The notes under the pieces are model-generated. The model did no database searches, was not told the DNA's origin, and was given only the letters and a program-made list of their open reading frames with translations. Of a stretch of 49,293 nucleotides of DNA, positions 1 through 49,293 are shown piece after piece. This DNA comes from a virus, in IMG/VR virus record IMGVR_UViG_3300031976_000023, positions 1-49,293 of that record; one strand, written 5' to 3'. Position 1 is the first letter of the stretch. Every line of letters starts with the position of its first letter. The translations under genes were made by a program, and so were the position numbers.

Positions 1-134
1 CACCAGTAGAAACTACTGACCATGAGTCAGAAGATACACAACGACACATTAACATTGTTAAAAACAAACTGTCGGGTTGGCATGGTATTGTTCTTACAGA
101 TCTTGAGTATAAGATAGCGAGGTACGTAGCATGA
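1..134 (+). CDS. C-terminal end of a probable replicative DNA helicase (truncated by window edge)
   Basis: An open frame enters from the left edge and ends at the TGA at 132-134, giving about 43 residues. The tail contains IVKNKLSGWHG. This resembles the 'LKNR-x-(S/T)G-x-x-G' strand near the C terminus of phage replicative helicases (T7 gp4 and DnaB-like), in which the conserved basic residues lie near the nucleotide-binding interface. Its position just ahead of the polymerase module fits a helicase. The stop overlaps the next start as ATGA. The family call rests on a short motif; the Walker motifs lie outside the window. Confidence 0.5.
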   Translation, partial: PVETTDHESEDTQRHINIVKNKLSGWHGIVLTDLEYKIARYVA

Positions 135-703
135 TAACACAAGAAAACATAGACGAATTTTATCGTGCTAATGCATGTTGTAATACCTGCCATGCAGAAC
201 TTACCGATGCTAATTGGCAAGAAGGTTGGAAGAAGTACGATAGGAGACAATGTAAAGATTGTCACGATAAGTACAATGAAGATAGTAACAAGAATCGTAT
301 GTGGGTAAATGGTAAGTACATACCTCAAACACACCCATTACATAAACCGGGAAAGTACAAATCGTTTGGTGATCTAGCCTTTGGTTCGTTAAACAACTAC
401 AACCAAATAAAAGAGGGATATGTGTACGCCATTGTAAATAGCGCATGGCCTGAGTGGGTCAAGATAGGTAAGGCACTTGACGCAGAGGACAGGCTAAGTG
501 GATACCAGACAAGTTCACCTATGCGAGACTACAAGTTGGTGTACTCTATACACTTTGAGGATCGTAACGAAGCAGAGCGTAAGGCACACCTACTTGCGGC
601 AACTAGAACTGCACACCCTTGGAACAAGCATGACAATGGTGAGTGGTTTAAATTGACACAACAACAGGCAATAGAAATACTAAAGGAGATTACAGATGAT
701 TAA
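131..703 (+). CDS. T5orf172/GIY-YIG-like protein with N-terminal zinc-finger-like cysteines
   Basis: The 190-aa protein has two parts. The N-terminal part (about residues 16-50) has a CCNTC cluster and a later CKDCH pair, which could form a zinc-binding site. The C-terminal part (about 95-185) has GYVYAIVN, a WVKIGKA strand, a YQTSSP loop, an acidic-basic helix (NEAERKAH) and a closing GEWFKL. This is the pattern of the T5orf172 domain (also called MUG113), a GIY-YIG-related fold. The family is linked to DNA cleavage or binding, but its role in phages is mostly unknown. The start overlaps the preceding stop, and the end overlaps thyX by 8 nt, so it is co-expressed with DNA metabolism genes. 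It could also be a degenerate homing-type nuclease domain. Confidence 0.7.
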   Translation: MITQENIDEFYRANACCNTCHAELTDANWQEGWKKYDRRQCKDCHDKYNEDSNKNRMWVNGKYIPQTHPLHKPGKYKSFGDLAFGSLNNYNQIKEGYVYAIVNSAWPEWVKIGKALDAEDRLSGYQTSSPMRDYKLVYSIHFEDRNEAERKAHLLAATRTAHPWNKHDNGEWFKLTQQQAIEILKEITDD

Positions 704-1403
704 AGTAACATACATAGATCACATGGGCAGTGACCTGTCTGTAGTTAATGCGGCACGTGTATCCTTTGGTAAAGTATCTACATGGCATGACCATGATAGT
801 GAAACAGATCAGTATATCTTGAAGGATAATGATAGTAAGTTAATCCACTACTTAGCAGAACACAAACACACCTCACCCTTTGGTCATTGCTTTGCATCCT
901 TTCATGTCAAGGCTCCCATTTTTGTAGCTCGACAGTTAGTGAAGCATAAGTTCCTACGTTGGAATGAGATAAGCCGTAGGTATGTAGACGATAAACCAAC
1001 TTACTACTACCCTGATAAATGGAGAGGCCGTAGTATTGACAAGAAGCAGGGTAGCGAAGGTGTTATAGACTTGTCTACTATAGAAGACTCACCGTACAAT
1101 ACTGCCATACTTGGTTCTGGAAACATGGATGGTCATGTTATAGAAATATCTGAATGGTTACTTGAGACATATAAAACTCTTGTGCATAATGGAGTAGCAC
1201 CAGAGCAAGCACGTATGGTGTTGCCACAAAGCACCATGACTGAATGGTACTGGTCAGGTAGCCTTGACGCCTTTGCAGATATGTGCAACCTTAGATGTGC
1301 AGGAGATACACAATACGAGACGAGACTAGTAGCAAATAGAATATGCAATAGCATGAAAGGATTGTTTCCTGTGTCATGGTTGGCATTAAGATTGGAGAAG
1401 TAG
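696..1403 (+). CDS. thyX: Flavin-dependent thymidylate synthase ThyX
   Basis: The 235-aa protein has the usual ThyX length. ThyX makes dTMP from dUMP using FAD, NADPH and methylene-tetrahydrofolate, and so supplies dTTP for phage replication. The signature region at residues 79-96 reads RQLVKHKFLRWNEISRRY. The family motif RHR-x7-S appears here as K83-H84-K85-x7-S93, with conservative Arg-to-Lys changes. SPFGHCFASFHVKAPIFVARQ before it and a region near GVAPEQARMVLPQS after it (helix carrying the catalytic Ser/Arg area) also match ThyX. It lies in the nucleotide module with nrdJ and mazG. The start overlaps the previous gene by 8 nt, suggesting translational coupling. Confidence 0.93.
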   Translation: MIKVTYIDHMGSDLSVVNAARVSFGKVSTWHDHDSETDQYILKDNDSKLIHYLAEHKHTSPFGHCFASFHVKAPIFVARQLVKHKFLRWNEISRRYVDDKPTYYYPDKWRGRSIDKKQGSEGVIDLSTIEDSPYNTAILGSGNMDGHVIEISEWLLETYKTLVHNGVAPEQARMVLPQSTMTEWYWSGSLDAFADMCNLRCAGDTQYETRLVANRICNSMKGLFPVSWLALRLEK

Positions 1404-1404
1404 G

Positions 1405-1572
1405 ATGAATTGTTGGCATTGTAAATCAGAATTAATATGGGGTGGGGATGATGACATTAAAAAATCCCACGACATTGAAGAGTCCGATGACTACTCTATG
1501 GTAACAAATCTTTCCTGTCCTACATGTAATAGTTTTGTGTTAGTATACTATCCAAAAGAAGAGGAGAAATAA
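1405..1572 (+). CDS. Small zinc-ribbon-like protein (55 aa)
   Basis: A 55-codon frame starts one base after the thyX stop and ends one base before the next ATG. It has CWHC at residues 3-6 and CPTC at about 38-41, which is two CxxC knuckles about 32 residues apart, as in a zinc ribbon. An acidic linker lies between them (GGDDD, EESDD), and the C terminus is acidic-basic (PKEEEK). The tight packing and the intact cysteine pairs argue that it is real. No function can be assigned; such ribbons bind nucleic acid or protein. Confidence 0.7.
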   Translation: MNCWHCKSELIWGGDDDIKKSHDIEESDDYSMVTNLSCPTCNSFVLVYYPKEEEK

Positions 1573-1573
1573 T

Positions 1574-1789
1574 ATGTACGCAGTGATGTTTGAGATAGAA
1601 GAAGGTGAGTTTATATATGATACAGGTAAGGACTGCTTTACACCATCTGATCCTGCTATATATTTTACCAATAAAAAAGAAGCACAGAAACGTGCAGACA
1701 AGTGGAACACTGGTGTAGTAGTACCATACATTAAACCAATGACAGATGATGAACGTAAACGTTCTGTACAGAGAAGGGGATACCTATGA
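1574..1789 (+). CDS. Small hypothetical protein (71 aa)
   Basis: This 71-aa protein starts MYAVMFEIEEGEF, preceded by AGAGGAGAAAT, a good ribosome-binding site overlapping the end of the zinc-ribbon gene. The N-terminal half looks like a beta hairpin (YAVMFEI...GEFIYDT), and the middle carries a lysine-rich helix ending in ADKWNTG. This pattern suggests a small phage protein that reads out display or ratio-type domains, but I do not recognise the family. The stop overlaps the following ATG (ATGA at 1786-1789), so the two are probably translationally coupled. Confidence 0.7.
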   Translation: MYAVMFEIEEGEFIYDTGKDCFTPSDPAIYFTNKKEAQKRADKWNTGVVVPYIKPMTDDERKRSVQRRGYL

Positions 1790-1998
1790 CACACGCTACA
1801 TCAAGCGCAGAGATACGACTACACAGGGCAATGATAGATAACAATCTGACAATTGATGAAGCAATCATTGCAATGGAACTATTTAGAGATAACTTAAACA
1901 CAGAAAGTCTTGAAGTACACAATGAAGGGGTTGACAATCGTGTTAAGATATACGATAACGACTTCACAATACTAGATGATTGGGACAGATGGTCCTAA
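1786..1998 (+). CDS. Small hypothetical protein (70 aa)
   Basis: This 70-aa protein is acidic and mostly helical (HRAMIDNNLTIDEAIIAMELFRD), with a C terminus rich in Asp, Asn and Trp (DDWDRWS). It starts inside the stop of the previous gene (ATGA), and its end lies 20 nt before the polymerase start chosen here. A candidate promoter for the polymerase lies within it (1931-1959). I do not recognise the family. Confidence 0.65.
   Translation: MTHATSSAEIRLHRAMIDNNLTIDEAIIAMELFRDNLNTESLEVHNEGVDNRVKIYDNDFTILDDWDRWS
1931..1959 (+). promoter_or_regulatory. Candidate sigma70-type promoter ahead of DNA polymerase
   Basis: A perfect TTGACA (1931-1936) is followed by 17 nt and then GATAAC (1954-1959), which matches TATAAT at four of six positions. 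Transcription would start near 1966, about 50 nt before the polymerase ATG at 2019. The site lies inside the preceding gene, so a chance match is possible. Confidence 0.3.
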
Positions 1999-2018
1999 GT
2001 AAAGGGGATAATACCGAC

Positions 2019-4067
2019 ATGAAACACCTAACCCTAGACGTAGAGAACACAGTGGTCAAACGCAATGGCAAGTTACATCTTGATCCGTTTGAGCCAGAGA
2101 ATACATTGGTTATGGTAGGGATGCTAGATGATCTTGGGAACGAAAACATTATAACTTTCGATCACGCAGAGCAACAACCTACCACAGAGGGTCGGCAAAT
2201 AGTGCAAGACGCATTGGATGCTGCCCCTCTACTTATTGCACACAACGCACCGCATGACTTGCTCTGGCTATGGGAGTCAGGCTTTGAGTATGACGGTGAG
2301 GTATTTGATACCCTGTTGGGTGAGTACGTACTGCAGCGTGGACAGAAGCAGCCACTATCCCTTGAGGCATGTGCTGAACGGTACGAGTTAGACACAAAGA
2401 AACAAGACACATTAAAGGAGTACTTTAAAGATGGATATTCCACACGTGATATACCTCATGCTGAACTATCAGAGTATCTATCGCACGATCTACATGCTAC
2501 TCAGCAATTGTATAATGTTTTGCAGACATCATACGAGGGATGCAGTTCACTAGTACCAACGGTACAGTTGACCAACCAGTTAGCCGTACACCTTGCACGT
2601 ATATATCAACGTGGGTTTAAGGTTGACGTAGATGCACTGTCTCAAGTGCGTACTGAGTTTGAACATGAACGTAATGCCTTGACGATGGCACTTGAAGAAC
2701 AGGCCAGTGATCTTATGGGTGACAGACCTATCAACCTCAACAGTCCAGAGCAATTGTCATGGGTTATCTACAGCCGTAAGCCACATGACAAAAAGATATG
2801 GGCAGATATGTTTGATGAACGTATGCCTGATGCAGAGTACAGACGTAACGTAAGTAGATACAGCGAGAAGTTGTACAAACAAAAAGCGTATCAATGCCGT
2901 GAGTGTAATGGTACTGGACAGATATGGAAACAAAAGAAGGATGGGACACGATATGCCAGATCAAATAGATGCAGCACATGTAATTCTACAGGTTTTACTT
3001 ATAGGAATATATCTACTAGCCTTGCGGGGCTAAAGTTTACACCACCTAATTCCAAGTGGATTAGTGCCAATGGTTTTGGTACGGGTAAAGACAACCTTGT
3101 ATTCCTTGAAGGTGTAGCACGTTCCAAGGGCATGAGAGATGCAGTTGTATTTCTACAAAATGTACGTAGATTGTCTGCAGTTGAGACATATCTCAGCAGC
3201 TTCGTAGAGGGCATAGCAACGCATGTAAAACCTGACGGTATGCTGCACGTAAGATTACTTCAACATCGTACTGGAACAGGCCGTTTGTCAGGGGCAGACC
3301 CCAATATGCAGAACATGCCACGTGGCGGTACGTTTCCTGTCAAAAAGGTGTTCGTATCACGATGGAAGGGTGGTAAAATTATGGAAGCTGACTTTGCACA
3401 GCTTGAATTTCGTGTCGCTGCCTTTCTGTCACAGGACATGACTGCCATTGATGAAGTAACCACAGGATTTGATGTGCATAGTTATACTGCAAAGGTTATA
3501 TCTGATGCAGGTCAGCCTATGTCACGACAAGATGCCAAGGCACATACCTTTGCTCCTTTGTATGGAGCGTCAGGGTTTGGTCGTAGTCCTGCAGAAGCGG
3601 CATACTACCAACAGTTTACGACAAAGTATTCTGGTGTAGCTAACTGGCACAAGGCATTAGCCAGTGAAGCATTGAACACTGGTAAGATAACTACACCATC
3701 GGGGCGTGAGTTTGCGTTCCCTGATGTAGCAAGGCGAAGGTTCGGGGGTGTGACATATTTCACACAGATTAAAAATTATCCTGTTCAATCGTTTGCAACT
3801 GCTGACATTGTACCCATATCTCTGATATACATAGATAAGCTACTAACAGCAAACAAGTTACGCAGTTGCGTAGTCAACACGGTGCATGACTCAATAGTAA
3901 TTGACGTACACCCAGAAGAGGAAAGGAAAGTATTACGAGTAATAGAAGCAGCAAATGACAAACTAATAGCAATCGTCAATCGCAAGTGGGACATAGATTT
4001 TAACATCCCTCTACTATTAGAGGCAAAAATAGGTCCAAACTGGCTTGACACAAAAGACGTAGCGTGA
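2019..4067 (+). CDS. polA: Family A DNA polymerase with 3'-5' exonuclease and inserted DnaJ-type zinc finger
   Basis: This is the replicative phage polymerase (682 aa from this start). The ATG at 2019 follows AAAGGGG at 2001-2007; an upstream in-frame start at 1980 would overlap the previous gene and add residues unlike the family. The exonuclease has D7-V-E9, HNAPHD with D80, and YLSHD with D157. INLNSPEQL precedes the thumb. An insert at residues 293-326 has CRECNGTG and CSTCNSTG, that is, two CxxC pairs (C293, C296, C318, C321) of DnaJ central-domain type. Polymerase motif A is DFAQLEFR (D458), motif B has R503, K507 and Y515, and motif C is VHDS (D624). The same insert is known from phage HMO-2011 of a SAR116 bacterium, which anchors the classification of this genome. 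Confidence 0.96.
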   Translation: MKHLTLDVENTVVKRNGKLHLDPFEPENTLVMVGMLDDLGNENIITFDHAEQQPTTEGRQIVQDALDAAPLLIAHNAPHDLLWLWESGFEYDGEVFDTLLGEYVLQRGQKQPLSLEACAERYELDTKKQDTLKEYFKDGYSTRDIPHAELSEYLSHDLHATQQLYNVLQTSYEGCSSLVPTVQLTNQLAVHLARIYQRGFKVDVDALSQVRTEFEHERNALTMALEEQASDLMGDRPINLNSPEQLSWVIYSRKPHDKKIWADMFDERMPDAEYRRNVSRYSEKLYKQKAYQCRECNGTGQIWKQKKDGTRYARSNRCSTCNSTGFTYRNISTSLAGLKFTPPNSKWISANGFGTGKDNLVFLEGVARSKGMRDAVVFLQNVRRLSAVETYLSSFVEGIATHVKPDGMLHVRLLQHRTGTGRLSGADPNMQNMPRGGTFPVKKVFVSRWKGGKIMEADFAQLEFRVAAFLSQDMTAIDEVTTGFDVHSYTAKVISDAGQPMSRQDAKAHTFAPLYGASGFGRSPAEAAYYQQFTTKYSGVANWHKALASEALNTGKITTPSGREFAFPDVARRRFGGVTYFTQIKNYPVQSFATADIVPISLIYIDKLLTANKLRSCVVNTVHDSIVIDVHPEEERKVLRVIEAANDKLIAIVNRKWDIDFNIPLLLEAKIGPNWLDTKDVA

Positions 4068-4110
4068 TATAACTATCACTCACCTGATCAAAAACAAGGA
4101 GACTTTACAT

Positions 4111-5004
4111 ATGAATCAAGTTACAACAATAGACACAAACAACTTCGCAGCTATGGCTCAAGCAATGGGCATGAACGCAGAAGCACCACAGAGTACAAGC
4201 AAGGCAAGTACACTTGCACGTTTACGTATTCATCACACACCACTCATGGGCCAGCAAGAAGTCAAGGGTAAGATGAAGAACGTAGAGGTTATCTCAGGGG
4301 GTACATACAAACTAGAGATACCAGACAATCCTACATACTATGCAGAGGGTGCAATCATAAGGCCATTCCTTCAGCGGTTTATGTACAAGAAGTTTATCAA
4401 GGGTAATGACCATACACCGAATCGTTTTCTCAAGACTGTTATGGCTAATGATCTTAACAGTGACATGAAGGACAACGAAGGTGGCTTCAACTGTGGTAAA
4501 CCTGCAGGGTTCATCAAGGATTGGGCGGCATTGCCTGATACCATGAAGGAATTAATCAAGTCTATCAAACGTGTTCGTGCATTGTTTGGTGTCGTTGAGT
4601 TGGTTAATGCAACGGATGAGAATGGTAATGCAGTAGACGTAGAGGCTACACCGTTTATCTGGGAGATTGATAACCGTGATGCCTTTAAGACTATGGGTGA
4701 TCAGTTCAACAAGTTGTCTAAGATGCAACGACTTCCACCTCAACATAACATGTCATGTAAGACAAAAGAAGTACCACTACCAAACGGTAGCAGCTTCTAT
4801 GTACCAGAGATAGAACTTGACTTAGGTACTACAATTGACATGGACAATAGTTCTCAAGAAGTATTTGCTAACTTCATGGCATGGATTGAGAACTACAATA
4901 CATACATCCTTAACGCATGGAATGACAACATGCATAAGAATGAGGACGTAGACACAAACACAGTAGAAGAGTTTGTGGACATTAACGAAGAAGACTTTGT
5001 GTAA
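4111..5004 (+). CDS. Hypothetical protein, possible single-stranded DNA-binding protein
   Basis: This 297-aa protein has a clear ribosome-binding site (AAGGAG at 4096-4101). I do not recognise a named family from its core. Two things suggest an ssDNA-binding protein. It lies between polymerase and exonuclease genes, and its last ~25 residues are very acidic and end NEEDFV, like the acidic, aromatic-ended tails of T7 gp2.5 and bacterial SSB that contact replication partners. The central part is mixed alpha/beta, with a Gly/Asn-rich stretch (NEGGFNCGKPAGF). The stop and next start overlap as TAATG, coupling it to the exonuclease. The function is an inference from context and tail. Confidence 0.55.
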   Translation: MNQVTTIDTNNFAAMAQAMGMNAEAPQSTSKASTLARLRIHHTPLMGQQEVKGKMKNVEVISGGTYKLEIPDNPTYYAEGAIIRPFLQRFMYKKFIKGNDHTPNRFLKTVMANDLNSDMKDNEGGFNCGKPAGFIKDWAALPDTMKELIKSIKRVRALFGVVELVNATDENGNAVDVEATPFIWEIDNRDAFKTMGDQFNKLSKMQRLPPQHNMSCKTKEVPLPNGSSFYVPEIELDLGTTIDMDNSSQEVFANFMAWIENYNTYILNAWNDNMHKNEDVDTNTVEEFVDINEEDFV

Positions 5005-5792
5005 TGGATATGCCATTGTCAGGCATTGTCTATGACATGTCAAATGAGGAGTATCACAAACGTGTAGGGTACTCCTCGTCTGCCATTAAAACGGTGTGCA
5101 AGCAATCGCTTGCGCACTACATGGCACAGAAACCATTAGGCGATAGCCCAGCATTTGCGCTTGGCTCTGCCGTACATGCTACGTTGTTAGAACCAGATCG
5201 TGACTTAGTTATAAAAGGTCCAAAGACAAGGACATCTAAGATGTTTAAGGACTTGTATAAGAATAGAAAGGATGATGAAGTTGTTCTGACAGAAGTAGAA
5301 TACTATGTTCATAACAAGATGTGTCAGTCTGCACTAGACAATACTACGTGTAGTAAGATACTAAAAGATAAGCGTAGAGTTACAGAGAGTAGCATCTTTG
5401 TAGTGGATAAAGATACTGGTTTAAATTTAAAGACCAGACCTGACCTGTACATTCCAGAGACAGGTGAGATATTTGACATCAAGACTACAGTAGATGCATC
5501 GCCTACAGGCTTTGCGGCACAGGTAAAAAAATATGCATACCACATACAGGCTGCGTTCTATGTACACACTTGTAATATGGCAGGGTTAAAGGCTAAGAAC
5601 TTTAGCTTTATTGCAGTAGAAAAGTCTACACCTTACATTGCACACTTGCACAAGGTAAGTCCTGAGTTACTAAAGGCATCAATAAAAACAGTAAAAGAAA
5701 CACTTGAATCTATAGCGGAAGCAAATGCTAAAGGTGTATTTGATACTGGTTGGGGTGAACACTCCACTTTAAAAATAGAGGACGTAGCATAA
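5004..5792 (+). CDS. PD-(D/E)XK exonuclease, RecE/DUF3799-like
   Basis: This 262-aa protein starts within the previous stop (TAATG). The N-terminal YHKRVGYSSSAIKTV and the ALGSAVHATLLEP segment are typical of the phage PD-(D/E)XK exonuclease group that includes RecE/exodeoxyribonuclease VIII and DUF3799. The active-site strand reads RPDLYIPETGEIFDIKTT (about residues 145-160), giving the D...DxK core. A conserved YHIQAAFY helix follows. Such enzymes degrade host DNA or process phage DNA ends for recombination, acting like T7 gp6. Its position between a possible ssDNA-binding protein and a Holliday junction resolvase fits a recombination and replication set. Confidence 0.85.
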   Translation: MDMPLSGIVYDMSNEEYHKRVGYSSSAIKTVCKQSLAHYMAQKPLGDSPAFALGSAVHATLLEPDRDLVIKGPKTRTSKMFKDLYKNRKDDEVVLTEVEYYVHNKMCQSALDNTTCSKILKDKRRVTESSIFVVDKDTGLNLKTRPDLYIPETGEIFDIKTTVDASPTGFAAQVKKYAYHIQAAFYVHTCNMAGLKAKNFSFIAVEKSTPYIAHLHKVSPELLKASIKTVKETLESIAEANAKGVFDTGWGEHSTLKIEDVA

Positions 5793-5793
5793 C

Positions 5794-6246
5794 ATGAATG
5801 GCAAGCAGTTTTCTGCCGCCATGAAACATGGGTATAGGAGTGGACTAGAGATTAGAACCAAAGACTATCTCGTTGAACACAAGATGAAGTTCAAGTATGA
5901 GGAAGTCAAAATTGAATGGGAAGATCTTATGTACCGCACCTATACTCCTGACTTTGTATTAGGTAATGGTATAATAATTGAAACAAAAGGATTGTTTACT
6001 GCAGACGATAGACGTAAACATCTGGCTGTTAAGGTACAGCATCCCAAGCTAGACATACGCTTTGTATTTACTAGCAGTAGAAGAAAATTAAGTAAGGGTG
6101 CTAAAACTACCTATGGACAATGGTGTACGAAACATGATATACCTTTCTGTGACAGGATCATTCCTGAAGAATGGTTAAAAGAAAAAGGAAAGGACATGCA
6201 TCCTAAGATGATACACTGTCCATACAAGAAAGTAAAAAGGAGATAG
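5794..6246 (+). CDS. Endodeoxyribonuclease I (Holliday junction resolvase, T7 gp3-like)
   Basis: The 150-aa protein has the T7 gp3 length and motif order: RSGLE with E19, YTPDF with D53, and IIIETKG with E63 and K65. These are the metal-binding residues of this PD-(D/E)XK family. T7 endonuclease I resolves branched DNA before packaging and breaks host DNA to supply nucleotides. It starts one base after the exonuclease stop. The C terminus is basic (YKKVKRR). No deviation from the catalytic set is seen. Confidence 0.93.
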   Translation: MNGKQFSAAMKHGYRSGLEIRTKDYLVEHKMKFKYEEVKIEWEDLMYRTYTPDFVLGNGIIIETKGLFTADDRRKHLAVKVQHPKLDIRFVFTSSRRKLSKGAKTTYGQWCTKHDIPFCDRIIPEEWLKEKGKDMHPKMIHCPYKKVKRR

Positions 6247-6249
6247 CCT

Positions 6250-6588
6250 ATGATAGTAGATGATAGAATATTTATTGAGTTTGATCCAAATGATTACGTT
6301 GTACGACTAACTCCTTTCTTAGATAAGAATGGTGCATGGACAGGAGAACTACTTGTAGGTACTGTAACTACAGATGAGAATGAAATGTCAGATGACGATC
6401 ATTACAATCTTATGCAGATTACAAAGATGGTATGCGCTGCAGTGCCAGCAATAGAAGAAGATAAGAGTGTACGTGAGACATTAATTAGTATAGCTGAACG
6501 TGTCGAAGCAGAAGAAGAAGAAACTAAGAAACCTACATCAAAGGTAAAAGAAGTAAAAGAAAATGTTATTAGTGTTAACTTTAATTGA
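6250..6588 (+). CDS. Hypothetical acidic protein (112 aa)
   Basis: This 112-aa protein follows the endonuclease stop by 3 nt, with AAAGGAGATAG as ribosome-binding site. The first half looks like beta strands (IFIEFDPNDYVVRLTPF, WTGELLVGTV). The second half has a helix and a Glu/Lys-rich charged tail (EAEEEETKK). It resembles small accessory proteins of marine phage replication modules, but I do not recognise a family. Confidence 0.7.
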   Translation: MIVDDRIFIEFDPNDYVVRLTPFLDKNGAWTGELLVGTVTTDENEMSDDDHYNLMQITKMVCAAVPAIEEDKSVRETLISIAERVEAEEEETKKPTSKVKEVKENVISVNFN

Positions 6589-6601
6589 AGGAGAATAGGC
6601 A

Positions 6602-6877
6602 ATGAATGTAACTAAGTTTGCAGAGGCAGCAAGTATATTAGACAGTGCATTAGAAGAAGAAGAGGACATGGTAAACTCTCCTGCCCATTATAACTTTGCA
6701 GGTGTAGAATGTATTGATGCAATACGTGCAGCCACAGGTGAAGAAGGTTTCTCTTTCTACTTACAAGGAAATGTAATGAAGTATCTATGGCGTTTTAAGT
6801 ATAAGAATGGTGTAGAGGATCTGAGAAAGGCTCAGTGGTATCTTAACGTACTCATTGAAGATCAAGATGATAGTTAA
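6602..6877 (+). CDS. DUF3310 family protein
   Basis: The 91-aa protein matches DUF3310 from about residue 22: VNSPAHYNFAGVECIDAIRA, then FYLQGNVMKYLWRFKYKNGVEDLRKAQWYL. The HY, EC-D-I, GN..KYL.R and DL.KA..YL positions are the family hallmarks. The family is common in phages and often annotated as a nucleotide kinase-like protein, although the biochemistry is poorly established. The ribosome-binding site is GAAGGAGAAT. The 3' end overlaps the next small gene by 11 nt. Confidence 0.88.
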   Translation: MNVTKFAEAASILDSALEEEEDMVNSPAHYNFAGVECIDAIRAATGEEGFSFYLQGNVMKYLWRFKYKNGVEDLRKAQWYLNVLIEDQDDS

Positions 6878-7025
6878 AGTCTTTCTAGTTCTTGACATAG
6901 ATGAGGAAGAATATCAGATGCCTGTTGACAACTTCCTAAATGATGAGGTAAGAGAGGCGTTACAAGAATTTATCTACGATGTAGATGGTATGACAATTAA
7001 ATCAATTAGAACAATAGCGGAGTAG
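6867..7025 (+). CDS. Small hypothetical protein (52 aa) ahead of nrdJ
   Basis: A 52-codon frame starts inside the DUF3310 gene and ends 6 nt before nrdJ. The protein (MIVKVFLVLDIDEEEYQMP at the start) is acidic, with a beta-strand beginning and a helical middle (DNFLNDEVREALQEFIYDV). It fills what would otherwise be a 150-nt gap, and its last codons carry the GGAG that serves nrdJ. The family is unknown. Confidence 0.65.
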   Translation: MIVKVFLVLDIDEEEYQMPVDNFLNDEVREALQEFIYDVDGMTIKSIRTIAE

Positions 7026-7031
7026 ATAGAT

Positions 7032-8936
7032 ATGAACAATTACTTACCAACAGATTACCAAGCATTTATACATACGTCACGATATGCCCGTTGGCTTGAC
7101 GATGAAGGACGCAGAGAGACATGGCCTGAGACAGTGACACGTTACATGAATAATGTAGTTCGTAAATCTACACAGATACCATACAAACAATTCAATGACA
7201 TTGAAGAGGCCATACTATCGTTAGATGTTATGCCATCTATGAGGGCAATGATGTCTGCTGGACCTGCACTAGACAGAGATAACACTGCAGGATTTAACTG
7301 TAGCTACCTACCAGTAGATGATCCTAAATCTTTTGATGAAGCTATGTACATCTTACTGTGTGGCACAGGGGTAGGTTTTAGTGTAGAGCGTCAGTCAATA
7401 CAGAAGCTACCAGAAGTACCTGAGTTGTACGACAGTGAGACTACCGTTGTAGTTAAGGACAGTAAGGAAGGTTGGGCTAAAGCATTACGTCAAGTACTTG
7501 CACTACTATGGGCAGGTGAGATACCTAAGTGGGATATAAGTCAAGTACGTCCTGCAGGTGCAAGGCTCAAGACATTTGGTGGTAGGGCTAGTGGACCTGC
7601 TCCATTGGTAGAGTTGTTTAACTTTGCAGTATCTACATTCAAAGCTGCACAAGGACGTAAGCTATCTAGTATGGAGTGTCACGATCTTATGTGCTTCATT
7701 GGTCAGATTGTAGTTGTAGGTGGCGTAAGACGTAGTGCCATGATCTCTCTGTCTAACTTGAGTGATGATCGTATGCGTCACGCTAAGTCAGGACAGTGGT
7801 GGGAGACTGCAGCACATAGGGCATTGGCTAACAACTCAGTATGTTATACAGAGAAACCTGACATGGAGACATTCATGCGTGAGTGGATCTCTCTTGTAGA
7901 AAGCAAGTCAGGTGAACGTGGCATCTTTAATCGTGTAGCATCTAAGAAACAGGCAGCAAAGAATGGTAGGCGTGATGCAGACTATGAGTTTGGTACTAAC
8001 CCATGCAGTGAGATAATACTTAGGCCATATCAATTTTGTAACCTAACAGAAGTAGTAGTACGAGCAACAGATGACCTTGACTCATTGTCAGATAAGGTAC
8101 GCATGGCTACTATCCTTGGTACAATACAGTCTAGCCTAACCAAGTTCCCTTACCTACGTAAGATATGGCAGAAGAATACAGATGAAGAACGTCTGTTGGG
8201 TGTGTCACTCACAGGGTTGATGGATAATCCATTGATGACATTAAAGAACAAAGGACTCGACAAGACACTTGAGCATCTTAAACAAGTTGCAGTTAGTACA
8301 AACCAAGAGTGGGCAGAACTACTTGGCATACCTGTCTCTACTGCTATCTCCTGTGTTAAACCGTCAGGAACCGTATCACAATTAGTAGACAGTGCATCGG
8401 GCATACATGCAAGACACAGTAAACATTACATCAGGACTGTACGTGGTGACAATAAAGATGGACTTACACAGTTTATGAAGGATCAAGGTGTACCATCAGA
8501 GCCATGTGCAATGAAGCCTGACACTACCACAGTGTTTAGCTTTCCTATTGTTGCACCTAAAAACTCTATCACACGTAATGACATGACTGCTATTCAACAG
8601 CTAGAGACATGGCTTATGTACCAGAGACATTGGTGTGAACACAAACCTAGTATTACATGCACAGTACGGGACAGTGAATGGATGGCAGTGGGTGCGTTTG
8701 TATATGAACACTTTGATGAGATGTCAGGTGTGTCATTTTTACCACACTCTGATCATAGTTATCAGCAAGCACCTTATCAAGAGGTAGACAAGGACATATA
8801 TAATGTGGTATTAAAGTCTATGCCTAAGAAGATTGATTGGGCTGGGCTGTCTGAGTACGAGAAAGACGATAACACCAATGCAATGCAGACACTAGCTTGC
8901 AGTGGTGACTCATGTGAGATAGTAGACATCTCATAG
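7032..8936 (+). CDS. nrdJ: Adenosylcobalamin-dependent (class II) ribonucleoside-triphosphate reductase
   Basis: The 634-aa enzyme reduces ribonucleotides to deoxyribonucleotides using a B12-generated thiyl radical. Key features are GFNC with C90 (one of the redox pair), NPCSEI with C325 (radical cysteine) and E327, CVKPSGTVSQLV (phosphate-binding loop), and C623/C628 in the final CSGDSCEIVDIS (electron-transfer pair). The compact length without an ATP-cone resembles the monomeric lactobacillus-type class II enzymes. Together with thyX and mazG it supplies dNTPs. B12 must come from the host. The ribosome-binding site GGAG lies at the end of the preceding small gene. Confidence 0.95.
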   Translation: MNNYLPTDYQAFIHTSRYARWLDDEGRRETWPETVTRYMNNVVRKSTQIPYKQFNDIEEAILSLDVMPSMRAMMSAGPALDRDNTAGFNCSYLPVDDPKSFDEAMYILLCGTGVGFSVERQSIQKLPEVPELYDSETTVVVKDSKEGWAKALRQVLALLWAGEIPKWDISQVRPAGARLKTFGGRASGPAPLVELFNFAVSTFKAAQGRKLSSMECHDLMCFIGQIVVVGGVRRSAMISLSNLSDDRMRHAKSGQWWETAAHRALANNSVCYTEKPDMETFMREWISLVESKSGERGIFNRVASKKQAAKNGRRDADYEFGTNPCSEIILRPYQFCNLTEVVVRATDDLDSLSDKVRMATILGTIQSSLTKFPYLRKIWQKNTDEERLLGVSLTGLMDNPLMTLKNKGLDKTLEHLKQVAVSTNQEWAELLGIPVSTAISCVKPSGTVSQLVDSASGIHARHSKHYIRTVRGDNKDGLTQFMKDQGVPSEPCAMKPDTTTVFSFPIVAPKNSITRNDMTAIQQLETWLMYQRHWCEHKPSITCTVRDSEWMAVGAFVYEHFDEMSGVSFLPHSDHSYQQAPYQEVDKDIYNVVLKSMPKKIDWAGLSEYEKDDNTNAMQTLACSGDSCEIVDIS

Positions 8937-8962
8937 ATAGTGTAGAAAAGGAGAACTATAGC

Positions 8963-9178
8963 ATGACTAAGATAACATTAGACGAAGTTGAATACGAATC
9001 AGAAAACTTTAATGACCTACAGAATAATCTGTTGTCAGAGATTAATTACAATAACAATGTTCAAACGCAATTGAACTATCAGTTGCAGAGTGTAAGAACT
9101 ACTGCAAATATTCTAGTAGGAAAACTGAAGGATGAACTAACAAACAAACCAGAAGAAACAAAACCAGAATCGGAGTAG
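8963..9178 (+). CDS. DUF6447-like small protein (71 aa)
   Basis: This 71-aa protein starts MTKITLDEVEYESENF and continues as one long helix (LLSEINYNNNVQTQLNYQLQSVRTTANILVGKLKDEL) with an acidic tail. The layout of a beta hairpin then a coiled helix matches small phage proteins grouped as DUF6447, often found near structural or metabolic modules in marine phages. The ribosome-binding site is AAGGAGAA. The function is unknown. Confidence 0.7.
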   Translation: MTKITLDEVEYESENFNDLQNNLLSEINYNNNVQTQLNYQLQSVRTTANILVGKLKDELTNKPEETKPESE

Positions 9179-9183
9179 TACAC

Positions 9184-9624
9184 ATGACTGCATACAGAAA
9201 ACCTTTTTCACGTGGCCTATATGGTAAGTATGATGGCGTAGCTAAACAGACATTGATCTCTCACCTCAAGGGTGAGGGACATGACATTGTAGATACAACG
9301 GAGTCCTACAATGCAGACGTAGTAACAAGTAAAGACGGTGTACAATATCACAATGAGGCAGAAGTAAAGACTGCATGGAGAGGCGATTGGCCTACTCATT
9401 GGGAAGAAATACGTATACCAGAACGCAAGAAACGTTTGTTGTCTAAGCACAGTGGCAATCTAAAGTTCTACATTTTTAGTGGTGACTTATCTAAGGCATG
9501 GTGTATTGATAGTACACAACTTACAGACGATAAACTCAAGGAAGCAAAGGGAAGAAACATCTACAACGGGGAACAGTTCTATCATGTACCCTACAAAGAA
9601 GCACAGTTAATTAACGTAGCATAA
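9184..9624 (+). CDS. Hypothetical protein with PD-(D/E)XK-like strand pattern (146 aa)
   Basis: This 146-aa protein is not assigned to a named family. An N-terminal helix (GVAKQTLISHLKGEGHDIVD) is followed by ADVVTSKDGVQYHNEAEVKTAW. There D (in ADVV) and E-x-K (in EAEVKTAW) have the spacing of a PD-(D/E)XK nuclease core, and a later strand LKFYIFSGD fits the fold. This would make it a restriction-endonuclease-like or resolvase-like protein. The end shows CIDSTQL and a Tyr/Pro-rich tail. The nuclease call is an inference from the residue pattern. Confidence 0.6.
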   Translation: MTAYRKPFSRGLYGKYDGVAKQTLISHLKGEGHDIVDTTESYNADVVTSKDGVQYHNEAEVKTAWRGDWPTHWEEIRIPERKKRLLSKHSGNLKFYIFSGDLSKAWCIDSTQLTDDKLKEAKGRNIYNGEQFYHVPYKEAQLINVA

Positions 9625-9636
9625 GGAGATAACCCT

Positions 9637-9879
9637 ATGATAAAGAAGAGTAGAGCCGCACGTGGTTTAGGTAAGTACGATGCACCATTACGTGTACAGT
9701 ACAGTATGGGCTTTGATGGGTTTAAATATAACCGTCAGGCTAATCCTTTTCACCAAGATACTATGCAGTATCGTGAATGGAATAGGGGCTTTAACAAAGC
9801 CTACTTTGATAACTTGAAACGGGTAAAAGAAAATGAGGCTAAAGCAAGAAGCAGAGCAATTTCTAAAGGAGAAGTATAG
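9637..9879 (+). CDS. Small basic protein, Rmf/CrpP-like pattern (80 aa)
   Basis: This 80-aa basic protein has YSMGFDGFKYN, then NPF, then REWNRGFNKAYFDNL. That order (G-x-x-G/A, NP-aromatic, W-x-x-G-F/W-x-x-A) resembles the ribosome modulation factor fold (Rmf, also seen in CrpP-like phage proteins). If correct it could act on ribosomes or another basic-protein target, but the match is short and inferred from pattern only. The ribosome-binding site is AAGGAGAT. Its end carries AAAGGAG, which serves mazG. Confidence 0.6.
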   Translation: MIKKSRAARGLGKYDAPLRVQYSMGFDGFKYNRQANPFHQDTMQYREWNRGFNKAYFDNLKRVKENEAKARSRAISKGEV

Positions 9880-9880
9880 T

Positions 9881-10210
9881 ATGTCAGACTTTAATGCATA
9901 TCAACGTAGTGCATCTAGGACTGCAATTTATCCAGACGAACACCGTATACTATATCCAGCACTAGGCTTGGCAGGTGAGGCAGGTGAGGTAGCAAACAAA
10001 GTAAAGAAACTTGTACGTGATGGCATAGAAAACAGGCCAGAAGATTGGCGAGAACAAATAGCCAGTGAGATAGGTGATGTACTATGGTACTGTGCCGCAC
10101 TTGCTACTGATCTTAATCTTACATTAGGTATGATAGCTGCACAGAATGAGGTAAAACTGTCAGCAAGAAAAGATGCAGGTACAATAGGCGGTGATGGAGA
10201 CAAACGATAA
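9881..10210 (+). CDS. mazG: MazG-like nucleotide pyrophosphohydrolase
   Basis: The start at 9881 follows AAAGGAG (9865-9871) with good spacing, giving 109 aa; the longer frame from 9833 would overlap the previous gene by 47 nt and lacks support. The protein has GLAGEAGEVANKVKKLVRDG and SEIGDVLWYCAALA, the metal-binding ExxE and ExxD helices of the MazG superfamily. These enzymes hydrolyse nucleoside triphosphates to monophosphates; in phages they are proposed to clear non-standard nucleotides or lower ppGpp. It is the last gene of the plus-strand module, followed directly by a terminator. Confidence 0.9.
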   Translation: MSDFNAYQRSASRTAIYPDEHRILYPALGLAGEAGEVANKVKKLVRDGIENRPEDWREQIASEIGDVLWYCAALATDLNLTLGMIAAQNEVKLSARKDAGTIGGDGDKR

Positions 10211-10222
10211 ACAAAAAAAATA

Positions 10223-10244
10223 GGGGGCTTAACTGCCCCCTTTT
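10223..10244. terminator. Bidirectional intrinsic terminator between converging modules
   Basis: GGGGGC (10223-10228), a 6-nt loop, GCCCCC (10235-10240), then TTTT. A run of eight A before the stem supplies the U-tract for the opposite strand. It lies between the ends of mazG (plus) and the 1276-aa late gene (minus), so it can stop transcription from both sides. Confidence 0.85.
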
Positions 10245-10248
10245 GTTA

Positions 10249-13200
10249 TTATCTGTTATATGCTTTTCTTAATTGTTCTGCTATTATAACTAACTCTTGT
10301 AAGTCTCTAGCATTTGTAGCGTCAGGTGAACGTGTAATATTTTTACCATCTTCTTTTCGTTTAATTTTCATAAACTCTATTGTTGCTTCTGATCTAAGGT
10401 CTGGGGGTATTCTTCGATACTTTAACATAGCTCTTACGTAAGGACTTGCACCTGCTAAACCCCCCGGTTTTGCTATGTTAGTTTTTAATTTACTAAACTG
10501 AGACTTTGTTAATGCCCTTAACTTTTTAGCAACATAAGCATCCTCTCCTGTTGTAAATAGGCCGCTAAATTTTTTCTTTATCTCACTATCTTCATCAAAA
10601 TTTTTGTACTCCTTACGTAACTGTTCTTCTCTACTTCTAAGTGCGTTGACTACTAAAGGCATCATGTCTGTTAAATAAACATTTTCTGCATTTCTTATAG
10701 AGCTTACTCTTGAAGTACTTCCTAGTTTCCAATCTTTAAACCCTAGATTTTCTAAGTACTCACCATCAGCTTTGTCTTTACTAGTAATGTTTAAACCTAA
10801 AAGTACTTTTGCTAGAGGTTTAACTCTTTCTTTTGTACCACCAAACATACTAACTCTATCAGGTAACTTTGCCTCTTCTTCTGGTGATGTAATGTACTTA
10901 GCAAGTGGTTTTTTAGTAGCTGACATAAAGGCAGATCCAAAAGATAACACAGGATCTTTACTAGCATCTTTAAAGGCAAGTCCACGTGTGCCATCCAAAG
11001 ATATTCCTGCTCTTTGTGCCTCTATTAATTGATTGTAAGGTGTACCCCAAGTAGAAAGATAGTTTCCTACTGCACCACCAGCCGCCTTACCTAAAGATTC
11101 ACCTGTAGTTAAATCAGTTTCACCTTGTATTAATGCAGCTACTTCTTCTATGATAGCATTAGAAGAACCTGTTCTTATATTTGTACCTATAAAAGTTTCA
11201 CTAGCTTCTTTAGAATCATACCACAAACCAAACGTACCTTCTGCAAGTCGTTTAATTGCTTCACCTATCCACAAAAACTGTCTTAATGGAAACTGTGGTG
11301 TAGTATCAAGATCACCATCGGCAGCATTAATATTTTTGTAATCTACTGGTGCATCACCACTTGTTCTGTACATAATAGCAGCACCTATTGCCGCAAAACC
11401 TATCAGGTTACGAGAAATTCTTTGTCTATCTTTAGCTGTTAATGGTGAGCTAGTATCTTTTTCTTTTTGAACAAAGTATTGTTTTTTACCATTTTCTATT
11501 CTGGTTCTAAATGCTTCTGGTGGTAAAGTACCTTCTTTCTTTAAACTTTCCCATTGTTTTTTAGGTATTTTTTGTTCAAGCTCTATACGTACAAGTGCGC
11601 TAACTTTTTTTGCTAATGGAATAGATGCACCACCAGCAGCCTGTCCCATTAATTCCATACTGTTAAACATAAATCTTGGAAAGGGTATAGCAACAGTAAG
11701 ACCGTTACGTGTAATAAAATTACTTACATCACGAAATACCTTTACCTCTGGTTGTTTTGCGTAGGTTACATCTAATGCTCTTCTAGTTGAATCATCTACT
11801 AGATCTAAGAAAGAACGACCTCCTTCTGGTTTTAATCCACCTGCATCATTTAATAGATCACGTAGTTTACCATCTTGTAGTGTATCAATTAAATCAATTC
11901 CATACTCACGCCTAGTAAGTCTTTGAAGCTCTCCAAAAAATTGCCCTCTACGAATAAGATATTCTTGCCAACGGTTAGGTGTATTTAAAATATCTGAAGT
12001 ATCTTCCAACGCAGATAATATTTTATCAGATATACCACCGCTTCCTCTACCCGTAGATTTTTGTATCTCATTTAAATTATTGTACATAAGATCAAATTGT
12101 TTTGCAAGTTGAGGTTGACCTAATATTAAATCTGTATATCCTTTAGCTGTATCAGGATCAGCAAACATATATTTTAAGTGACGAAAACTATCCTTCCAAC
12201 TATCTGATGCAGCTATAGGTGAGTATCCTTTTATACCTTTTCCTGCTTCAATTCCTTTTATTGTTATAGGACTCAGTGACTTTACAGCTTGACCGTAATT
12301 ACCTTGAGTAGTTTGAAAAAGAGCCTCATCCATAACATTGCCCAACCCTTCCATTGGCGCACGTATATATGCAGACGTAAGGTTACGGGATGCAGTAGCT
12401 AATTGAGATACTAATAAACCCCGTCTAACACCTTCTATTCTCATTCCAATATTACGAATCCTATTTTGTGCTTCTAGCAGTGCTTTTTGTTGACCATCTC
12501 TTTTTTCTGATGCAGGTCTTGATCTACTAATAGTAGAAAGTTTTTGTAGTATTTTTCCTGCTTCACTACCTGATCCAACTACCGTTAAAACATAATCTTC
12601 AAAAGATAATCCATATTTATTTAACATATCTACTAACTCTTCTCCTGCCATCATGTCTTTTGAAACAGTTAGTCTATATAAATTATCTATAACAGTTCTT
12701 TTATTATTAAATGCAGTAGGATATTTTTCTTTTAACTTAGTTGCTACAGCTATAATACCTTCAAACTTACTAGAGTCTAAAAGAGGCTTCATTATAGTAT
12801 CACTACCAGTAGCTAAGTGTGCAAATTCACTAGACATCACTTCAGTTTCTTCAAGTCTTTTTAAAAAGTTTCCGACAGTGCCTTTCTGTAATGTATAAGT
12901 TTCTTCTGCTAATACATCTCCTACCTCACGGGCAGCATCATCATCTAATATTTTTTTACCATCTTTGTCTAGCTTATGTATAACAAAACGTTTATCTTTT
13001 GCTCGTCCTACATTTATTTTTTCTTCAAACTGATCTATCATATCCTCTGTAATTACTTTACCTGCTTTAGAATTTGCTACAGATGCAGCTAACATCCTTG
13101 CAGTTTCAAGTGCTTCTCTTGTAGCTATCTCAGCACCAGCATAATTTTTTCTTCTTGCATCAATGGCATCTATCTTTTCCATTGTTTTTATATTTTTAGC

Positions 13201-14079
13201 TGCAGCCTTATATGCCTTTTCTGCTGAACCAGTTATTCTTCCTATTGCTCCCACAAAAGGAAGTTGCTCTGCAAATTCTAATGCACCACCAATAACATCA
13301 GCAATACTTTCAGCTAATAGTTCAGGTGTTTGATCTACTCTACTTCTTCCAGCTACTGCTTTGTTAAGTAAGTTATATGCTTTAGGATCATCTTTTTGTA
13401 ACTCAGTTACTTTATCTTCTATTAAATCTACTGTATTAGCAACGCCAATACTTATTGCATCAGATGCAACCATAAGAGAATTATAACCCCAAACAGGTGC
13501 TATCTCTAACATCTTTGCTAGTATTGGTGCAGGTCTTTCAAATTTATTAGTAGGTGATCTAAAATCTTTTATTAATGTAGGTGAAACTATTTCCTCTATG
13601 TACTTATCTACATCTTCATAACCTGCATCTTTTGCATCTTGTATTAATTTATTTTCTCTAGCCTCACCTACTTTAGCTGTTTCACGGAGTTCTGCCCTGC
13701 GCTCTCCTTCATTATCACCTTTAAAGAATCCCGGCATTTGAGAAAATGGATCAAAAAAACCTCTAAGGTTTGAACTGGCTATAGGTTGATCTTCTACTGG
13801 ACCTGTTAAATTTTTAAATGCCTGTTGTAATCTGTTAGATATACCACTAGAATCAGTGCTTTCTTTTTCTGTATCTATTGTTATGCTACTACTTGAAACA
13901 GGATTGCTTACACTAGTGTCTGGTATAGGTGGTATTAAAAGTACATTACTTGCATCTTCTTCTATGCGACGAAGATTACTTTCTGTGCTTGTATTGTCTG
14001 TTTGTAGTTCTTCTTTTTCTTTTTTTAAAGTACTACTTTTTCCAAGCAACAAATTTTCAATGTCTTTTAAATTACTCAT
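10249..14079 (-). CDS. Very large internal virion / DNA-ejection-type protein (1276 aa)
   Basis: This is the last gene of the late minus-strand operon. The first ~100 residues are Ser/Thr/Glu-rich and low in complexity. The rest is mainly helical, with a hydrophobic, Gly/Ala-rich middle. Around residues 795-810 it has VAIPFPRFMFNSMELM, and around 893-915 a membrane-like stretch (NLIGFAAIGAAIMY). Its size, position after the other internal proteins, and amphipathic composition fit the T7 gp16-like internal core proteins that are ejected and help form the channel for DNA. I see no transglycosylase motif. Homology is inferred from position and composition. Confidence 0.75.
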   Translation of the reverse strand: MSNLKDIENLLLGKSSTLKKEKEELQTDNTSTESNLRRIEEDASNVLLIPPIPDTSVSNPVSSSSITIDTEKESTDSSGISNRLQQAFKNLTGPVEDQPIASSNLRGFFDPFSQMPGFFKGDNEGERRAELRETAKVGEARENKLIQDAKDAGYEDVDKYIEEIVSPTLIKDFRSPTNKFERPAPILAKMLEIAPVWGYNSLMVASDAISIGVANTVDLIEDKVTELQKDDPKAYNLLNKAVAGRSRVDQTPELLAESIADVIGGALEFAEQLPFVGAIGRITGSAEKAYKAAAKNIKTMEKIDAIDARRKNYAGAEIATREALETARMLAASVANSKAGKVITEDMIDQFEEKINVGRAKDKRFVIHKLDKDGKKILDDDAAREVGDVLAEETYTLQKGTVGNFLKRLEETEVMSSEFAHLATGSDTIMKPLLDSSKFEGIIAVATKLKEKYPTAFNNKRTVIDNLYRLTVSKDMMAGEELVDMLNKYGLSFEDYVLTVVGSGSEAGKILQKLSTISRSRPASEKRDGQQKALLEAQNRIRNIGMRIEGVRRGLLVSQLATASRNLTSAYIRAPMEGLGNVMDEALFQTTQGNYGQAVKSLSPITIKGIEAGKGIKGYSPIAASDSWKDSFRHLKYMFADPDTAKGYTDLILGQPQLAKQFDLMYNNLNEIQKSTGRGSGGISDKILSALEDTSDILNTPNRWQEYLIRRGQFFGELQRLTRREYGIDLIDTLQDGKLRDLLNDAGGLKPEGGRSFLDLVDDSTRRALDVTYAKQPEVKVFRDVSNFITRNGLTVAIPFPRFMFNSMELMGQAAGGASIPLAKKVSALVRIELEQKIPKKQWESLKKEGTLPPEAFRTRIENGKKQYFVQKEKDTSSPLTAKDRQRISRNLIGFAAIGAAIMYRTSGDAPVDYKNINAADGDLDTTPQFPLRQFLWIGEAIKRLAEGTFGLWYDSKEASETFIGTNIRTGSSNAIIEEVAALIQGETDLTTGESLGKAAGGAVGNYLSTWGTPYNQLIEAQRAGISLDGTRGLAFKDASKDPVLSFGSAFMSATKKPLAKYITSPEEEAKLPDRVSMFGGTKERVKPLAKVLLGLNITSKDKADGEYLENLGFKDWKLGSTSRVSSIRNAENVYLTDMMPLVVNALRSREEQLRKEYKNFDEDSEIKKKFSGLFTTGEDAYVAKKLRALTKSQFSKLKTNIAKPGGLAGASPYVRAMLKYRRIPPDLRSEATIEFMKIKRKEDGKNITRSPDATNARDLQELVIIAEQLRKAYNR

Positions 14080-14088
14080 ATAATTAAC

Positions 14089-15171
14089 CTATGTTACCGG
14101 AACTGTACCTAAAGGTACATATTCATTTCCCGGTACGCCAACCCACATTACTTGAATAATATTATTATCTTTTCTATAAGTAATAATATCTCCTACGTTT
14201 CTTGTTTCTTCTGCTTTTTTAATTTCTTCAAAAGAAGAATACTGATTAGTATAATTAAAACCTTGCGTTCTCATTATACCAGCAGCATAAGATTGTAAAT
14301 TTCCTATTGTGTCACTTTCTAATGACGCAATTTCATCATCCATAAATTTATCACCTAAGGATTTAGTACCTTTTCTTAAAGAGTTTACAGCTTTTAAATC
14401 TGCAACATTTATACCAAGTTTATCTCCTTTCATGCCCCTGTTAAATCCAGTTTGTAAATCTATTCCTGCTTCGTATACACCTAAATGTCTATTTCTATGA
14501 GATGCTATATGCCTAGATACAGTGCTTTCACTAAATGATCTACTATCACCACCACTAGTATCTTCAGCTTGTGCAATAAGATTAATGTCTTGCATAAACA
14601 GCATTTTTTTAGCTTCTATTTTGTCATATTTTTCCTGACCTTTTTCTGTAGTTAAATCTAAATCTATCTGTTGATTACTTAATTTCATTATTGCTTCATT
14701 GTGATTACTTACTTTAGAATTTACTCCACCATACATAGCACTTATTGCATCAGAGTCAATTACAAGGCTAGGTTGTTTAGATATTTCTGAAATTTCTCCA
14801 GCGGTTATTGGAACTGTACCTTTAGTTTGTAATGTATAAAAACCTGCTGTATCAACGCCATTTTCTCTACCAAACTGTATATTAGTAATAACATCTTCTA
14901 TTGCACCTTTTCCACCTTTAGCTAGTTCTTTTGCTACAGGTAATTCCATACCCATAGCAACTAACTGACTAATATATTCTTCAGCCTGTTCAGTTTTTAT
15001 ATCTTGTCTTACTTTTTTATTTAAGTCATATTGCCTAGCTTCTGTAGCAATTTGCCATTGACGTTGCTCTGCTGTTGTCTTGTCTTTTCTTGCTTGTTCT
15101 CTATTTTCTTGTAGTACTCTGCTACCACCTCTAGCCATACCACCTAAAAAAGAAGTTATATTAATAGCCAT
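14089..15171 (-). CDS. Internal virion protein-like structural protein (360 aa)
   Basis: This 360-aa protein starts MAINITSFLGGMARGG and then has a long charged helix (residues ~20-75, rich in Gln, Glu, Lys, Arg). The C-terminal half is mixed, with YRKDNNIIQVMWVGVPG as a beta segment. Genes of this size next to the giant internal protein in marine T7-like phages encode structural or internal proteins. The start overlaps the previous stop as TAATG (15169-15173). The exact family is unknown. Confidence 0.65.
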   Translation of the reverse strand: MAINITSFLGGMARGGSRVLQENREQARKDKTTAEQRQWQIATEARQYDLNKKVRQDIKTEQAEEYISQLVAMGMELPVAKELAKGGKGAIEDVITNIQFGRENGVDTAGFYTLQTKGTVPITAGEISEISKQPSLVIDSDAISAMYGGVNSKVSNHNEAIMKLSNQQIDLDLTTEKGQEKYDKIEAKKMLFMQDINLIAQAEDTSGGDSRSFSESTVSRHIASHRNRHLGVYEAGIDLQTGFNRGMKGDKLGINVADLKAVNSLRKGTKSLGDKFMDDEIASLESDTIGNLQSYAAGIMRTQGFNYTNQYSSFEEIKKAEETRNVGDIITYRKDNNIIQVMWVGVPGNEYVPLGTVPVT

Positions 15172-15680
15172 TATATTCTCCTTGACATAATGCCACCTTC
15201 TTGTGGACTTTCTTCAGGCATAGTTTCAGGTTCAACCATAGGCATTTCTTCTGTAGTTTCTTTTGGCATTTTATCTTTTATTCTTTTTGCAGCTAATTCA
15301 ATTTTACTTTCAGGTATTTTGTCTTGATCAATTTGTTTTTCAATTCCCATATTATATTCTATACTTGAACTTTCTGCTACATATGCTATAAGTTCCATAA
15401 TTACAGGAAGTAACTGAATAGATACATCAATTGTATGTTTACCTTCCATTGCCCCACTTTGAACAATTACTTCAGCTAAAGATGTTACAGGAGTACCCAT
15501 CTCAAGAGTGTCTAATAAAGATTCATTAATTTCTGGATCGGTAATTTTTGTTGCATAAAATTCAAATGCATCCTCAACAGTAGTATACTGTGCAGGTTGC
15601 TGCCAAGGTCTAGCACCTACTTCTGCAGTTAAAGACTGCCCCGGTATTGGTGCATCAAAAAGTTTATTATCTTCAGCCAT
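15171..15680 (-). CDS. Hypothetical structural-region protein (169 aa)
   Basis: This 169-aa protein is acidic, with a helical middle (HTIDVSIQLLPVIMELIAYVAE) and a Pro/Glu/Met-rich tail (EEMPMVEPETMPEE). It overlaps the upstream gene by 8 nt and the downstream gene by TAATG, so all three are probably translated as a coupled set in the internal virion protein region. It could be a small internal protein or a chaperone for one. Confidence 0.6.
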   Translation of the reverse strand: MAEDNKLFDAPIPGQSLTAEVGARPWQQPAQYTTVEDAFEFYATKITDPEINESLLDTLEMGTPVTSLAEVIVQSGAMEGKHTIDVSIQLLPVIMELIAYVAESSSIEYNMGIEKQIDQDKIPESKIELAAKRIKDKMPKETTEEMPMVEPETMPEESPQEGGIMSRRI

Positions 15681-15882
15681 TGTTTAAACCTGCCCTTAAT
15701 TTTTGTAACTGTTTAAATTGATCTAACAGATAGTCTGGTTTAGTGTCACTAGTTTTATTTTGTACTGGTCTATTTCTATTCATTAAACCACCCGACATAG
15801 ATTCTTCTATTTCAGGTGTGTCTGTCATACTTTTATTTAAATAATTTTTATACGCTGTTAACGCTTGTCCATTTAACGCCAT
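15673..15882 (-). CDS. Small hypothetical protein in virion gene cluster (69 aa)
   Basis: This 69-aa protein starts MALNGQALTAYKNYLNKSM. The middle has ESMSGGLMNRNRP, a short Met/Gly-Gly pattern like that in several other proteins of this phage, and the C terminus forms an amphipathic helix (LLDQFKQLQKLRAGL). It overlaps the next gene by 8 nt. The function is unknown; it is probably virion-associated by position. Confidence 0.6.
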   Translation of the reverse strand: MALNGQALTAYKNYLNKSMTDTPEIEESMSGGLMNRNRPVQNKTSDTKPDYLLDQFKQLQKLRAGLNNG

Positions 15883-15898
15883 ATTGTTTTCCTATATA

Positions 15899-17770
15899 TT
15901 AAAATCCAGCTACACTCATAAATAGTTGACCCACAAAGTCACCCATAGCATTTGATGCAGCAAGATCAGCTTCCATTTCAGCTTGTGTTCTTGATTGGTC
16001 TGCAGCTAAATGACTTAATGTTATTGCGTTTTGTCTGTCACGTTCATTATCAGAAGATGTCCATGCCCATTCCATAAGATCACCATGTTCTTGCCACAGA
16101 TTAGAGTATGCTTGATTAGATATTCCTAGTACATTAGTTGCATTTATTTCATTAGCTCTATTTATAGCTGCAGTTTCAGCAGTTGCTATTTCTCTTCTCC
16201 AACCTGCATTAGATTGAGCAACTACTAAAGCATTGCTTGCATTAAATTGATCACGTTGATTTTGTATTTCGGAATTAAATTTTGATAGTGCATTAGCTTC
16301 ACCTGCATTAGATTGCTCTATGGCATTTTTTTGTGCATCATTAAACTGATTGTTTTGAGTTTTTAAATTTACAAAGAATTGATCTGCTTGATTTTCAGAT
16401 GTAGCGTTAAACTGTAGTGCTGCATTTTCTGCTGCAGTATCACTAAACAATGCCTTGCTACGTTCTTGCCCTTTAAACAATTCTGTTTGTTGTTTGTTAG
16501 ATAGGTTAGCCATGTCCATAGCCAAGAAAGATTTAGCATTTTCTACTTGTGTTTGTTGACGATTGTTAAGATTAGCCATGTCTAATTGTGAAAGTGCTGC
16601 AGCTTCTGCCATAATAAGACCTTGCTTATTAGATAGGTTAGCCATCTCCATAGTATTAGCGGCACGACTATTTTCAATTGCAATAGTTTGTTCTGCAGTA
16701 AAGTTCATGTTAGCTATATCACTAACCTTAGCTGCGTTCATTACTCGTGCTTGAAATGCTTGGTCAAACTCTTGTCCTAAAAACTTAGCTCTTTGCTCTG
16801 CAGATTGCATTGCACGTGCCTGTCTGTTACTAAGGTTAGCCATCTCAAACCCTGCAACTGTTTGTGCATCTGCCATCGCAATAGGTAGTGAAGACTCCAT
16901 AGCTGCCTGTACAAGAGCCATACCTGCCATGCTGCTTGCACCAAGACCACGTGCCGCCATTTGTGCAGATACATTTCTCATTGCTCCTGCAGCCCAAGGC
17001 GGTGTAGCACCACCCTCAAAGTCCTGCATTAAATCTTCAAGTTGTCCCTGTACTGTAGCTTTTTCTGTAGGTGTAGCCGTTGCTGCCTGTATTTCTTCTG
17101 TAAACTTAGCGGCACTTGCTGCATCTGCAACAGGATTAACTTCTTCTTTAATATCCATAACACGTTTTTGAGTTTCAGCTACTTCTACAGACTTACTTTG
17201 TGCAGCCTCTAAGTCACTAACCATAGTTTCTTTAGTTTCTTGTGCGTCTACTTCTTTTGTTACAGTTCCTGTTTGTGCTTTAGTTTTATCAACTACATCA
17301 TCTACAGTATCTCCTGCTTTTGCAAGATCAGTTGTAGCTACAGTAGATGGTGTTTGGATTCTAACTTCATCTTCATCAGATATATCTGTAGTACTGGCAA
17401 CGGCTTTTGTTTGATCTGCACGAGGATCATCACTAGTAACTTGGGAAAGACCAAGTTGCACACCTTTATTCATCATATCTGCTTCTGTACCTACAGCTTT
17501 AATTTCTGCACCTGCAGGTATAGCACCTGTAGCCATACGATCAATAGTATCTTTTTTAATTTGCGGTACAGTTCCACCCTCTTGATAGTTTTTACGTACC
17601 ATACCACCTTGCATCATCTTTACAGCTTGTTGCTTGTACATATCCATCTGTTGCTTTGCTTCAGGGTTTTGTTCTAAGTACCCGTCAAAGTTAGACATGT
17701 CACCAGTGTAACCTAGCTTACCTGCAATACGCTTCTGTGCGTCTGGTTTGAATCCTTGAAACTGAATCAT
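15899..17770 (-). CDS. Internal virion protein with 22-residue helical repeats (623 aa)
   Basis: The N-terminal part has MMQGGMVRKNYQEGG (about residues 52-66), the Gly-Gly motif shared with other proteins here. From about residue 300 it becomes a long helix with repeats of about 22 residues centred on MANLSN(K/R)Q (near 308, 375, 396 and 417; variant MNFTAEQ near 353). A second set follows, with AIEQSNAG-type units rich in Asn and Gln. The 22-residue period fits an extended alpha-helical rod. Proteins with this composition in marine podoviruses are virion core components. It lies between the fibre cassette and the other internal proteins. The structural role is inferred. Confidence 0.7.
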   Translation of the reverse strand: MIQFQGFKPDAQKRIAGKLGYTGDMSNFDGYLEQNPEAKQQMDMYKQQAVKMMQGGMVRKNYQEGGTVPQIKKDTIDRMATGAIPAGAEIKAVGTEADMMNKGVQLGLSQVTSDDPRADQTKAVASTTDISDEDEVRIQTPSTVATTDLAKAGDTVDDVVDKTKAQTGTVTKEVDAQETKETMVSDLEAAQSKSVEVAETQKRVMDIKEEVNPVADAASAAKFTEEIQAATATPTEKATVQGQLEDLMQDFEGGATPPWAAGAMRNVSAQMAARGLGASSMAGMALVQAAMESSLPIAMADAQTVAGFEMANLSNRQARAMQSAEQRAKFLGQEFDQAFQARVMNAAKVSDIANMNFTAEQTIAIENSRAANTMEMANLSNKQGLIMAEAAALSQLDMANLNNRQQTQVENAKSFLAMDMANLSNKQQTELFKGQERSKALFSDTAAENAALQFNATSENQADQFFVNLKTQNNQFNDAQKNAIEQSNAGEANALSKFNSEIQNQRDQFNASNALVVAQSNAGWRREIATAETAAINRANEINATNVLGISNQAYSNLWQEHGDLMEWAWTSSDNERDRQNAITLSHLAADQSRTQAEMEADLAASNAMGDFVGQLFMSVAGF

Positions 17771-17788
17771 TCGTTTATCTTTCTTTTG

Positions 17789-18259
17789 TTACCATTTACC
17801 TTGTTTAGCACCTACTAAGTACAGGACAACTAACAATGCCCCTACACCTGCCAGTAGCATTAACCCTATTATAACACCATTAATACAGTTATCTATAAAC
17901 TCTTTTTGTGCGTACACTGCATCTCTTTGTGCCTTACGTTGTTGACCCTCTATTCTTACTATCTCTTTCCAAGCTGACGGTCCATAAACAAAAGAGATGT
18001 ATTCCTTTAGCTCTTCTCTCATCTCTTTGAGCTTCTGCTTTTGTGTCCAGATCTCTAAGGCAGTAGCTTGAGTGTCACTAAACATCTTATACATTGGCGG
18101 CTTCTGAGCTTTTTTCTCTAAGAAGTCTAAGTCACTTACCGCCTTAGACCATTGAGATAATGTTTGGCCCATAGATGAGATGTCTTTCCCTACATCAACA
18201 GCTTTCTTTATTCCTTTGAAAGCAGCCGTAGCTGCAGCCATTGCTGTAAAAGGGTCCAT
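17789..18259 (-). CDS. Virion-associated membrane-anchored protein (156 aa)
   Basis: This 156-aa protein has a helical charged body (residues ~25-115, with SQWSKAVSDLDFLEKKAQKPPMYKMF) and one strong transmembrane segment near the C terminus (CINGVIIGLMLLAGVGALLVVLYLVG, about 127-151), ending AKQGKW. Similar C-terminally anchored proteins sit next to fibre genes in marine phages. It could be part of the ejection apparatus or a lysis accessory. The family name is not recognised. Confidence 0.65.
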   Translation of the reverse strand: MDPFTAMAAATAAFKGIKKAVDVGKDISSMGQTLSQWSKAVSDLDFLEKKAQKPPMYKMFSDTQATALEIWTQKQKLKEMREELKEYISFVYGPSAWKEIVRIEGQQRKAQRDAVYAQKEFIDNCINGVIIGLMLLAGVGALLVVLYLVGAKQGKW

Positions 18260-18273
18260 AGTAAACTACCTTA

Positions 18274-18543
18274 TTATCTAGCAGAATTTGCGGCTTGCAT
18301 CTTATCTACTGCATCCCGTATTGCCTTTATGTTTTCATCAATGCGTCCTAACATTACAGCCTGTAGTTGTGATGTTTTTTCTATTTCGTTTATTCGTATC
18401 TCATGCCTAGCTATTTCACGGGCATTGCTTGTTACGTTTGCGTCTAGTGATGACATATACCACACAAGACCTATAGTTTGTACAACGATAGCGAGTACAA
18501 ATGTAAGAGGTATAGACTTAGATAGATGCCATTCTTGCGCCAT
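18274..18543 (-). CDS. Bitopic membrane protein with coiled coil (89 aa), i-spanin-like layout
   Basis: The ATG at 18543 overlaps the previous stop (TAATG). The protein has a short cytoplasmic head, a transmembrane helix (IPLTFVLAIVVQTIGLVWYM, about 12-31), then a periplasmic-type coiled coil (AREIARHEIRINEIEKTSQL...). This is the layout of Rz-type inner-membrane spanins, and also of general small phage membrane proteins. No lipoprotein partner gene is evident. A second protein with the same layout lies in the lysis cassette (42521-42817), which is the better spanin candidate by position. Confidence 0.6.
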   Translation of the reverse strand: MAQEWHLSKSIPLTFVLAIVVQTIGLVWYMSSLDANVTSNAREIARHEIRINEIEKTSQLQAVMLGRIDENIKAIRDAVDKMQAANSAR

Positions 18544-18878
18544 TACCAAGGCACTCCATTAGAGTTGGCAGCGGCACGATCTATCTGACCTTGCACTTTT
18601 GCTGTACGTTCATCTTCAATACGCTTCTTAGCTTCAGCGGCTGTTTCATCACCTACTTTAAGGCTGTCATACACCCACCCAAGAACGTCACTTTCTTTTA
18701 GGTCTGCGTATGCAATGTAGTCTGATGCAGAAGGGTCAGCAGTGCATCGTAACTTGCCACCTTCTTGTGCTGAGTATGTACCGTCAGTTGCGGTTAGTGA
18801 CCAGTAAACAAGGAATACACCACCGTCTGAGTCTTTATGCGTCATGTTACTGATGCTCCAAGTTGTAGTTATTGCCAT
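18543..18878 (-). CDS. Small fibre-cassette protein, copy 2 of a paralogous pair (111 aa)
   Basis: This 111-aa protein starts MAITTTWSISNM and ends NSNGVPW. It is a paralogue of the 138-aa protein at 22798-23214: both open MAIT-x-TWS, share the (I/T)(A/P)YADL(K/T)E(S/A)DVLGWV core, and end NS(N/T)G(V/L)PW. Both lie directly after a fibre gene. Such proteins could be fibre assembly chaperones or base proteins; this is inferred from position. Confidence 0.7.
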   Translation of the reverse strand: MAITTTWSISNMTHKDSDGGVFLVYWSLTATDGTYSAQEGGKLRCTADPSASDYIAYADLKESDVLGWVYDSLKVGDETAAEAKKRIEDERTAKVQGQIDRAAANSNGVPW

Positions 18879-18905
18879 TGTTTGTTTCTCCTTTATGACA
18901 GTGGG

Positions 18906-20858
18906 TTATCCGCAATACATAACGCAAGACACAAGTTTTACACCTGTGTTGCTATTGCCGATTGTTACTTTTCCGATTGTTTTACTTCTCATAATGTCAT
19001 CTGACTGCACTTTAGCTGTGCCATCACCATTACTTTCAAGGAGATCTCCCCCTACACAAGCACCTGTTACTTTTACTGAGCCAATACCTACAGCAGCTAT
19101 TATGGGTTTATCATACCCATTAAAACTTGTAACAACCCCATAGACTCTTTTATCTCCTACAGAATCTGACACTTTTACTTTTGCGTGATCTGCTCTTGTC
19201 TGCCCAGCTTTAGGGCTACCATCTGCAGCATATACATCTAATTCATCAATCGTACTAACAACAGTTCCGACTGCTGTATTTGTAGCAATACCTGAACTTT
19301 CGTGTGTTCCTGAAAATCCATTATAAGATACTGTAGATCCTGATACAGATATATTTCCTTCAGCCGTAGTTGCACTTCTAAATCTAAATATTTCTCCATC
19401 ATCTATCATATTAAAATCGTGATGATCTGTAGTAGTAGAATAAATTCTTCCTGTTGCGGTAAGATTAACACCTGTTTCTGTATTTTGTGTAGCTAAAGAA
19501 TTGTTAGTAGTCCCAAAACAAACAGTATCCGCAGAAGCATCAACAAACAGCATATTGGCGTTGCCGTTACTCTCAACACGGAAGTCTACGTCTGCACTAT
19601 CTTCATTAAAAACAGCAGACGTTGGACCAAGCCTTAGTTTTTCTATGGCTGGATTTCCTCCTGTAGCCGTATCAAATATAAGTCCACCAGCCTCAGAGGT
19701 ATTTGTAACTTCGGTTAAAAAACCAGTAATAGCAGCATATTCTGTTTGATTGTTTGCTGAATCATCTGCATTAAATACTATGCACCCAACATGGTCATCA
19801 TTTTCTGCGTTGCTATTATTTCTAGATAAATCTAAAACAGGTCCTCGAATTCCATCTGCATCAGTAGACTCAAGTTTTAACTGAAATCCATTACCGCCAT
19901 GTGTCATTGTTGTAAGAACATTTTGTATCGTAAGCGTATCATCAGCGGCATCAAGAACAAATGCATTCGCTTGTGCATCAGTTTCAATACGGAAGTCTAC
20001 ATTTGCACTATTTTCATTAAAAACAGTTTCCGTCGGAGGCATATATAGTCTATTTACATTTGCACCTGCTATTCTTGTGTTTATAGCAAAAGCCCCACCT
20101 TCTGCGCCATTACTTGCATCAATAATAGACGCATTAATTCTGGCATATTCAGTAGCCGTACCAGCATCATTGTCACCATAAAATTCTAGTATGCCTAGTT
20201 GGTCATTATCAGCAGGAGTGCCACTGTCTCTCTGTAAAATAAGTCTTGGACCATCACTTGCCCCTGCTTCTGTAGAAACAAGGCTCATTAAATGTCTGTC
20301 CGTAGAGTGAAACTGACTTGATGTAGCTCCACTTACATTAAATACTCCACCTAAGTCAGTAGATGTCCCAATGTTTACATGGTCATTACCACCATCAACG
20401 AAGAGCATATGTTGATTACCGTTACTCTCAACACGAAAGTCTACATCAGCACTAGCCTCGTTAAAGACTGCTCCACCATCTTGAGTTAAAGCACCATCAA
20501 TATCTACTGCGTCTAAGTTAGTTGTTCCATCAATATCAATATTACCTGATATGTCTAATGTTGCAGCTACAACGTCAGTCATAGTAGTCGTACCAGTGAA
20601 CGTCTGGTTAGCTACCTCAAAGGGTGTGTAGCTTACAACATCTACAATGTCATTGACTACACATTCAGCTAGTACAACGTCACTCCCATTAGTAGCTGTA
20701 ATATCGGCAGGACTTAGATGGACACCATTGAGGTACACATCTACAAACAGAGGTGTATAACCTGCCGTGTTAAACGTAGTCTGACCAGCAGTAGCAGTAA
20801 AGGTTTCCCTATGTTGGGTAGCCTGTGGTACTGGTACTGATCCTAAATATCCTGCCAT
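18906..20858 (-). CDS. Tail fibre protein (650 aa)
   Basis: This 650-aa protein opens MAGYLGSVPVPQ and has a phage fibre N-terminal beta segment (FTATAGQTTFNTAGY...VDVYLNG). It then carries LDISGNIDIDGTTNLDAVDIDGA, a unit shared with the fibres at 23218 and 26063, followed by repeated beta units in which VFNE-x-SA-DVDFRVESNGN recurs (three to four copies). The C-terminal ~100 residues are distinct (VKVSDSVGDKRVYGVV...KVTIGNSNTG), like a fibre tip or trimerisation domain. Fibres bind the host surface. Nucleotide repeats are scattered through the gene. Confidence 0.8.
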   Translation of the reverse strand: MAGYLGSVPVPQATQHRETFTATAGQTTFNTAGYTPLFVDVYLNGVHLSPADITATNGSDVVLAECVVNDIVDVVSYTPFEVANQTFTGTTTMTDVVAATLDISGNIDIDGTTNLDAVDIDGALTQDGGAVFNEASADVDFRVESNGNQHMLFVDGGNDHVNIGTSTDLGGVFNVSGATSSQFHSTDRHLMSLVSTEAGASDGPRLILQRDSGTPADNDQLGILEFYGDNDAGTATEYARINASIIDASNGAEGGAFAINTRIAGANVNRLYMPPTETVFNENSANVDFRIETDAQANAFVLDAADDTLTIQNVLTTMTHGGNGFQLKLESTDADGIRGPVLDLSRNNSNAENDDHVGCIVFNADDSANNQTEYAAITGFLTEVTNTSEAGGLIFDTATGGNPAIEKLRLGPTSAVFNEDSADVDFRVESNGNANMLFVDASADTVCFGTTNNSLATQNTETGVNLTATGRIYSTTTDHHDFNMIDDGEIFRFRSATTAEGNISVSGSTVSYNGFSGTHESSGIATNTAVGTVVSTIDELDVYAADGSPKAGQTRADHAKVKVSDSVGDKRVYGVVTSFNGYDKPIIAAVGIGSVKVTGACVGGDLLESNGDGTAKVQSDDIMRSKTIGKVTIGNSNTGVKLVSCVMYCG

Positions 20859-20864
20859 GTTTGT

Positions 20865-21263
20865 TTATCCTTGTGCTTCACGCATTGCTTTGTATGCAGC
20901 CTTAACATCGTCAGTCCAAGCAGCATTAGCTATAGCTTGTACACTTGCAGCTTCACCTGAGATGTCTGTGGCTGTGTGCGCCCAACTTGCAGCAACAGCC
21001 GATACTGCCTCTACTGCTTCTCTGGTTACATTGCCGTCACTGTCTTTTTCTTCAGATACAGCCTCAACAGCAACTACTGCTGGTGTGTAGACTGAGTTAA
21101 ATGGCTGAAGAACGTGCCTGTGGAAACCACGACTAAGTTCTGTCTTAGAACCGTCTGCCTGTTCTTCCATGATCTTAGTTGCCTTGCGAACTTGTATGTT
21201 CCAAGTGCTTACGACTTCTATTTTGTCGTACTCTGTTTCTTTAGTTATATCGCCATTTGCCAT
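20865..21263 (-). CDS. Hypothetical fibre-associated protein (132 aa)
   Basis: This 132-aa protein opens MANGDITKETEYDKIEVVSTWNI and has HRHVLQPF in the middle and an Ala/Val-rich C terminus (EAVEAVSAVAASW...AYKAMREAQG). It lies between two fibre genes with AAAGGAGATAAA as ribosome-binding site. Small genes in this position in marine podoviruses often encode fibre chaperones or adaptor pieces. I do not recognise a family. Confidence 0.6.
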   Translation of the reverse strand: MANGDITKETEYDKIEVVSTWNIQVRKATKIMEEQADGSKTELSRGFHRHVLQPFNSVYTPAVVAVEAVSEEKDSDGNVTREAVEAVSAVAASWAHTATDISGEAASVQAIANAAWTDDVKAAYKAMREAQG

Positions 21264-21281
21264 ATTTTATCTCCTTTATGG

Positions 21282-21298
21282 TTTGGACTGTCCAACCT
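21282..21298 (-). promoter_or_regulatory. Hairpin-forming inverted repeat between fibre genes
   Basis: TTGGAC (21283-21288), one base, GTCCAA (21290-21295) form an almost loop-free inverted repeat in the 50-nt gap between two fibre genes, 20 nt ahead of the 132-aa gene. There is no T-run on the minus strand, so it is not a standard terminator. It may slow RNA decay or be accidental. Confidence 0.3.
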
Positions 21299-21313
21299 TA
21301 GAATCCACTAAGG

Positions 21314-22777
21314 TTATGCTGTTGTATAAGTCAGTGTTGTTTGTAAATATCTTCCAGTACCAGCCGTAATACTAATATCTTGCCAAGCAGCATTTGAGGC
21401 TATCCCCCTAAAATTTATTTGTGAAGATGATGCTTCAGCAACAGCGTACTCTCCGGAAAAAGTCATTGAATAGAATTGAACTGCGCCTGAACCTCTGTTT
21501 CCAGTAGCACTTCCAGCCGCAAAAGGAAGCCCTGTGACAACCATAGAGCCAGAGCCGCCTGAGGTATTAACGCTTTCAAAAAACATACTAACTGTTACTG
21601 ACCGCCCTATTTTTGTGTAAAGACCTGTTACCGTTGGTGGCGTTGATGGTGGAGTGGCTGATGTCAGAGTTGCTGTGAACGTACCTTCTTCATAGTCATC
21701 CAGCTTATTAGCCGCACCAGTGCCGCCAAGGTAAACACCGCCTGAGAGGTAGAGGTCTTTCCATTTACCGTTGCTTGCACCAAGGTCTTGAGTTGAATCA
21801 GAAGTTGACCCGTTTTTCATTGGCCTTACTTGGTTAGAAGAGCTAAGTAAAATACCCGAAGAGTTAGTTCCACTTGCGGTTATGTATAGTTCATTATTAT
21901 AAGGTGTCCCAATACTCCCCACCGCAGAGCCGTCTTGGCGGATCGAAATAATGTCACCATCACTGCTTTTTCTATTAACAAAAAGACATGGGTTTCCGTC
22001 AACACTTGCTTGGATATTGCCAAGTGAGCCATGCGAACTACCAGCTACATTGTTTGTTGCGGGTGAGTTATTTGTGGAACCCACCAGCAAATTTCCGCTT
22101 GTATCTAATACAACACGAGTTGTTGAGTTTGTATTGTCATATATTCTAAAACTGTCACTAGAACCATCAATTTGTAAATCATAGCGTTGTGCATCATTGA
22201 TTAAATTAATGCCCGGATAAGTATTAGCATCTGTTGCTTGTATTACTAATGCAGCACCTGATGTTCCAGATATAGTTCCGCCTGTGCTGCTAGTCTCAAA
22301 CTTTTTAGAGTTGTTGTGGTATAAATTCACTGCACCGTCTGCATTAGCAGTAATCATATCCTCGCCAGTGTACTTCTGTATTTGTACTCTATCATTTCCC
22401 CTTAAATAAAGGCGACCTGTACCTGCATCATCAACGTAGCTATTAGACCCATCATGATAAATCTGGAGGTCAGAGCCAGCACCAAATATGGCTTTAGCAT
22501 TGTCAGGAAACAATATGTCATCAGTTCCAGTAGGTACGCTAAACACTACAGCGTCTGCATCATTCTTTAATGTAATGTCTGACGTACTACCTTGACCTGT
22601 AAGGATCAGACCTTCAGCAGCAGTATAACCCATAGCTGCATTATCACCAGCAGCAGTATCGCCTGTAGCTTCAACAGTTAAACCTGTGATTACACCGCTT
22701 GCGTTAACGGCATCTAGGGTAAGTGTGCCAGCAATGTCCTTGTCTGCACTATCGGCTAAATCTCTTGCTCTGGTCAT
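21314..22777 (-). CDS. Tail fibre protein (487 aa)
   Basis: This 487-aa protein opens MTRARDLADSADKDIAGTLTL, then TVEATGDTAAGDNAAMGY and repeated beta units such as GSDLQIYHDGSNSYVDDAG, LYHNNSKKFETSSTGG and WKDLYLSGGVYLGG. These are familiar building blocks of marine phage tail fibres. The C-terminal third (FTATLTSATPPSTPPTVTGLYTKIG) resembles a compact beta-sandwich tip. It lies in the fibre cassette downstream of the 138-aa protein. The receptor is unknown. Confidence 0.8.
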   Translation of the reverse strand: MTRARDLADSADKDIAGTLTLDAVNASGVITGLTVEATGDTAAGDNAAMGYTAAEGLILTGQGSTSDITLKNDADAVVFSVPTGTDDILFPDNAKAIFGAGSDLQIYHDGSNSYVDDAGTGRLYLRGNDRVQIQKYTGEDMITANADGAVNLYHNNSKKFETSSTGGTISGTSGAALVIQATDANTYPGINLINDAQRYDLQIDGSSDSFRIYDNTNSTTRVVLDTSGNLLVGSTNNSPATNNVAGSSHGSLGNIQASVDGNPCLFVNRKSSDGDIISIRQDGSAVGSIGTPYNNELYITASGTNSSGILLSSSNQVRPMKNGSTSDSTQDLGASNGKWKDLYLSGGVYLGGTGAANKLDDYEEGTFTATLTSATPPSTPPTVTGLYTKIGRSVTVSMFFESVNTSGGSGSMVVTGLPFAAGSATGNRGSGAVQFYSMTFSGEYAVAEASSSQINFRGIASNAAWQDISITAGTGRYLQTTLTYTTA

Positions 22778-22797
22778 GTTTGTTTATCCTTATCTTT

Positions 22798-23214
22798 CTA
22801 CCAAGGTAGTCCTGTGGAGTTAGCACTGTTAGCTATCTTACTGTTAATTGACTTTGTTATTAAGGCTTGTATTCTAGCACCTTCTCCATTACCCTTAACC
22901 CAACCTAGTACATCTGCTTCAGTTAAGTCTGCGTATGGTGTGAACCCTGATGCTGTGTGGTCAGGTGTAGCCCGTACAATCTTTGTATATGCTGAGGTTA
23001 CCTCTCTTGTAACATCATTACCATCATCATCTTTAACTGTTTCTGTAACTTGTGGCACATCAACAGAAGCTGTGTGCATATACTGTCCTGACCTACTGTG
23101 GCTTACCTCAGTGTCTTCATCAATGCCACTGCAAGACCAATCAACCCTATATACTGCACCTGTTTCAGTGACTTTGTGCATGTCCTTGACAGACCATGTA
23201 AATGTAATTGCCAT
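22798..23214 (-). CDS. Small fibre-cassette protein, copy 1 of a paralogous pair (138 aa)
   Basis: This 138-aa protein is the longer paralogue of the 111-aa protein at 18543-18878. It opens MAITFTWSVKDM, has TPYADLTEADVLGWV at about residues 92-106 and ends NSTGLPW. An extra ~25-residue middle (VPQVTETVKDDDGNDVTREV) makes the difference; DSDGNVTREAV in the 132-aa protein at 20865 resembles this stretch. The gene is 3 nt from the end of the upstream fibre gene. It is probably a fibre-associated or assembly factor. Confidence 0.7.
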   Translation of the reverse strand: MAITFTWSVKDMHKVTETGAVYRVDWSCSGIDEDTEVSHSRSGQYMHTASVDVPQVTETVKDDDGNDVTREVTSAYTKIVRATPDHTASGFTPYADLTEADVLGWVKGNGEGARIQALITKSINSKIANSANSTGLPW

Positions 23215-23217
23215 ATC

Positions 23218-25695
23218 TTATCCTTCTAGTGTTGCGACTCTTGCAGTGAGTGCTTCTATTAGTGCGTTCTGTTCTTGTATTGCTTTGACTAGGATTGGTA
23301 CGAACTTGCTGTACTGTAGACCCATCTGCTTGCCGTCACCTGATGTAGATACGGTAAGGTTTTTCTTAGCGGCAGTTGTATATCCAGCGGCTTCCTCAAG
23401 AGCTTGGACTTCCTGTGCCTTAAACCCTATGTCCAGCCAATCTTCTTTGTGAGTACCATCTGGAGACTGTGCGTTAAGGTCATAATCTTCAGCAGTTTTA
23501 TCACCATACTTAGAGCGTTTATCCCACTTGTAGGTTACAGGAGCTAGTGCCTTAACAAAGTCTAAGCCTAAGTCTAAAGCGGTAAAGTCTGTTTTATCTC
23601 GTTGGTCAGAAGCTACAGTCCAATCTACTTGAACGTGGGCTTCGGTAATAGCGTCATCACCAAGCACAATTTCATTACTGCCTGTACTAATAGCACCACC
23701 CGGACTTCCTGCACGTCCTGCGTCATTCCCAAGAATTAAATTATTAGAACCACTAGTAATTTCATAGCCTGAACTTAGCCCCATAGTAGTATTTTTTGCC
23801 CCAGTAACAAGTCTACCTGATCCTGAACCTACAGCTGTATTACCAAGGCCACAATTTGCAGATAAAGCCAGATACCCTATTCCTGTGTTTTCAGTACCAT
23901 CATCAGTAGCATCACCAGCAAGCGCACCCACGAATGTGTTCAGTGTGCCCGTGGTGACTGATGTTCCTGCGTTATCACCAACTGCTACGTTATACATATT
24001 TGCTACACTGGTTGAATTTTGTGTGCTTAAAGCATTTGATCCTATTGCAATGGACCTACAACCATTTGTATCTGCATCTAGTGCTTGTGCACCAAGTACA
24101 ACATTATTGCTGCCGCCAGTAAGATCATTACCAGCCTCAGTTCCTATTACGACATTGCCAATTCCAGTGAGAGTACCAGCACAAGTAAGTCCACCTATTA
24201 TCGTGTTGCTGTGTCCTGTGCTTACACCCTTACCTGCCTGATAACCCATAGCCACGTTGTAACTTTGACCGTCAGCAGGTTCAAAGTTTTTTAAAGCCTC
24301 ATATCCAATAGCTACTGCACCGTCACCATCATTGTTTGTAGCTAACGCATCAACCCCTATTGCTATGTTATACAGCCCAGTTGCAGTAGCGGTTCCTGCA
24401 TCCATACCAACAAAACAATTAGAATGACCACTTGTTAACTGTTGACCTGCATCTTTACCGATACAAAGATTAGCGTTACCTGTCATAACAGCATTACCAG
24501 CAGCGTTATATCCAATAATTACACAGTCAGCTATGGTAGTTGCTTGATCTCCTGCAATGCCGCCAATAATTACGTTGCGAAGACCGTCTACAATGTCATT
24601 TCCTGCGTTATATCCAATAGCTACGTTATAAGCATCTTGCTCCGCATTTTGATTTTCTAATGCCATTGCACCAATAGCTATGTTGTTTGCATGATCATCT
24701 TCTGTTTTTAACGCATGATAGCCAATGGCAATATTTGAGTCACCAGAATCTAATGCAGTCCCTGCATCTACCCCAATTAGAACATTGTTTAGTCCTGCAT
24801 TAGAAGCAACAATGCTGTCTCCTGCGTTTGTTCCGATACGAGTATTTGTGGTTCCACTGGCTGAGTTTGTAATAAGGTCAATTCCAGTTTCAATTTGTAT
24901 ATTTGAATCTGTAATGCGCATACATTCTGAACCATTGGTGTATGTAGCAATAAAACCGTTCTCACGGTTCATAGTATAATTGTTTGCGCCTATTTGGATA
25001 ATTTCAAAACCGTTGCCAGTTCCAGAGCCGCTTGTGCTGTCAGTTAGTCTTAGATTAGCACCAACTGTTCCTGTGTCGTGGATATGTAAAGCGCTTCCAT
25101 AAGATGTTGCTGGAGTAGCACCTACTCCAACATTATGGTTAAACGTAGCCGTACCAGCGTCAGACATATCCAAGGTTAATGCAGTGATGTCAGCACCACC
25201 ATCAGCACCTTTAAAAATCATGTCTTTGTCGTTTACACTTGAAGATATAACAAAATCACTTGATGAGTTGGTAAATTTACCAAATTGAGTACCCGCATCT
25301 GATAGACGTACATCTCCACCATCAGCATCTAGAATAATATCACCAGCTACATCAAGGGTCAGATCACCAGAAGACAGGTCAATCTCTGTGCCATCAATGG
25401 TTATATTATCTACAACCACACCAGCATTAGCCGTGACTACACCAGCTACACCTAGAGTGCTTGCCATATCAACAGCACCATCAATGTCAACAACATCTAA
25501 GTTGGTTGTACCGTCTACGTCTATGTCACCAGAGATGTCTAAAGACGTTGCAGTTAAGACACCTGTAACTCCAAGAGTGCCACCAACGGTCATGTCATCA
25601 GTAACGGTAAGATCATCACCTATCGTTAGATCATCAGTGATGGTAGCTGATGTAGTGTTTACACTTACAGCCCTAGAGCCAATATATCCTGCCAT
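23218..25695 (-). CDS. Tail fibre with YadA-like head repeats and C-terminal S74 chaperone
   Basis: This 825-aa protein opens MAGYIGSRAVSV and has the shared unit LDISGDIDVDGTTNLDVVDIDGA near residue 48. Residues ~265-690 hold many repeats of the form N-(I/V)-AIG-x-x-AL and NV-x-IG-x-x-AG, the pattern of trimeric autotransporter (YadA-type) beta-roll heads. The last ~130 residues begin with SDQRDKTDF and end in a coiled coil (AIQEQNALIEALTARVATLEG). This is the S74 intramolecular chaperone, which drives trimerisation and usually cleaves itself off at the serine of SD-x-R. It starts in the previous stop (TAATG). Confidence 0.9.
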   Translation of the reverse strand: MAGYIGSRAVSVNTTSATITDDLTIGDDLTVTDDMTVGGTLGVTGVLTATSLDISGDIDVDGTTNLDVVDIDGAVDMASTLGVAGVVTANAGVVVDNITIDGTEIDLSSGDLTLDVAGDIILDADGGDVRLSDAGTQFGKFTNSSSDFVISSSVNDKDMIFKGADGGADITALTLDMSDAGTATFNHNVGVGATPATSYGSALHIHDTGTVGANLRLTDSTSGSGTGNGFEIIQIGANNYTMNRENGFIATYTNGSECMRITDSNIQIETGIDLITNSASGTTNTRIGTNAGDSIVASNAGLNNVLIGVDAGTALDSGDSNIAIGYHALKTEDDHANNIAIGAMALENQNAEQDAYNVAIGYNAGNDIVDGLRNVIIGGIAGDQATTIADCVIIGYNAAGNAVMTGNANLCIGKDAGQQLTSGHSNCFVGMDAGTATATGLYNIAIGVDALATNNDGDGAVAIGYEALKNFEPADGQSYNVAMGYQAGKGVSTGHSNTIIGGLTCAGTLTGIGNVVIGTEAGNDLTGGSNNVVLGAQALDADTNGCRSIAIGSNALSTQNSTSVANMYNVAVGDNAGTSVTTGTLNTFVGALAGDATDDGTENTGIGYLALSANCGLGNTAVGSGSGRLVTGAKNTTMGLSSGYEITSGSNNLILGNDAGRAGSPGGAISTGSNEIVLGDDAITEAHVQVDWTVASDQRDKTDFTALDLGLDFVKALAPVTYKWDKRSKYGDKTAEDYDLNAQSPDGTHKEDWLDIGFKAQEVQALEEAAGYTTAAKKNLTVSTSGDGKQMGLQYSKFVPILVKAIQEQNALIEALTARVATLEG

Positions 25696-26048
25696 TAGGT
25701 TATCTCCATATAACTCATTATTACTGAAACTTTGTCAGCTACAGAACAGTCTACTTTAATTATATCACCTACGTTAGCTACAATCTTACCGTCAAGTACA
25801 GACAAAGATGATCCTACAGGTATAGCTACGTCTTTAACAAGTTGTGCCGTAGTGTTCTGTGTCTGACTTGTTTGGGTAGTTGTACTCACAAAGTCTACTG
25901 AAGCAGTAACCTGTGAACTGTGTACGTTACATAAGAATAGTCCAAGTATAATAACAGTACTACCAGACTGTACTGTGTATATTGTTTCAGGTGTACCAGA
26001 ACTTGCTGGTGCTACATCCCGTGTAATTGTTTTAAAAGTGTTAGCCAT
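25695..26048 (-). CDS. Small beta-rich structural protein, paralogue of 44612-44980 (117 aa)
   Basis: This 117-aa protein is mostly beta (ETIYTVQSGSTVIILGLFLCNVH, ASVDFVSTT, VKDVAIPVGSSLSVLDGKIVANVGDIIKV). The order of strands resembles the 122-aa protein at 44612-44980. It lies between two fibre genes, and its stop overlaps the next start. Small jelly-roll-like proteins of this kind are often fibre-attachment or decoration pieces. The family is not named with confidence. Confidence 0.65.
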   Translation of the reverse strand: MANTFKTITRDVAPASSGTPETIYTVQSGSTVIILGLFLCNVHSSQVTASVDFVSTTTQTSQTQNTTAQLVKDVAIPVGSSLSVLDGKIVANVGDIIKVDCSVADKVSVIMSYMEIT

Positions 26049-26062
26049 TGTTTTCTCCTATA

Positions 26063-28234
26063 TCAACCAAGCGCAATGGCTAGGGCTGTGGCATCATCTG
26101 TTGTTGCAACTGTACCAGCAGCAGCAGGTAAAGTCAAGGTCACATCTGCAGTAGATGCTGGTCCTATTAGTGTTACTTTATTTGAGCCGTTATCTGAGTC
26201 CTCAAAGAACTCTACAAAGCCAGCAGATGTAGCTCCGTTTTTTACAGATACACCTGCGTTAGCTATTGCAGTAGCTGTAAGTGTAGCTACTCCTGTAACT
26301 TGCAGAGTACTTGCCATATCTACAGCACCGTCTATGTCTACTGCATCTAAGTTGGTAGTGCCATCTACATCAATATCGCCACTAATATCTAGTGAGCCAA
26401 AGGAACCTACACCTGTCGTAGTAATGTTAGATGAGCCATTGTCTATAGCACCAAAGCCAGAAGTAATACTACCTGAGTTTAATGCACCAGTAGTAACAAT
26501 GTTACCTCCACCTACGTTGTGACTTGCAAAGTATGTAGACACTGTATCTACATTAGTCATACGCATAGTTCCAGCATCATTGATAAGGATACCGTCACCA
26601 CTTGCTACTGCCGTAGTACCTCTTGAAGTATCACCATCAATAAGGTTTATTTCTGCAGTTGTAGCTGTAACACCATCAAGGATGTTTAACTCAGCGGCAG
26701 TAGATGTTACACCGTCAAGTATATTTAGTTCTGCTGCAGTTGACGTAACACCATCAAGAATGTTAAGCTCTGCTGCAGTACTTGTTACACCATCCATGAT
26801 ATTAAGTTCTGCTGCAGTAGCAGATATTGCAGTACCATTAAAGTTAATGGCATCTACATAGGCAGTACCATCAATGTACAAGTCTTTAAACTCTAATGAG
26901 CTAGATCCTAAGTCTACGTCATTGTCAGTTGTAGGTAGAATAGAACCATTGTTAAATGTAACTTGTGTCTCACCACCAGTAGTAACCGTAATTACATCTG
27001 AGCCACTAAAGGTAATGCTAGTGTTTGTATCTGAGTCACCTGTAATACTATCTAGCTGTATGTCACCTGCATTAGTAAAGTTAGAGTCACTTAGATCAAA
27101 TGTACCTGTAACGTCTAAGTTACCACCTACAGATAGATTACCTGATACATCTACTGCACCATTAATATCCACTGTAGTTGCAGCTATCTGTACTTCAGTG
27201 TCAGCTACAATGTCTAACTGTCCATCTGTACTTGAGTTAATGTACAGGTCAGCGTCACGAAACTGTATCTTGTTATTTGTAGCTACCGTAGTTGCAGCGG
27301 CAATATTTACTGCACCGTCAATATCAACTACGTCTAAGTTTGTTGTACCGTCTACATCAATGTTACCACTAATGTCTAATGACGCAGCAATGATTTCACC
27401 ACTTGCATTAATTGCACCGTCAATGTCTATTGTTGTAGCTACAATTTGTATCTCAGTGTCTGCAACAATGTCTAGCTGACCATCTGCGCTAGAGTTAATG
27501 TAGATAGCACTGTCACGAAATCCTACCTTCTTGTCTGTAGCTACAAGTATATCTTCTGCAAGTCCATCAATGTAGGCACTACCATCAATGTATATGTTAC
27601 GCCACTGTTGACTTGAGCTACCTAAGTCATATGTATCATCATCGTCAGGTATAATGTGTGAGTCAACATCTGCACCAAATACTACGTTGTCACTGGCTGA
27701 GTCACCTAATGTAAGTGTACCACCGTTAAACGTTGTAGTGCCTGTTACTGTAGCATTACCTGCAACTGTAAGATTACCACCTACAGCTAAGTTACCTGAG
27801 ATGTCTGCAGCACCATTCATGTCAATAGTAGTAGCTGCGATTTGTATTTCTGTATCAGCTACGAGATCAAGTTGACCATCAGCAGATGAGTTAATATAAA
27901 TAGCTGTATCACGAAACTGTATCTTTTCAGTAGAGGCTACAAGTATGTCATCAGAAAACTCAAAGTAGTCTTCGTCTTCCATCCACTTTAGTACACCGTC
28001 ATTAGTCTCACCGTCAAAGGTAATTGTAATATCTGTAGCTGAAGTAGCTGCACCAAACGTAAGTGTATTACTTAGCAGCTTAGTAATTGCTGCACCCTCT
28101 GCAGCAGTACCATCGTGTGTGTGTCCAGAGGAAGCATTAAAGGCAGCTAGAAGTTGGTCAAACTCGTCATTGGAGTCTGCTGCATCAATAATGTCACCGT
28201 CTGTATATGTGGACTGCCGTGTATAACCAGCCAT
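26063..28234 (-). CDS. Tail fibre protein with tandem TAAELNILDG repeats (723 aa)
   Basis: The first fibre gene after tail tube B, so probably the fibre that attaches to the tail (gp17-like). It opens MAGYTRQSTYTDGDIIDAADSNDEF. The body has repeated units: DLVADTEIQIAATTIDMNGA and LDISGNIDVDGTTNLDVVDIDGA, each about three times, and DLGSSS-x-x-(W/F)-x-(N/D)(I/L)YIDG twice. A block of TAAELN(I/L)(M/L)DGVTS repeats lies near residues 470-525. It ends with LTLPAAAGTVATTDDATALA. The ribosome-binding site AAAGGAGAAAT is strong. Confidence 0.85.
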   Translation of the reverse strand: MAGYTRQSTYTDGDIIDAADSNDEFDQLLAAFNASSGHTHDGTAAEGAAITKLLSNTLTFGAATSATDITITFDGETNDGVLKWMEDEDYFEFSDDILVASTEKIQFRDTAIYINSSADGQLDLVADTEIQIAATTIDMNGAADISGNLAVGGNLTVAGNATVTGTTTFNGGTLTLGDSASDNVVFGADVDSHIIPDDDDTYDLGSSSQQWRNIYIDGSAYIDGLAEDILVATDKKVGFRDSAIYINSSADGQLDIVADTEIQIVATTIDIDGAINASGEIIAASLDISGNIDVDGTTNLDVVDIDGAVNIAAATTVATNNKIQFRDADLYINSSTDGQLDIVADTEVQIAATTVDINGAVDVSGNLSVGGNLDVTGTFDLSDSNFTNAGDIQLDSITGDSDTNTSITFSGSDVITVTTGGETQVTFNNGSILPTTDNDVDLGSSSLEFKDLYIDGTAYVDAINFNGTAISATAAELNIMDGVTSTAAELNILDGVTSTAAELNILDGVTSTAAELNILDGVTATTAEINLIDGDTSRGTTAVASGDGILINDAGTMRMTNVDTVSTYFASHNVGGGNIVTTGALNSGSITSGFGAIDNGSSNITTTGVGSFGSLDISGDIDVDGTTNLDAVDIDGAVDMASTLQVTGVATLTATAIANAGVSVKNGATSAGFVEFFEDSDNGSNKVTLIGPASTADVTLTLPAAAGTVATTDDATALAIALG
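26656..26826 (-). repeat. 39-nt tandem repeats encoding TAAELNILDGVTS
   Basis: Four near-identical 13-residue units plus one diverged unit (TTAEINLIDGDTS) lie in tandem inside the 723-aa fibre gene. The DNA differs at wobble positions from unit to unit, so the repeat is kept at the protein level. It is a common marine phage fibre motif. Confidence 0.8.
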
Positions 28235-28245
28235 TTATTTCTCCT

Positions 28246-29961
28246 TTAACGCCTTGCGGCTGCATCAAATTCTAACTGAAAGCCTTTAAGTGAGTAAGGC
28301 TCTGATGTACCATTGTCAACAACCCTTAGTGCTATTGCAAAGCCACTACCTTCTACTGCCTGTCTTACCAAAGGCTGAGACTGCCCACCGTAAGTAACAG
28401 TACCGTATGCTCCTGCTCCATATATAGCAACAATAGAGCTACTATCAAATGGATAAGCTGCAGGTCTTGGAGCATTAGGGTCTTCATAGTCATATCGTAA
28501 GAACAAGTCAGAGTTTACTACACCTTCAGGAGCATAGTTAATAATAACCCTTTGGAAGTTTTTACGAATACCTGCATCACCCATAGTTAAGTCAGGTGAT
28601 CTGTATCTACCGATTATATTGTCTCCATCAAAAGTATTGCCTTGTTCTTGTCTGTACACATATCCATCGTATCCACCATGTAATACATATACTTTACCAT
28701 CTTCATTTATAGAGTCAGTACAAGAAGGTTGTAATCCAAACGTTTCAGAAAACTCATACCCATCTCTTGACCTATGAGCAATAACACCCTTTGTTGTTTT
28801 CTTTGCAGTAGTAGAAGAGTTTACAAAAAATATTCTATACTGTGTCTTGTCAGGTACAATTAAAGAATCAAATTCATCTATCGTACTGTGTACATTAAAC
28901 AACTGATGTACTGGTGTACTAATACTTCCAAGTTCTACGTCACCAATACGTTCAGTTCCAGCTACAGTTCTAAGTCCATCTCTACCTAAGAATACAATGT
29001 CACCAGCAAATTCCTGTATTGTAAACCCATTCATACATCCTATGTTACGAGATATAGGAACTAACTGAAAGTCAGCTATACTATTACCTGACAGTTTAAA
29101 TATACGTTCTTCACAGAATATAATAAGATCATCACGAAATGGAAACAATCCTGTGATAGGACTTTCTACTACAATAGATCCTGCACCGTTAGCTGCCGTA
29201 AAGTCTGTAGCTGAGTATGGTGCAGTAAAAACTATTTCTTGTGGATTACTAGACATACCAGCAAAGAATAAAGTGTTCTTGTGTCCTGTTACAAACTTAG
29301 GGTCAGCAGGTGCGCCAGTTCCACCTATGTCAGTTACAGAGTTACCAGAGGCAAAGTATGATGCATTGTTAGCTCCATCTGCAAATACTATTATGTCAGT
29401 GCCAGATAAGTTCTGTCTATAAAAAGTATACTTACCTGCACTTGTACGACCTGTATCTATCTGCGTCCAATACTGTGTAAGTGTTGCATCATCTGCATGT
29501 GCTGCAGCACTCGTACTATTTGCTCCTCTTGTACATCCAGTAAGCTGTGTAGTACTCTTACCTGTGTAAGTAATCTGTTCTGTACCTACAAGTATAGTAC
29601 CTGTTGTGCTAAAGTCTGCAGTGCTATCTAGTGTAAGTGTAGTAGCTGAATTATTAATTGCACCATTTAGTGCATTACTTGCCCCTGTAGATCTAAATAC
29701 TTTAGTACCTCTAGCTGCTATTACTTCTCCTTTGTGGTACGCAGACATAAGTACCTTTTCAGAAGTAGCAGAAGTATGAGGAACTAAGTTAGCGTTCCAT
29801 TTAGTATATCCATTTATCCTACGGTATCCACCCTTAATGTCAGGCTCAAAGTTTTGCAACTCAAATGCTTGTCCGGGGTCCATAGTAAAAGTAGAACTGT
29901 TAAGTACTAAACCACCTTTACAAGGAAAGATAAATGGATTAAGACCTGATTCATCTGCCAT
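28246..29961 (-). CDS. Tail tubular protein B / nozzle-type stabilisation protein
   Basis: This 571-aa protein opens NPFIFPCKGGLVLNSS, with FELQNFEPDIKGGYRRINGY, the usual start of marine podovirus tail nozzle proteins. An inserted domain (about residues 105-160, with NSATTLTLDSTADF, TILVGTEQITYTG and LTGCTRG) is a common adhesin-like module in tail proteins. A beta-propeller-like body follows (DGLRTVAGTERIGDVELGSIS, DGYVYRQEQGN). Its place between tube A and the first fibre, and its length, fit the gp12-like nozzle. Confidence 0.8.
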   Translation of the reverse strand: MADESGLNPFIFPCKGGLVLNSSTFTMDPGQAFELQNFEPDIKGGYRRINGYTKWNANLVPHTSATSEKVLMSAYHKGEVIAARGTKVFRSTGASNALNGAINNSATTLTLDSTADFSTTGTILVGTEQITYTGKSTTQLTGCTRGANSTSAAAHADDATLTQYWTQIDTGRTSAGKYTFYRQNLSGTDIIVFADGANNASYFASGNSVTDIGGTGAPADPKFVTGHKNTLFFAGMSSNPQEIVFTAPYSATDFTAANGAGSIVVESPITGLFPFRDDLIIFCEERIFKLSGNSIADFQLVPISRNIGCMNGFTIQEFAGDIVFLGRDGLRTVAGTERIGDVELGSISTPVHQLFNVHSTIDEFDSLIVPDKTQYRIFFVNSSTTAKKTTKGVIAHRSRDGYEFSETFGLQPSCTDSINEDGKVYVLHGGYDGYVYRQEQGNTFDGDNIIGRYRSPDLTMGDAGIRKNFQRVIINYAPEGVVNSDLFLRYDYEDPNAPRPAAYPFDSSSIVAIYGAGAYGTVTYGGQSQPLVRQAVEGSGFAIALRVVDNGTSEPYSLKGFQLEFDAAARR

Positions 29962-29970
29962 ATTTAAACC

Positions 29971-30681
29971 TTAACCAAACATACTTACAGATTTAGATGA
30001 TCGTGTAATCATTTTAGATCGTATATAATCTACCCTGTTAGATAAAAGACTTCTCATATTTTTTATACCAGCTTCAAACCTTTGAAAATTTAATTGAAAC
30101 TGACTTGCTTCACCCCTGTACTGATACCCATATGCAGTTGCACCATCTATTATAACGGCTCTATATTGCTCTGGTATTACAGGAACATCCGTAGCTGCAG
30201 ATAAAGAAGTTGTATATGAATACAATTCGTACTTTAAAGAGTATGCTTTATCAGGATAAGGATATAAACCATAGTTATTATCGGGAGTTCTAAAAACACT
30301 ACGAGGTACACTACCTACGTCTGTTTGATCTTCCTGTGTAATAAAACTATCTAGGTAATCTTTGTAATCTAAAACGTTTAAACTTCCACCACCTACACTT
30401 AATGAATCATCTTTTACAAGTCTAAAGGTATCGTAGTCTACATGTTTAGCCGTAGTAGGTATGCTGTATCGGGTAGTACCAGCAACAAGTGTATCTGTTT
30501 TAGTAGAATGATTAAAGGGCCAACTGTATGCACTGGTATTAATATAATCAATAGAATCATTTATTGCATTTTTACATTGTATTTGAAAGCCTCTAGCTGC
30601 AGTAAAGTTAGAAGATGTAAGGGCAACCTCATTAAAACGAGCAATGACTTCATTTGTAATATCTAAGTATGTATATGCCAT
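29971..30681 (-). CDS. Tail tubular protein A / head-tail adaptor (gp11-like)
   Basis: This 236-aa protein opens MAYTYLDITNEVIARFNEV, continues INDSIDYIN, SWPFNH and RYSIPTTAKHVDYDTFRLV, and has PEQYRAVIIDGATAYGYQYRGEA near residue 170. This order matches tail tube A (adaptor) proteins, which form the ring below the portal. It follows the capsid gene group and precedes the nozzle gene, as in T7. The C terminus is basic (SKMITRSSKSVSMFG). Confidence 0.85.
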   Translation of the reverse strand: MAYTYLDITNEVIARFNEVALTSSNFTAARGFQIQCKNAINDSIDYINTSAYSWPFNHSTKTDTLVAGTTRYSIPTTAKHVDYDTFRLVKDDSLSVGGGSLNVLDYKDYLDSFITQEDQTDVGSVPRSVFRTPDNNYGLYPYPDKAYSLKYELYSYTTSLSAATDVPVIPEQYRAVIIDGATAYGYQYRGEASQFQLNFQRFEAGIKNMRSLLSNRVDYIRSKMITRSSKSVSMFG

Positions 30682-30705
30682 TAAGTTTCCTTTGGATGCG
30701 TCAAT

Positions 30706-30728
30706 GGGGCCAGCGACATGCCAGCCCC
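30706..30728 (-). terminator. Strong hairpin between capsid-associated and tail tube genes
   Basis: On the minus strand GGGGCTGGC pairs with GCTGGCCCC around a 5-nt loop (nine pairs, two G-U). It lies in the 63-nt gap after the 177-aa gene. No U-run follows, so it may give partial termination, an RNase-resistant 3' end or an expression step-down between head and tail genes. Confidence 0.45.
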
Positions 30729-30744
30729 AAAGTAGTGTTTAGTA

Positions 30745-31278
30745 CTATACCAGATCACGCTGGGCGACTGCGGCTTCTGTCATTGCGGCAGAAACGTCTG
30801 CAATTACTGCGTATACCCGTAGGCGTCCAGTAGCAGGTGCAGCACCCGCAACAACTACGTCAATAGTATCAGCAGCACTAACACATGCAAGTGCAGCGGC
30901 AGCAAAAGTTGAAGCTGCTCCTGTATTCACAACGTTAGCTTCGCCATTAGTACCTTTTGCAAGATACGTACCAGCGGCAGCGTCAAGAGCAGCACCATCA
31001 ATAATGTCATCTCCACCAGCAAAGTCAATATTACAAGTACAACTTGCAGTAAAGGACTTCATTATTTCTGCACCAGCAGCAACAACTACTGATTCGGCAG
31101 GGATTTCAAGCAATTGAAAGATGTCTCCATCTGCACCAGAGTAACCAGCAGTTACCATTGCATCAATATCTAGGATTGCTTCAATGGTTCGTACAGTGTT
31201 ACCAACGTTAGTTGGAACAGCTAAAACGTTTGCTCCAACACCAGCGGTATCAACGGAAGTCATGTCATAAGTAGCCAT
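30745..31278 (-). CDS. Capsid-associated (decoration-type) protein (177 aa)
   Basis: This 177-aa protein opens MATYDMTSVDTAGVGANVLAVP and is rich in Ala, Gly and Val, with alternating beta segments (QLLEIPAESVVVAAGAEI; GRLRVYAVIADVSAA). Such Ala-rich beta proteins directly after the major capsid gene are found as minor capsid or decoration proteins in marine phages. It is expected to be highly expressed together with capsid from the same promoter (32576-32603). The role comes from position and composition only. Confidence 0.7.
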   Translation of the reverse strand: MATYDMTSVDTAGVGANVLAVPTNVGNTVRTIEAILDIDAMVTAGYSGADGDIFQLLEIPAESVVVAAGAEIMKSFTASCTCNIDFAGGDDIIDGAALDAAAGTYLAKGTNGEANVVNTGAASTFAAAALACVSAADTIDVVVAGAAPATGRLRVYAVIADVSAAMTEAAVAQRDLV

Positions 31279-31292
31279 AATTTATATCCCCC

Positions 31293-32366
31293 CTACGCTG
31301 CGTTATAACGAGCAGTTACGATTGCTTCTGGACGAAGAATCTTCCTGCCGTATAAATGCATACCACGAACAATGTCAGCAAAGCTGTCAGGGTCACGGTA
31401 TGTTTCTGTCTTATTGATCTGCTCTGCAGTTGCTACAGCAGAATCGTGACCAGCTACGACAACGCCGAAGTTAGTCAGTTGGTTTGCAGAACCTGTAGTT
31501 CCCGGTCCAGTACCTACTGATGGCAGGTTAGACGAGGAGTATACACGGAAGCCGTGGAAGTTGTTAATGGAAAGACCATTACGCAATCCACCTGATTCAC
31601 CGAAATCTGCGTTCATAAAGCGTGAATCTTCATCAGCTAAGATTTCCATAAATACTGGATCTACCACTAACCAGCGACCTTGCTTATCTACTTGCTGTTG
31701 ATCAAGTAAACGAGCCATACGTGCTACAACCATAGCTGGTGAAGCAGTTGCCGTTGGAAGTGCAGTCGCACCCGGTAAACGTGCAGCTAAAGGAATAGAG
31801 TGTGTTCCTGCGGAACTAGTAGTAATATTCCCAAAGTCTCCCTTATGAAGTTGCATAGAAGATAGCAACTCATTCGATCCTGCAGTTGATACTGCTTTAG
31901 TACCGTTTACAGTTGAGTTCAGTCCATCAGCTTGTGAGTGCAATGAAGACTGTGCATAACCAGCCATGTATCCAAGAACTTCTTGGTCATGTTGATCTGC
32001 CAAACGGTATGCAGCACGATTAGATGCGAGATCCATGAAGTTTACATGACTATGAGCTTCTTCAATATCGTCCATCTTGAAAGCAAAATAGTTAGCTTTG
32101 TCAATGACTAATGAAAAGTCTTCGTCCTGTAAATCCTGTGCTGTGACATTCGTGCCACGTGCATACTGCGAAACAGAAATTTCTGGTTCCTTAATGATCT
32201 TGACGGTATCGCCTTGACCACTTATCTCTCCGAAATAATCGGAGTTAGTAATGTCACCACAGACAGTAGCTTTGCGGAACGCAAGCTGTACCTGTTTGCT
32301 GTAAATGACCGGGCTAAAATTACCATTTGGTAGATTTCCATAACCCGTAGCTGTCGTAAATGCCAT
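31293..32366 (-). CDS. Major capsid protein
   Basis: The start at 32366 (MAFTTATGYGNLPNGNF) follows AAGGAT, giving 357 aa; a longer frame from 32441 would run into the leader and adds unlikely residues. It has QVQLAFRKATVCGDI, a linker rich in Gly/Ser, ARLLDQQQVDKQGRWLVVDPVF, GESGGLRNGLSINNFHGFRVY (beta) and LHLYGRK-like DIVRGMHLYGRKIL at the end. This is the HK97-fold major capsid pattern of T7-like marine phages. It lies between scaffold and tail tube genes. A strong promoter and a ~200-nt structured leader precede it. Confidence 0.9.
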   Translation of the reverse strand: MAFTTATGYGNLPNGNFSPVIYSKQVQLAFRKATVCGDITNSDYFGEISGQGDTVKIIKEPEISVSQYARGTNVTAQDLQDEDFSLVIDKANYFAFKMDDIEEAHSHVNFMDLASNRAAYRLADQHDQEVLGYMAGYAQSSLHSQADGLNSTVNGTKAVSTAGSNELLSSMQLHKGDFGNITTSSAGTHSIPLAARLPGATALPTATASPAMVVARMARLLDQQQVDKQGRWLVVDPVFMEILADEDSRFMNADFGESGGLRNGLSINNFHGFRVYSSSNLPSVGTGPGTTGSANQLTNFGVVVAGHDSAVATAEQINKTETYRDPDSFADIVRGMHLYGRKILRPEAIVTARYNAA

Positions 32367-32570
32367 TGTATTATCCTTTGCATTGAGACACAGATACAAA
32401 CTAAAATCGTTTTTAATGAGGCTAACTCTATTGGGTAACATTATTGTAGAAAGTTGGCCGACCTTCTATATAACGGGCCAAAGATATTAGGTAATCGCTA
32501 GAACTATTTATGTTTGTGAAGATGAGCTAATGCGGGTAGTCCATAAATGGGGCCGCATTAAACCCGATGT
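32367..32570 (-). promoter_or_regulatory. Structured 5' leader of the major capsid gene
   Basis: About 200 non-coding nt lie between the capsid promoter and its ATG. Two inverted repeats stand out: AATGCGG/CCGCATT (32529-32535 with 32553-32559) and TTGGCC/GGCCAA (32454-32459 with 32476-32481). They could stabilise the mRNA or control translation. No open frame of note is present. Confidence 0.5.
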
Positions 32571-32575
32571 ATATA

Positions 32576-32603
32576 GTTATATTCTTTATACTCGTATTGT
32601 CAA
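32576..32603 (-). promoter_or_regulatory. Sigma70-type promoter of the major capsid gene
   Basis: Reading leftwards: TTGACA (32603-32598), 16 nt, TATAAC (32581-32576). This is a near-consensus host promoter in the gap between scaffold and capsid, with transcription expected to start near 32569. It would raise capsid transcription above the rest of the operon, as for the strong gene 10 promoter of T7. It also indicates use of the host polymerase. Confidence 0.75.
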
Positions 32604-32608
32604 GCCTT

Positions 32609-33478
32609 TTATCGTGCGCTACCCGAAATATCGTAAATAAAATTACCACTTCGTATAGCTTCCATGATTTCGTCTTGATGTTTTTCGTACTCTTTAGTAG
32701 ACATTTTATTTACCTTTGACTCTGACAATTTATTATTGTTTGATTCAGCGTCTGGTTGACTTCTAGTATTACGAGTACTTACAGACTTAGCAGCATCTTT
32801 ATTGTTGCTAGGTTTCTTTGTTGATATGTTCATGTCTGCTTTATACAGATCAATCGCACGTGATGCAGACCTTGCATCGTTATCATTCTCATATAGAGCT
32901 TCTTGTACCCACTTAGGCTGTTGTTCTGCCCAATCGTGAAACTCATCACTGTCACGTATTTCGCCAAAGTCAGGGTGAGCTTTTAGTAACTCTACTTCTG
33001 CACGTTCACGTGAGGCAGTCTCACGCATGGCGTCTATCTCTTTTACTTTATCCTCTAAGCCAGCCTGTTGTTCACGTGCCTTTTTAATTGCAATAGTTTC
33101 TACAATGGCTGCTACATCTGGATATTCTTTTGCCCAACTATCAATGTCTTCATCTGACTTAGGCAGTTTAATCTCTTGTGCTGCGCTTTGTTTAAGCTGT
33201 GTTTCTAATGCAGCAATACGAGTTTCTAATTCTTCTTTAGCTTTTTGTGATCCTCTACGTAGATCTGCATATCGTTTCTTGTAGCTTCTTTCTTCTGCAG
33301 TATCAGGCTCTGCTTCTTCTTTAGCTTTTGCCTCTGCCTCTTCTTTTGTATTATTTTGTTCTGCTAGTAACTCTTTTAGTTCTTCTTCATCTTTATCTGC
33401 ACGTTCACGTACTCTACTCTTACGCTGCATCATCATACTCTTTGGTGCTTCTTGTGCTTCTACTATTTGATTTTCCAT
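32609..33478 (-). CDS. Capsid assembly scaffolding protein
   Basis: This 289-aa protein is highly charged and helical: a long coiled region rich in Glu, Lys and Arg (residues 20-165), with ERSYKKRYADLRRG, SQKAKEELETRIAALETQLK, and DSDEFHDWAEQQPKWVQEALYEND in the second half. It ends in a basic C terminus. Scaffolding proteins of T7-like phages have this composition and lie just before the capsid gene. It guides procapsid assembly and is released before DNA packaging. Confidence 0.87.
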   Translation of the reverse strand: MENQIVEAQEAPKSMMMQRKSRVRERADKDEEELKELLAEQNNTKEEAEAKAKEEAEPDTAEERSYKKRYADLRRGSQKAKEELETRIAALETQLKQSAAQEIKLPKSDEDIDSWAKEYPDVAAIVETIAIKKAREQQAGLEDKVKEIDAMRETASRERAEVELLKAHPDFGEIRDSDEFHDWAEQQPKWVQEALYENDNDARSASRAIDLYKADMNISTKKPSNNKDAAKSVSTRNTRSQPDAESNNNKLSESKVNKMSTKEYEKHQDEIMEAIRSGNFIYDISGSAR

Positions 33479-33555
33479 TTTAGTTCCTGTTCTGGGGCCA
33501 CCGTAGCCTATGTGTTGTAAGGGGGGTGAGTAGCCAGTTCATATTTAACGGATTA

Positions 33556-36500
33556 CTAACGTGCCGCTAAACCACGTTTCTTAGTCTTTTTTGTTTTTAT
33601 AGGTTTACTTGCTAACCCACCTTTGTTAAAACCGCCACCTCTACTTATTTTGCTTTTAATAGATTCTTCTTTAATTTTTGGTGTAGAAGTTTTTTGTTTA
33701 CTTTCTCCGCTATCTTCTTTTCTTACTTTTGGTTTTACAGAAACTGTAGGTGCAGATAATTGTTGTTTACTTTCTCCGCTATCTTCTTTATTTGAATTTA
33801 CTGTACCTGTAGGTGCTTCTCTACCCGTACCAAGAATACCAGTTTTTACATACTGTTTTCCTTCAGCGTCAACATAAACAGTTCTGTTGTTAGCATCTCT
33901 AATAACTTTTCCTTCTGCATTTGCAAGTACACCTTTAGTTTTACCATCAGATATTACACCAATAGCAAAATCATTTGCAGTACTTCCTGTGTAGTTTGCT
34001 TTTTCTGCATCTTGTGCAGCACGTAATGCAGCACCAGAAAGTTTATCTTTCCATACTTCCGTTCTTTTAGGTTCTGCTACAGTTGCAGCTTGTGTAGCTT
34101 GTGTAATAGGTTGTTTAGTTTCTGAATCTACAAGTACACCATTTTCATATTCTTTACCATCAAAAGGAGTAAACAAGTTAGCAGTTTGTTGATACAAAGT
34201 ATTTACTTGATTACCTGCATCATCTAATAATTTACCATTAACGTATTGTTTACCATCACCGGGAGTTAGTTTATTAAATACATTTTGATATGTAGTGTTA
34301 GGAACTTTAGGTGTAGTAACTATAGGAGTTTCTGAAACCTTTGGTGGAGTATATTTAATTTTGCTAGGGTCCATACCTTCTGGGTATATAGCTCTTGGAT
34401 CAACCATTGATTCTGTTAAGTTAACATCGGGTTTTGTAAATTCAGTACCTGTATCAGTTGTAGTGTTTGCTTGATTTAAAGAACTGTATCCTAAATCTCC
34501 TGCACGAGTACCCCTTGGATCAGTAGCAACTACATCAGTAGAAACTACAGGAGAACGTAATACGCCTTGATCAAATGCTTCCGTTGTTTGTTGCGCTGTA
34601 TCAAATGTAGGTCCAGTAAATGCGCTTTGTTGTTGTTGAGGAATTGACTCTGGTAGTTGCTGATTAGGAACAGAAAATTGATTAGTAAACTGTTGTGGTG
34701 TATAAGGTTCTGTAGAAGTAACAGATGGAGTTTCTTCTTCTTTAAAATAATTACCTTGAGCTAAATCTAATAATTTACTCCCAAAACCAGCAATAGTTTT
34801 TTGTTGAAAAAGCCCATCGTTAGATTTCTTTTGTGCTACAGGTTCTCCGCTACCAAACTGAGCAGGGTCATAAGTAGCAGGTCTTTGACCTACACTGCTT
34901 GTATCTGTAACTATATTTGGATCACCTGTTTGTACAGGTGCAGGTGAACCTTTTTCTCTTACTGAAACAGCAAGAGGAGTCATTTGTTGATTAGCTTGTC
35001 TAGTATAAACGTCATCTAAAGTTAAATTATTTTTTACTTTTGTTGGAGGTGCAAATGGATCTACACCTGCAGATAATCTAGGATCATTAGTTCCTTGCAC
35101 CTCTGCTCCACGTTGTGATGCAGGTGAACCTTTTACTTGACCTAAAGTAGGATACTTATCTGATTGTACATTACCGTCAACTAAGCTACCCGGAGTAGAC
35201 AGCAAATCATTAGGAAACATTTGAGCATTAGCTTCTAGTTGAGAGGCATATTGTCTACCCATTTGGTAACTCTGTTCTTTTGCTGCATCTAAATCTATTT
35301 GTTCAAAGTTAGGATCAGCTAACACTTGAGCTAATTTATCAGACTCTATTGAGTAAGATCCTACTTGAGTAAACGCATTAACTGCACTTGCTGCATCTGT
35401 AGCTGCTTCAGGATTAATACCACTACCTACAAGAAAGCTATCTACCCATTTGGCTATTACACCAGATTCTGAAGAAGGTTGTAATCCATTTGCCTTTAAA
35501 AAATTATCACGTATTGTAGTATATTTAGCTTTTAATTCTTCAGTTGTTGCATTTGCAATCATTTCATTTAAACGTATTTCACTTTGTCTAGCATGACCTC
35601 GCATAGTTCCGTATGCTAATCCAGCACCAAAAGGAACTAAAGATGATATACCTAGTGCTACTGCTTTTTGTAATCTATAACCTTTACTACTTTCATACTC
35701 CATCCTAGCTGCAAAGTCTTCTGGTGACAATGCTGCATAGTTTATTTGTTTTGGTGCAGTAGATTCTCTATAGGGTTCAGTATCCCTATCTCTATTTTTA
35801 TTATTAATTGCAGCAGCAATTTCTTCTTCTGTTGTAGTTTCTGCACCTTCCTCTGGTGGAACGTATAGAGTATATCCCGGCTCAATAGGAAGTGTAGGTA
35901 CACCATCAATAAATGTTACATTTATTTTTTCTCCATCTGCATTAACATATACTTTTACTTCAACTGATACACTACTCATGTATGCATCATAATCAGCTAC
36001 TTCGTCAGGATTAAATGTAGGTACAGGTGCTGTAGGTAATGTTACTTGACCACCTTCTTGAAAGTTTTGCACAGGTACAAACCCACCATCTGCAAACTTC
36101 ATAGGTTCACCTTTACCGCCTACAACTATTAGGTCAGCCATTTCAAAAGGCATATCGTCATCTATAGTAGCTTCATCAGAGTTACCCATCTGACCCATAG
36201 CTTCCATTTTCTTTAAACCCATTTTAGCATTTTGACGTATTTTCATAAGTTTGTCAAGACCAATAAAACGAACTACATCTTCAGGAAATATAAACTCACC
36301 CTCACTTACATTGGCAGGTATGTCATCACGTACACCTTCTTTAGTACCACCAATAGGTACTTCATTACCAGAGACTTCATCTATTTCGCCACCTTCATCT
36401 TTAAGGCCACCTTCTCCAAAAAAACTCATTTGGTTATTCATTGGTACTACTCCACCTTTATTAAATGTAGAAGGTTTAGAACCCTCTGGCATATTTGTAA

Positions 36501-37491
36501 TTCTAAGTTTTTTTAATTTTTTTATTCTTTCAGCACGTAGCTCTGGGGTATTTAATTTTTTAACTTTTGCCAAAACTAATGCACCAACTTGTACAACTTC
36601 TTCTGCTTCAAACACAGGTAACATACTAACTTTATCATAAAAGAAACTATGTCTTTCTGGATTAAAACCTACTTGTATCCAATCAGGATCATTAATATAT
36701 TTTTTAGCTAAAGAAAAAGCATTTTTATCACTAACGTCTTGCCATTTACCCTTCATAGTAGCAAAAGGAGTTTTAGTTTGTGTTTCTTCTTTGGCTACTC
36801 TTTCTCCTGTTTCTTTGTTTAATCTTTTTATAGTTTTCTTTTTTTCTGTAGCTATGTCAAGAGCTAACTGTTTAGCACCTTCATTAGTCATATCAAAATT
36901 TACATCTTTAAGTACCGCAGTTCTTCCATAAAGTTTTCCTTTTACTTTATCTACAATACTAGTTACCCATACATTGTGTTCATTGTATGCTGGTATATCT
37001 AAACGAGAACTTACAATACTACCTTTTTCTAATTTACTGTTTAATCCTAGTATACCTTTATCAGATTTATCTTTTGTTAAAGCCCCTACAATTTGTTTAA
37101 AGTTAGGTAACATTGTTTGTAAATCATCAAAAGTAAAAGATGTAGCAGGTTGATTTTCTTTTATATACTTTCTATATTCAGGACCAGACATTATTCCTTG
37201 TTGTAAATCTCTAGCTTGTTTTGCAAACTTTCTTTGTTTTCTTCTTTTAGATTCTTCTATTGGTACTTTATTGTTGTTTTTCCAATCTTTAATTGCCTTT
37301 TCATCACCTAACATTTCTAATGCTTCGTCTGACAAATCATTATCTACATTAGTTAGTTTTAAATTTAAAGGAACGTCTTCCAAGACTTTAGGAGATTTAT
37401 CTACTGCAGGAGTATCTATATCAGATAAATCCATAGCATTAAGTTTTTTTGATACTTTAGAAAGTTTATTTCCTAAACTAAGTAGTCCCAT
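33556..37491 (-). CDS. Large polyvalent-protein-like structural protein (1311 aa)
   Basis: This protein lies between the portal and scaffold genes. Residues ~150-330 resemble a domain seen in phage large polyvalent proteins: RTAVLKDVNFDM, a KTPFATMKGKW strand, ERHSFFYDK near 280 and VVQVGALVLAK near 300. A second conserved part, about 375-415, has VPIGGTKEGVRDDIPANVSEG and FIFPEDVVRFIGL. The middle carries Gly-Gly motifs (FADGGFVPVQ, NFQEGGQV). A hydrophobic segment lies at about 605-640 (ISSLVPFGAGLAYG). The C-terminal 500 residues are low-complexity, with repeats (PGDGKQYVNG/PFDGKEYENG; KEDSGESKQ twice). Such proteins are injected with the DNA or packaged in the head; the function here is unknown. 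Confidence 0.7.
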   Translation of the reverse strand: MGLLSLGNKLSKVSKKLNAMDLSDIDTPAVDKSPKVLEDVPLNLKLTNVDNDLSDEALEMLGDEKAIKDWKNNNKVPIEESKRRKQRKFAKQARDLQQGIMSGPEYRKYIKENQPATSFTFDDLQTMLPNFKQIVGALTKDKSDKGILGLNSKLEKGSIVSSRLDIPAYNEHNVWVTSIVDKVKGKLYGRTAVLKDVNFDMTNEGAKQLALDIATEKKKTIKRLNKETGERVAKEETQTKTPFATMKGKWQDVSDKNAFSLAKKYINDPDWIQVGFNPERHSFFYDKVSMLPVFEAEEVVQVGALVLAKVKKLNTPELRAERIKKLKKLRITNMPEGSKPSTFNKGGVVPMNNQMSFFGEGGLKDEGGEIDEVSGNEVPIGGTKEGVRDDIPANVSEGEFIFPEDVVRFIGLDKLMKIRQNAKMGLKKMEAMGQMGNSDEATIDDDMPFEMADLIVVGGKGEPMKFADGGFVPVQNFQEGGQVTLPTAPVPTFNPDEVADYDAYMSSVSVEVKVYVNADGEKINVTFIDGVPTLPIEPGYTLYVPPEEGAETTTEEEIAAAINNKNRDRDTEPYRESTAPKQINYAALSPEDFAARMEYESSKGYRLQKAVALGISSLVPFGAGLAYGTMRGHARQSEIRLNEMIANATTEELKAKYTTIRDNFLKANGLQPSSESGVIAKWVDSFLVGSGINPEAATDAASAVNAFTQVGSYSIESDKLAQVLADPNFEQIDLDAAKEQSYQMGRQYASQLEANAQMFPNDLLSTPGSLVDGNVQSDKYPTLGQVKGSPASQRGAEVQGTNDPRLSAGVDPFAPPTKVKNNLTLDDVYTRQANQQMTPLAVSVREKGSPAPVQTGDPNIVTDTSSVGQRPATYDPAQFGSGEPVAQKKSNDGLFQQKTIAGFGSKLLDLAQGNYFKEEETPSVTSTEPYTPQQFTNQFSVPNQQLPESIPQQQQSAFTGPTFDTAQQTTEAFDQGVLRSPVVSTDVVATDPRGTRAGDLGYSSLNQANTTTDTGTEFTKPDVNLTESMVDPRAIYPEGMDPSKIKYTPPKVSETPIVTTPKVPNTTYQNVFNKLTPGDGKQYVNGKLLDDAGNQVNTLYQQTANLFTPFDGKEYENGVLVDSETKQPITQATQAATVAEPKRTEVWKDKLSGAALRAAQDAEKANYTGSTANDFAIGVISDGKTKGVLANAEGKVIRDANNRTVYVDAEGKQYVKTGILGTGREAPTGTVNSNKEDSGESKQQLSAPTVSVKPKVRKEDSGESKQKTSTPKIKEESIKSKISRGGGFNKGGLASKPIKTKKTKKRGLAAR
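33694..33789 (-). repeat. Exact 27-nt direct repeat coding KEDSGESKQ
   Basis: The same 27-nt DNA sequence occurs at 33694-33720 and 33763-33789, inside the 3' end of the 1311-aa gene, 69 nt apart and in frame. Complete identity at synonymous positions suggests a recent duplication or ongoing slippage. Confidence 0.8.
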
Positions 37492-37711
37492 TCTTTAATA
37501 CTTCTTCCCTAAGTAAAAGTAATCTACGCAAAGTGTGTATAGAACCTTGCGCCCGAAAAACTACAGTACTATCATCTGCCTGTTCTATAGTTTTGTGTTG
37601 TTGTTTAATTAAATCTTCTATATAGTTATTGAACTGGTCCCACTCCTGCTGGTTGACCACCAGCGGCTTGAGGCTGTTGAGTAGCTTGTTGTTGTTGCGG
37701 TTGCTGTGCAT
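37478..37711 (-). CDS. Small hypothetical protein overlapping portal (77 aa)
   Basis: The start at 37711 follows AGGAAGGA with 10-nt spacing; a GTG at 37750 is an alternative. The first 86 nt overlap the 3' end of the portal gene in another frame. After the overlap the protein is helical and well formed (QQEWDQFNNYIEDLIKQQHKTIEQAD, then SIHTLRRLLLLREEVL). It overlaps the start of the 1311-aa gene by 14 nt. Small helical proteins in this place are common in marine podoviruses; the function is unknown. Confidence 0.65.
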   Translation of the reverse strand: MHSNRNNNKLLNSLKPLVVNQQEWDQFNNYIEDLIKQQHKTIEQADDSTVVFRAQGSIHTLRRLLLLREEVLKNGTT

Positions 37712-39767
37712 TGCCTGTAAATCCTTCCTGTCCCGGTGCAGGTACTCCACCTGTTCCTATAGTAGCTCCACCAGATCCTGATGGGTCTACCTGTGGTTGT
37801 CCTTGTTCGGGGGTAGGTTGTTCTTGTTGGAAACCTTTCATTATCTCTGCCTGTATTGCAGCTTCATCCATGTTGTTAGTAACTTTGTCTGGATCAAGTT
37901 CAAGAGACTTTGCAATCTCACGAATGATATATGGAAATTTAGTAAACGGTGCAAGTGCTGGGCTTGAAGCAATTTGCATAAATTGTGTAAGGCGTTGGCT
38001 ACGTACTTCATTAGCCATAAGACTTTCAGTACCACGTGCTTTAACTTCTAAGTCACCTTTAATATCAGGATCAAAATCAAACTGCATATTAAATCGAAAT
38101 AGACCCTCCCCTAAAGGCCGTAGTAAGTAATCGTCAATGTTCTTGACAACGGACTTAATACTACCCTGTGCCGCACCCATAAGCATTGAGATACCTGATG
38201 CTGTACGCCCTACTCCTGTAACACCTGTTTGTCCATGTGCAAAGCTAGGAAAGCCAGTGCTTTCGTCTGCAAGTACACGTGCTTTGTCAAACAGTTGTAA
38301 GTTTTCTCCTGATACATTGGGAAACTTTGTACCGAAGATAGCCTGACCCGGTGCGCCACCTTGACGCCTAAACACTTTGCCGGGATATACAGATAGATCC
38401 TGTCCCGGCACTAAGTTAGTCTCATCAACCTCGATCAATAAATTACCTGATAGTACAGCATTGTCTACTGCCATACGCATAAAACCATTCATTAAAGTCT
38501 GAGTGTCATCCATGTTTTCAGCTATACCTACACCAAAGAAGGAGTAAGGGTTTAACTCATAGGGTGCTGCATGATACGGAATACGTGCAGGTTTAAACGG
38601 ATTAATTACCATACGAAGTAACTTATTATTACAAATCCACACATTAGCCTGTAATTCATCTACATCGCTAAGTTCAGATGGTATATCTACACCCTGTTCC
38701 TCAAGCATAGATACATCTACTGTACCCCAATACTCTAGTACTTCATATCTTTCTACACCATGTTCAGTTGCATAATCAGAAAGATCATCTTCCCAAGACT
38801 CTTTAGTATAGTTTTCACCTAGTTCAATGGCTTCATCAATTACTGAGTTACGAAAGAATGGACGCTGTTTAAGTTGTCTAAGCTGTGATCTTGACATCTT
38901 GTGACGTTCAATTACATACTGAGCTTCATCCATATTGTTTGCGTCAGGGTCAGGATAAAAGTTCCACACAGATACATGTGATACCTGTGGTATTGTTTTA
39001 ATTATAGGATTGTAGTTACCATCTTCATCCCACTGTGGATACTCTTTGTCTACAGCAAATGGTCCTTTCATTACACCTGTACCAAACAGAGCCATTTCAA
39101 ATGCAGTATTGCGAAGGTGCTTACTTGCATTAGACTCTTCTAGTTGGTCTTGTATTTTCTTTTGCATTTTCTTTGCGGCTACCATTGCAGGACTAAATGT
39201 AACTGCAGTAGGTGTAAGACCTACACCTTCTTTTAAACCATCAATGTCTTGTAGTTTGTCTGAAAGTGGACCTAACATTTCACCAAGAGTTTTGGCTGTT
39301 GCACCTTTAGGTAACTCTTTACCATCACCCTTATAACCATAGGGACTTACTTCTTTGTCTACATCTGATTCTTTAATTTGATCAGGTTCTTTAGGATCAA
39401 AGTGTACATCTGCAACTACACCTTCTGGTAATTCAGTAGGGTCAACTGTAAGAGGAAACTTATTATTTGCAAACATTACGGACTCTAGCTGTTGATATGC
39501 CGCAAGAGTTTTTGTTTTAGTTACTTTAATAAACACCCTAGATTTTTCTACTTCTGTAAACTGTACGTCTGGTCCGTATATACCACGATAGTTTCTGTAG
39601 GCATCTAACCAACGAGTCTCATCTTGCTGGCGATAGTCTTCCGCACGTTTATATCTACCTCGAATATAAGGAATAATGTTATTAGTATTATAATCGTCTA
39701 CAGTAGACTCATCTGTATCTTCTAGTACAATAGACTCGTCTTCAATAAATGTGTTATCTTCTTCCAT
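37626..39767 (-). CDS. Portal (head-tail connector) protein
   Basis: This 713-aa protein follows TerL. It has EDYRQQDETRWLDAYRNYRG near the N terminus, HVSVWNFYPDPDANNMDEAQYVIERHKMSRSQL in the middle (positions ~265-300), and GVGIAENMDDTQTLMNGFMRMAVDNAVLSGN, then SGISMLMGAAQGSIKSVVKNIDDYLLRPLGEGLF. These are marks of the T7-like portal family. The C-terminal ~60 residues are Gln/Pro/Gly-rich. The portal is the dodecameric ring through which DNA is packaged. It is longer than T7 gp8 because of an inserted region and the Q-rich tail. Confidence 0.9.
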   Translation of the reverse strand: MEEDNTFIEDESIVLEDTDESTVDDYNTNNIIPYIRGRYKRAEDYRQQDETRWLDAYRNYRGIYGPDVQFTEVEKSRVFIKVTKTKTLAAYQQLESVMFANNKFPLTVDPTELPEGVVADVHFDPKEPDQIKESDVDKEVSPYGYKGDGKELPKGATAKTLGEMLGPLSDKLQDIDGLKEGVGLTPTAVTFSPAMVAAKKMQKKIQDQLEESNASKHLRNTAFEMALFGTGVMKGPFAVDKEYPQWDEDGNYNPIIKTIPQVSHVSVWNFYPDPDANNMDEAQYVIERHKMSRSQLRQLKQRPFFRNSVIDEAIELGENYTKESWEDDLSDYATEHGVERYEVLEYWGTVDVSMLEEQGVDIPSELSDVDELQANVWICNNKLLRMVINPFKPARIPYHAAPYELNPYSFFGVGIAENMDDTQTLMNGFMRMAVDNAVLSGNLLIEVDETNLVPGQDLSVYPGKVFRRQGGAPGQAIFGTKFPNVSGENLQLFDKARVLADESTGFPSFAHGQTGVTGVGRTASGISMLMGAAQGSIKSVVKNIDDYLLRPLGEGLFRFNMQFDFDPDIKGDLEVKARGTESLMANEVRSQRLTQFMQIASSPALAPFTKFPYIIREIAKSLELDPDKVTNNMDEAAIQAEIMKGFQQEQPTPEQGQPQVDPSGSGGATIGTGGVPAPGQEGFTGNAQQPQQQQATQQPQAAGGQPAGVGPVQ

Positions 39768-39777
39768 CTAGGTTTCC

Positions 39778-41367
39778 TTAATATCCGAATTTAGAATCTG
39801 CTACTGGCATACTGTTTGTAGGAGTGCCACGAACATCATAATCCCATATACTAAATCTTGGTCTTGACATGATACCATACCTTAGAGCATCATACAAGTG
39901 GTCTTCTGCGTGTGTATCTACATCTTCTGGATTCTTTTTGTCCAGAGGTATTGCAGGTAACTGTGATATAGATTCTCTACAAGTGTCAAAGAATACAAGT
40001 CTTGGCTTCTCTGTAAAATCATCTACCTGTAAACGTCTGTGTATTTCATTCTTTCCTGCTACACGTGAGCCTTTGCTTCTGTCTGAGGGACGCCAACGAC
40101 ATCCTCTCATTATCATTTGTTCTGCCAAAGAAGGACCAGTATCACCACGTTTATGCCACAAAGAGCTATCAAGAACCCCGTAACGAATATTTCCATCGCC
40201 AGCTTCTTCCTCTAGTACCATGTCGGCTAAGTCAACTGCAAGAACTTTAGATACATATAACTCTCTGTATACTATCAACTGTTCGTCAGGGCTAACCGCA
40301 AACCAAAGAACACCTGTATAACTTCCATACCCATAGTCACAGGCTCTAAACTTTACCCAATTACTAGGAATAACAAAAGGTTCAACTACATGTATACTTC
40401 TGTTAAACTCTGTAAAGGCTGCACCTTCTTTAATATCCCAATCACCATCTAGTAACTGTCTTCTTTGTTGTTCTGGTAACGATAGAAGCATTGCTTCGTA
40501 GTCACCCTGTTGTGCTAAGTAAGGATTATCCTTTAGTCTTGCAGGTATAAATCTACGTTTAAATAAAGGTCTTCCTGCCTTTTCATGTCCTGCAGGATAC
40601 TTTAACTGTTCTCCTGTTTCAATGTCTGTAGCTATGTATGATTTACCTGCAGGTGCAGGATCAATAAACATTTTCTTTACCCAACCGTGACCCCTTCCAC
40701 CGGGGTTAGTAGTTGCCCTCATAGAAAGAGGAAGGGTAGGGTCTGCAGATCTTAAACGACTGCGCATATAAGACCAAGCAAAAGGTGTAGCCCATTGTGT
40801 AAGTTCGTCAAAGCCAATCCAACTAAACGCTAGACCTTGGTATCTTGTAACGTCTTGGTCTTTATCTAAGTAACTTAACCACAGTTTAGCACCAGAGGGT
40901 GCAGTCCATTGCATCTTACGTTCTGACCATTTAATACCGGGCCAAATCTTTGGATACATTTCCTGTGATTTAGTAATAAGTTCTCTTAGTTCTTCTGTAG
41001 TATGTCTTAATAGTAAGCCTGAAAATGCAGGGTTGCCCATGTAGCGTAGTGGATCTGCAAGCATTGCGTAGCTCTTGCCCCCACCTGCACTGCCGCCATA
41101 TAGTACTTCACGTTCACTTGCAGCAAGAAAGTCTGTCTGTGGTCCAACGTTAGGTTTAAAGATTACATTGTATTCTTCTTCAACCTTGTCGGTAAACTTT
41201 TCTAGTATTACTGCTGCACTAGGCTGCTCTTTCTTGACCTTCGTTACTTGTTTCTTCTTTTGCACCGACTCTTTTGGCTTCGATTTCTTCCGCTTTGGCG
41301 ATTGCCTTTTTTGCATAGTCTGCCCATCTGCGTAGGCTTCCAGCTTTGTTCTTTCTTTGTCGCTCAT
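39778..41367 (-). CDS. terL: Terminase large subunit (packaging ATPase and nuclease)
   Basis: This 529-aa protein has GGSAGGGKS (Walker A, residues 91-99), SWIGFDEL (Walker B, D187/E188), ATTNPGGRGHGW (coupling motif), and nuclease acidic residues in CDYGYGSYTGVLWF (near 344), GVLDSSLW and THAEDHLYDALRYG. It packages DNA into the procapsid and cuts it at the end. The first ~50 residues are Lys/Gln-rich, unlike typical TerL, and overlap the 3' end of the preceding gene by 149 nt in another frame. A later start (M18 at 41316) would shorten that overlap. Confidence 0.95.
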   Translation of the reverse strand: MSDKERTKLEAYADGQTMQKRQSPKRKKSKPKESVQKKKQVTKVKKEQPSAAVILEKFTDKVEEEYNVIFKPNVGPQTDFLAASEREVLYGGSAGGGKSYAMLADPLRYMGNPAFSGLLLRHTTEELRELITKSQEMYPKIWPGIKWSERKMQWTAPSGAKLWLSYLDKDQDVTRYQGLAFSWIGFDELTQWATPFAWSYMRSRLRSADPTLPLSMRATTNPGGRGHGWVKKMFIDPAPAGKSYIATDIETGEQLKYPAGHEKAGRPLFKRRFIPARLKDNPYLAQQGDYEAMLLSLPEQQRRQLLDGDWDIKEGAAFTEFNRSIHVVEPFVIPSNWVKFRACDYGYGSYTGVLWFAVSPDEQLIVYRELYVSKVLAVDLADMVLEEEAGDGNIRYGVLDSSLWHKRGDTGPSLAEQMIMRGCRWRPSDRSKGSRVAGKNEIHRRLQVDDFTEKPRLVFFDTCRESISQLPAIPLDKKNPEDVDTHAEDHLYDALRYGIMSRPRFSIWDYDVRGTPTNSMPVADSKFGY

Positions 41368-41647
41368 TATCCAACCGTTTCTTTAATCCTACGTGAGAAA
41401 GTGACCGACCTGTATTTCTGGTAAGCCAGTTCGCTACTTCCCGATACGAATACTGCTTTACGTATTTCTTTGCTTTCTCTAGCATATCAAGTTCGTAGTC
41501 TATTGGCAAGAGTATTCTGTTATCTTCTGGATCTATTTCATATCCAAATGGAATTGTTCTTGCTACACGTGGAATTGGAACCCATTCATTATTTTCTTTT
41601 AGGTCTGTCGGTTGGGGTAGTTTCCATTTACCTACTGGTTTAGTCAT
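41219..41647 (-). CDS. HTH-domain protein between TerS and TerL (142 aa)
   Basis: The ATG at 41647 overlaps the TerS stop by 8 nt; a GTG at 41662 would add five residues. The protein has FGYEIDPEDNRILLPIDYELDMLEKAKKYV, then YSYREVANWLTRNTGRSLSHVGLKKRL, a helix-turn-helix pattern, then a very basic and Glu-rich helix (KAIAKAEEIEAKRVGAKEE). It may assist DNA recognition in packaging, but could be a separate DNA-binding regulator. It overlaps terL by 149 nt, so translation is probably coupled. The family is not certain. Confidence 0.7.
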   Translation of the reverse strand: MTKPVGKWKLPQPTDLKENNEWVPIPRVARTIPFGYEIDPEDNRILLPIDYELDMLEKAKKYVKQYSYREVANWLTRNTGRSLSHVGLKKRLDNERQRKNKAGSLRRWADYAKKAIAKAEEIEAKRVGAKEETSNEGQERAA

Positions 41648-42053
41648 TACATGCACATTCACTCATACCGTTACCACATGCACACATTTCTTCTTCTACT
41701 GCTTTGGCTGGCATTAACATGACACCACCCTTTGCTTCTACCTGCATCTTCTCTGTCTTAACAAGACCTGTACGATCTAGGAGTTCTTTTGCTGCAGCCA
41801 TTTTATCACGTATGCCTAACTCAGTAGGATCATACAATGCACTTACCATAGCCATTGCAGCTTTAGGTACATTACGTGCCAGATAGCTGTGAGTTACATC
41901 AAGTATTTCTTCTTTAAGACTGTTAGTAATCTCTGTGTTTGTAGTATTGGGTGAGTATCCAGCTATCTTCTTAGCGGTAGTAATGTCACCACCTGCCTCG
42001 TCCATAAGGACCGCTAAAAACTTTTGTTGCCGTTCCGTTAACTCACGTGCCAT
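41640..42053 (-). CDS. Terminase small subunit-like protein
   Basis: This 137-aa protein opens MARELTERQQKFLAVLMDEAGGD, continuing ITTAKKIAGYSPNTTNTEI, an HTH pattern (terminase_2 type) that recognises the packaging site. The middle is helical (AAMAMVSALYDPTELGIRDKMAAAKELLDRTGLV), typical of small terminases. The tail CACGNGMSECACND holds four cysteines in two CxC pairs, unusual for the family. It lies upstream of terL with one HTH gene between. Confidence 0.8.
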   Translation of the reverse strand: MARELTERQQKFLAVLMDEAGGDITTAKKIAGYSPNTTNTEITNSLKEEILDVTHSYLARNVPKAAMAMVSALYDPTELGIRDKMAAAKELLDRTGLVKTEKMQVEAKGGVMLMPAKAVEEEMCACGNGMSECACND

Positions 42054-42064
42054 ATTACTTCCTT

Positions 42065-42517
42065 TTACATTAACTCAAAATGTGGACCGTCAATAAAGGG
42101 TCTACGTCCTTGGCTACGTCTAAGATCAATGTACTTCATCATTGCATCTTCTGCAGTTCCGGGGTATGTACGTATGTCACCCTCTGACCATGCTGCACCC
42201 CATTTAACGGATGTGCCTAGCTCTTCCGCTGCCGCTTTCATTGCGTCACACAGATCGTCATATACGTTTAGTTCCCATACACCTTTACCATCTACGTATG
42301 CCATAAGGTCTACTGCCTTACCAATAAGGTGATTGGATTTCATAGTCTGTGATTTACCTGCCGCTACAAGTTTCTTTTGTTCTTCTTCTGTACGCATACC
42401 ATAGATTACACCAAAGTCTACTTTAGTTAATTTAATTGCACGTTTTACAACTGCAACTAAATCACTGTCTACACCTTCTAGTTTATCAAGGCTTCGTGTA
42501 CTTAATTTAAAACTCAT
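42065..42517 (-). CDS. Endolysin, M15-type peptidoglycan peptidase
   Basis: This 150-aa protein has SNHLIGKAVD (H63, D70) and GPHFEL near the C terminus (H146), the zinc ligands of the M15 family (SxHxxGxAxD and HxH-like). IYGMRTEEEQKKLVAAGKSQ is the strand-loop region before the motif. This group includes the T5 endolysin and D-Ala-D-Ala or L-Ala-D-Glu peptidases. It cleaves the peptide stem or cross-link at the end of infection. There is no signal peptide, so it needs the holin. It is next to the membrane genes of the lysis cassette. Confidence 0.9.
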   Translation of the reverse strand: MSFKLSTRSLDKLEGVDSDLVAVVKRAIKLTKVDFGVIYGMRTEEEQKKLVAAGKSQTMKSNHLIGKAVDLMAYVDGKGVWELNVYDDLCDAMKAAAEELGTSVKWGAAWSEGDIRTYPGTAEDAMMKYIDLRRSQGRRPFIDGPHFELM

Positions 42518-42520
42518 CTA

Positions 42521-42817
42521 TTATCCTCTTCTTGAAGCTACAAGAAACTGCATTTTAAGTTCCAGTTCTTTTATTTTTATTTCTAATTGTCTTACTCTTT
42601 CCACACTGTCCATTACGGCAGGAGGTGGTACAAACTCATCTATCCAGTTATCGTTTTCTTCTACTTCTATCTGCATCATAGATATATCATTTTCTATAAA
42701 TGCAAGACGTTCCATAATACCAAAGTAAGCCCAAACAGATACAGCAGTAGCTGCTATTAAAGCTAATAAGTTTTTTAATGGTATAGTAAACTCAGAGCTT
42801 TCATTTATTTTCGCCAT
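42521..42817 (-). CDS. Membrane protein with coiled coil, spanin-like (98 aa)
   Basis: This 98-aa protein has a short N-terminal tail, a transmembrane helix (LLALIAATAVSVWAYFGIM, about 18-36), an acidic linker (NDNWIDEFVPPP) and a coiled coil (SVERVRQLEIKIKELELKMQFL). The layout and its position, between the holin-like gene and the endolysin, fit an inner-membrane spanin (Rz-like). The preceding small secreted peptide could be its partner, but it lacks a clear lipobox. The start ATG overlaps the previous gene. Confidence 0.7.
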   Translation of the reverse strand: MAKINESSEFTIPLKNLLALIAATAVSVWAYFGIMERLAFIENDISMMQIEVEENDNWIDEFVPPPAVMDSVERVRQLEIKIKELELKMQFLVASRRG

Positions 42818-42977
42818 TGTCTATTCCTATACATTGCACAGATATACCATTATGGATAATCATAACTTGTGCTTTTTCTTTTTGTAACTCACAGTTCTTT
42901 CTAGTATTATACACGCCTAGTTGAAAATAATCAAGTGGCATACCAGAAGTAAGTTGCAGCCAAACTAATACCCACAT
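42801..42977 (-). CDS. Small secreted Cys-containing protein (58 aa)
   Basis: This 58-codon frame starts at 42977 inside the holin-like gene's stop (TAATG) and ends 17 nt inside the next gene. It has a hydrophobic N terminus (MWVLVWLQLTSG), then C29 and C49, which could form a disulphide if exported. The whole gap between the two membrane genes is used by this frame with no internal stop, which supports it. It might be an outer spanin-like or periplasmic lysis accessory; there is no classic lipobox. Confidence 0.65.
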   Translation of the reverse strand: MWVLVWLQLTSGMPLDYFQLGVYNTRKNCELQKEKAQVMIIHNGISVQCIGIDNGENK

Positions 42978-43333
42978 TACTTTTTACCAAAGAACTTAGA
43001 TACTGACCTTATTCCTATGCTGGCACTTACAATTCCACCTAATGAGTACTGATACCATGCTGGCATAACCTCTAGTGCTAGGAACCCACGTTGTACAATC
43101 TCATTTCCCCAATCACCACAAAATGCTAAAATTAATGGAATAGAAAAAAGTAGAGTTATCCACTCATCTTTCCAGCTATTCTGTGTAGCCTTGATTGCCT
43201 CTATGTCCCAATCAATTTCACCAGTAGCTTGTTTAACTTTTATCTCTGCATTAGCTTTCTGTACCGCTACCTTACCATCTAGGTAAGTTGTAGCAAGTCC
43301 ACCTACTGCACCAAAGATTTGTCCTAGTATCAT
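42977..43333 (-). CDS. Holin-like membrane protein (118 aa)
   Basis: This 118-aa protein starts MILGQIFGAVGGLATTYLDG, has a charged middle (KVAVQKANAEIKVKQATGEIDWD) and two hydrophobic segments (ITLLFSIPLILAFCG, about 58-72; YSLGGIVSASIGIRSV, about 96-112), ending with KFFGKK. The N terminus may be a third, short hydrophobic segment. This arrangement, size and position before the endolysin fit a phage holin. It overlaps the upstream gene by ATGA. Confidence 0.75.
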   Translation of the reverse strand: MILGQIFGAVGGLATTYLDGKVAVQKANAEIKVKQATGEIDWDIEAIKATQNSWKDEWITLLFSIPLILAFCGDWGNEIVQRGFLALEVMPAWYQYSLGGIVSASIGIRSVSKFFGKK

Positions 43334-43650
43334 TTAAGTTGTGCCTTTTTTGCTAAGTTTGTTACACCCATGAATACAGATACCACACCAGCAACAGATA
43401 CGAAATAAATACTAGCCATGCTGCCGATGATTGAAGAAGCATTATCAAGCCCAAGCGCACTTGTAACAACCACAGCAAAAGGGTAGAGTAACATACCCCA
43501 AAGAGCGAACCAAGCCATTTTTCTAGTTTGATCTCTGTGGGCATCTTCATCTTCTATCTGTCTCCGCTTGTCATCTAAGAGTAATGCATCCCATTCAGGT
43601 TTTTCTATAGAACCATTGTTGTCTTTATCGGCTTCTTCAAAAGTAGTCAT
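43330..43650 (-). CDS. EF-hand membrane protein in lysis cassette (106 aa)
   Basis: The start is ATG at 43650 (overlapping the previous stop as TGATG); a GTG three bases before is an alternative. Near the N terminus DKDNNGSIEKPE matches a complete 12-residue EF-hand loop (D1, D3, N5, G6, S7, I8, E12), predicting calcium binding. Two transmembrane helices follow (WFALWGMLLYPFAVVVTSAL; SIIGSMASIYFVSVAGVVSVFMGV). Position beside the holin suggests a role in lysis or its timing. Such proteins are seen in marine phages, but the function is not known. Confidence 0.75.
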   Translation of the reverse strand: MTTFEEADKDNNGSIEKPEWDALLLDDKRRQIEDEDAHRDQTRKMAWFALWGMLLYPFAVVVTSALGLDNASSIIGSMASIYFVSVAGVVSVFMGVTNLAKKAQLK

Positions 43651-43907
43651 CACGTCTTCCTAAATTTTTTAGACGTAGCAGCGGCCCTCTTAGGCTGTTT
43701 TGAAAACTGTTTACCAGCAGCCGTATCTTTTCTTTTCTTTGCGCTAGACGCTGCATAAGTTTTTGCATCCATAGCTTTGATAGCCCTAGCAGGTAAATAC
43801 CTTTCGCCAGTAGCACCAGCACCTTGAGTCGAAGGTTTCCCACTCTTAGTTCTCCAATCTTGTTTTGTCCACTTACTGAGACTCTGTTGACTTTTACTTT
43901 TTGCCAT
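43650..43907 (-). CDS. DUF5872-like basic protein (85 aa)
   Basis: The start at 43907 (MAKSKSQQSLSKW) has AAAAGAAA upstream; a longer frame would overlap the previous gene further. KWTKQDWRTKSGKPSTQG and GATGERYLPARAIKAM, then KRKDTAAGKQFSKQP, match the DUF5872 pattern, found in phages and bacteria. It is very basic (pI high) and could bind DNA or RNA, or be packaged. Its end overlaps the next gene. The function is unknown. Confidence 0.75.
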   Translation of the reverse strand: MAKSKSQQSLSKWTKQDWRTKSGKPSTQGAGATGERYLPARAIKAMDAKTYAASSAKKRKDTAAGKQFSKQPKRAAATSKKFRKT

Positions 43908-44046
43908 TGTGTTTCTTTTGCACAGCAAAATTAGCAGTAAGACTTGCCCCTTTGTGAGGGACAAACTTACCTGTGTGTTTCATTACTTTCATACTACCAT
44001 CTTTTTGTTTCATCCAATGATAGCCTTTAGGTGCGTTTACCTTCAT
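43894..44046 (-). CDS. Small basic protein (50 aa)
   Basis: This 50-codon frame starts inside the previous stop (TAATG at 44044-44048) and overlaps the next gene by 14 nt. MKVNAPKGYHWMK opens, with KHTGKFVPHKGASL later. The pattern (NAPKG-H-WMK, then KHTGKFVPHKGA) is familiar from small basic proteins in marine phages. The function is unknown. The continuous overlaps support a real gene. Confidence 0.65.
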   Translation of the reverse strand: MKVNAPKGYHWMKQKDGSMKVMKHTGKFVPHKGASLTANFAVQKKHNGKK

Positions 44047-44228
44047 TATTTATACCCTCCACCTTTAGCTTTGTATTGTTTTGCAACCATTTGAGCTTTA
44101 CGTGCGCTCCACTGTCCGGGGCGTCCACCTTTGCCACTAGCCTTAACGGATGCCACAAGACGCTTACGCATAGTAGGCTTAGTATAATTACCAGCCGCAT
44201 TAACCGTAGAACCTTTTTTGGATTTCAA
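44046..44228 (-). CDS. DUF6321-like basic protein (60 aa)
   Basis: The 60-aa protein reads KGSTVNAAGNYTKPTMRKRL, then KGGRPGQWSARKAQMVAKQY and a KGGGYK tail. This highly conserved small basic protein is widespread in marine phages and has been grouped as DUF6321. It is probably a nucleic-acid-binding or virion protein. It overlaps the DUF1127 gene by 29 nt in another frame and the following gene by TAATG. Confidence 0.75.
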   Translation of the reverse strand: MKSKKGSTVNAAGNYTKPTMRKRLVASVKASGKGGRPGQWSARKAQMVAKQYKAKGGGYK

Positions 44229-44340
44229 AACGTGATACTCCTATGTCCTGTAGTTCTCTGTCTGTCATATTTTGCAACAACCAGTAGTCTACTCTGCGCT
44301 GTTGATTTTCTTGTAGTCTTTTAATAAATCTTTTAAACAT
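44200..44340 (-). CDS. DUF1127 family small protein (46 aa)
   Basis: This 46-codon frame has TAAAAGGAGTTATACC as leader. The sequence MFKRFIKRLQENQQRR, then DYWLLQNMTDRELQDIGVSRFEI, matches DUF1127 (L-x-x-M-(S/T)DREL-x-DIG-(L/V)-SR-x-x-I). In alphaproteobacteria DUF1127 proteins bind RNA and regulate small RNA stability or metabolism (CcaF1 of Rhodobacter is an example). Its presence in a phage suggests a captured host gene that acts on host RNA or regulation. Its start sits at the foot of a hairpin. Confidence 0.8.
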   Translation of the reverse strand: MFKRFIKRLQENQQRRVDYWLLQNMTDRELQDIGVSRFEIQKRFYG

Positions 44341-44378
44341 GGTATAACTCCTTTTATATTACCAAGGACAGTTATACC
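44341..44378 (-). promoter_or_regulatory. Inverted repeat over the DUF1127 ribosome-binding site
   Basis: GGTATAACT (44341-44349) and AGTTATACC (44370-44378) form a perfect 9-bp inverted repeat with a 20-nt loop. In the mRNA the AAGGAG of the DUF1127 gene is partly in the loop and partly in the stem, and the stem ends directly at the ATG. It may limit translation. Confidence 0.5.
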
Positions 44379-44426
44379 ATGCTTTATGTTAAAGTACTAC
44401 ATACAAGATTGCAATCCCGTTATGCA

Positions 44427-44594
44427 TTATTTTTTCTTAGCGGCTGTTTTCTTTTTAGCCATGCCACCGTACATCATCTTTGCTGCAGGTTTCTTTTTCT
44501 TAGGCATACCACCCTTCATCATTTTGCCAACACCGTCAGCGGCAAATGCAGGGACTTTCTTACCGTTCTTTTTAACCATAGGCATCTTAGCCAT
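44427..44594 (-). CDS. Small Lys/Met-rich Gly-Gly-motif protein (55 aa)
   Basis: This 55-codon frame has AAAGGAGTACAC as leader. It opens MAKMPMVKKNGKKVPAFAAD, then has MMKGGMPKKKK and MMYGGMAKKK before a lysine tail. The MM-x-GGM motifs also appear in the 195-aa protein at 45498-46085. It is strongly basic, which fits a DNA-compacting or virion-packaged peptide. Similar short Lys/GGM proteins occur in marine phages without known function. Confidence 0.65.
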   Translation of the reverse strand: MAKMPMVKKNGKKVPAFAADGVGKMMKGGMPKKKKPAAKMMYGGMAKKKTAAKKK

Positions 44595-44611
44595 TGTGTA
44601 CTCCTTTTTGT

Positions 44612-44980
44612 TTATGTACGATTAGGGTCATAGTACTCTTCTAAAGATACGAGTACTTCCATTGTATTTGCAGTTTCTCCGTATACTACAATCTTATCTC
44701 CTGAGTGTAAGTTAAAGTAACCCCCATTAACTAAGTTAGTTACAGAGTTTCCTGCCAAACTAAGGGCATTAACTATGTAGTGATATGCAGTATCTCCTGC
44801 ATGATAAAACTGCACGTATACTTTTTTAGTAGCATTATTATTATTACTTATATGCAAGTACCTTGTAATGGCACTAAAGTTAGCAGGGCATGTATATACA
44901 ACTGTAGCATCTGCAGAGGCAGACGTAGAGGCAATAGTATATCCTTTTGTATGAAACTTAGACTTACTTAGATCGGGCAT
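44612..44980 (-). CDS. Beta-rich structural protein, paralogue of 25695-26048 (122 aa)
   Basis: This 122-aa protein has a beta-sandwich-like strand order (ATVVYTCPANFSAITRYLHISN, KKVYVQFYHAG, YFNLHSGDKIVVYG, MEVLVSLEEYYD). The same order is seen in the 117-aa protein in the fibre cassette, so the two are probably paralogues placed about 19 kb apart. Such proteins often form head or tail decoration. It has a good ribosome-binding site (AAGGAACTAAG). Confidence 0.65.
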   Translation of the reverse strand: MPDLSKSKFHTKGYTIASTSASADATVVYTCPANFSAITRYLHISNNNNATKKVYVQFYHAGDTAYHYIVNALSLAGNSVTNLVNGGYFNLHSGDKIVVYGETANTMEVLVSLEEYYDPNRT

Positions 44981-44989
44981 CTTAGTTCC

Positions 44990-45358
44990 TTAAAATTTAA
45001 TCTTTGCACCCATTGTAATATCACCAAACGTAAAGTCTTTGTCTGATGATACTTCTGTGTATAGATTTACATTTACTTTAGGTACTGCATATCCAAACGT
45101 AAGATCTACACCAGTAAAGATATTATCTTCGTCTAACTTCAATAGATCAATCTTTGTTTCTGCAAGTAGGCTTACACCCATTACGTTTACACCTGCATAG
45201 GGAGTCAGATCCCATGCCCATGTTTCTACGCCTGTTGTGTAATTACTGTCTGACTGTGCGCCAACGGATACTGTCTGACCCATTACATAAAAGTCTGCAG
45301 CCGTAGATGCAGTAGTTACAAGACCTGCAAGGCCAAGTGCAATAGCTAATGTTTTCAT
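44990..45358 (-). CDS. Secreted outer-membrane-like beta protein (122 aa)
   Basis: This 122-aa protein has a signal peptide (MKTLAIALGLAGLVTTASTA, with AxA-type cleavage after residue 20). The mature part has alternating strands (FYVMGQTVSVGAQ, WAWDLTPYAGVNVMGVSLLAETKIDLL, VDLTFGYAVPKVNVNLYTEV) and ends in GAKIKF, an aromatic C-terminal residue as in outer membrane beta-barrels. It is too short for a normal 8-strand barrel, so it could form a half-barrel or oligomer. A phage-made outer membrane protein could block reinfection or change the surface. Confidence 0.7.
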   Translation of the reverse strand: MKTLAIALGLAGLVTTASTAADFYVMGQTVSVGAQSDSNYTTGVETWAWDLTPYAGVNVMGVSLLAETKIDLLKLDEDNIFTGVDLTFGYAVPKVNVNLYTEVSSDKDFTFGDITMGAKIKF

Positions 45359-45372
45359 TGTATGTTATTTCC

Positions 45373-45498
45373 TTATGTTGTTTTTTTTGCAGCAGCGGCT
45401 TGCTGTCTACGCATTTGTGCTTTAGTTTTTTTATATGCTGTACGGAATTGTGATTCAGTCATATTTTTAAGATCACTTTTAATTGATGTACGTTTCAT
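45373..45498 (-). CDS. Small basic helical protein (41 aa)
   Basis: This 41-codon frame starts inside the stop of the 195-aa gene (TAATG at 45496-45500). It is basic and helical (KSDLKNMTESQFRTAYKKTK, then RRQQAAAAKK). There is a good ribosome-binding context for the next gene after it. The family is unknown. The overlapped start and lack of other frames in the gap support it. Confidence 0.55.
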   Translation of the reverse strand: MKRTSIKSDLKNMTESQFRTAYKKTKAQMRRQQAAAAKKTT

Positions 45499-46085
45499 TA
45501 CTTCTTACCATTTTTCATAAACATACCACCCATACGATAGTCTGTATTTCCTGTACGTGGTTTAGATGTAGTCATTCCACCGTACATCATATCTTTTGGT
45601 CTTGTCTTAGGGCGTGTGACCTTTTCTTCTTTTCTAGTTACAGGACGTTTGGATGTTTCTGGTGCAGAAGACTCTTTATCTTCTAACATAGCCTTTGCTA
45701 AAGCGGCATTAATAATTTCTTTATCTGCCCTTGCTTTTGCTCTTGCTTCTTCTGTCTTAGCTTTTTTTTCAGCCACCTTAGCCCTTGCTAATTTTTCTTT
45801 TAATTTATTTTGTTTATCTTTAAGTGCCATTGCAACGGCAGTACCACCCCCAACTGCACCTATAGTTGTAGCCTGTCGTGCTAGTTGACGAGCATTTTGC
45901 ATACCCCTAACACCGGGTTTAGTTTGTTTTACACCCTCCCTTACAGGAGTAGTTAAATCTTTAACGTGTTTCTTTGCTTCCGTTACAGCTTTTTTGCCAT
46001 ACTTTTTGACTGCTGCAGTAACACCTTTTTTTACAATAAATCGAGCTACGGCTGCAACTGCTACTGGAATTAGTGGTAATGCCAT
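45498..46085 (-). CDS. Ala/Lys-rich helical protein with GGM motifs (195 aa)
   Basis: This 195-aa protein opens with a hydrophobic segment (LPLIPVAVAAVARFIV), then a very basic helix (KKYGKKAVTEAKKHVKDL) and a Gly-rich stretch (GAVGGGTAVAMAL). A long Ala/Lys/Glu coiled coil follows (LKEKLARAKVAEKKAKTEEARAK...). The tail has MMYGGM and YRMGGMFMKNGKK, the motif shared with the 55-aa protein. It may be a small internal or DNA-associated virion protein. The ribosome-binding site is AAAGGA. Confidence 0.65.
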   Translation of the reverse strand: MALPLIPVAVAAVARFIVKKGVTAAVKKYGKKAVTEAKKHVKDLTTPVREGVKQTKPGVRGMQNARQLARQATTIGAVGGGTAVAMALKDKQNKLKEKLARAKVAEKKAKTEEARAKARADKEIINAALAKAMLEDKESSAPETSKRPVTRKEEKVTRPKTRPKDMMYGGMTTSKPRTGNTDYRMGGMFMKNGKK

Positions 46086-46097
46086 TGGTTTATCCTT

Positions 46098-46385
46098 TTA
46101 CCATTTAACTTTATCTGCCCAATAAGCTGCACTTAACTTACCACGCTTAATATTCTTACGATGACGAGCTTTAAAACTTGCACGTTTCTTTTTCATTTTA
46201 TCTGATTCACCTGCTTTAGGTTTACCTGCAGTACTTGCACCTTGTTCACCAAAGCGTATCATTTTTATTGTACTGCCCTCTTTGGCAAGAACTACGTGAG
46301 ACTTTGTAGGATGCTTGGGAGTACGTTTGGGTTTGTTATATCCACTAAACGTTTCTCCACGGTACGTAATACTCAATCTGTCCAC
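46098..46385 (-). CDS. Conserved basic phage protein (95 aa)
   Basis: This basic protein (95 aa from GTG at 46385; a TTG at 46376 has better ribosome-binding-site spacing) has FSGYNKPKRTPKHPTKSHVVLAKEG, TIKMIRFGEQGA and KKKRASFKARHRKNIKRGKLS before AAYWADKVKW. This ending is a widely conserved hallmark of a small protein in many marine and other phages, annotated as hypothetical. The many lysines suggest nucleic acid binding. It overlaps the upstream gene. Confidence 0.75.
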   Translation of the reverse strand: MDRLSITYRGETFSGYNKPKRTPKHPTKSHVVLAKEGSTIKMIRFGEQGASTAGKPKAGESDKMKKKRASFKARHRKNIKRGKLSAAYWADKVKW

Positions 46386-46576
46386 CCTTCTTTACGCATA
46401 GCCCACTCTACATGCTTTAAAGTAAATGATTTACCGTAGTGGGCATCCACTGCAGCCTTTACATAGAAGACATCACTATGGGGAATATGTAAGTTCTTTA
46501 GATTATTGTCTATTAAATGCTTATAGAACTCTTCAAGAACATTGTCTGTGTATAGTTTTACTGATTTCTTTGCCAT
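46373..46576 (-). CDS. Hypothetical protein, first gene of late operon (67 aa)
   Basis: The ATG at 46576 is preferred over a TTG at 46582. The protein reads AKKSVKLYTDNVLEEFYKHL and HSDVFYVKAAVDAHYGKSFTLKHVEWAMRKEGWTD, alpha-helical with a winged-helix-like C-terminal half. No strong ribosome-binding site is seen. As the first gene leftwards from the control region it could be regulatory or structural. The family is unknown. Confidence 0.6.
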   Translation of the reverse strand: MAKKSVKLYTDNVLEEFYKHLIDNNLKNLHIPHSDVFYVKAAVDAHYGKSFTLKHVEWAMRKEGWTD

Positions 46577-46643
46577 TGTCAATACTTATTTGTACAAATT
46601 CTTGCCTAACGGCAATATTTACCTACGGATTACTCCATATACA

Positions 46644-46752
46644 TGTATCACTGTACGTGTTTTACTTATATGTTAAGGATATTTAAGTATAATTATAGAT
46701 AAGTATTAATATATGTTAGTGTATCACTGTACATGTAACACTTATATGGTTA
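46644..46752 (+). repeat. Imperfect ~32-nt direct repeat (TGTATCACTGTAC...ACTTATATG)
   Basis: Copy 1 at 46644-46675 and copy 2 at 46720-46752 share TGTATCACTGTAC, then TGT and ACTTATATG at equal spacing, with a few mismatches. A third partial copy (TCACTGTAC) lies at 46861-46869. The repeats sit downstream of the candidate leftward promoter. Confidence 0.65.
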
Positions 46753-46773
46753 TTGCTATATACTATATACATA

Positions 46774-46801
46774 GTTTTACACACATAATACCCTATGTCA
46801 A
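46774..46801 (-). promoter_or_regulatory. Candidate leftward promoter for the late operon
   Basis: Reading leftwards: TTGACA (46801-46796), 16 nt, TAAAAC (46779-46774). The -35 is perfect and the -10 matches four of six positions. Transcription would start near 46767, about 190 nt before the first late gene. The late genes to the left need a promoter somewhere here. Confidence 0.4.
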
Positions 46802-46873
46802 GTGTTAATTTCAATTGTTACACTAAATGTTACTATACTGTAACATAAAGTTACCAGTATTCACTGTACACAT

Positions 46874-46903
46874 TTGCCAAACCGTTTGTGATCACGTTAT
46901 ATA
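46874..46903 (+). promoter_or_regulatory. Candidate rightward promoter overlapped by operator
   Basis: TTGCCA (46874-46879), 18 nt, TATATA (46898-46903). One TGTGATCACGTT lies between the two boxes, and the second covers the expected start site. The match is moderate. Confidence 0.35.
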
Positions 46904-46920
46904 CCCTGTGTGATCACGTT
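46887..46920 (+). promoter_or_regulatory. Pair of TGTGATCACGTT operator-like sites 22 bp apart
   Basis: Two identical 12-mers at 46887-46898 and 46909-46920 have a start-to-start distance of 22 bp (two helical turns), each with a TGATCA palindrome at its centre. The arrangement fits cooperative binding of a dimeric regulator on one face of the DNA. Confidence 0.55.
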
Positions 46921-47001
46921 TATGCATATATGTAAAGTGGTTAACAGTCTGTTTTTACTGATCTGTGTGCTTCTGTGTATATATATACGTAGAGGGGTGG
47001 G

Positions 47002-47125
47002 GTGGCCCTCGCCACTATTATTATTGCGCCCGTGGGCGTGATGGATCGACGATTTTTGCGTTGGTGGATTTCTTTTGTGTAGGCATATCCACCCGTTTGC
47101 AGTCTTAGCCCTATTTTTATAGGGC
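47002..47125. other. Cluster of four perfect stem-loops
   Basis: Stems: GTGGC/GCCAC (47002-47006 with 47011-47015), CGCCC/GGGCG (47027-47031 with 47034-47038), GGTGGAT/ATCCACC (47063-47069 with 47087-47093), and GCCCTAT/ATAGGGC (47108-47114 with 47119-47125). None is followed by a T-run. They could be a structured RNA or origin element. The strand is unknown. Confidence 0.55.
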
Positions 47126-47276
47126 ATATGAGAAAGGGAAACTGTTATCTAATCAGTTGCCAGCAGTATGTACTATATAATGGCCCGTTTTTTTGTCGGT
47201 GTAGGCTATACCCAGTGCTGATGCACAAAATACCCTATCCCTTACAATTCATTGCACGTTATACACTGGCCTTTTT

Positions 47277-47300
47277 AAAACCGTCCAATATTGGACAGAA
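47277..47300 (+). repeat. Palindromic early-region element, copy 1
   Basis: The core is CCGTCCAATATTGGACAG flanked by AAAA on the left and AA on the right. It lies 113 nt before the 213-aa early gene. It has the same orientation as the other three copies. Confidence 0.8.
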
Positions 47301-47413
47301 TTAATTTTGTTCTATTTTCATTATTTGCTTGTGTATCTCGAAAAAGTGTTTAAAAGAAAACATGCGATAGCTTTGTTCTCGCATAACCCAACGATCTAGG
47401 AAGGATCAAAACA

Positions 47414-48055
47414 ATGGCTAAATCAACTAACCAAACCGTATCAAATGAAATTGAAACACTTGCTAAACGTGCTGCCGAGGGCAAGGCACTTTTAAAAATG
47501 TGGAAAGCTAAAGACAAAAAAGCTCAAAAAGAATTTGCAGAAGATATTAGTGAAACAGGTTTTGATACCAGATTAGGCACTTTGTTAAATACTCTTGTTA
47601 GTGAAAGCACTTTAAAACGACCTAATACTATTTCACGGCAAGTTCTAACTACTAATAATCTGTACGATATACACAAGGGGCGTCGAAGTGCTGCATTGTG
47701 GTTTGTACAAAATAAAGCCACTGCACTTGATATTATTAGCAACGCTACCAAGGGTTTTAGTTCTATTGATGCAGTCTATAATAAGCACCTTGAAATCCAA
47801 AAGCAGATTGCCGCAGAAGAAAAAGAGCTTAACGCAAGTGACACTGATAGCGACCAAGATGGTGCAGAACCAGAAGCAGAAGACAGTGTAATAGGTGGTG
47901 TCGATATGGTCCCAACGGTTACCCTTGATATTATGGCAGAAAATACGCTGGACCTATTAGATGCGAACGGTTTTAAACTAGTGGATTATATCACGGCATT
48001 GACCAAAAAAGTTGCAGCCAAAGAAAATATTGCAGTTAATAAGCTAGCGTCCTAA
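47414..48055 (+). CDS. Early protein of unknown function (213 aa)
   Basis: This 213-aa protein has a good ribosome-binding site (AGGAAGGATC). It opens MAKSTNQTVSNEIETLAKRAAEGKALLKMWKAKDKK, with a helical charged N terminus and a middle QVLTTNNLYDIHKGRRSAALWFVQNK that could be an HTH-like segment. An acidic linker (DTDSDQDGAEPEAEDS) leads to a C-terminal helix domain (DLLDANGFKLVDYITALTKKVAA). It is monocistronic, with its own terminator. First early gene after the control region, so it may take over host functions or control phage transcription. The family is unknown. Confidence 0.75.
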   Translation: MAKSTNQTVSNEIETLAKRAAEGKALLKMWKAKDKKAQKEFAEDISETGFDTRLGTLLNTLVSESTLKRPNTISRQVLTTNNLYDIHKGRRSAALWFVQNKATALDIISNATKGFSSIDAVYNKHLEIQKQIAAEEKELNASDTDSDQDGAEPEAEDSVIGGVDMVPTVTLDIMAENTLDLLDANGFKLVDYITALTKKVAAKENIAVNKLAS

Positions 48056-48073
48056 TATCAATTACATATCTGG

Positions 48074-48104
48074 AACGCCCTGCATTTACATGTTGGGCGT
48101 TTTA
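48074..48104 (+). terminator. Intrinsic terminator after the 213-aa gene
   Basis: AACGCCC (48074-48080) pairs with GGGCGTT (48095-48101) around a 14-nt loop, followed by TT. It lies 19 nt after the stop codon and 25 nt before palindromic element copy 2, so the next gene needs its own promoter. Confidence 0.75.
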
Positions 48105-48128
48105 CTATATGCAATTACTACCAACTTG

Positions 48129-48151
48129 AAACCGTCCAATATTGGACAGAA
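48129..48151 (+). repeat. Palindromic early-region element, copy 2
   Basis: CCGTCCAATATTGGACAG with AAA before and AA after. It lies directly after a terminator and 18 nt before the ATG of the 59-aa gene, whose ribosome-binding site (AGGAAG) starts just behind it. Confidence 0.85.
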
Positions 48152-48169
48152 ATAATAGGAAGCAAAACG

Positions 48170-48349
48170 ATGAAAATTAAATTCTGTAGTTTTAGAGGCA
48201 ATTGGACAAATGACAGATTTAAATTGTTATACAGCACGTGTAAAGTAAGAGAAGAACAAAAACAGTATTTACATGTTTGTCTTTTTGTGCCATTTAAAAG
48301 AAAAGCAATATTAACAATGACACTATCTAGAAAAGCAAAGGTAATATAA
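48170..48349 (+). CDS. Small basic early protein (59 aa)
   Basis: This 59-codon frame has TAGGAAGC as ribosome-binding site, just behind element copy 2. The protein opens MKIKFCSFRGNWTNDRFKLLY and is strongly basic and Lys/Arg-rich throughout (VREEQKQ, PFKRKAIL, SRKAKVI). It is followed by 1 nt before the next ATG, so the two form an operon. I do not recognise a family; many early phage proteins of this size inhibit host enzymes, but nothing here shows that. Confidence 0.65.
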   Translation: MKIKFCSFRGNWTNDRFKLLYSTCKVREEQKQYLHVCLFVPFKRKAILTMTLSRKAKVI

Positions 48350-48350
48350 A

Positions 48351-48938
48351 ATGTCATACTACGTAAACATATCAAAAATATACAAGCAATGTGACATTGC
48401 AGAATTGCATCATGGCATAACATGGTACAATGACGCAAAGAAAGAATGTCAAAACATTGCGGATAGGTATGAACTACCATTACATATTGTAACGGGTGTC
48501 GTTTCGGCACTATCTCCGACTAATAAATGGGAACAAAATATAAAAGATGGTGACAATATGTGTCGTATCTTTACGGATGGTGGCTATGTAGAGGACTGCA
48601 AGCCATGTACGTATAAGACAATGAGGGATAAAGCATGGTCAATACTACAGTCTATGCCGCATAATGATGATGATGTAGCCTTTATATTACGTGGCCCTAA
48701 AATCACGGACTTCTTTTACTGTATTATGGGGCGTGATGTATGCGTTATAGATGGTCATGCATGGTGTATAGCTAACAATGATAGACGTACCATGCAGGAA
48801 GTGCCTAACATAGGCAAAAAATTACGTGCGGATTTACAGAAAGCGTACAGCAAGGCAGGTAAAAAATACAATATGACTGCCTTTCAAATGCAAGCCGCTA
48901 CATGGGTAGCATGGCGAAGGATACATGGAGTTGCATAA
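48351..48938 (+). CDS. HhH-GPD-like (DUF7178-type) phage protein (195 aa)
   Basis: This 195-aa protein has TGVVSALSPTNKWEQNIKDGDNM, TMRDKAWSIL, FILRGPKITDFFYCIMG and VCVIDGHAWCIAN. The order (SALSP-x-x-x-W-x-x-N, then K-x-x-(K/R)A-x-x-IL, then L-x-GPK-x-x-x-F, then V-x-(V/I)D-x-H) is that of a phage family (DUF7178) with a predicted helix-hairpin-helix glycosylase-like fold. Asp and His of IDGHA are probably the active residues. It may act on DNA. It forms an operon with the 59-aa gene upstream. Confidence 0.65.
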   Translation: MSYYVNISKIYKQCDIAELHHGITWYNDAKKECQNIADRYELPLHIVTGVVSALSPTNKWEQNIKDGDNMCRIFTDGGYVEDCKPCTYKTMRDKAWSILQSMPHNDDDVAFILRGPKITDFFYCIMGRDVCVIDGHAWCIANNDRRTMQEVPNIGKKLRADLQKAYSKAGKKYNMTAFQMQAATWVAWRRIHGVA

Positions 48939-49070
48939 TAAAGGGGACTTGACGGCAATAAAATAAACTGATACGTAAATATTAGGGCAGGATGTGCGAA
49001 ATGCATCTTTGTGAACTTGGCATTGTCGGGGGGATGTGCGATTAACATATTCTGTCCTATCACCTAAATT
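48939..49070 (+). other. Intergenic gap with possible micro-ORF and weak promoter
   Basis: TTGACG at 48949-48954 with TACGTA 17 nt later (48972-48977) is a weak promoter candidate. A 17-codon frame (48992-49045) starting MCEMHLCEL has AGGGCAGG just upstream and three cysteines. Both are uncertain. The repeat ATGTGCGA occurs twice (48992 and 49034). Confidence 0.25.
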
Positions 49071-49094
49071 AAAACCGTCCAATGTTGGACAGAA
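49071..49094 (+). repeat. Palindromic early-region element, copy 3
   Basis: CCGTCCAATGTTGGACAG with AAAA before and AA after. One centre base differs from copies 1 and 2 (G for A). It lies 18 nt before the ATG of the 30-aa gene. Confidence 0.85.
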
Positions 49095-49112
49095 TTGAAA
49101 TGGATTAATGTT

Positions 49113-49205
49113 ATGAATGATGAACAAATTTTAATACTGGTAGGCTGGGCCATGTTTTGTGCTGGTATAGCTGGACTATTTATTATGGGATATTATGGAA
49201 ACTAA
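49113..49205 (+). CDS. Single-pass membrane peptide (30 aa)
   Basis: This 30-codon frame encodes MNDEQILILVGWAMFCAGI followed by AGLFIMGYYGN: a short polar head, one transmembrane helix of about 20 residues and a polar end. No strong ribosome-binding site is seen (AATGTT). It lies between element copies 3 and 4, and the stop codon TAA overlaps the first bases of copy 4. Small membrane peptides of this kind in early regions can alter the host membrane, but no function can be shown. Confidence 0.55.
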   Translation: MNDEQILILVGWAMFCAGIAGLFIMGYYGN

Positions 49206-49227
49206 AACCGTCCAATGTTGGACAGAA
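49204..49227 (+). repeat. Palindromic early-region element, copy 4
   Basis: CCGTCCAATGTTGGACAG with AAAA before and AA after; its left end overlaps the preceding stop codon. It lies 13 nt before the next ATG, with AGGAGAG as ribosome-binding site in between. Confidence 0.85.
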
Positions 49228-49240
49228 ATAGGAGAGTAAA

Positions 49241-49293
49241 ATGTGGAAATTAAGCTCAACACATTCTTGTTTTGCTTGGGGAAGCACGACAGA
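49241..49293 (+). CDS. Start of an early gene (truncated by window edge)
   Basis: The frame opens MWKLSSTHSCFAWGSTT and runs off the window after 17 full codons. TAGGAGAGTAAA is a strong ribosome-binding site directly behind element copy 4. Nothing more can be said about the product. Confidence 0.55.
   Translation, partial: MWKLSSTHSCFAWGSTT

Follow-up and report, generated by a model that had tools for sequence, protein, structure and literature searches.

A predicted timing switch ahead of the DUF1127 gene of HMO-2011-type podoviruses

Why does a phage carry a gene for a DUF1127 protein, and when during infection is that gene put to use? The window analyzed here, the whole of an IMG/VR virus record 49,293 bases in length, raises both questions. 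By its gene content it is an HMO-2011-type podovirus, having the portal, terminase, and replication genes of that group. The portal is 82% identical to that of Roseobacter phage CRP-1 and 79% identical to that of HMO-2011, genes for the major head protein, tail, and DNA polymerase are present in the record, and TerS and TerL are matched as well. Phages of this type are described as a dominant and widely distributed marine group (PMC9038755). A sequence-only reading of the window had described a clear DUF1127 protein in the late operon and had proposed from it an alphaproteobacterial host and manipulation of host RNA turnover. The best evidence on how the gene is used is a predicted promoter and a predicted hairpin in front of it, both of which were missed in that reading.

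The open reading frame begins with ATG and encodes the Arg/Lys-rich protein MFKRFIKRLQENQQRRVDYWLLQNMTDRELQDIGVSRFEIQKRFYG. Its match to Pfam PF06568 (DUF1127) covers profile positions 2–36 of 37 with an E value of 5.8e-7, and at 29.6 bits it lies above the curated cut-off of 23.3, which bears out the description as a clear DUF1127 protein; no other DUF1127 match was found in the whole record. Codon comparison of relatives gave dN/dS values of 0.05–0.29 for 13 of 14 pairs; the closest pair, with only 3 nt differences, stands at 0.43. By this measure the DUF1127 gene of HMO-2011-type phages is under purifying selection. A chance open reading frame at this place was rejected on the evidence of selection, synteny, and the Pfam match, and a Shine-Dalgarno (SD) sequence is also present.

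Homologues were sought in sequence collections with the DUF1127 alignment as the query. Among phage records, the protein search turned up the gene in 11 isolates of HMO-2011 type, at the same place upstream of terS in each, and the hosts of all 11 are Rhodobacteraceae. The gene was absent from HMO-2011 (SAR116 host), two pelagiphages (SAR11), two rhizobial phages, one environmental relative, and the Vibrio phage CHOED. From IMG/VR, 80 DUF1127 loci were kept, nearly all of them with terS, terL, or portal neighbors of HMO-2011 type, and wherever a leader locus had a terS match (69 loci), the distance to terS, always downstream of DUF1127 on the same strand, was 0.13–2.7 kb. The placement in a late operon is right by gene context, with endolysin, terS, terL, portal, and head genes downstream on the same strand. 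The orthologous gene of Roseobacter phage CRP-603, gp69 (UAW59236.1), is already annotated as a DUF1127 domain protein, in an annotation that describes no leader or promoter, whereas in the other 10 isolates the ortholog is labeled hypothetical or is unannotated. The gene of CRP-13 (L007), at 3501–3665, is among those missing from the GenBank annotation. Weaker matches were found in a Zobellviridae phage (CRP-5) and in an Ochrobactrum phage, with other gene surroundings. The CRP-5 gene (L014, 3474–3671) belongs to a second, unrelated lineage; it is located among early and nucleotide-metabolism genes, with overlapping neighbors, and has neither the promoter nor the hairpin of the HMO-2011-type DUF1127 genes.

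The proposal of an alphaproteobacterial host is well supported by the hosts of the 11 gene-bearing isolates and by the nearest bacterial proteins, which are almost all alphaproteobacterial. Phylogeny, named beforehand as a check on this point, gave no placement outside the alphaproteobacteria in a tree of 53 columns in which little is resolved. The HMO-2011-type sequences form a group with a support of 81 that also takes in CRP-5 and a single long-branched bacterial sequence, and the phage group sits within a mostly alphaproteobacterial family. The best-scoring bacterial match is 47% over 40 residues, and the phage sequences cluster apart from the sampled bacterial ones. Bacterial DUF1127 proteins, such as CcaF1 from Rhodobacter, the SDPs from Agrobacterium, and YjiS from E. 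coli and Salmonella, have the Pfam domain and the length class in common with the phage protein, but the phage genes have their own promoter and leader.

The gene that follows, phrog_17747, has its TTG start codon and SD inside DUF1127 codons. The overlap is kept in close relatives, most of which have GTG as the start codon, and translation of phrog_17747 is probably coupled to that of DUF1127. On the other side of the gene, 44990–45358 (−) encodes a protein of 122 residues with a signal-peptide-like start and an alternating pattern that hints at a small beta barrel of the outer membrane, with no Pfam family. Two small Lys-rich proteins, encoded at 44427–44594 and 45498–46085 (−), have MMYGGM-type motifs common to both, and their homologues recur in related phages at shifting positions.

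Despite the tight packing of these genomes, about 45–110 nt are left free in front of DUF1127. A set of 39 leaders, less than 85% identical to each other, was assembled. In 38 of them a motif resembling CGGG(G/T)(T/A)TGCA is found 42–45 nt before a TATAA(C/T) −10 box, and the 39th (L009) also conforms when the first of its boxes is taken. From the −10 box to the ATG, by comparison, the distance varies from 31 to 63 nt over the 39 leaders. The fixed spacing of motif to box, combined with the varying distance of box to ATG, indicates that the motif and the box are one rigid unit, as expected of a promoter with an upstream activator site. The motif, which is TAACGGGATTGCA in the window, is probably such a site. 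It keeps a fixed distance and takes the place of a clear −35 element, which suggests that the promoter is probably activator-dependent and late-firing. The coordinates of the elements in the window are collected in Table 1.

Table 1. The DUF1127 gene of the window, its neighbor, and the elements of its leader and predicted promoter
Feature	Position	Strand	Basis or remark
Next gene, phrog_17747	44046..44228	−	PHROG E 3.5e-30; overlaps DUF1127 3' end by 29 nt
DUF1127 gene, 46 aa	44200..44340	−	Pfam PF06568; homologues in 11 roseophages and 80 IMG/VR loci
3' arm of inverted repeat, covering SD end, spacer, and start codon	44335..44349	−	15 nt, 93% complementary to 44370–44384
SD of DUF1127, AAGGAG	44348..44353	−	Sequence; predicted unpaired 0.02 in read-through RNA, 0.92 in promoter RNA
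Anti-SD UCCUU of inner stem, ending at predicted transcription start (44364)	44364..44368	−	RNA folds
5' arm of inverted repeat, overlapping −10 box	44370..44384	−	Read-through RNA −32.5 kcal/mol, z −4.5
−10 box TATAAC of inferred DUF1127 promoter	44371..44376	−	Fixed spacing to upstream motif, 39 leaders
Upstream promoter motif TAACGGGATTGCA, about 55 nt before predicted start site	44410..44422	−	Conserved in 39/39 leaders; single copy in the window

The full promoter motif has a single match in the window, with 0 expected. A scan of IMG/VR with the DNA pattern (TATAAC form only), in which the gene was ignored, gave at least 117 promoter places, at least 113 of them followed by a DUF1127 open reading frame; the remaining four places among the pattern matches listed look like chance. 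The TATAACTAT box alone is unenriched in the window (29 found versus 31 expected), and the argument for a promoter therefore rests on the full motif and its spacing. A generic promoter scan showed no excess over shuffles and missed the DUF1127 promoter. A search for the promoter in HMO-2011 and six further relatives gave a single hit, in HMO-2011, and it resembles an ordinary sigma-70 promoter. No strong terminator was seen between the nearest upstream genes and the DUF1127 promoter.

The main question then is which part of the leader would be present in RNA from this promoter and which in RNA that reads through from upstream. In the predicted fold of the read-through RNA of the window, the inner stem of the hairpin pairs UCCUU with AAGGA, whereas for RNA that begins at 44364 no significant fold is predicted (−2.4 kcal/mol, z +1.0). 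Among the genes of the window that were tested and have an SD, that of DUF1127 is the most buried. RNA folding was computed at 37 °C for the 37 leaders with a recognizable SD. On average the SD has a predicted openness of 0.10 in read-through RNA versus 0.61 in RNA starting at the promoter, and it is higher in the latter in 37 of 37 leaders, a count that overstates independence since the leaders are related by descent. For comparison, openness is 0.39 in shuffled leaders (30 sets, with set means of 0.32–0.45) and 0.47 at 133 other open reading frame starts with an SD in the same phages. The 13 leaders that are less than 55% identical gave 0.07 for read-through RNA and 0.62 for promoter RNA. 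Openness also depends on the position of the RNA 5' end, being 0.26 at −6, 0.46 at −3, and 0.61 at 0, the predicted start; the rise at this position is informative because nothing but the −10 box was used to place the start. Four leaders (L055, L061, L069, and L090) show little difference in openness between the two RNAs, and in some leaders the promoter RNA is still partly folded over the SD.

The arms of each hairpin pair better with each other than with arms swapped between phages (−14.3 versus −9.4 kcal/mol), which shows that the pairing is kept while the sequence changes. Could the inverted repeat nevertheless be a DNA operator for a repressor or an activator, and not an RNA structure at all? 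The length of the repeat in the window and its overlap with the −10 box are in keeping with this idea. However, the sequence and spacing of an operator would be expected to stay constant, whereas loop length, arm sequence, and the position of the arms relative to the −10 box all vary among the phages while complementarity to the SD is kept. We regard a DNA operator as highly improbable.

The position of the pairing relative to the −10 box follows two geometries. In most leaders the anti-SD comes directly after the −10 box. In the leaders L008, L009, L044, L070, L077, L033, and their relatives it is wholly upstream, and the −10 box is in the hairpin loop. The anti-SD is at or upstream of the predicted start site in both. 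That both geometries exclude the anti-SD from the promoter RNA points to selection for its exclusion, and argues against a DNA operator as well as against a leader element that is part of all transcripts.

An element of the latter kind would be a 5' UTR riboregulator, transcribed from a promoter further upstream, with the hairpin present in every RNA and opened by a ligand, a protein, or temperature; DUF1127 might perhaps bind its own leader, or the hairpin might perhaps protect the 5' end of the mRNA. About 16 of the 39 leaders (among them L004, L007, L011, L012, L020, L024, L038, and L073) do have a second TATAAC box 14–15 nt upstream, many with a good −35 element (TTGCAT/TTGCA-type, 17-nt spacer), and RNA from this box would carry the whole hairpin. 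Control by an mRNA leader is also reported for a duf1127 gene of Sinorhizobium (PMC12218461). Yet most leaders are without the upstream box and have kept the motif, the −10 box, and the hairpin all the same. The arms share little sequence beyond the SD and its complement, unlike what a fixed binding site would show, and the location of the −10 box in the loop in one subgroup also speaks against a riboregulator, as does the Rfam search, which returned implausible sub-threshold matches only. This explanation therefore seems to us quite unlikely.

The reading that we favor, with a probability of roughly 0.7, is that these phages own a DUF1127 gene with a built-in timing switch, whose start site and promoter use are predicted from the leaders. 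Comparison of the sequences does establish the gene, the unit of motif and box, the conserved pairing, and where that pairing sits relative to the −10 box. Read-through RNA from the upstream genes, assumed to be transcribed earlier, would carry the anti-SD; the hairpin would then hide the SD (and in the window phage the start codon too), and DUF1127 would hardly be translated. RNA from the gene's own promoter would begin at or just after the anti-SD, the hairpin could not form, and DUF1127 would be translated. The endolysin, terS, terL, and portal genes come after this promoter, and translation of DUF1127 may also feed the overlapping phrog_17747. We suggest more tentatively, at somewhat less than even odds, that a dedicated activator-dependent late promoter, so far seen only before phage DUF1127, couples promoter choice to translation, and that DUF1127 is a timed late effector that would be harmful if made early.

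A switch of this design is experimentally established for gene e (lysozyme) of phage T4 and is also described for T4 soc, gene 49, and I-TevI (PMC3014915). The gene e promoter is next to the ribosome binding site, and its RNAs lack the 5' half of a hairpin by which the SD or start codon is concealed in the longer transcripts made earlier (PMC3014915). The DUF1127 leader is similar in that its read-through RNA is predicted to fold over the SD (0.10 versus 0.39 for shuffles, and z −4.5 in the window), and in that the promoter is placed so that its RNA, by the inferred start site, lacks the 5' arm. It differs in that it occurs in an unrelated podovirus group, has DUF1127 in place of lysozyme, and is a prediction from sequence. 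The box sequence differs too, being TATAAC(T/A), or TATAAT, with the CGGG motif, and not the T4 late promoter TATAAATA (phage sigma factor gp55). The DUF1127 switch is thus predicted to work like the T4 switch while standing outside the T4 late promoter class.

The duf1127_1 gene of Sinorhizobium meliloti is controlled by transcription attenuation via an upstream open reading frame in a 279-nt leader (PMC12218461). It has in common with the phage gene that a DUF1127 protein is under mRNA leader control, which for the phage is predicted, but the phage leader is about 20–50 nt long and has an SD-hiding hairpin, with no upstream open reading frame seen. Burial of the SD is less strong in bacterial DUF1127 leaders (mean openness 0.31, starts uncertain), which makes it unlikely that the phage leader simply came across from a host.

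We found no earlier report of a DUF1127 timing switch in the open-access literature. DUF1127 occurs there in 30 papers, which include none of those found on HMO-2011-type phages, and neither promoters nor DUF1127 come up in the main HMO-2011 paper (PMC9038755). For these phages there is now a predicted promoter whose start site is precisely placed, a translation switch that can be tested, and a named gene family that they share with their hosts. If the switch is real, the T4-type timing device arose independently elsewhere, where it guards a regulator rather than a lysis gene, and there is reason to ask what role phage DUF1127 has late in infection.

What then might the protein do? Most likely it serves as a small helical adaptor that works on a host regulator. 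A fold of three helices is predicted (pLDDT 73), with no significant match in the PDB, and a PDB sequence search with the protein gave weak SAM-domain matches only. Two bacterial precedents were considered, either of them compatible with the switch. The earlier idea that the phage protein binds RNA and redirects host RNA turnover is modeled on CcaF1 from Rhodobacter sphaeroides, a DUF1127 protein reported to bind RNA and to act together with RNase E (PMC10253847). The nearest phages infect Rhodobacteraceae, the family of Rhodobacter, and the Arg/Lys-rich composition also fits. However, DUF1127 proteins from Agrobacterium and E. coli bind PhoR, and RNA binding was not seen for YjiS from Salmonella (PMC12501420). 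RNA binding is not universal in the family, and an RNA role is disputed for it (PMC12501420). By analogy such a role is possible for the phage protein, though we would lean against it.

The second precedent would have the phage protein bind a host sensor kinase such as PhoR and change how phosphate is taken up while late replication and packaging are under way. In its favor, an Agrobacterium mutant is restored by the DUF1127 proteins of Sinorhizobium, Rhodobacter, and E. coli, and the kinase PhoR is bound by those of Agrobacterium and E. coli (PMC12501420). On the other hand, host DUF1127 dampens the Pho system, and the benefit to a phage is not obvious. This analogy, too, we consider rather unlikely to hold for the phage protein, and the probability that these two readings leave goes to some other role.

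Elsewhere in the window, a strong sigma-70-like promoter, TTGACA-16-TATAAC, is located at 32576–32603 (−), 135 nt before the major head protein gene (31293–32441), and has the same TATAACTAT box as the DUF1127 promoter. Four copies of a nearly palindromic sequence, CGTCCAAT(A/G)TTGGACAG, are present at 47282–47298, 48133–48149, 49076–49092, and 49209–49225 (+), where 0.01 are expected. They lie in gaps ahead of early genes, two were flagged on the minus strand as a hairpin followed by T-runs, and they are possibly early operators or two-way terminators.
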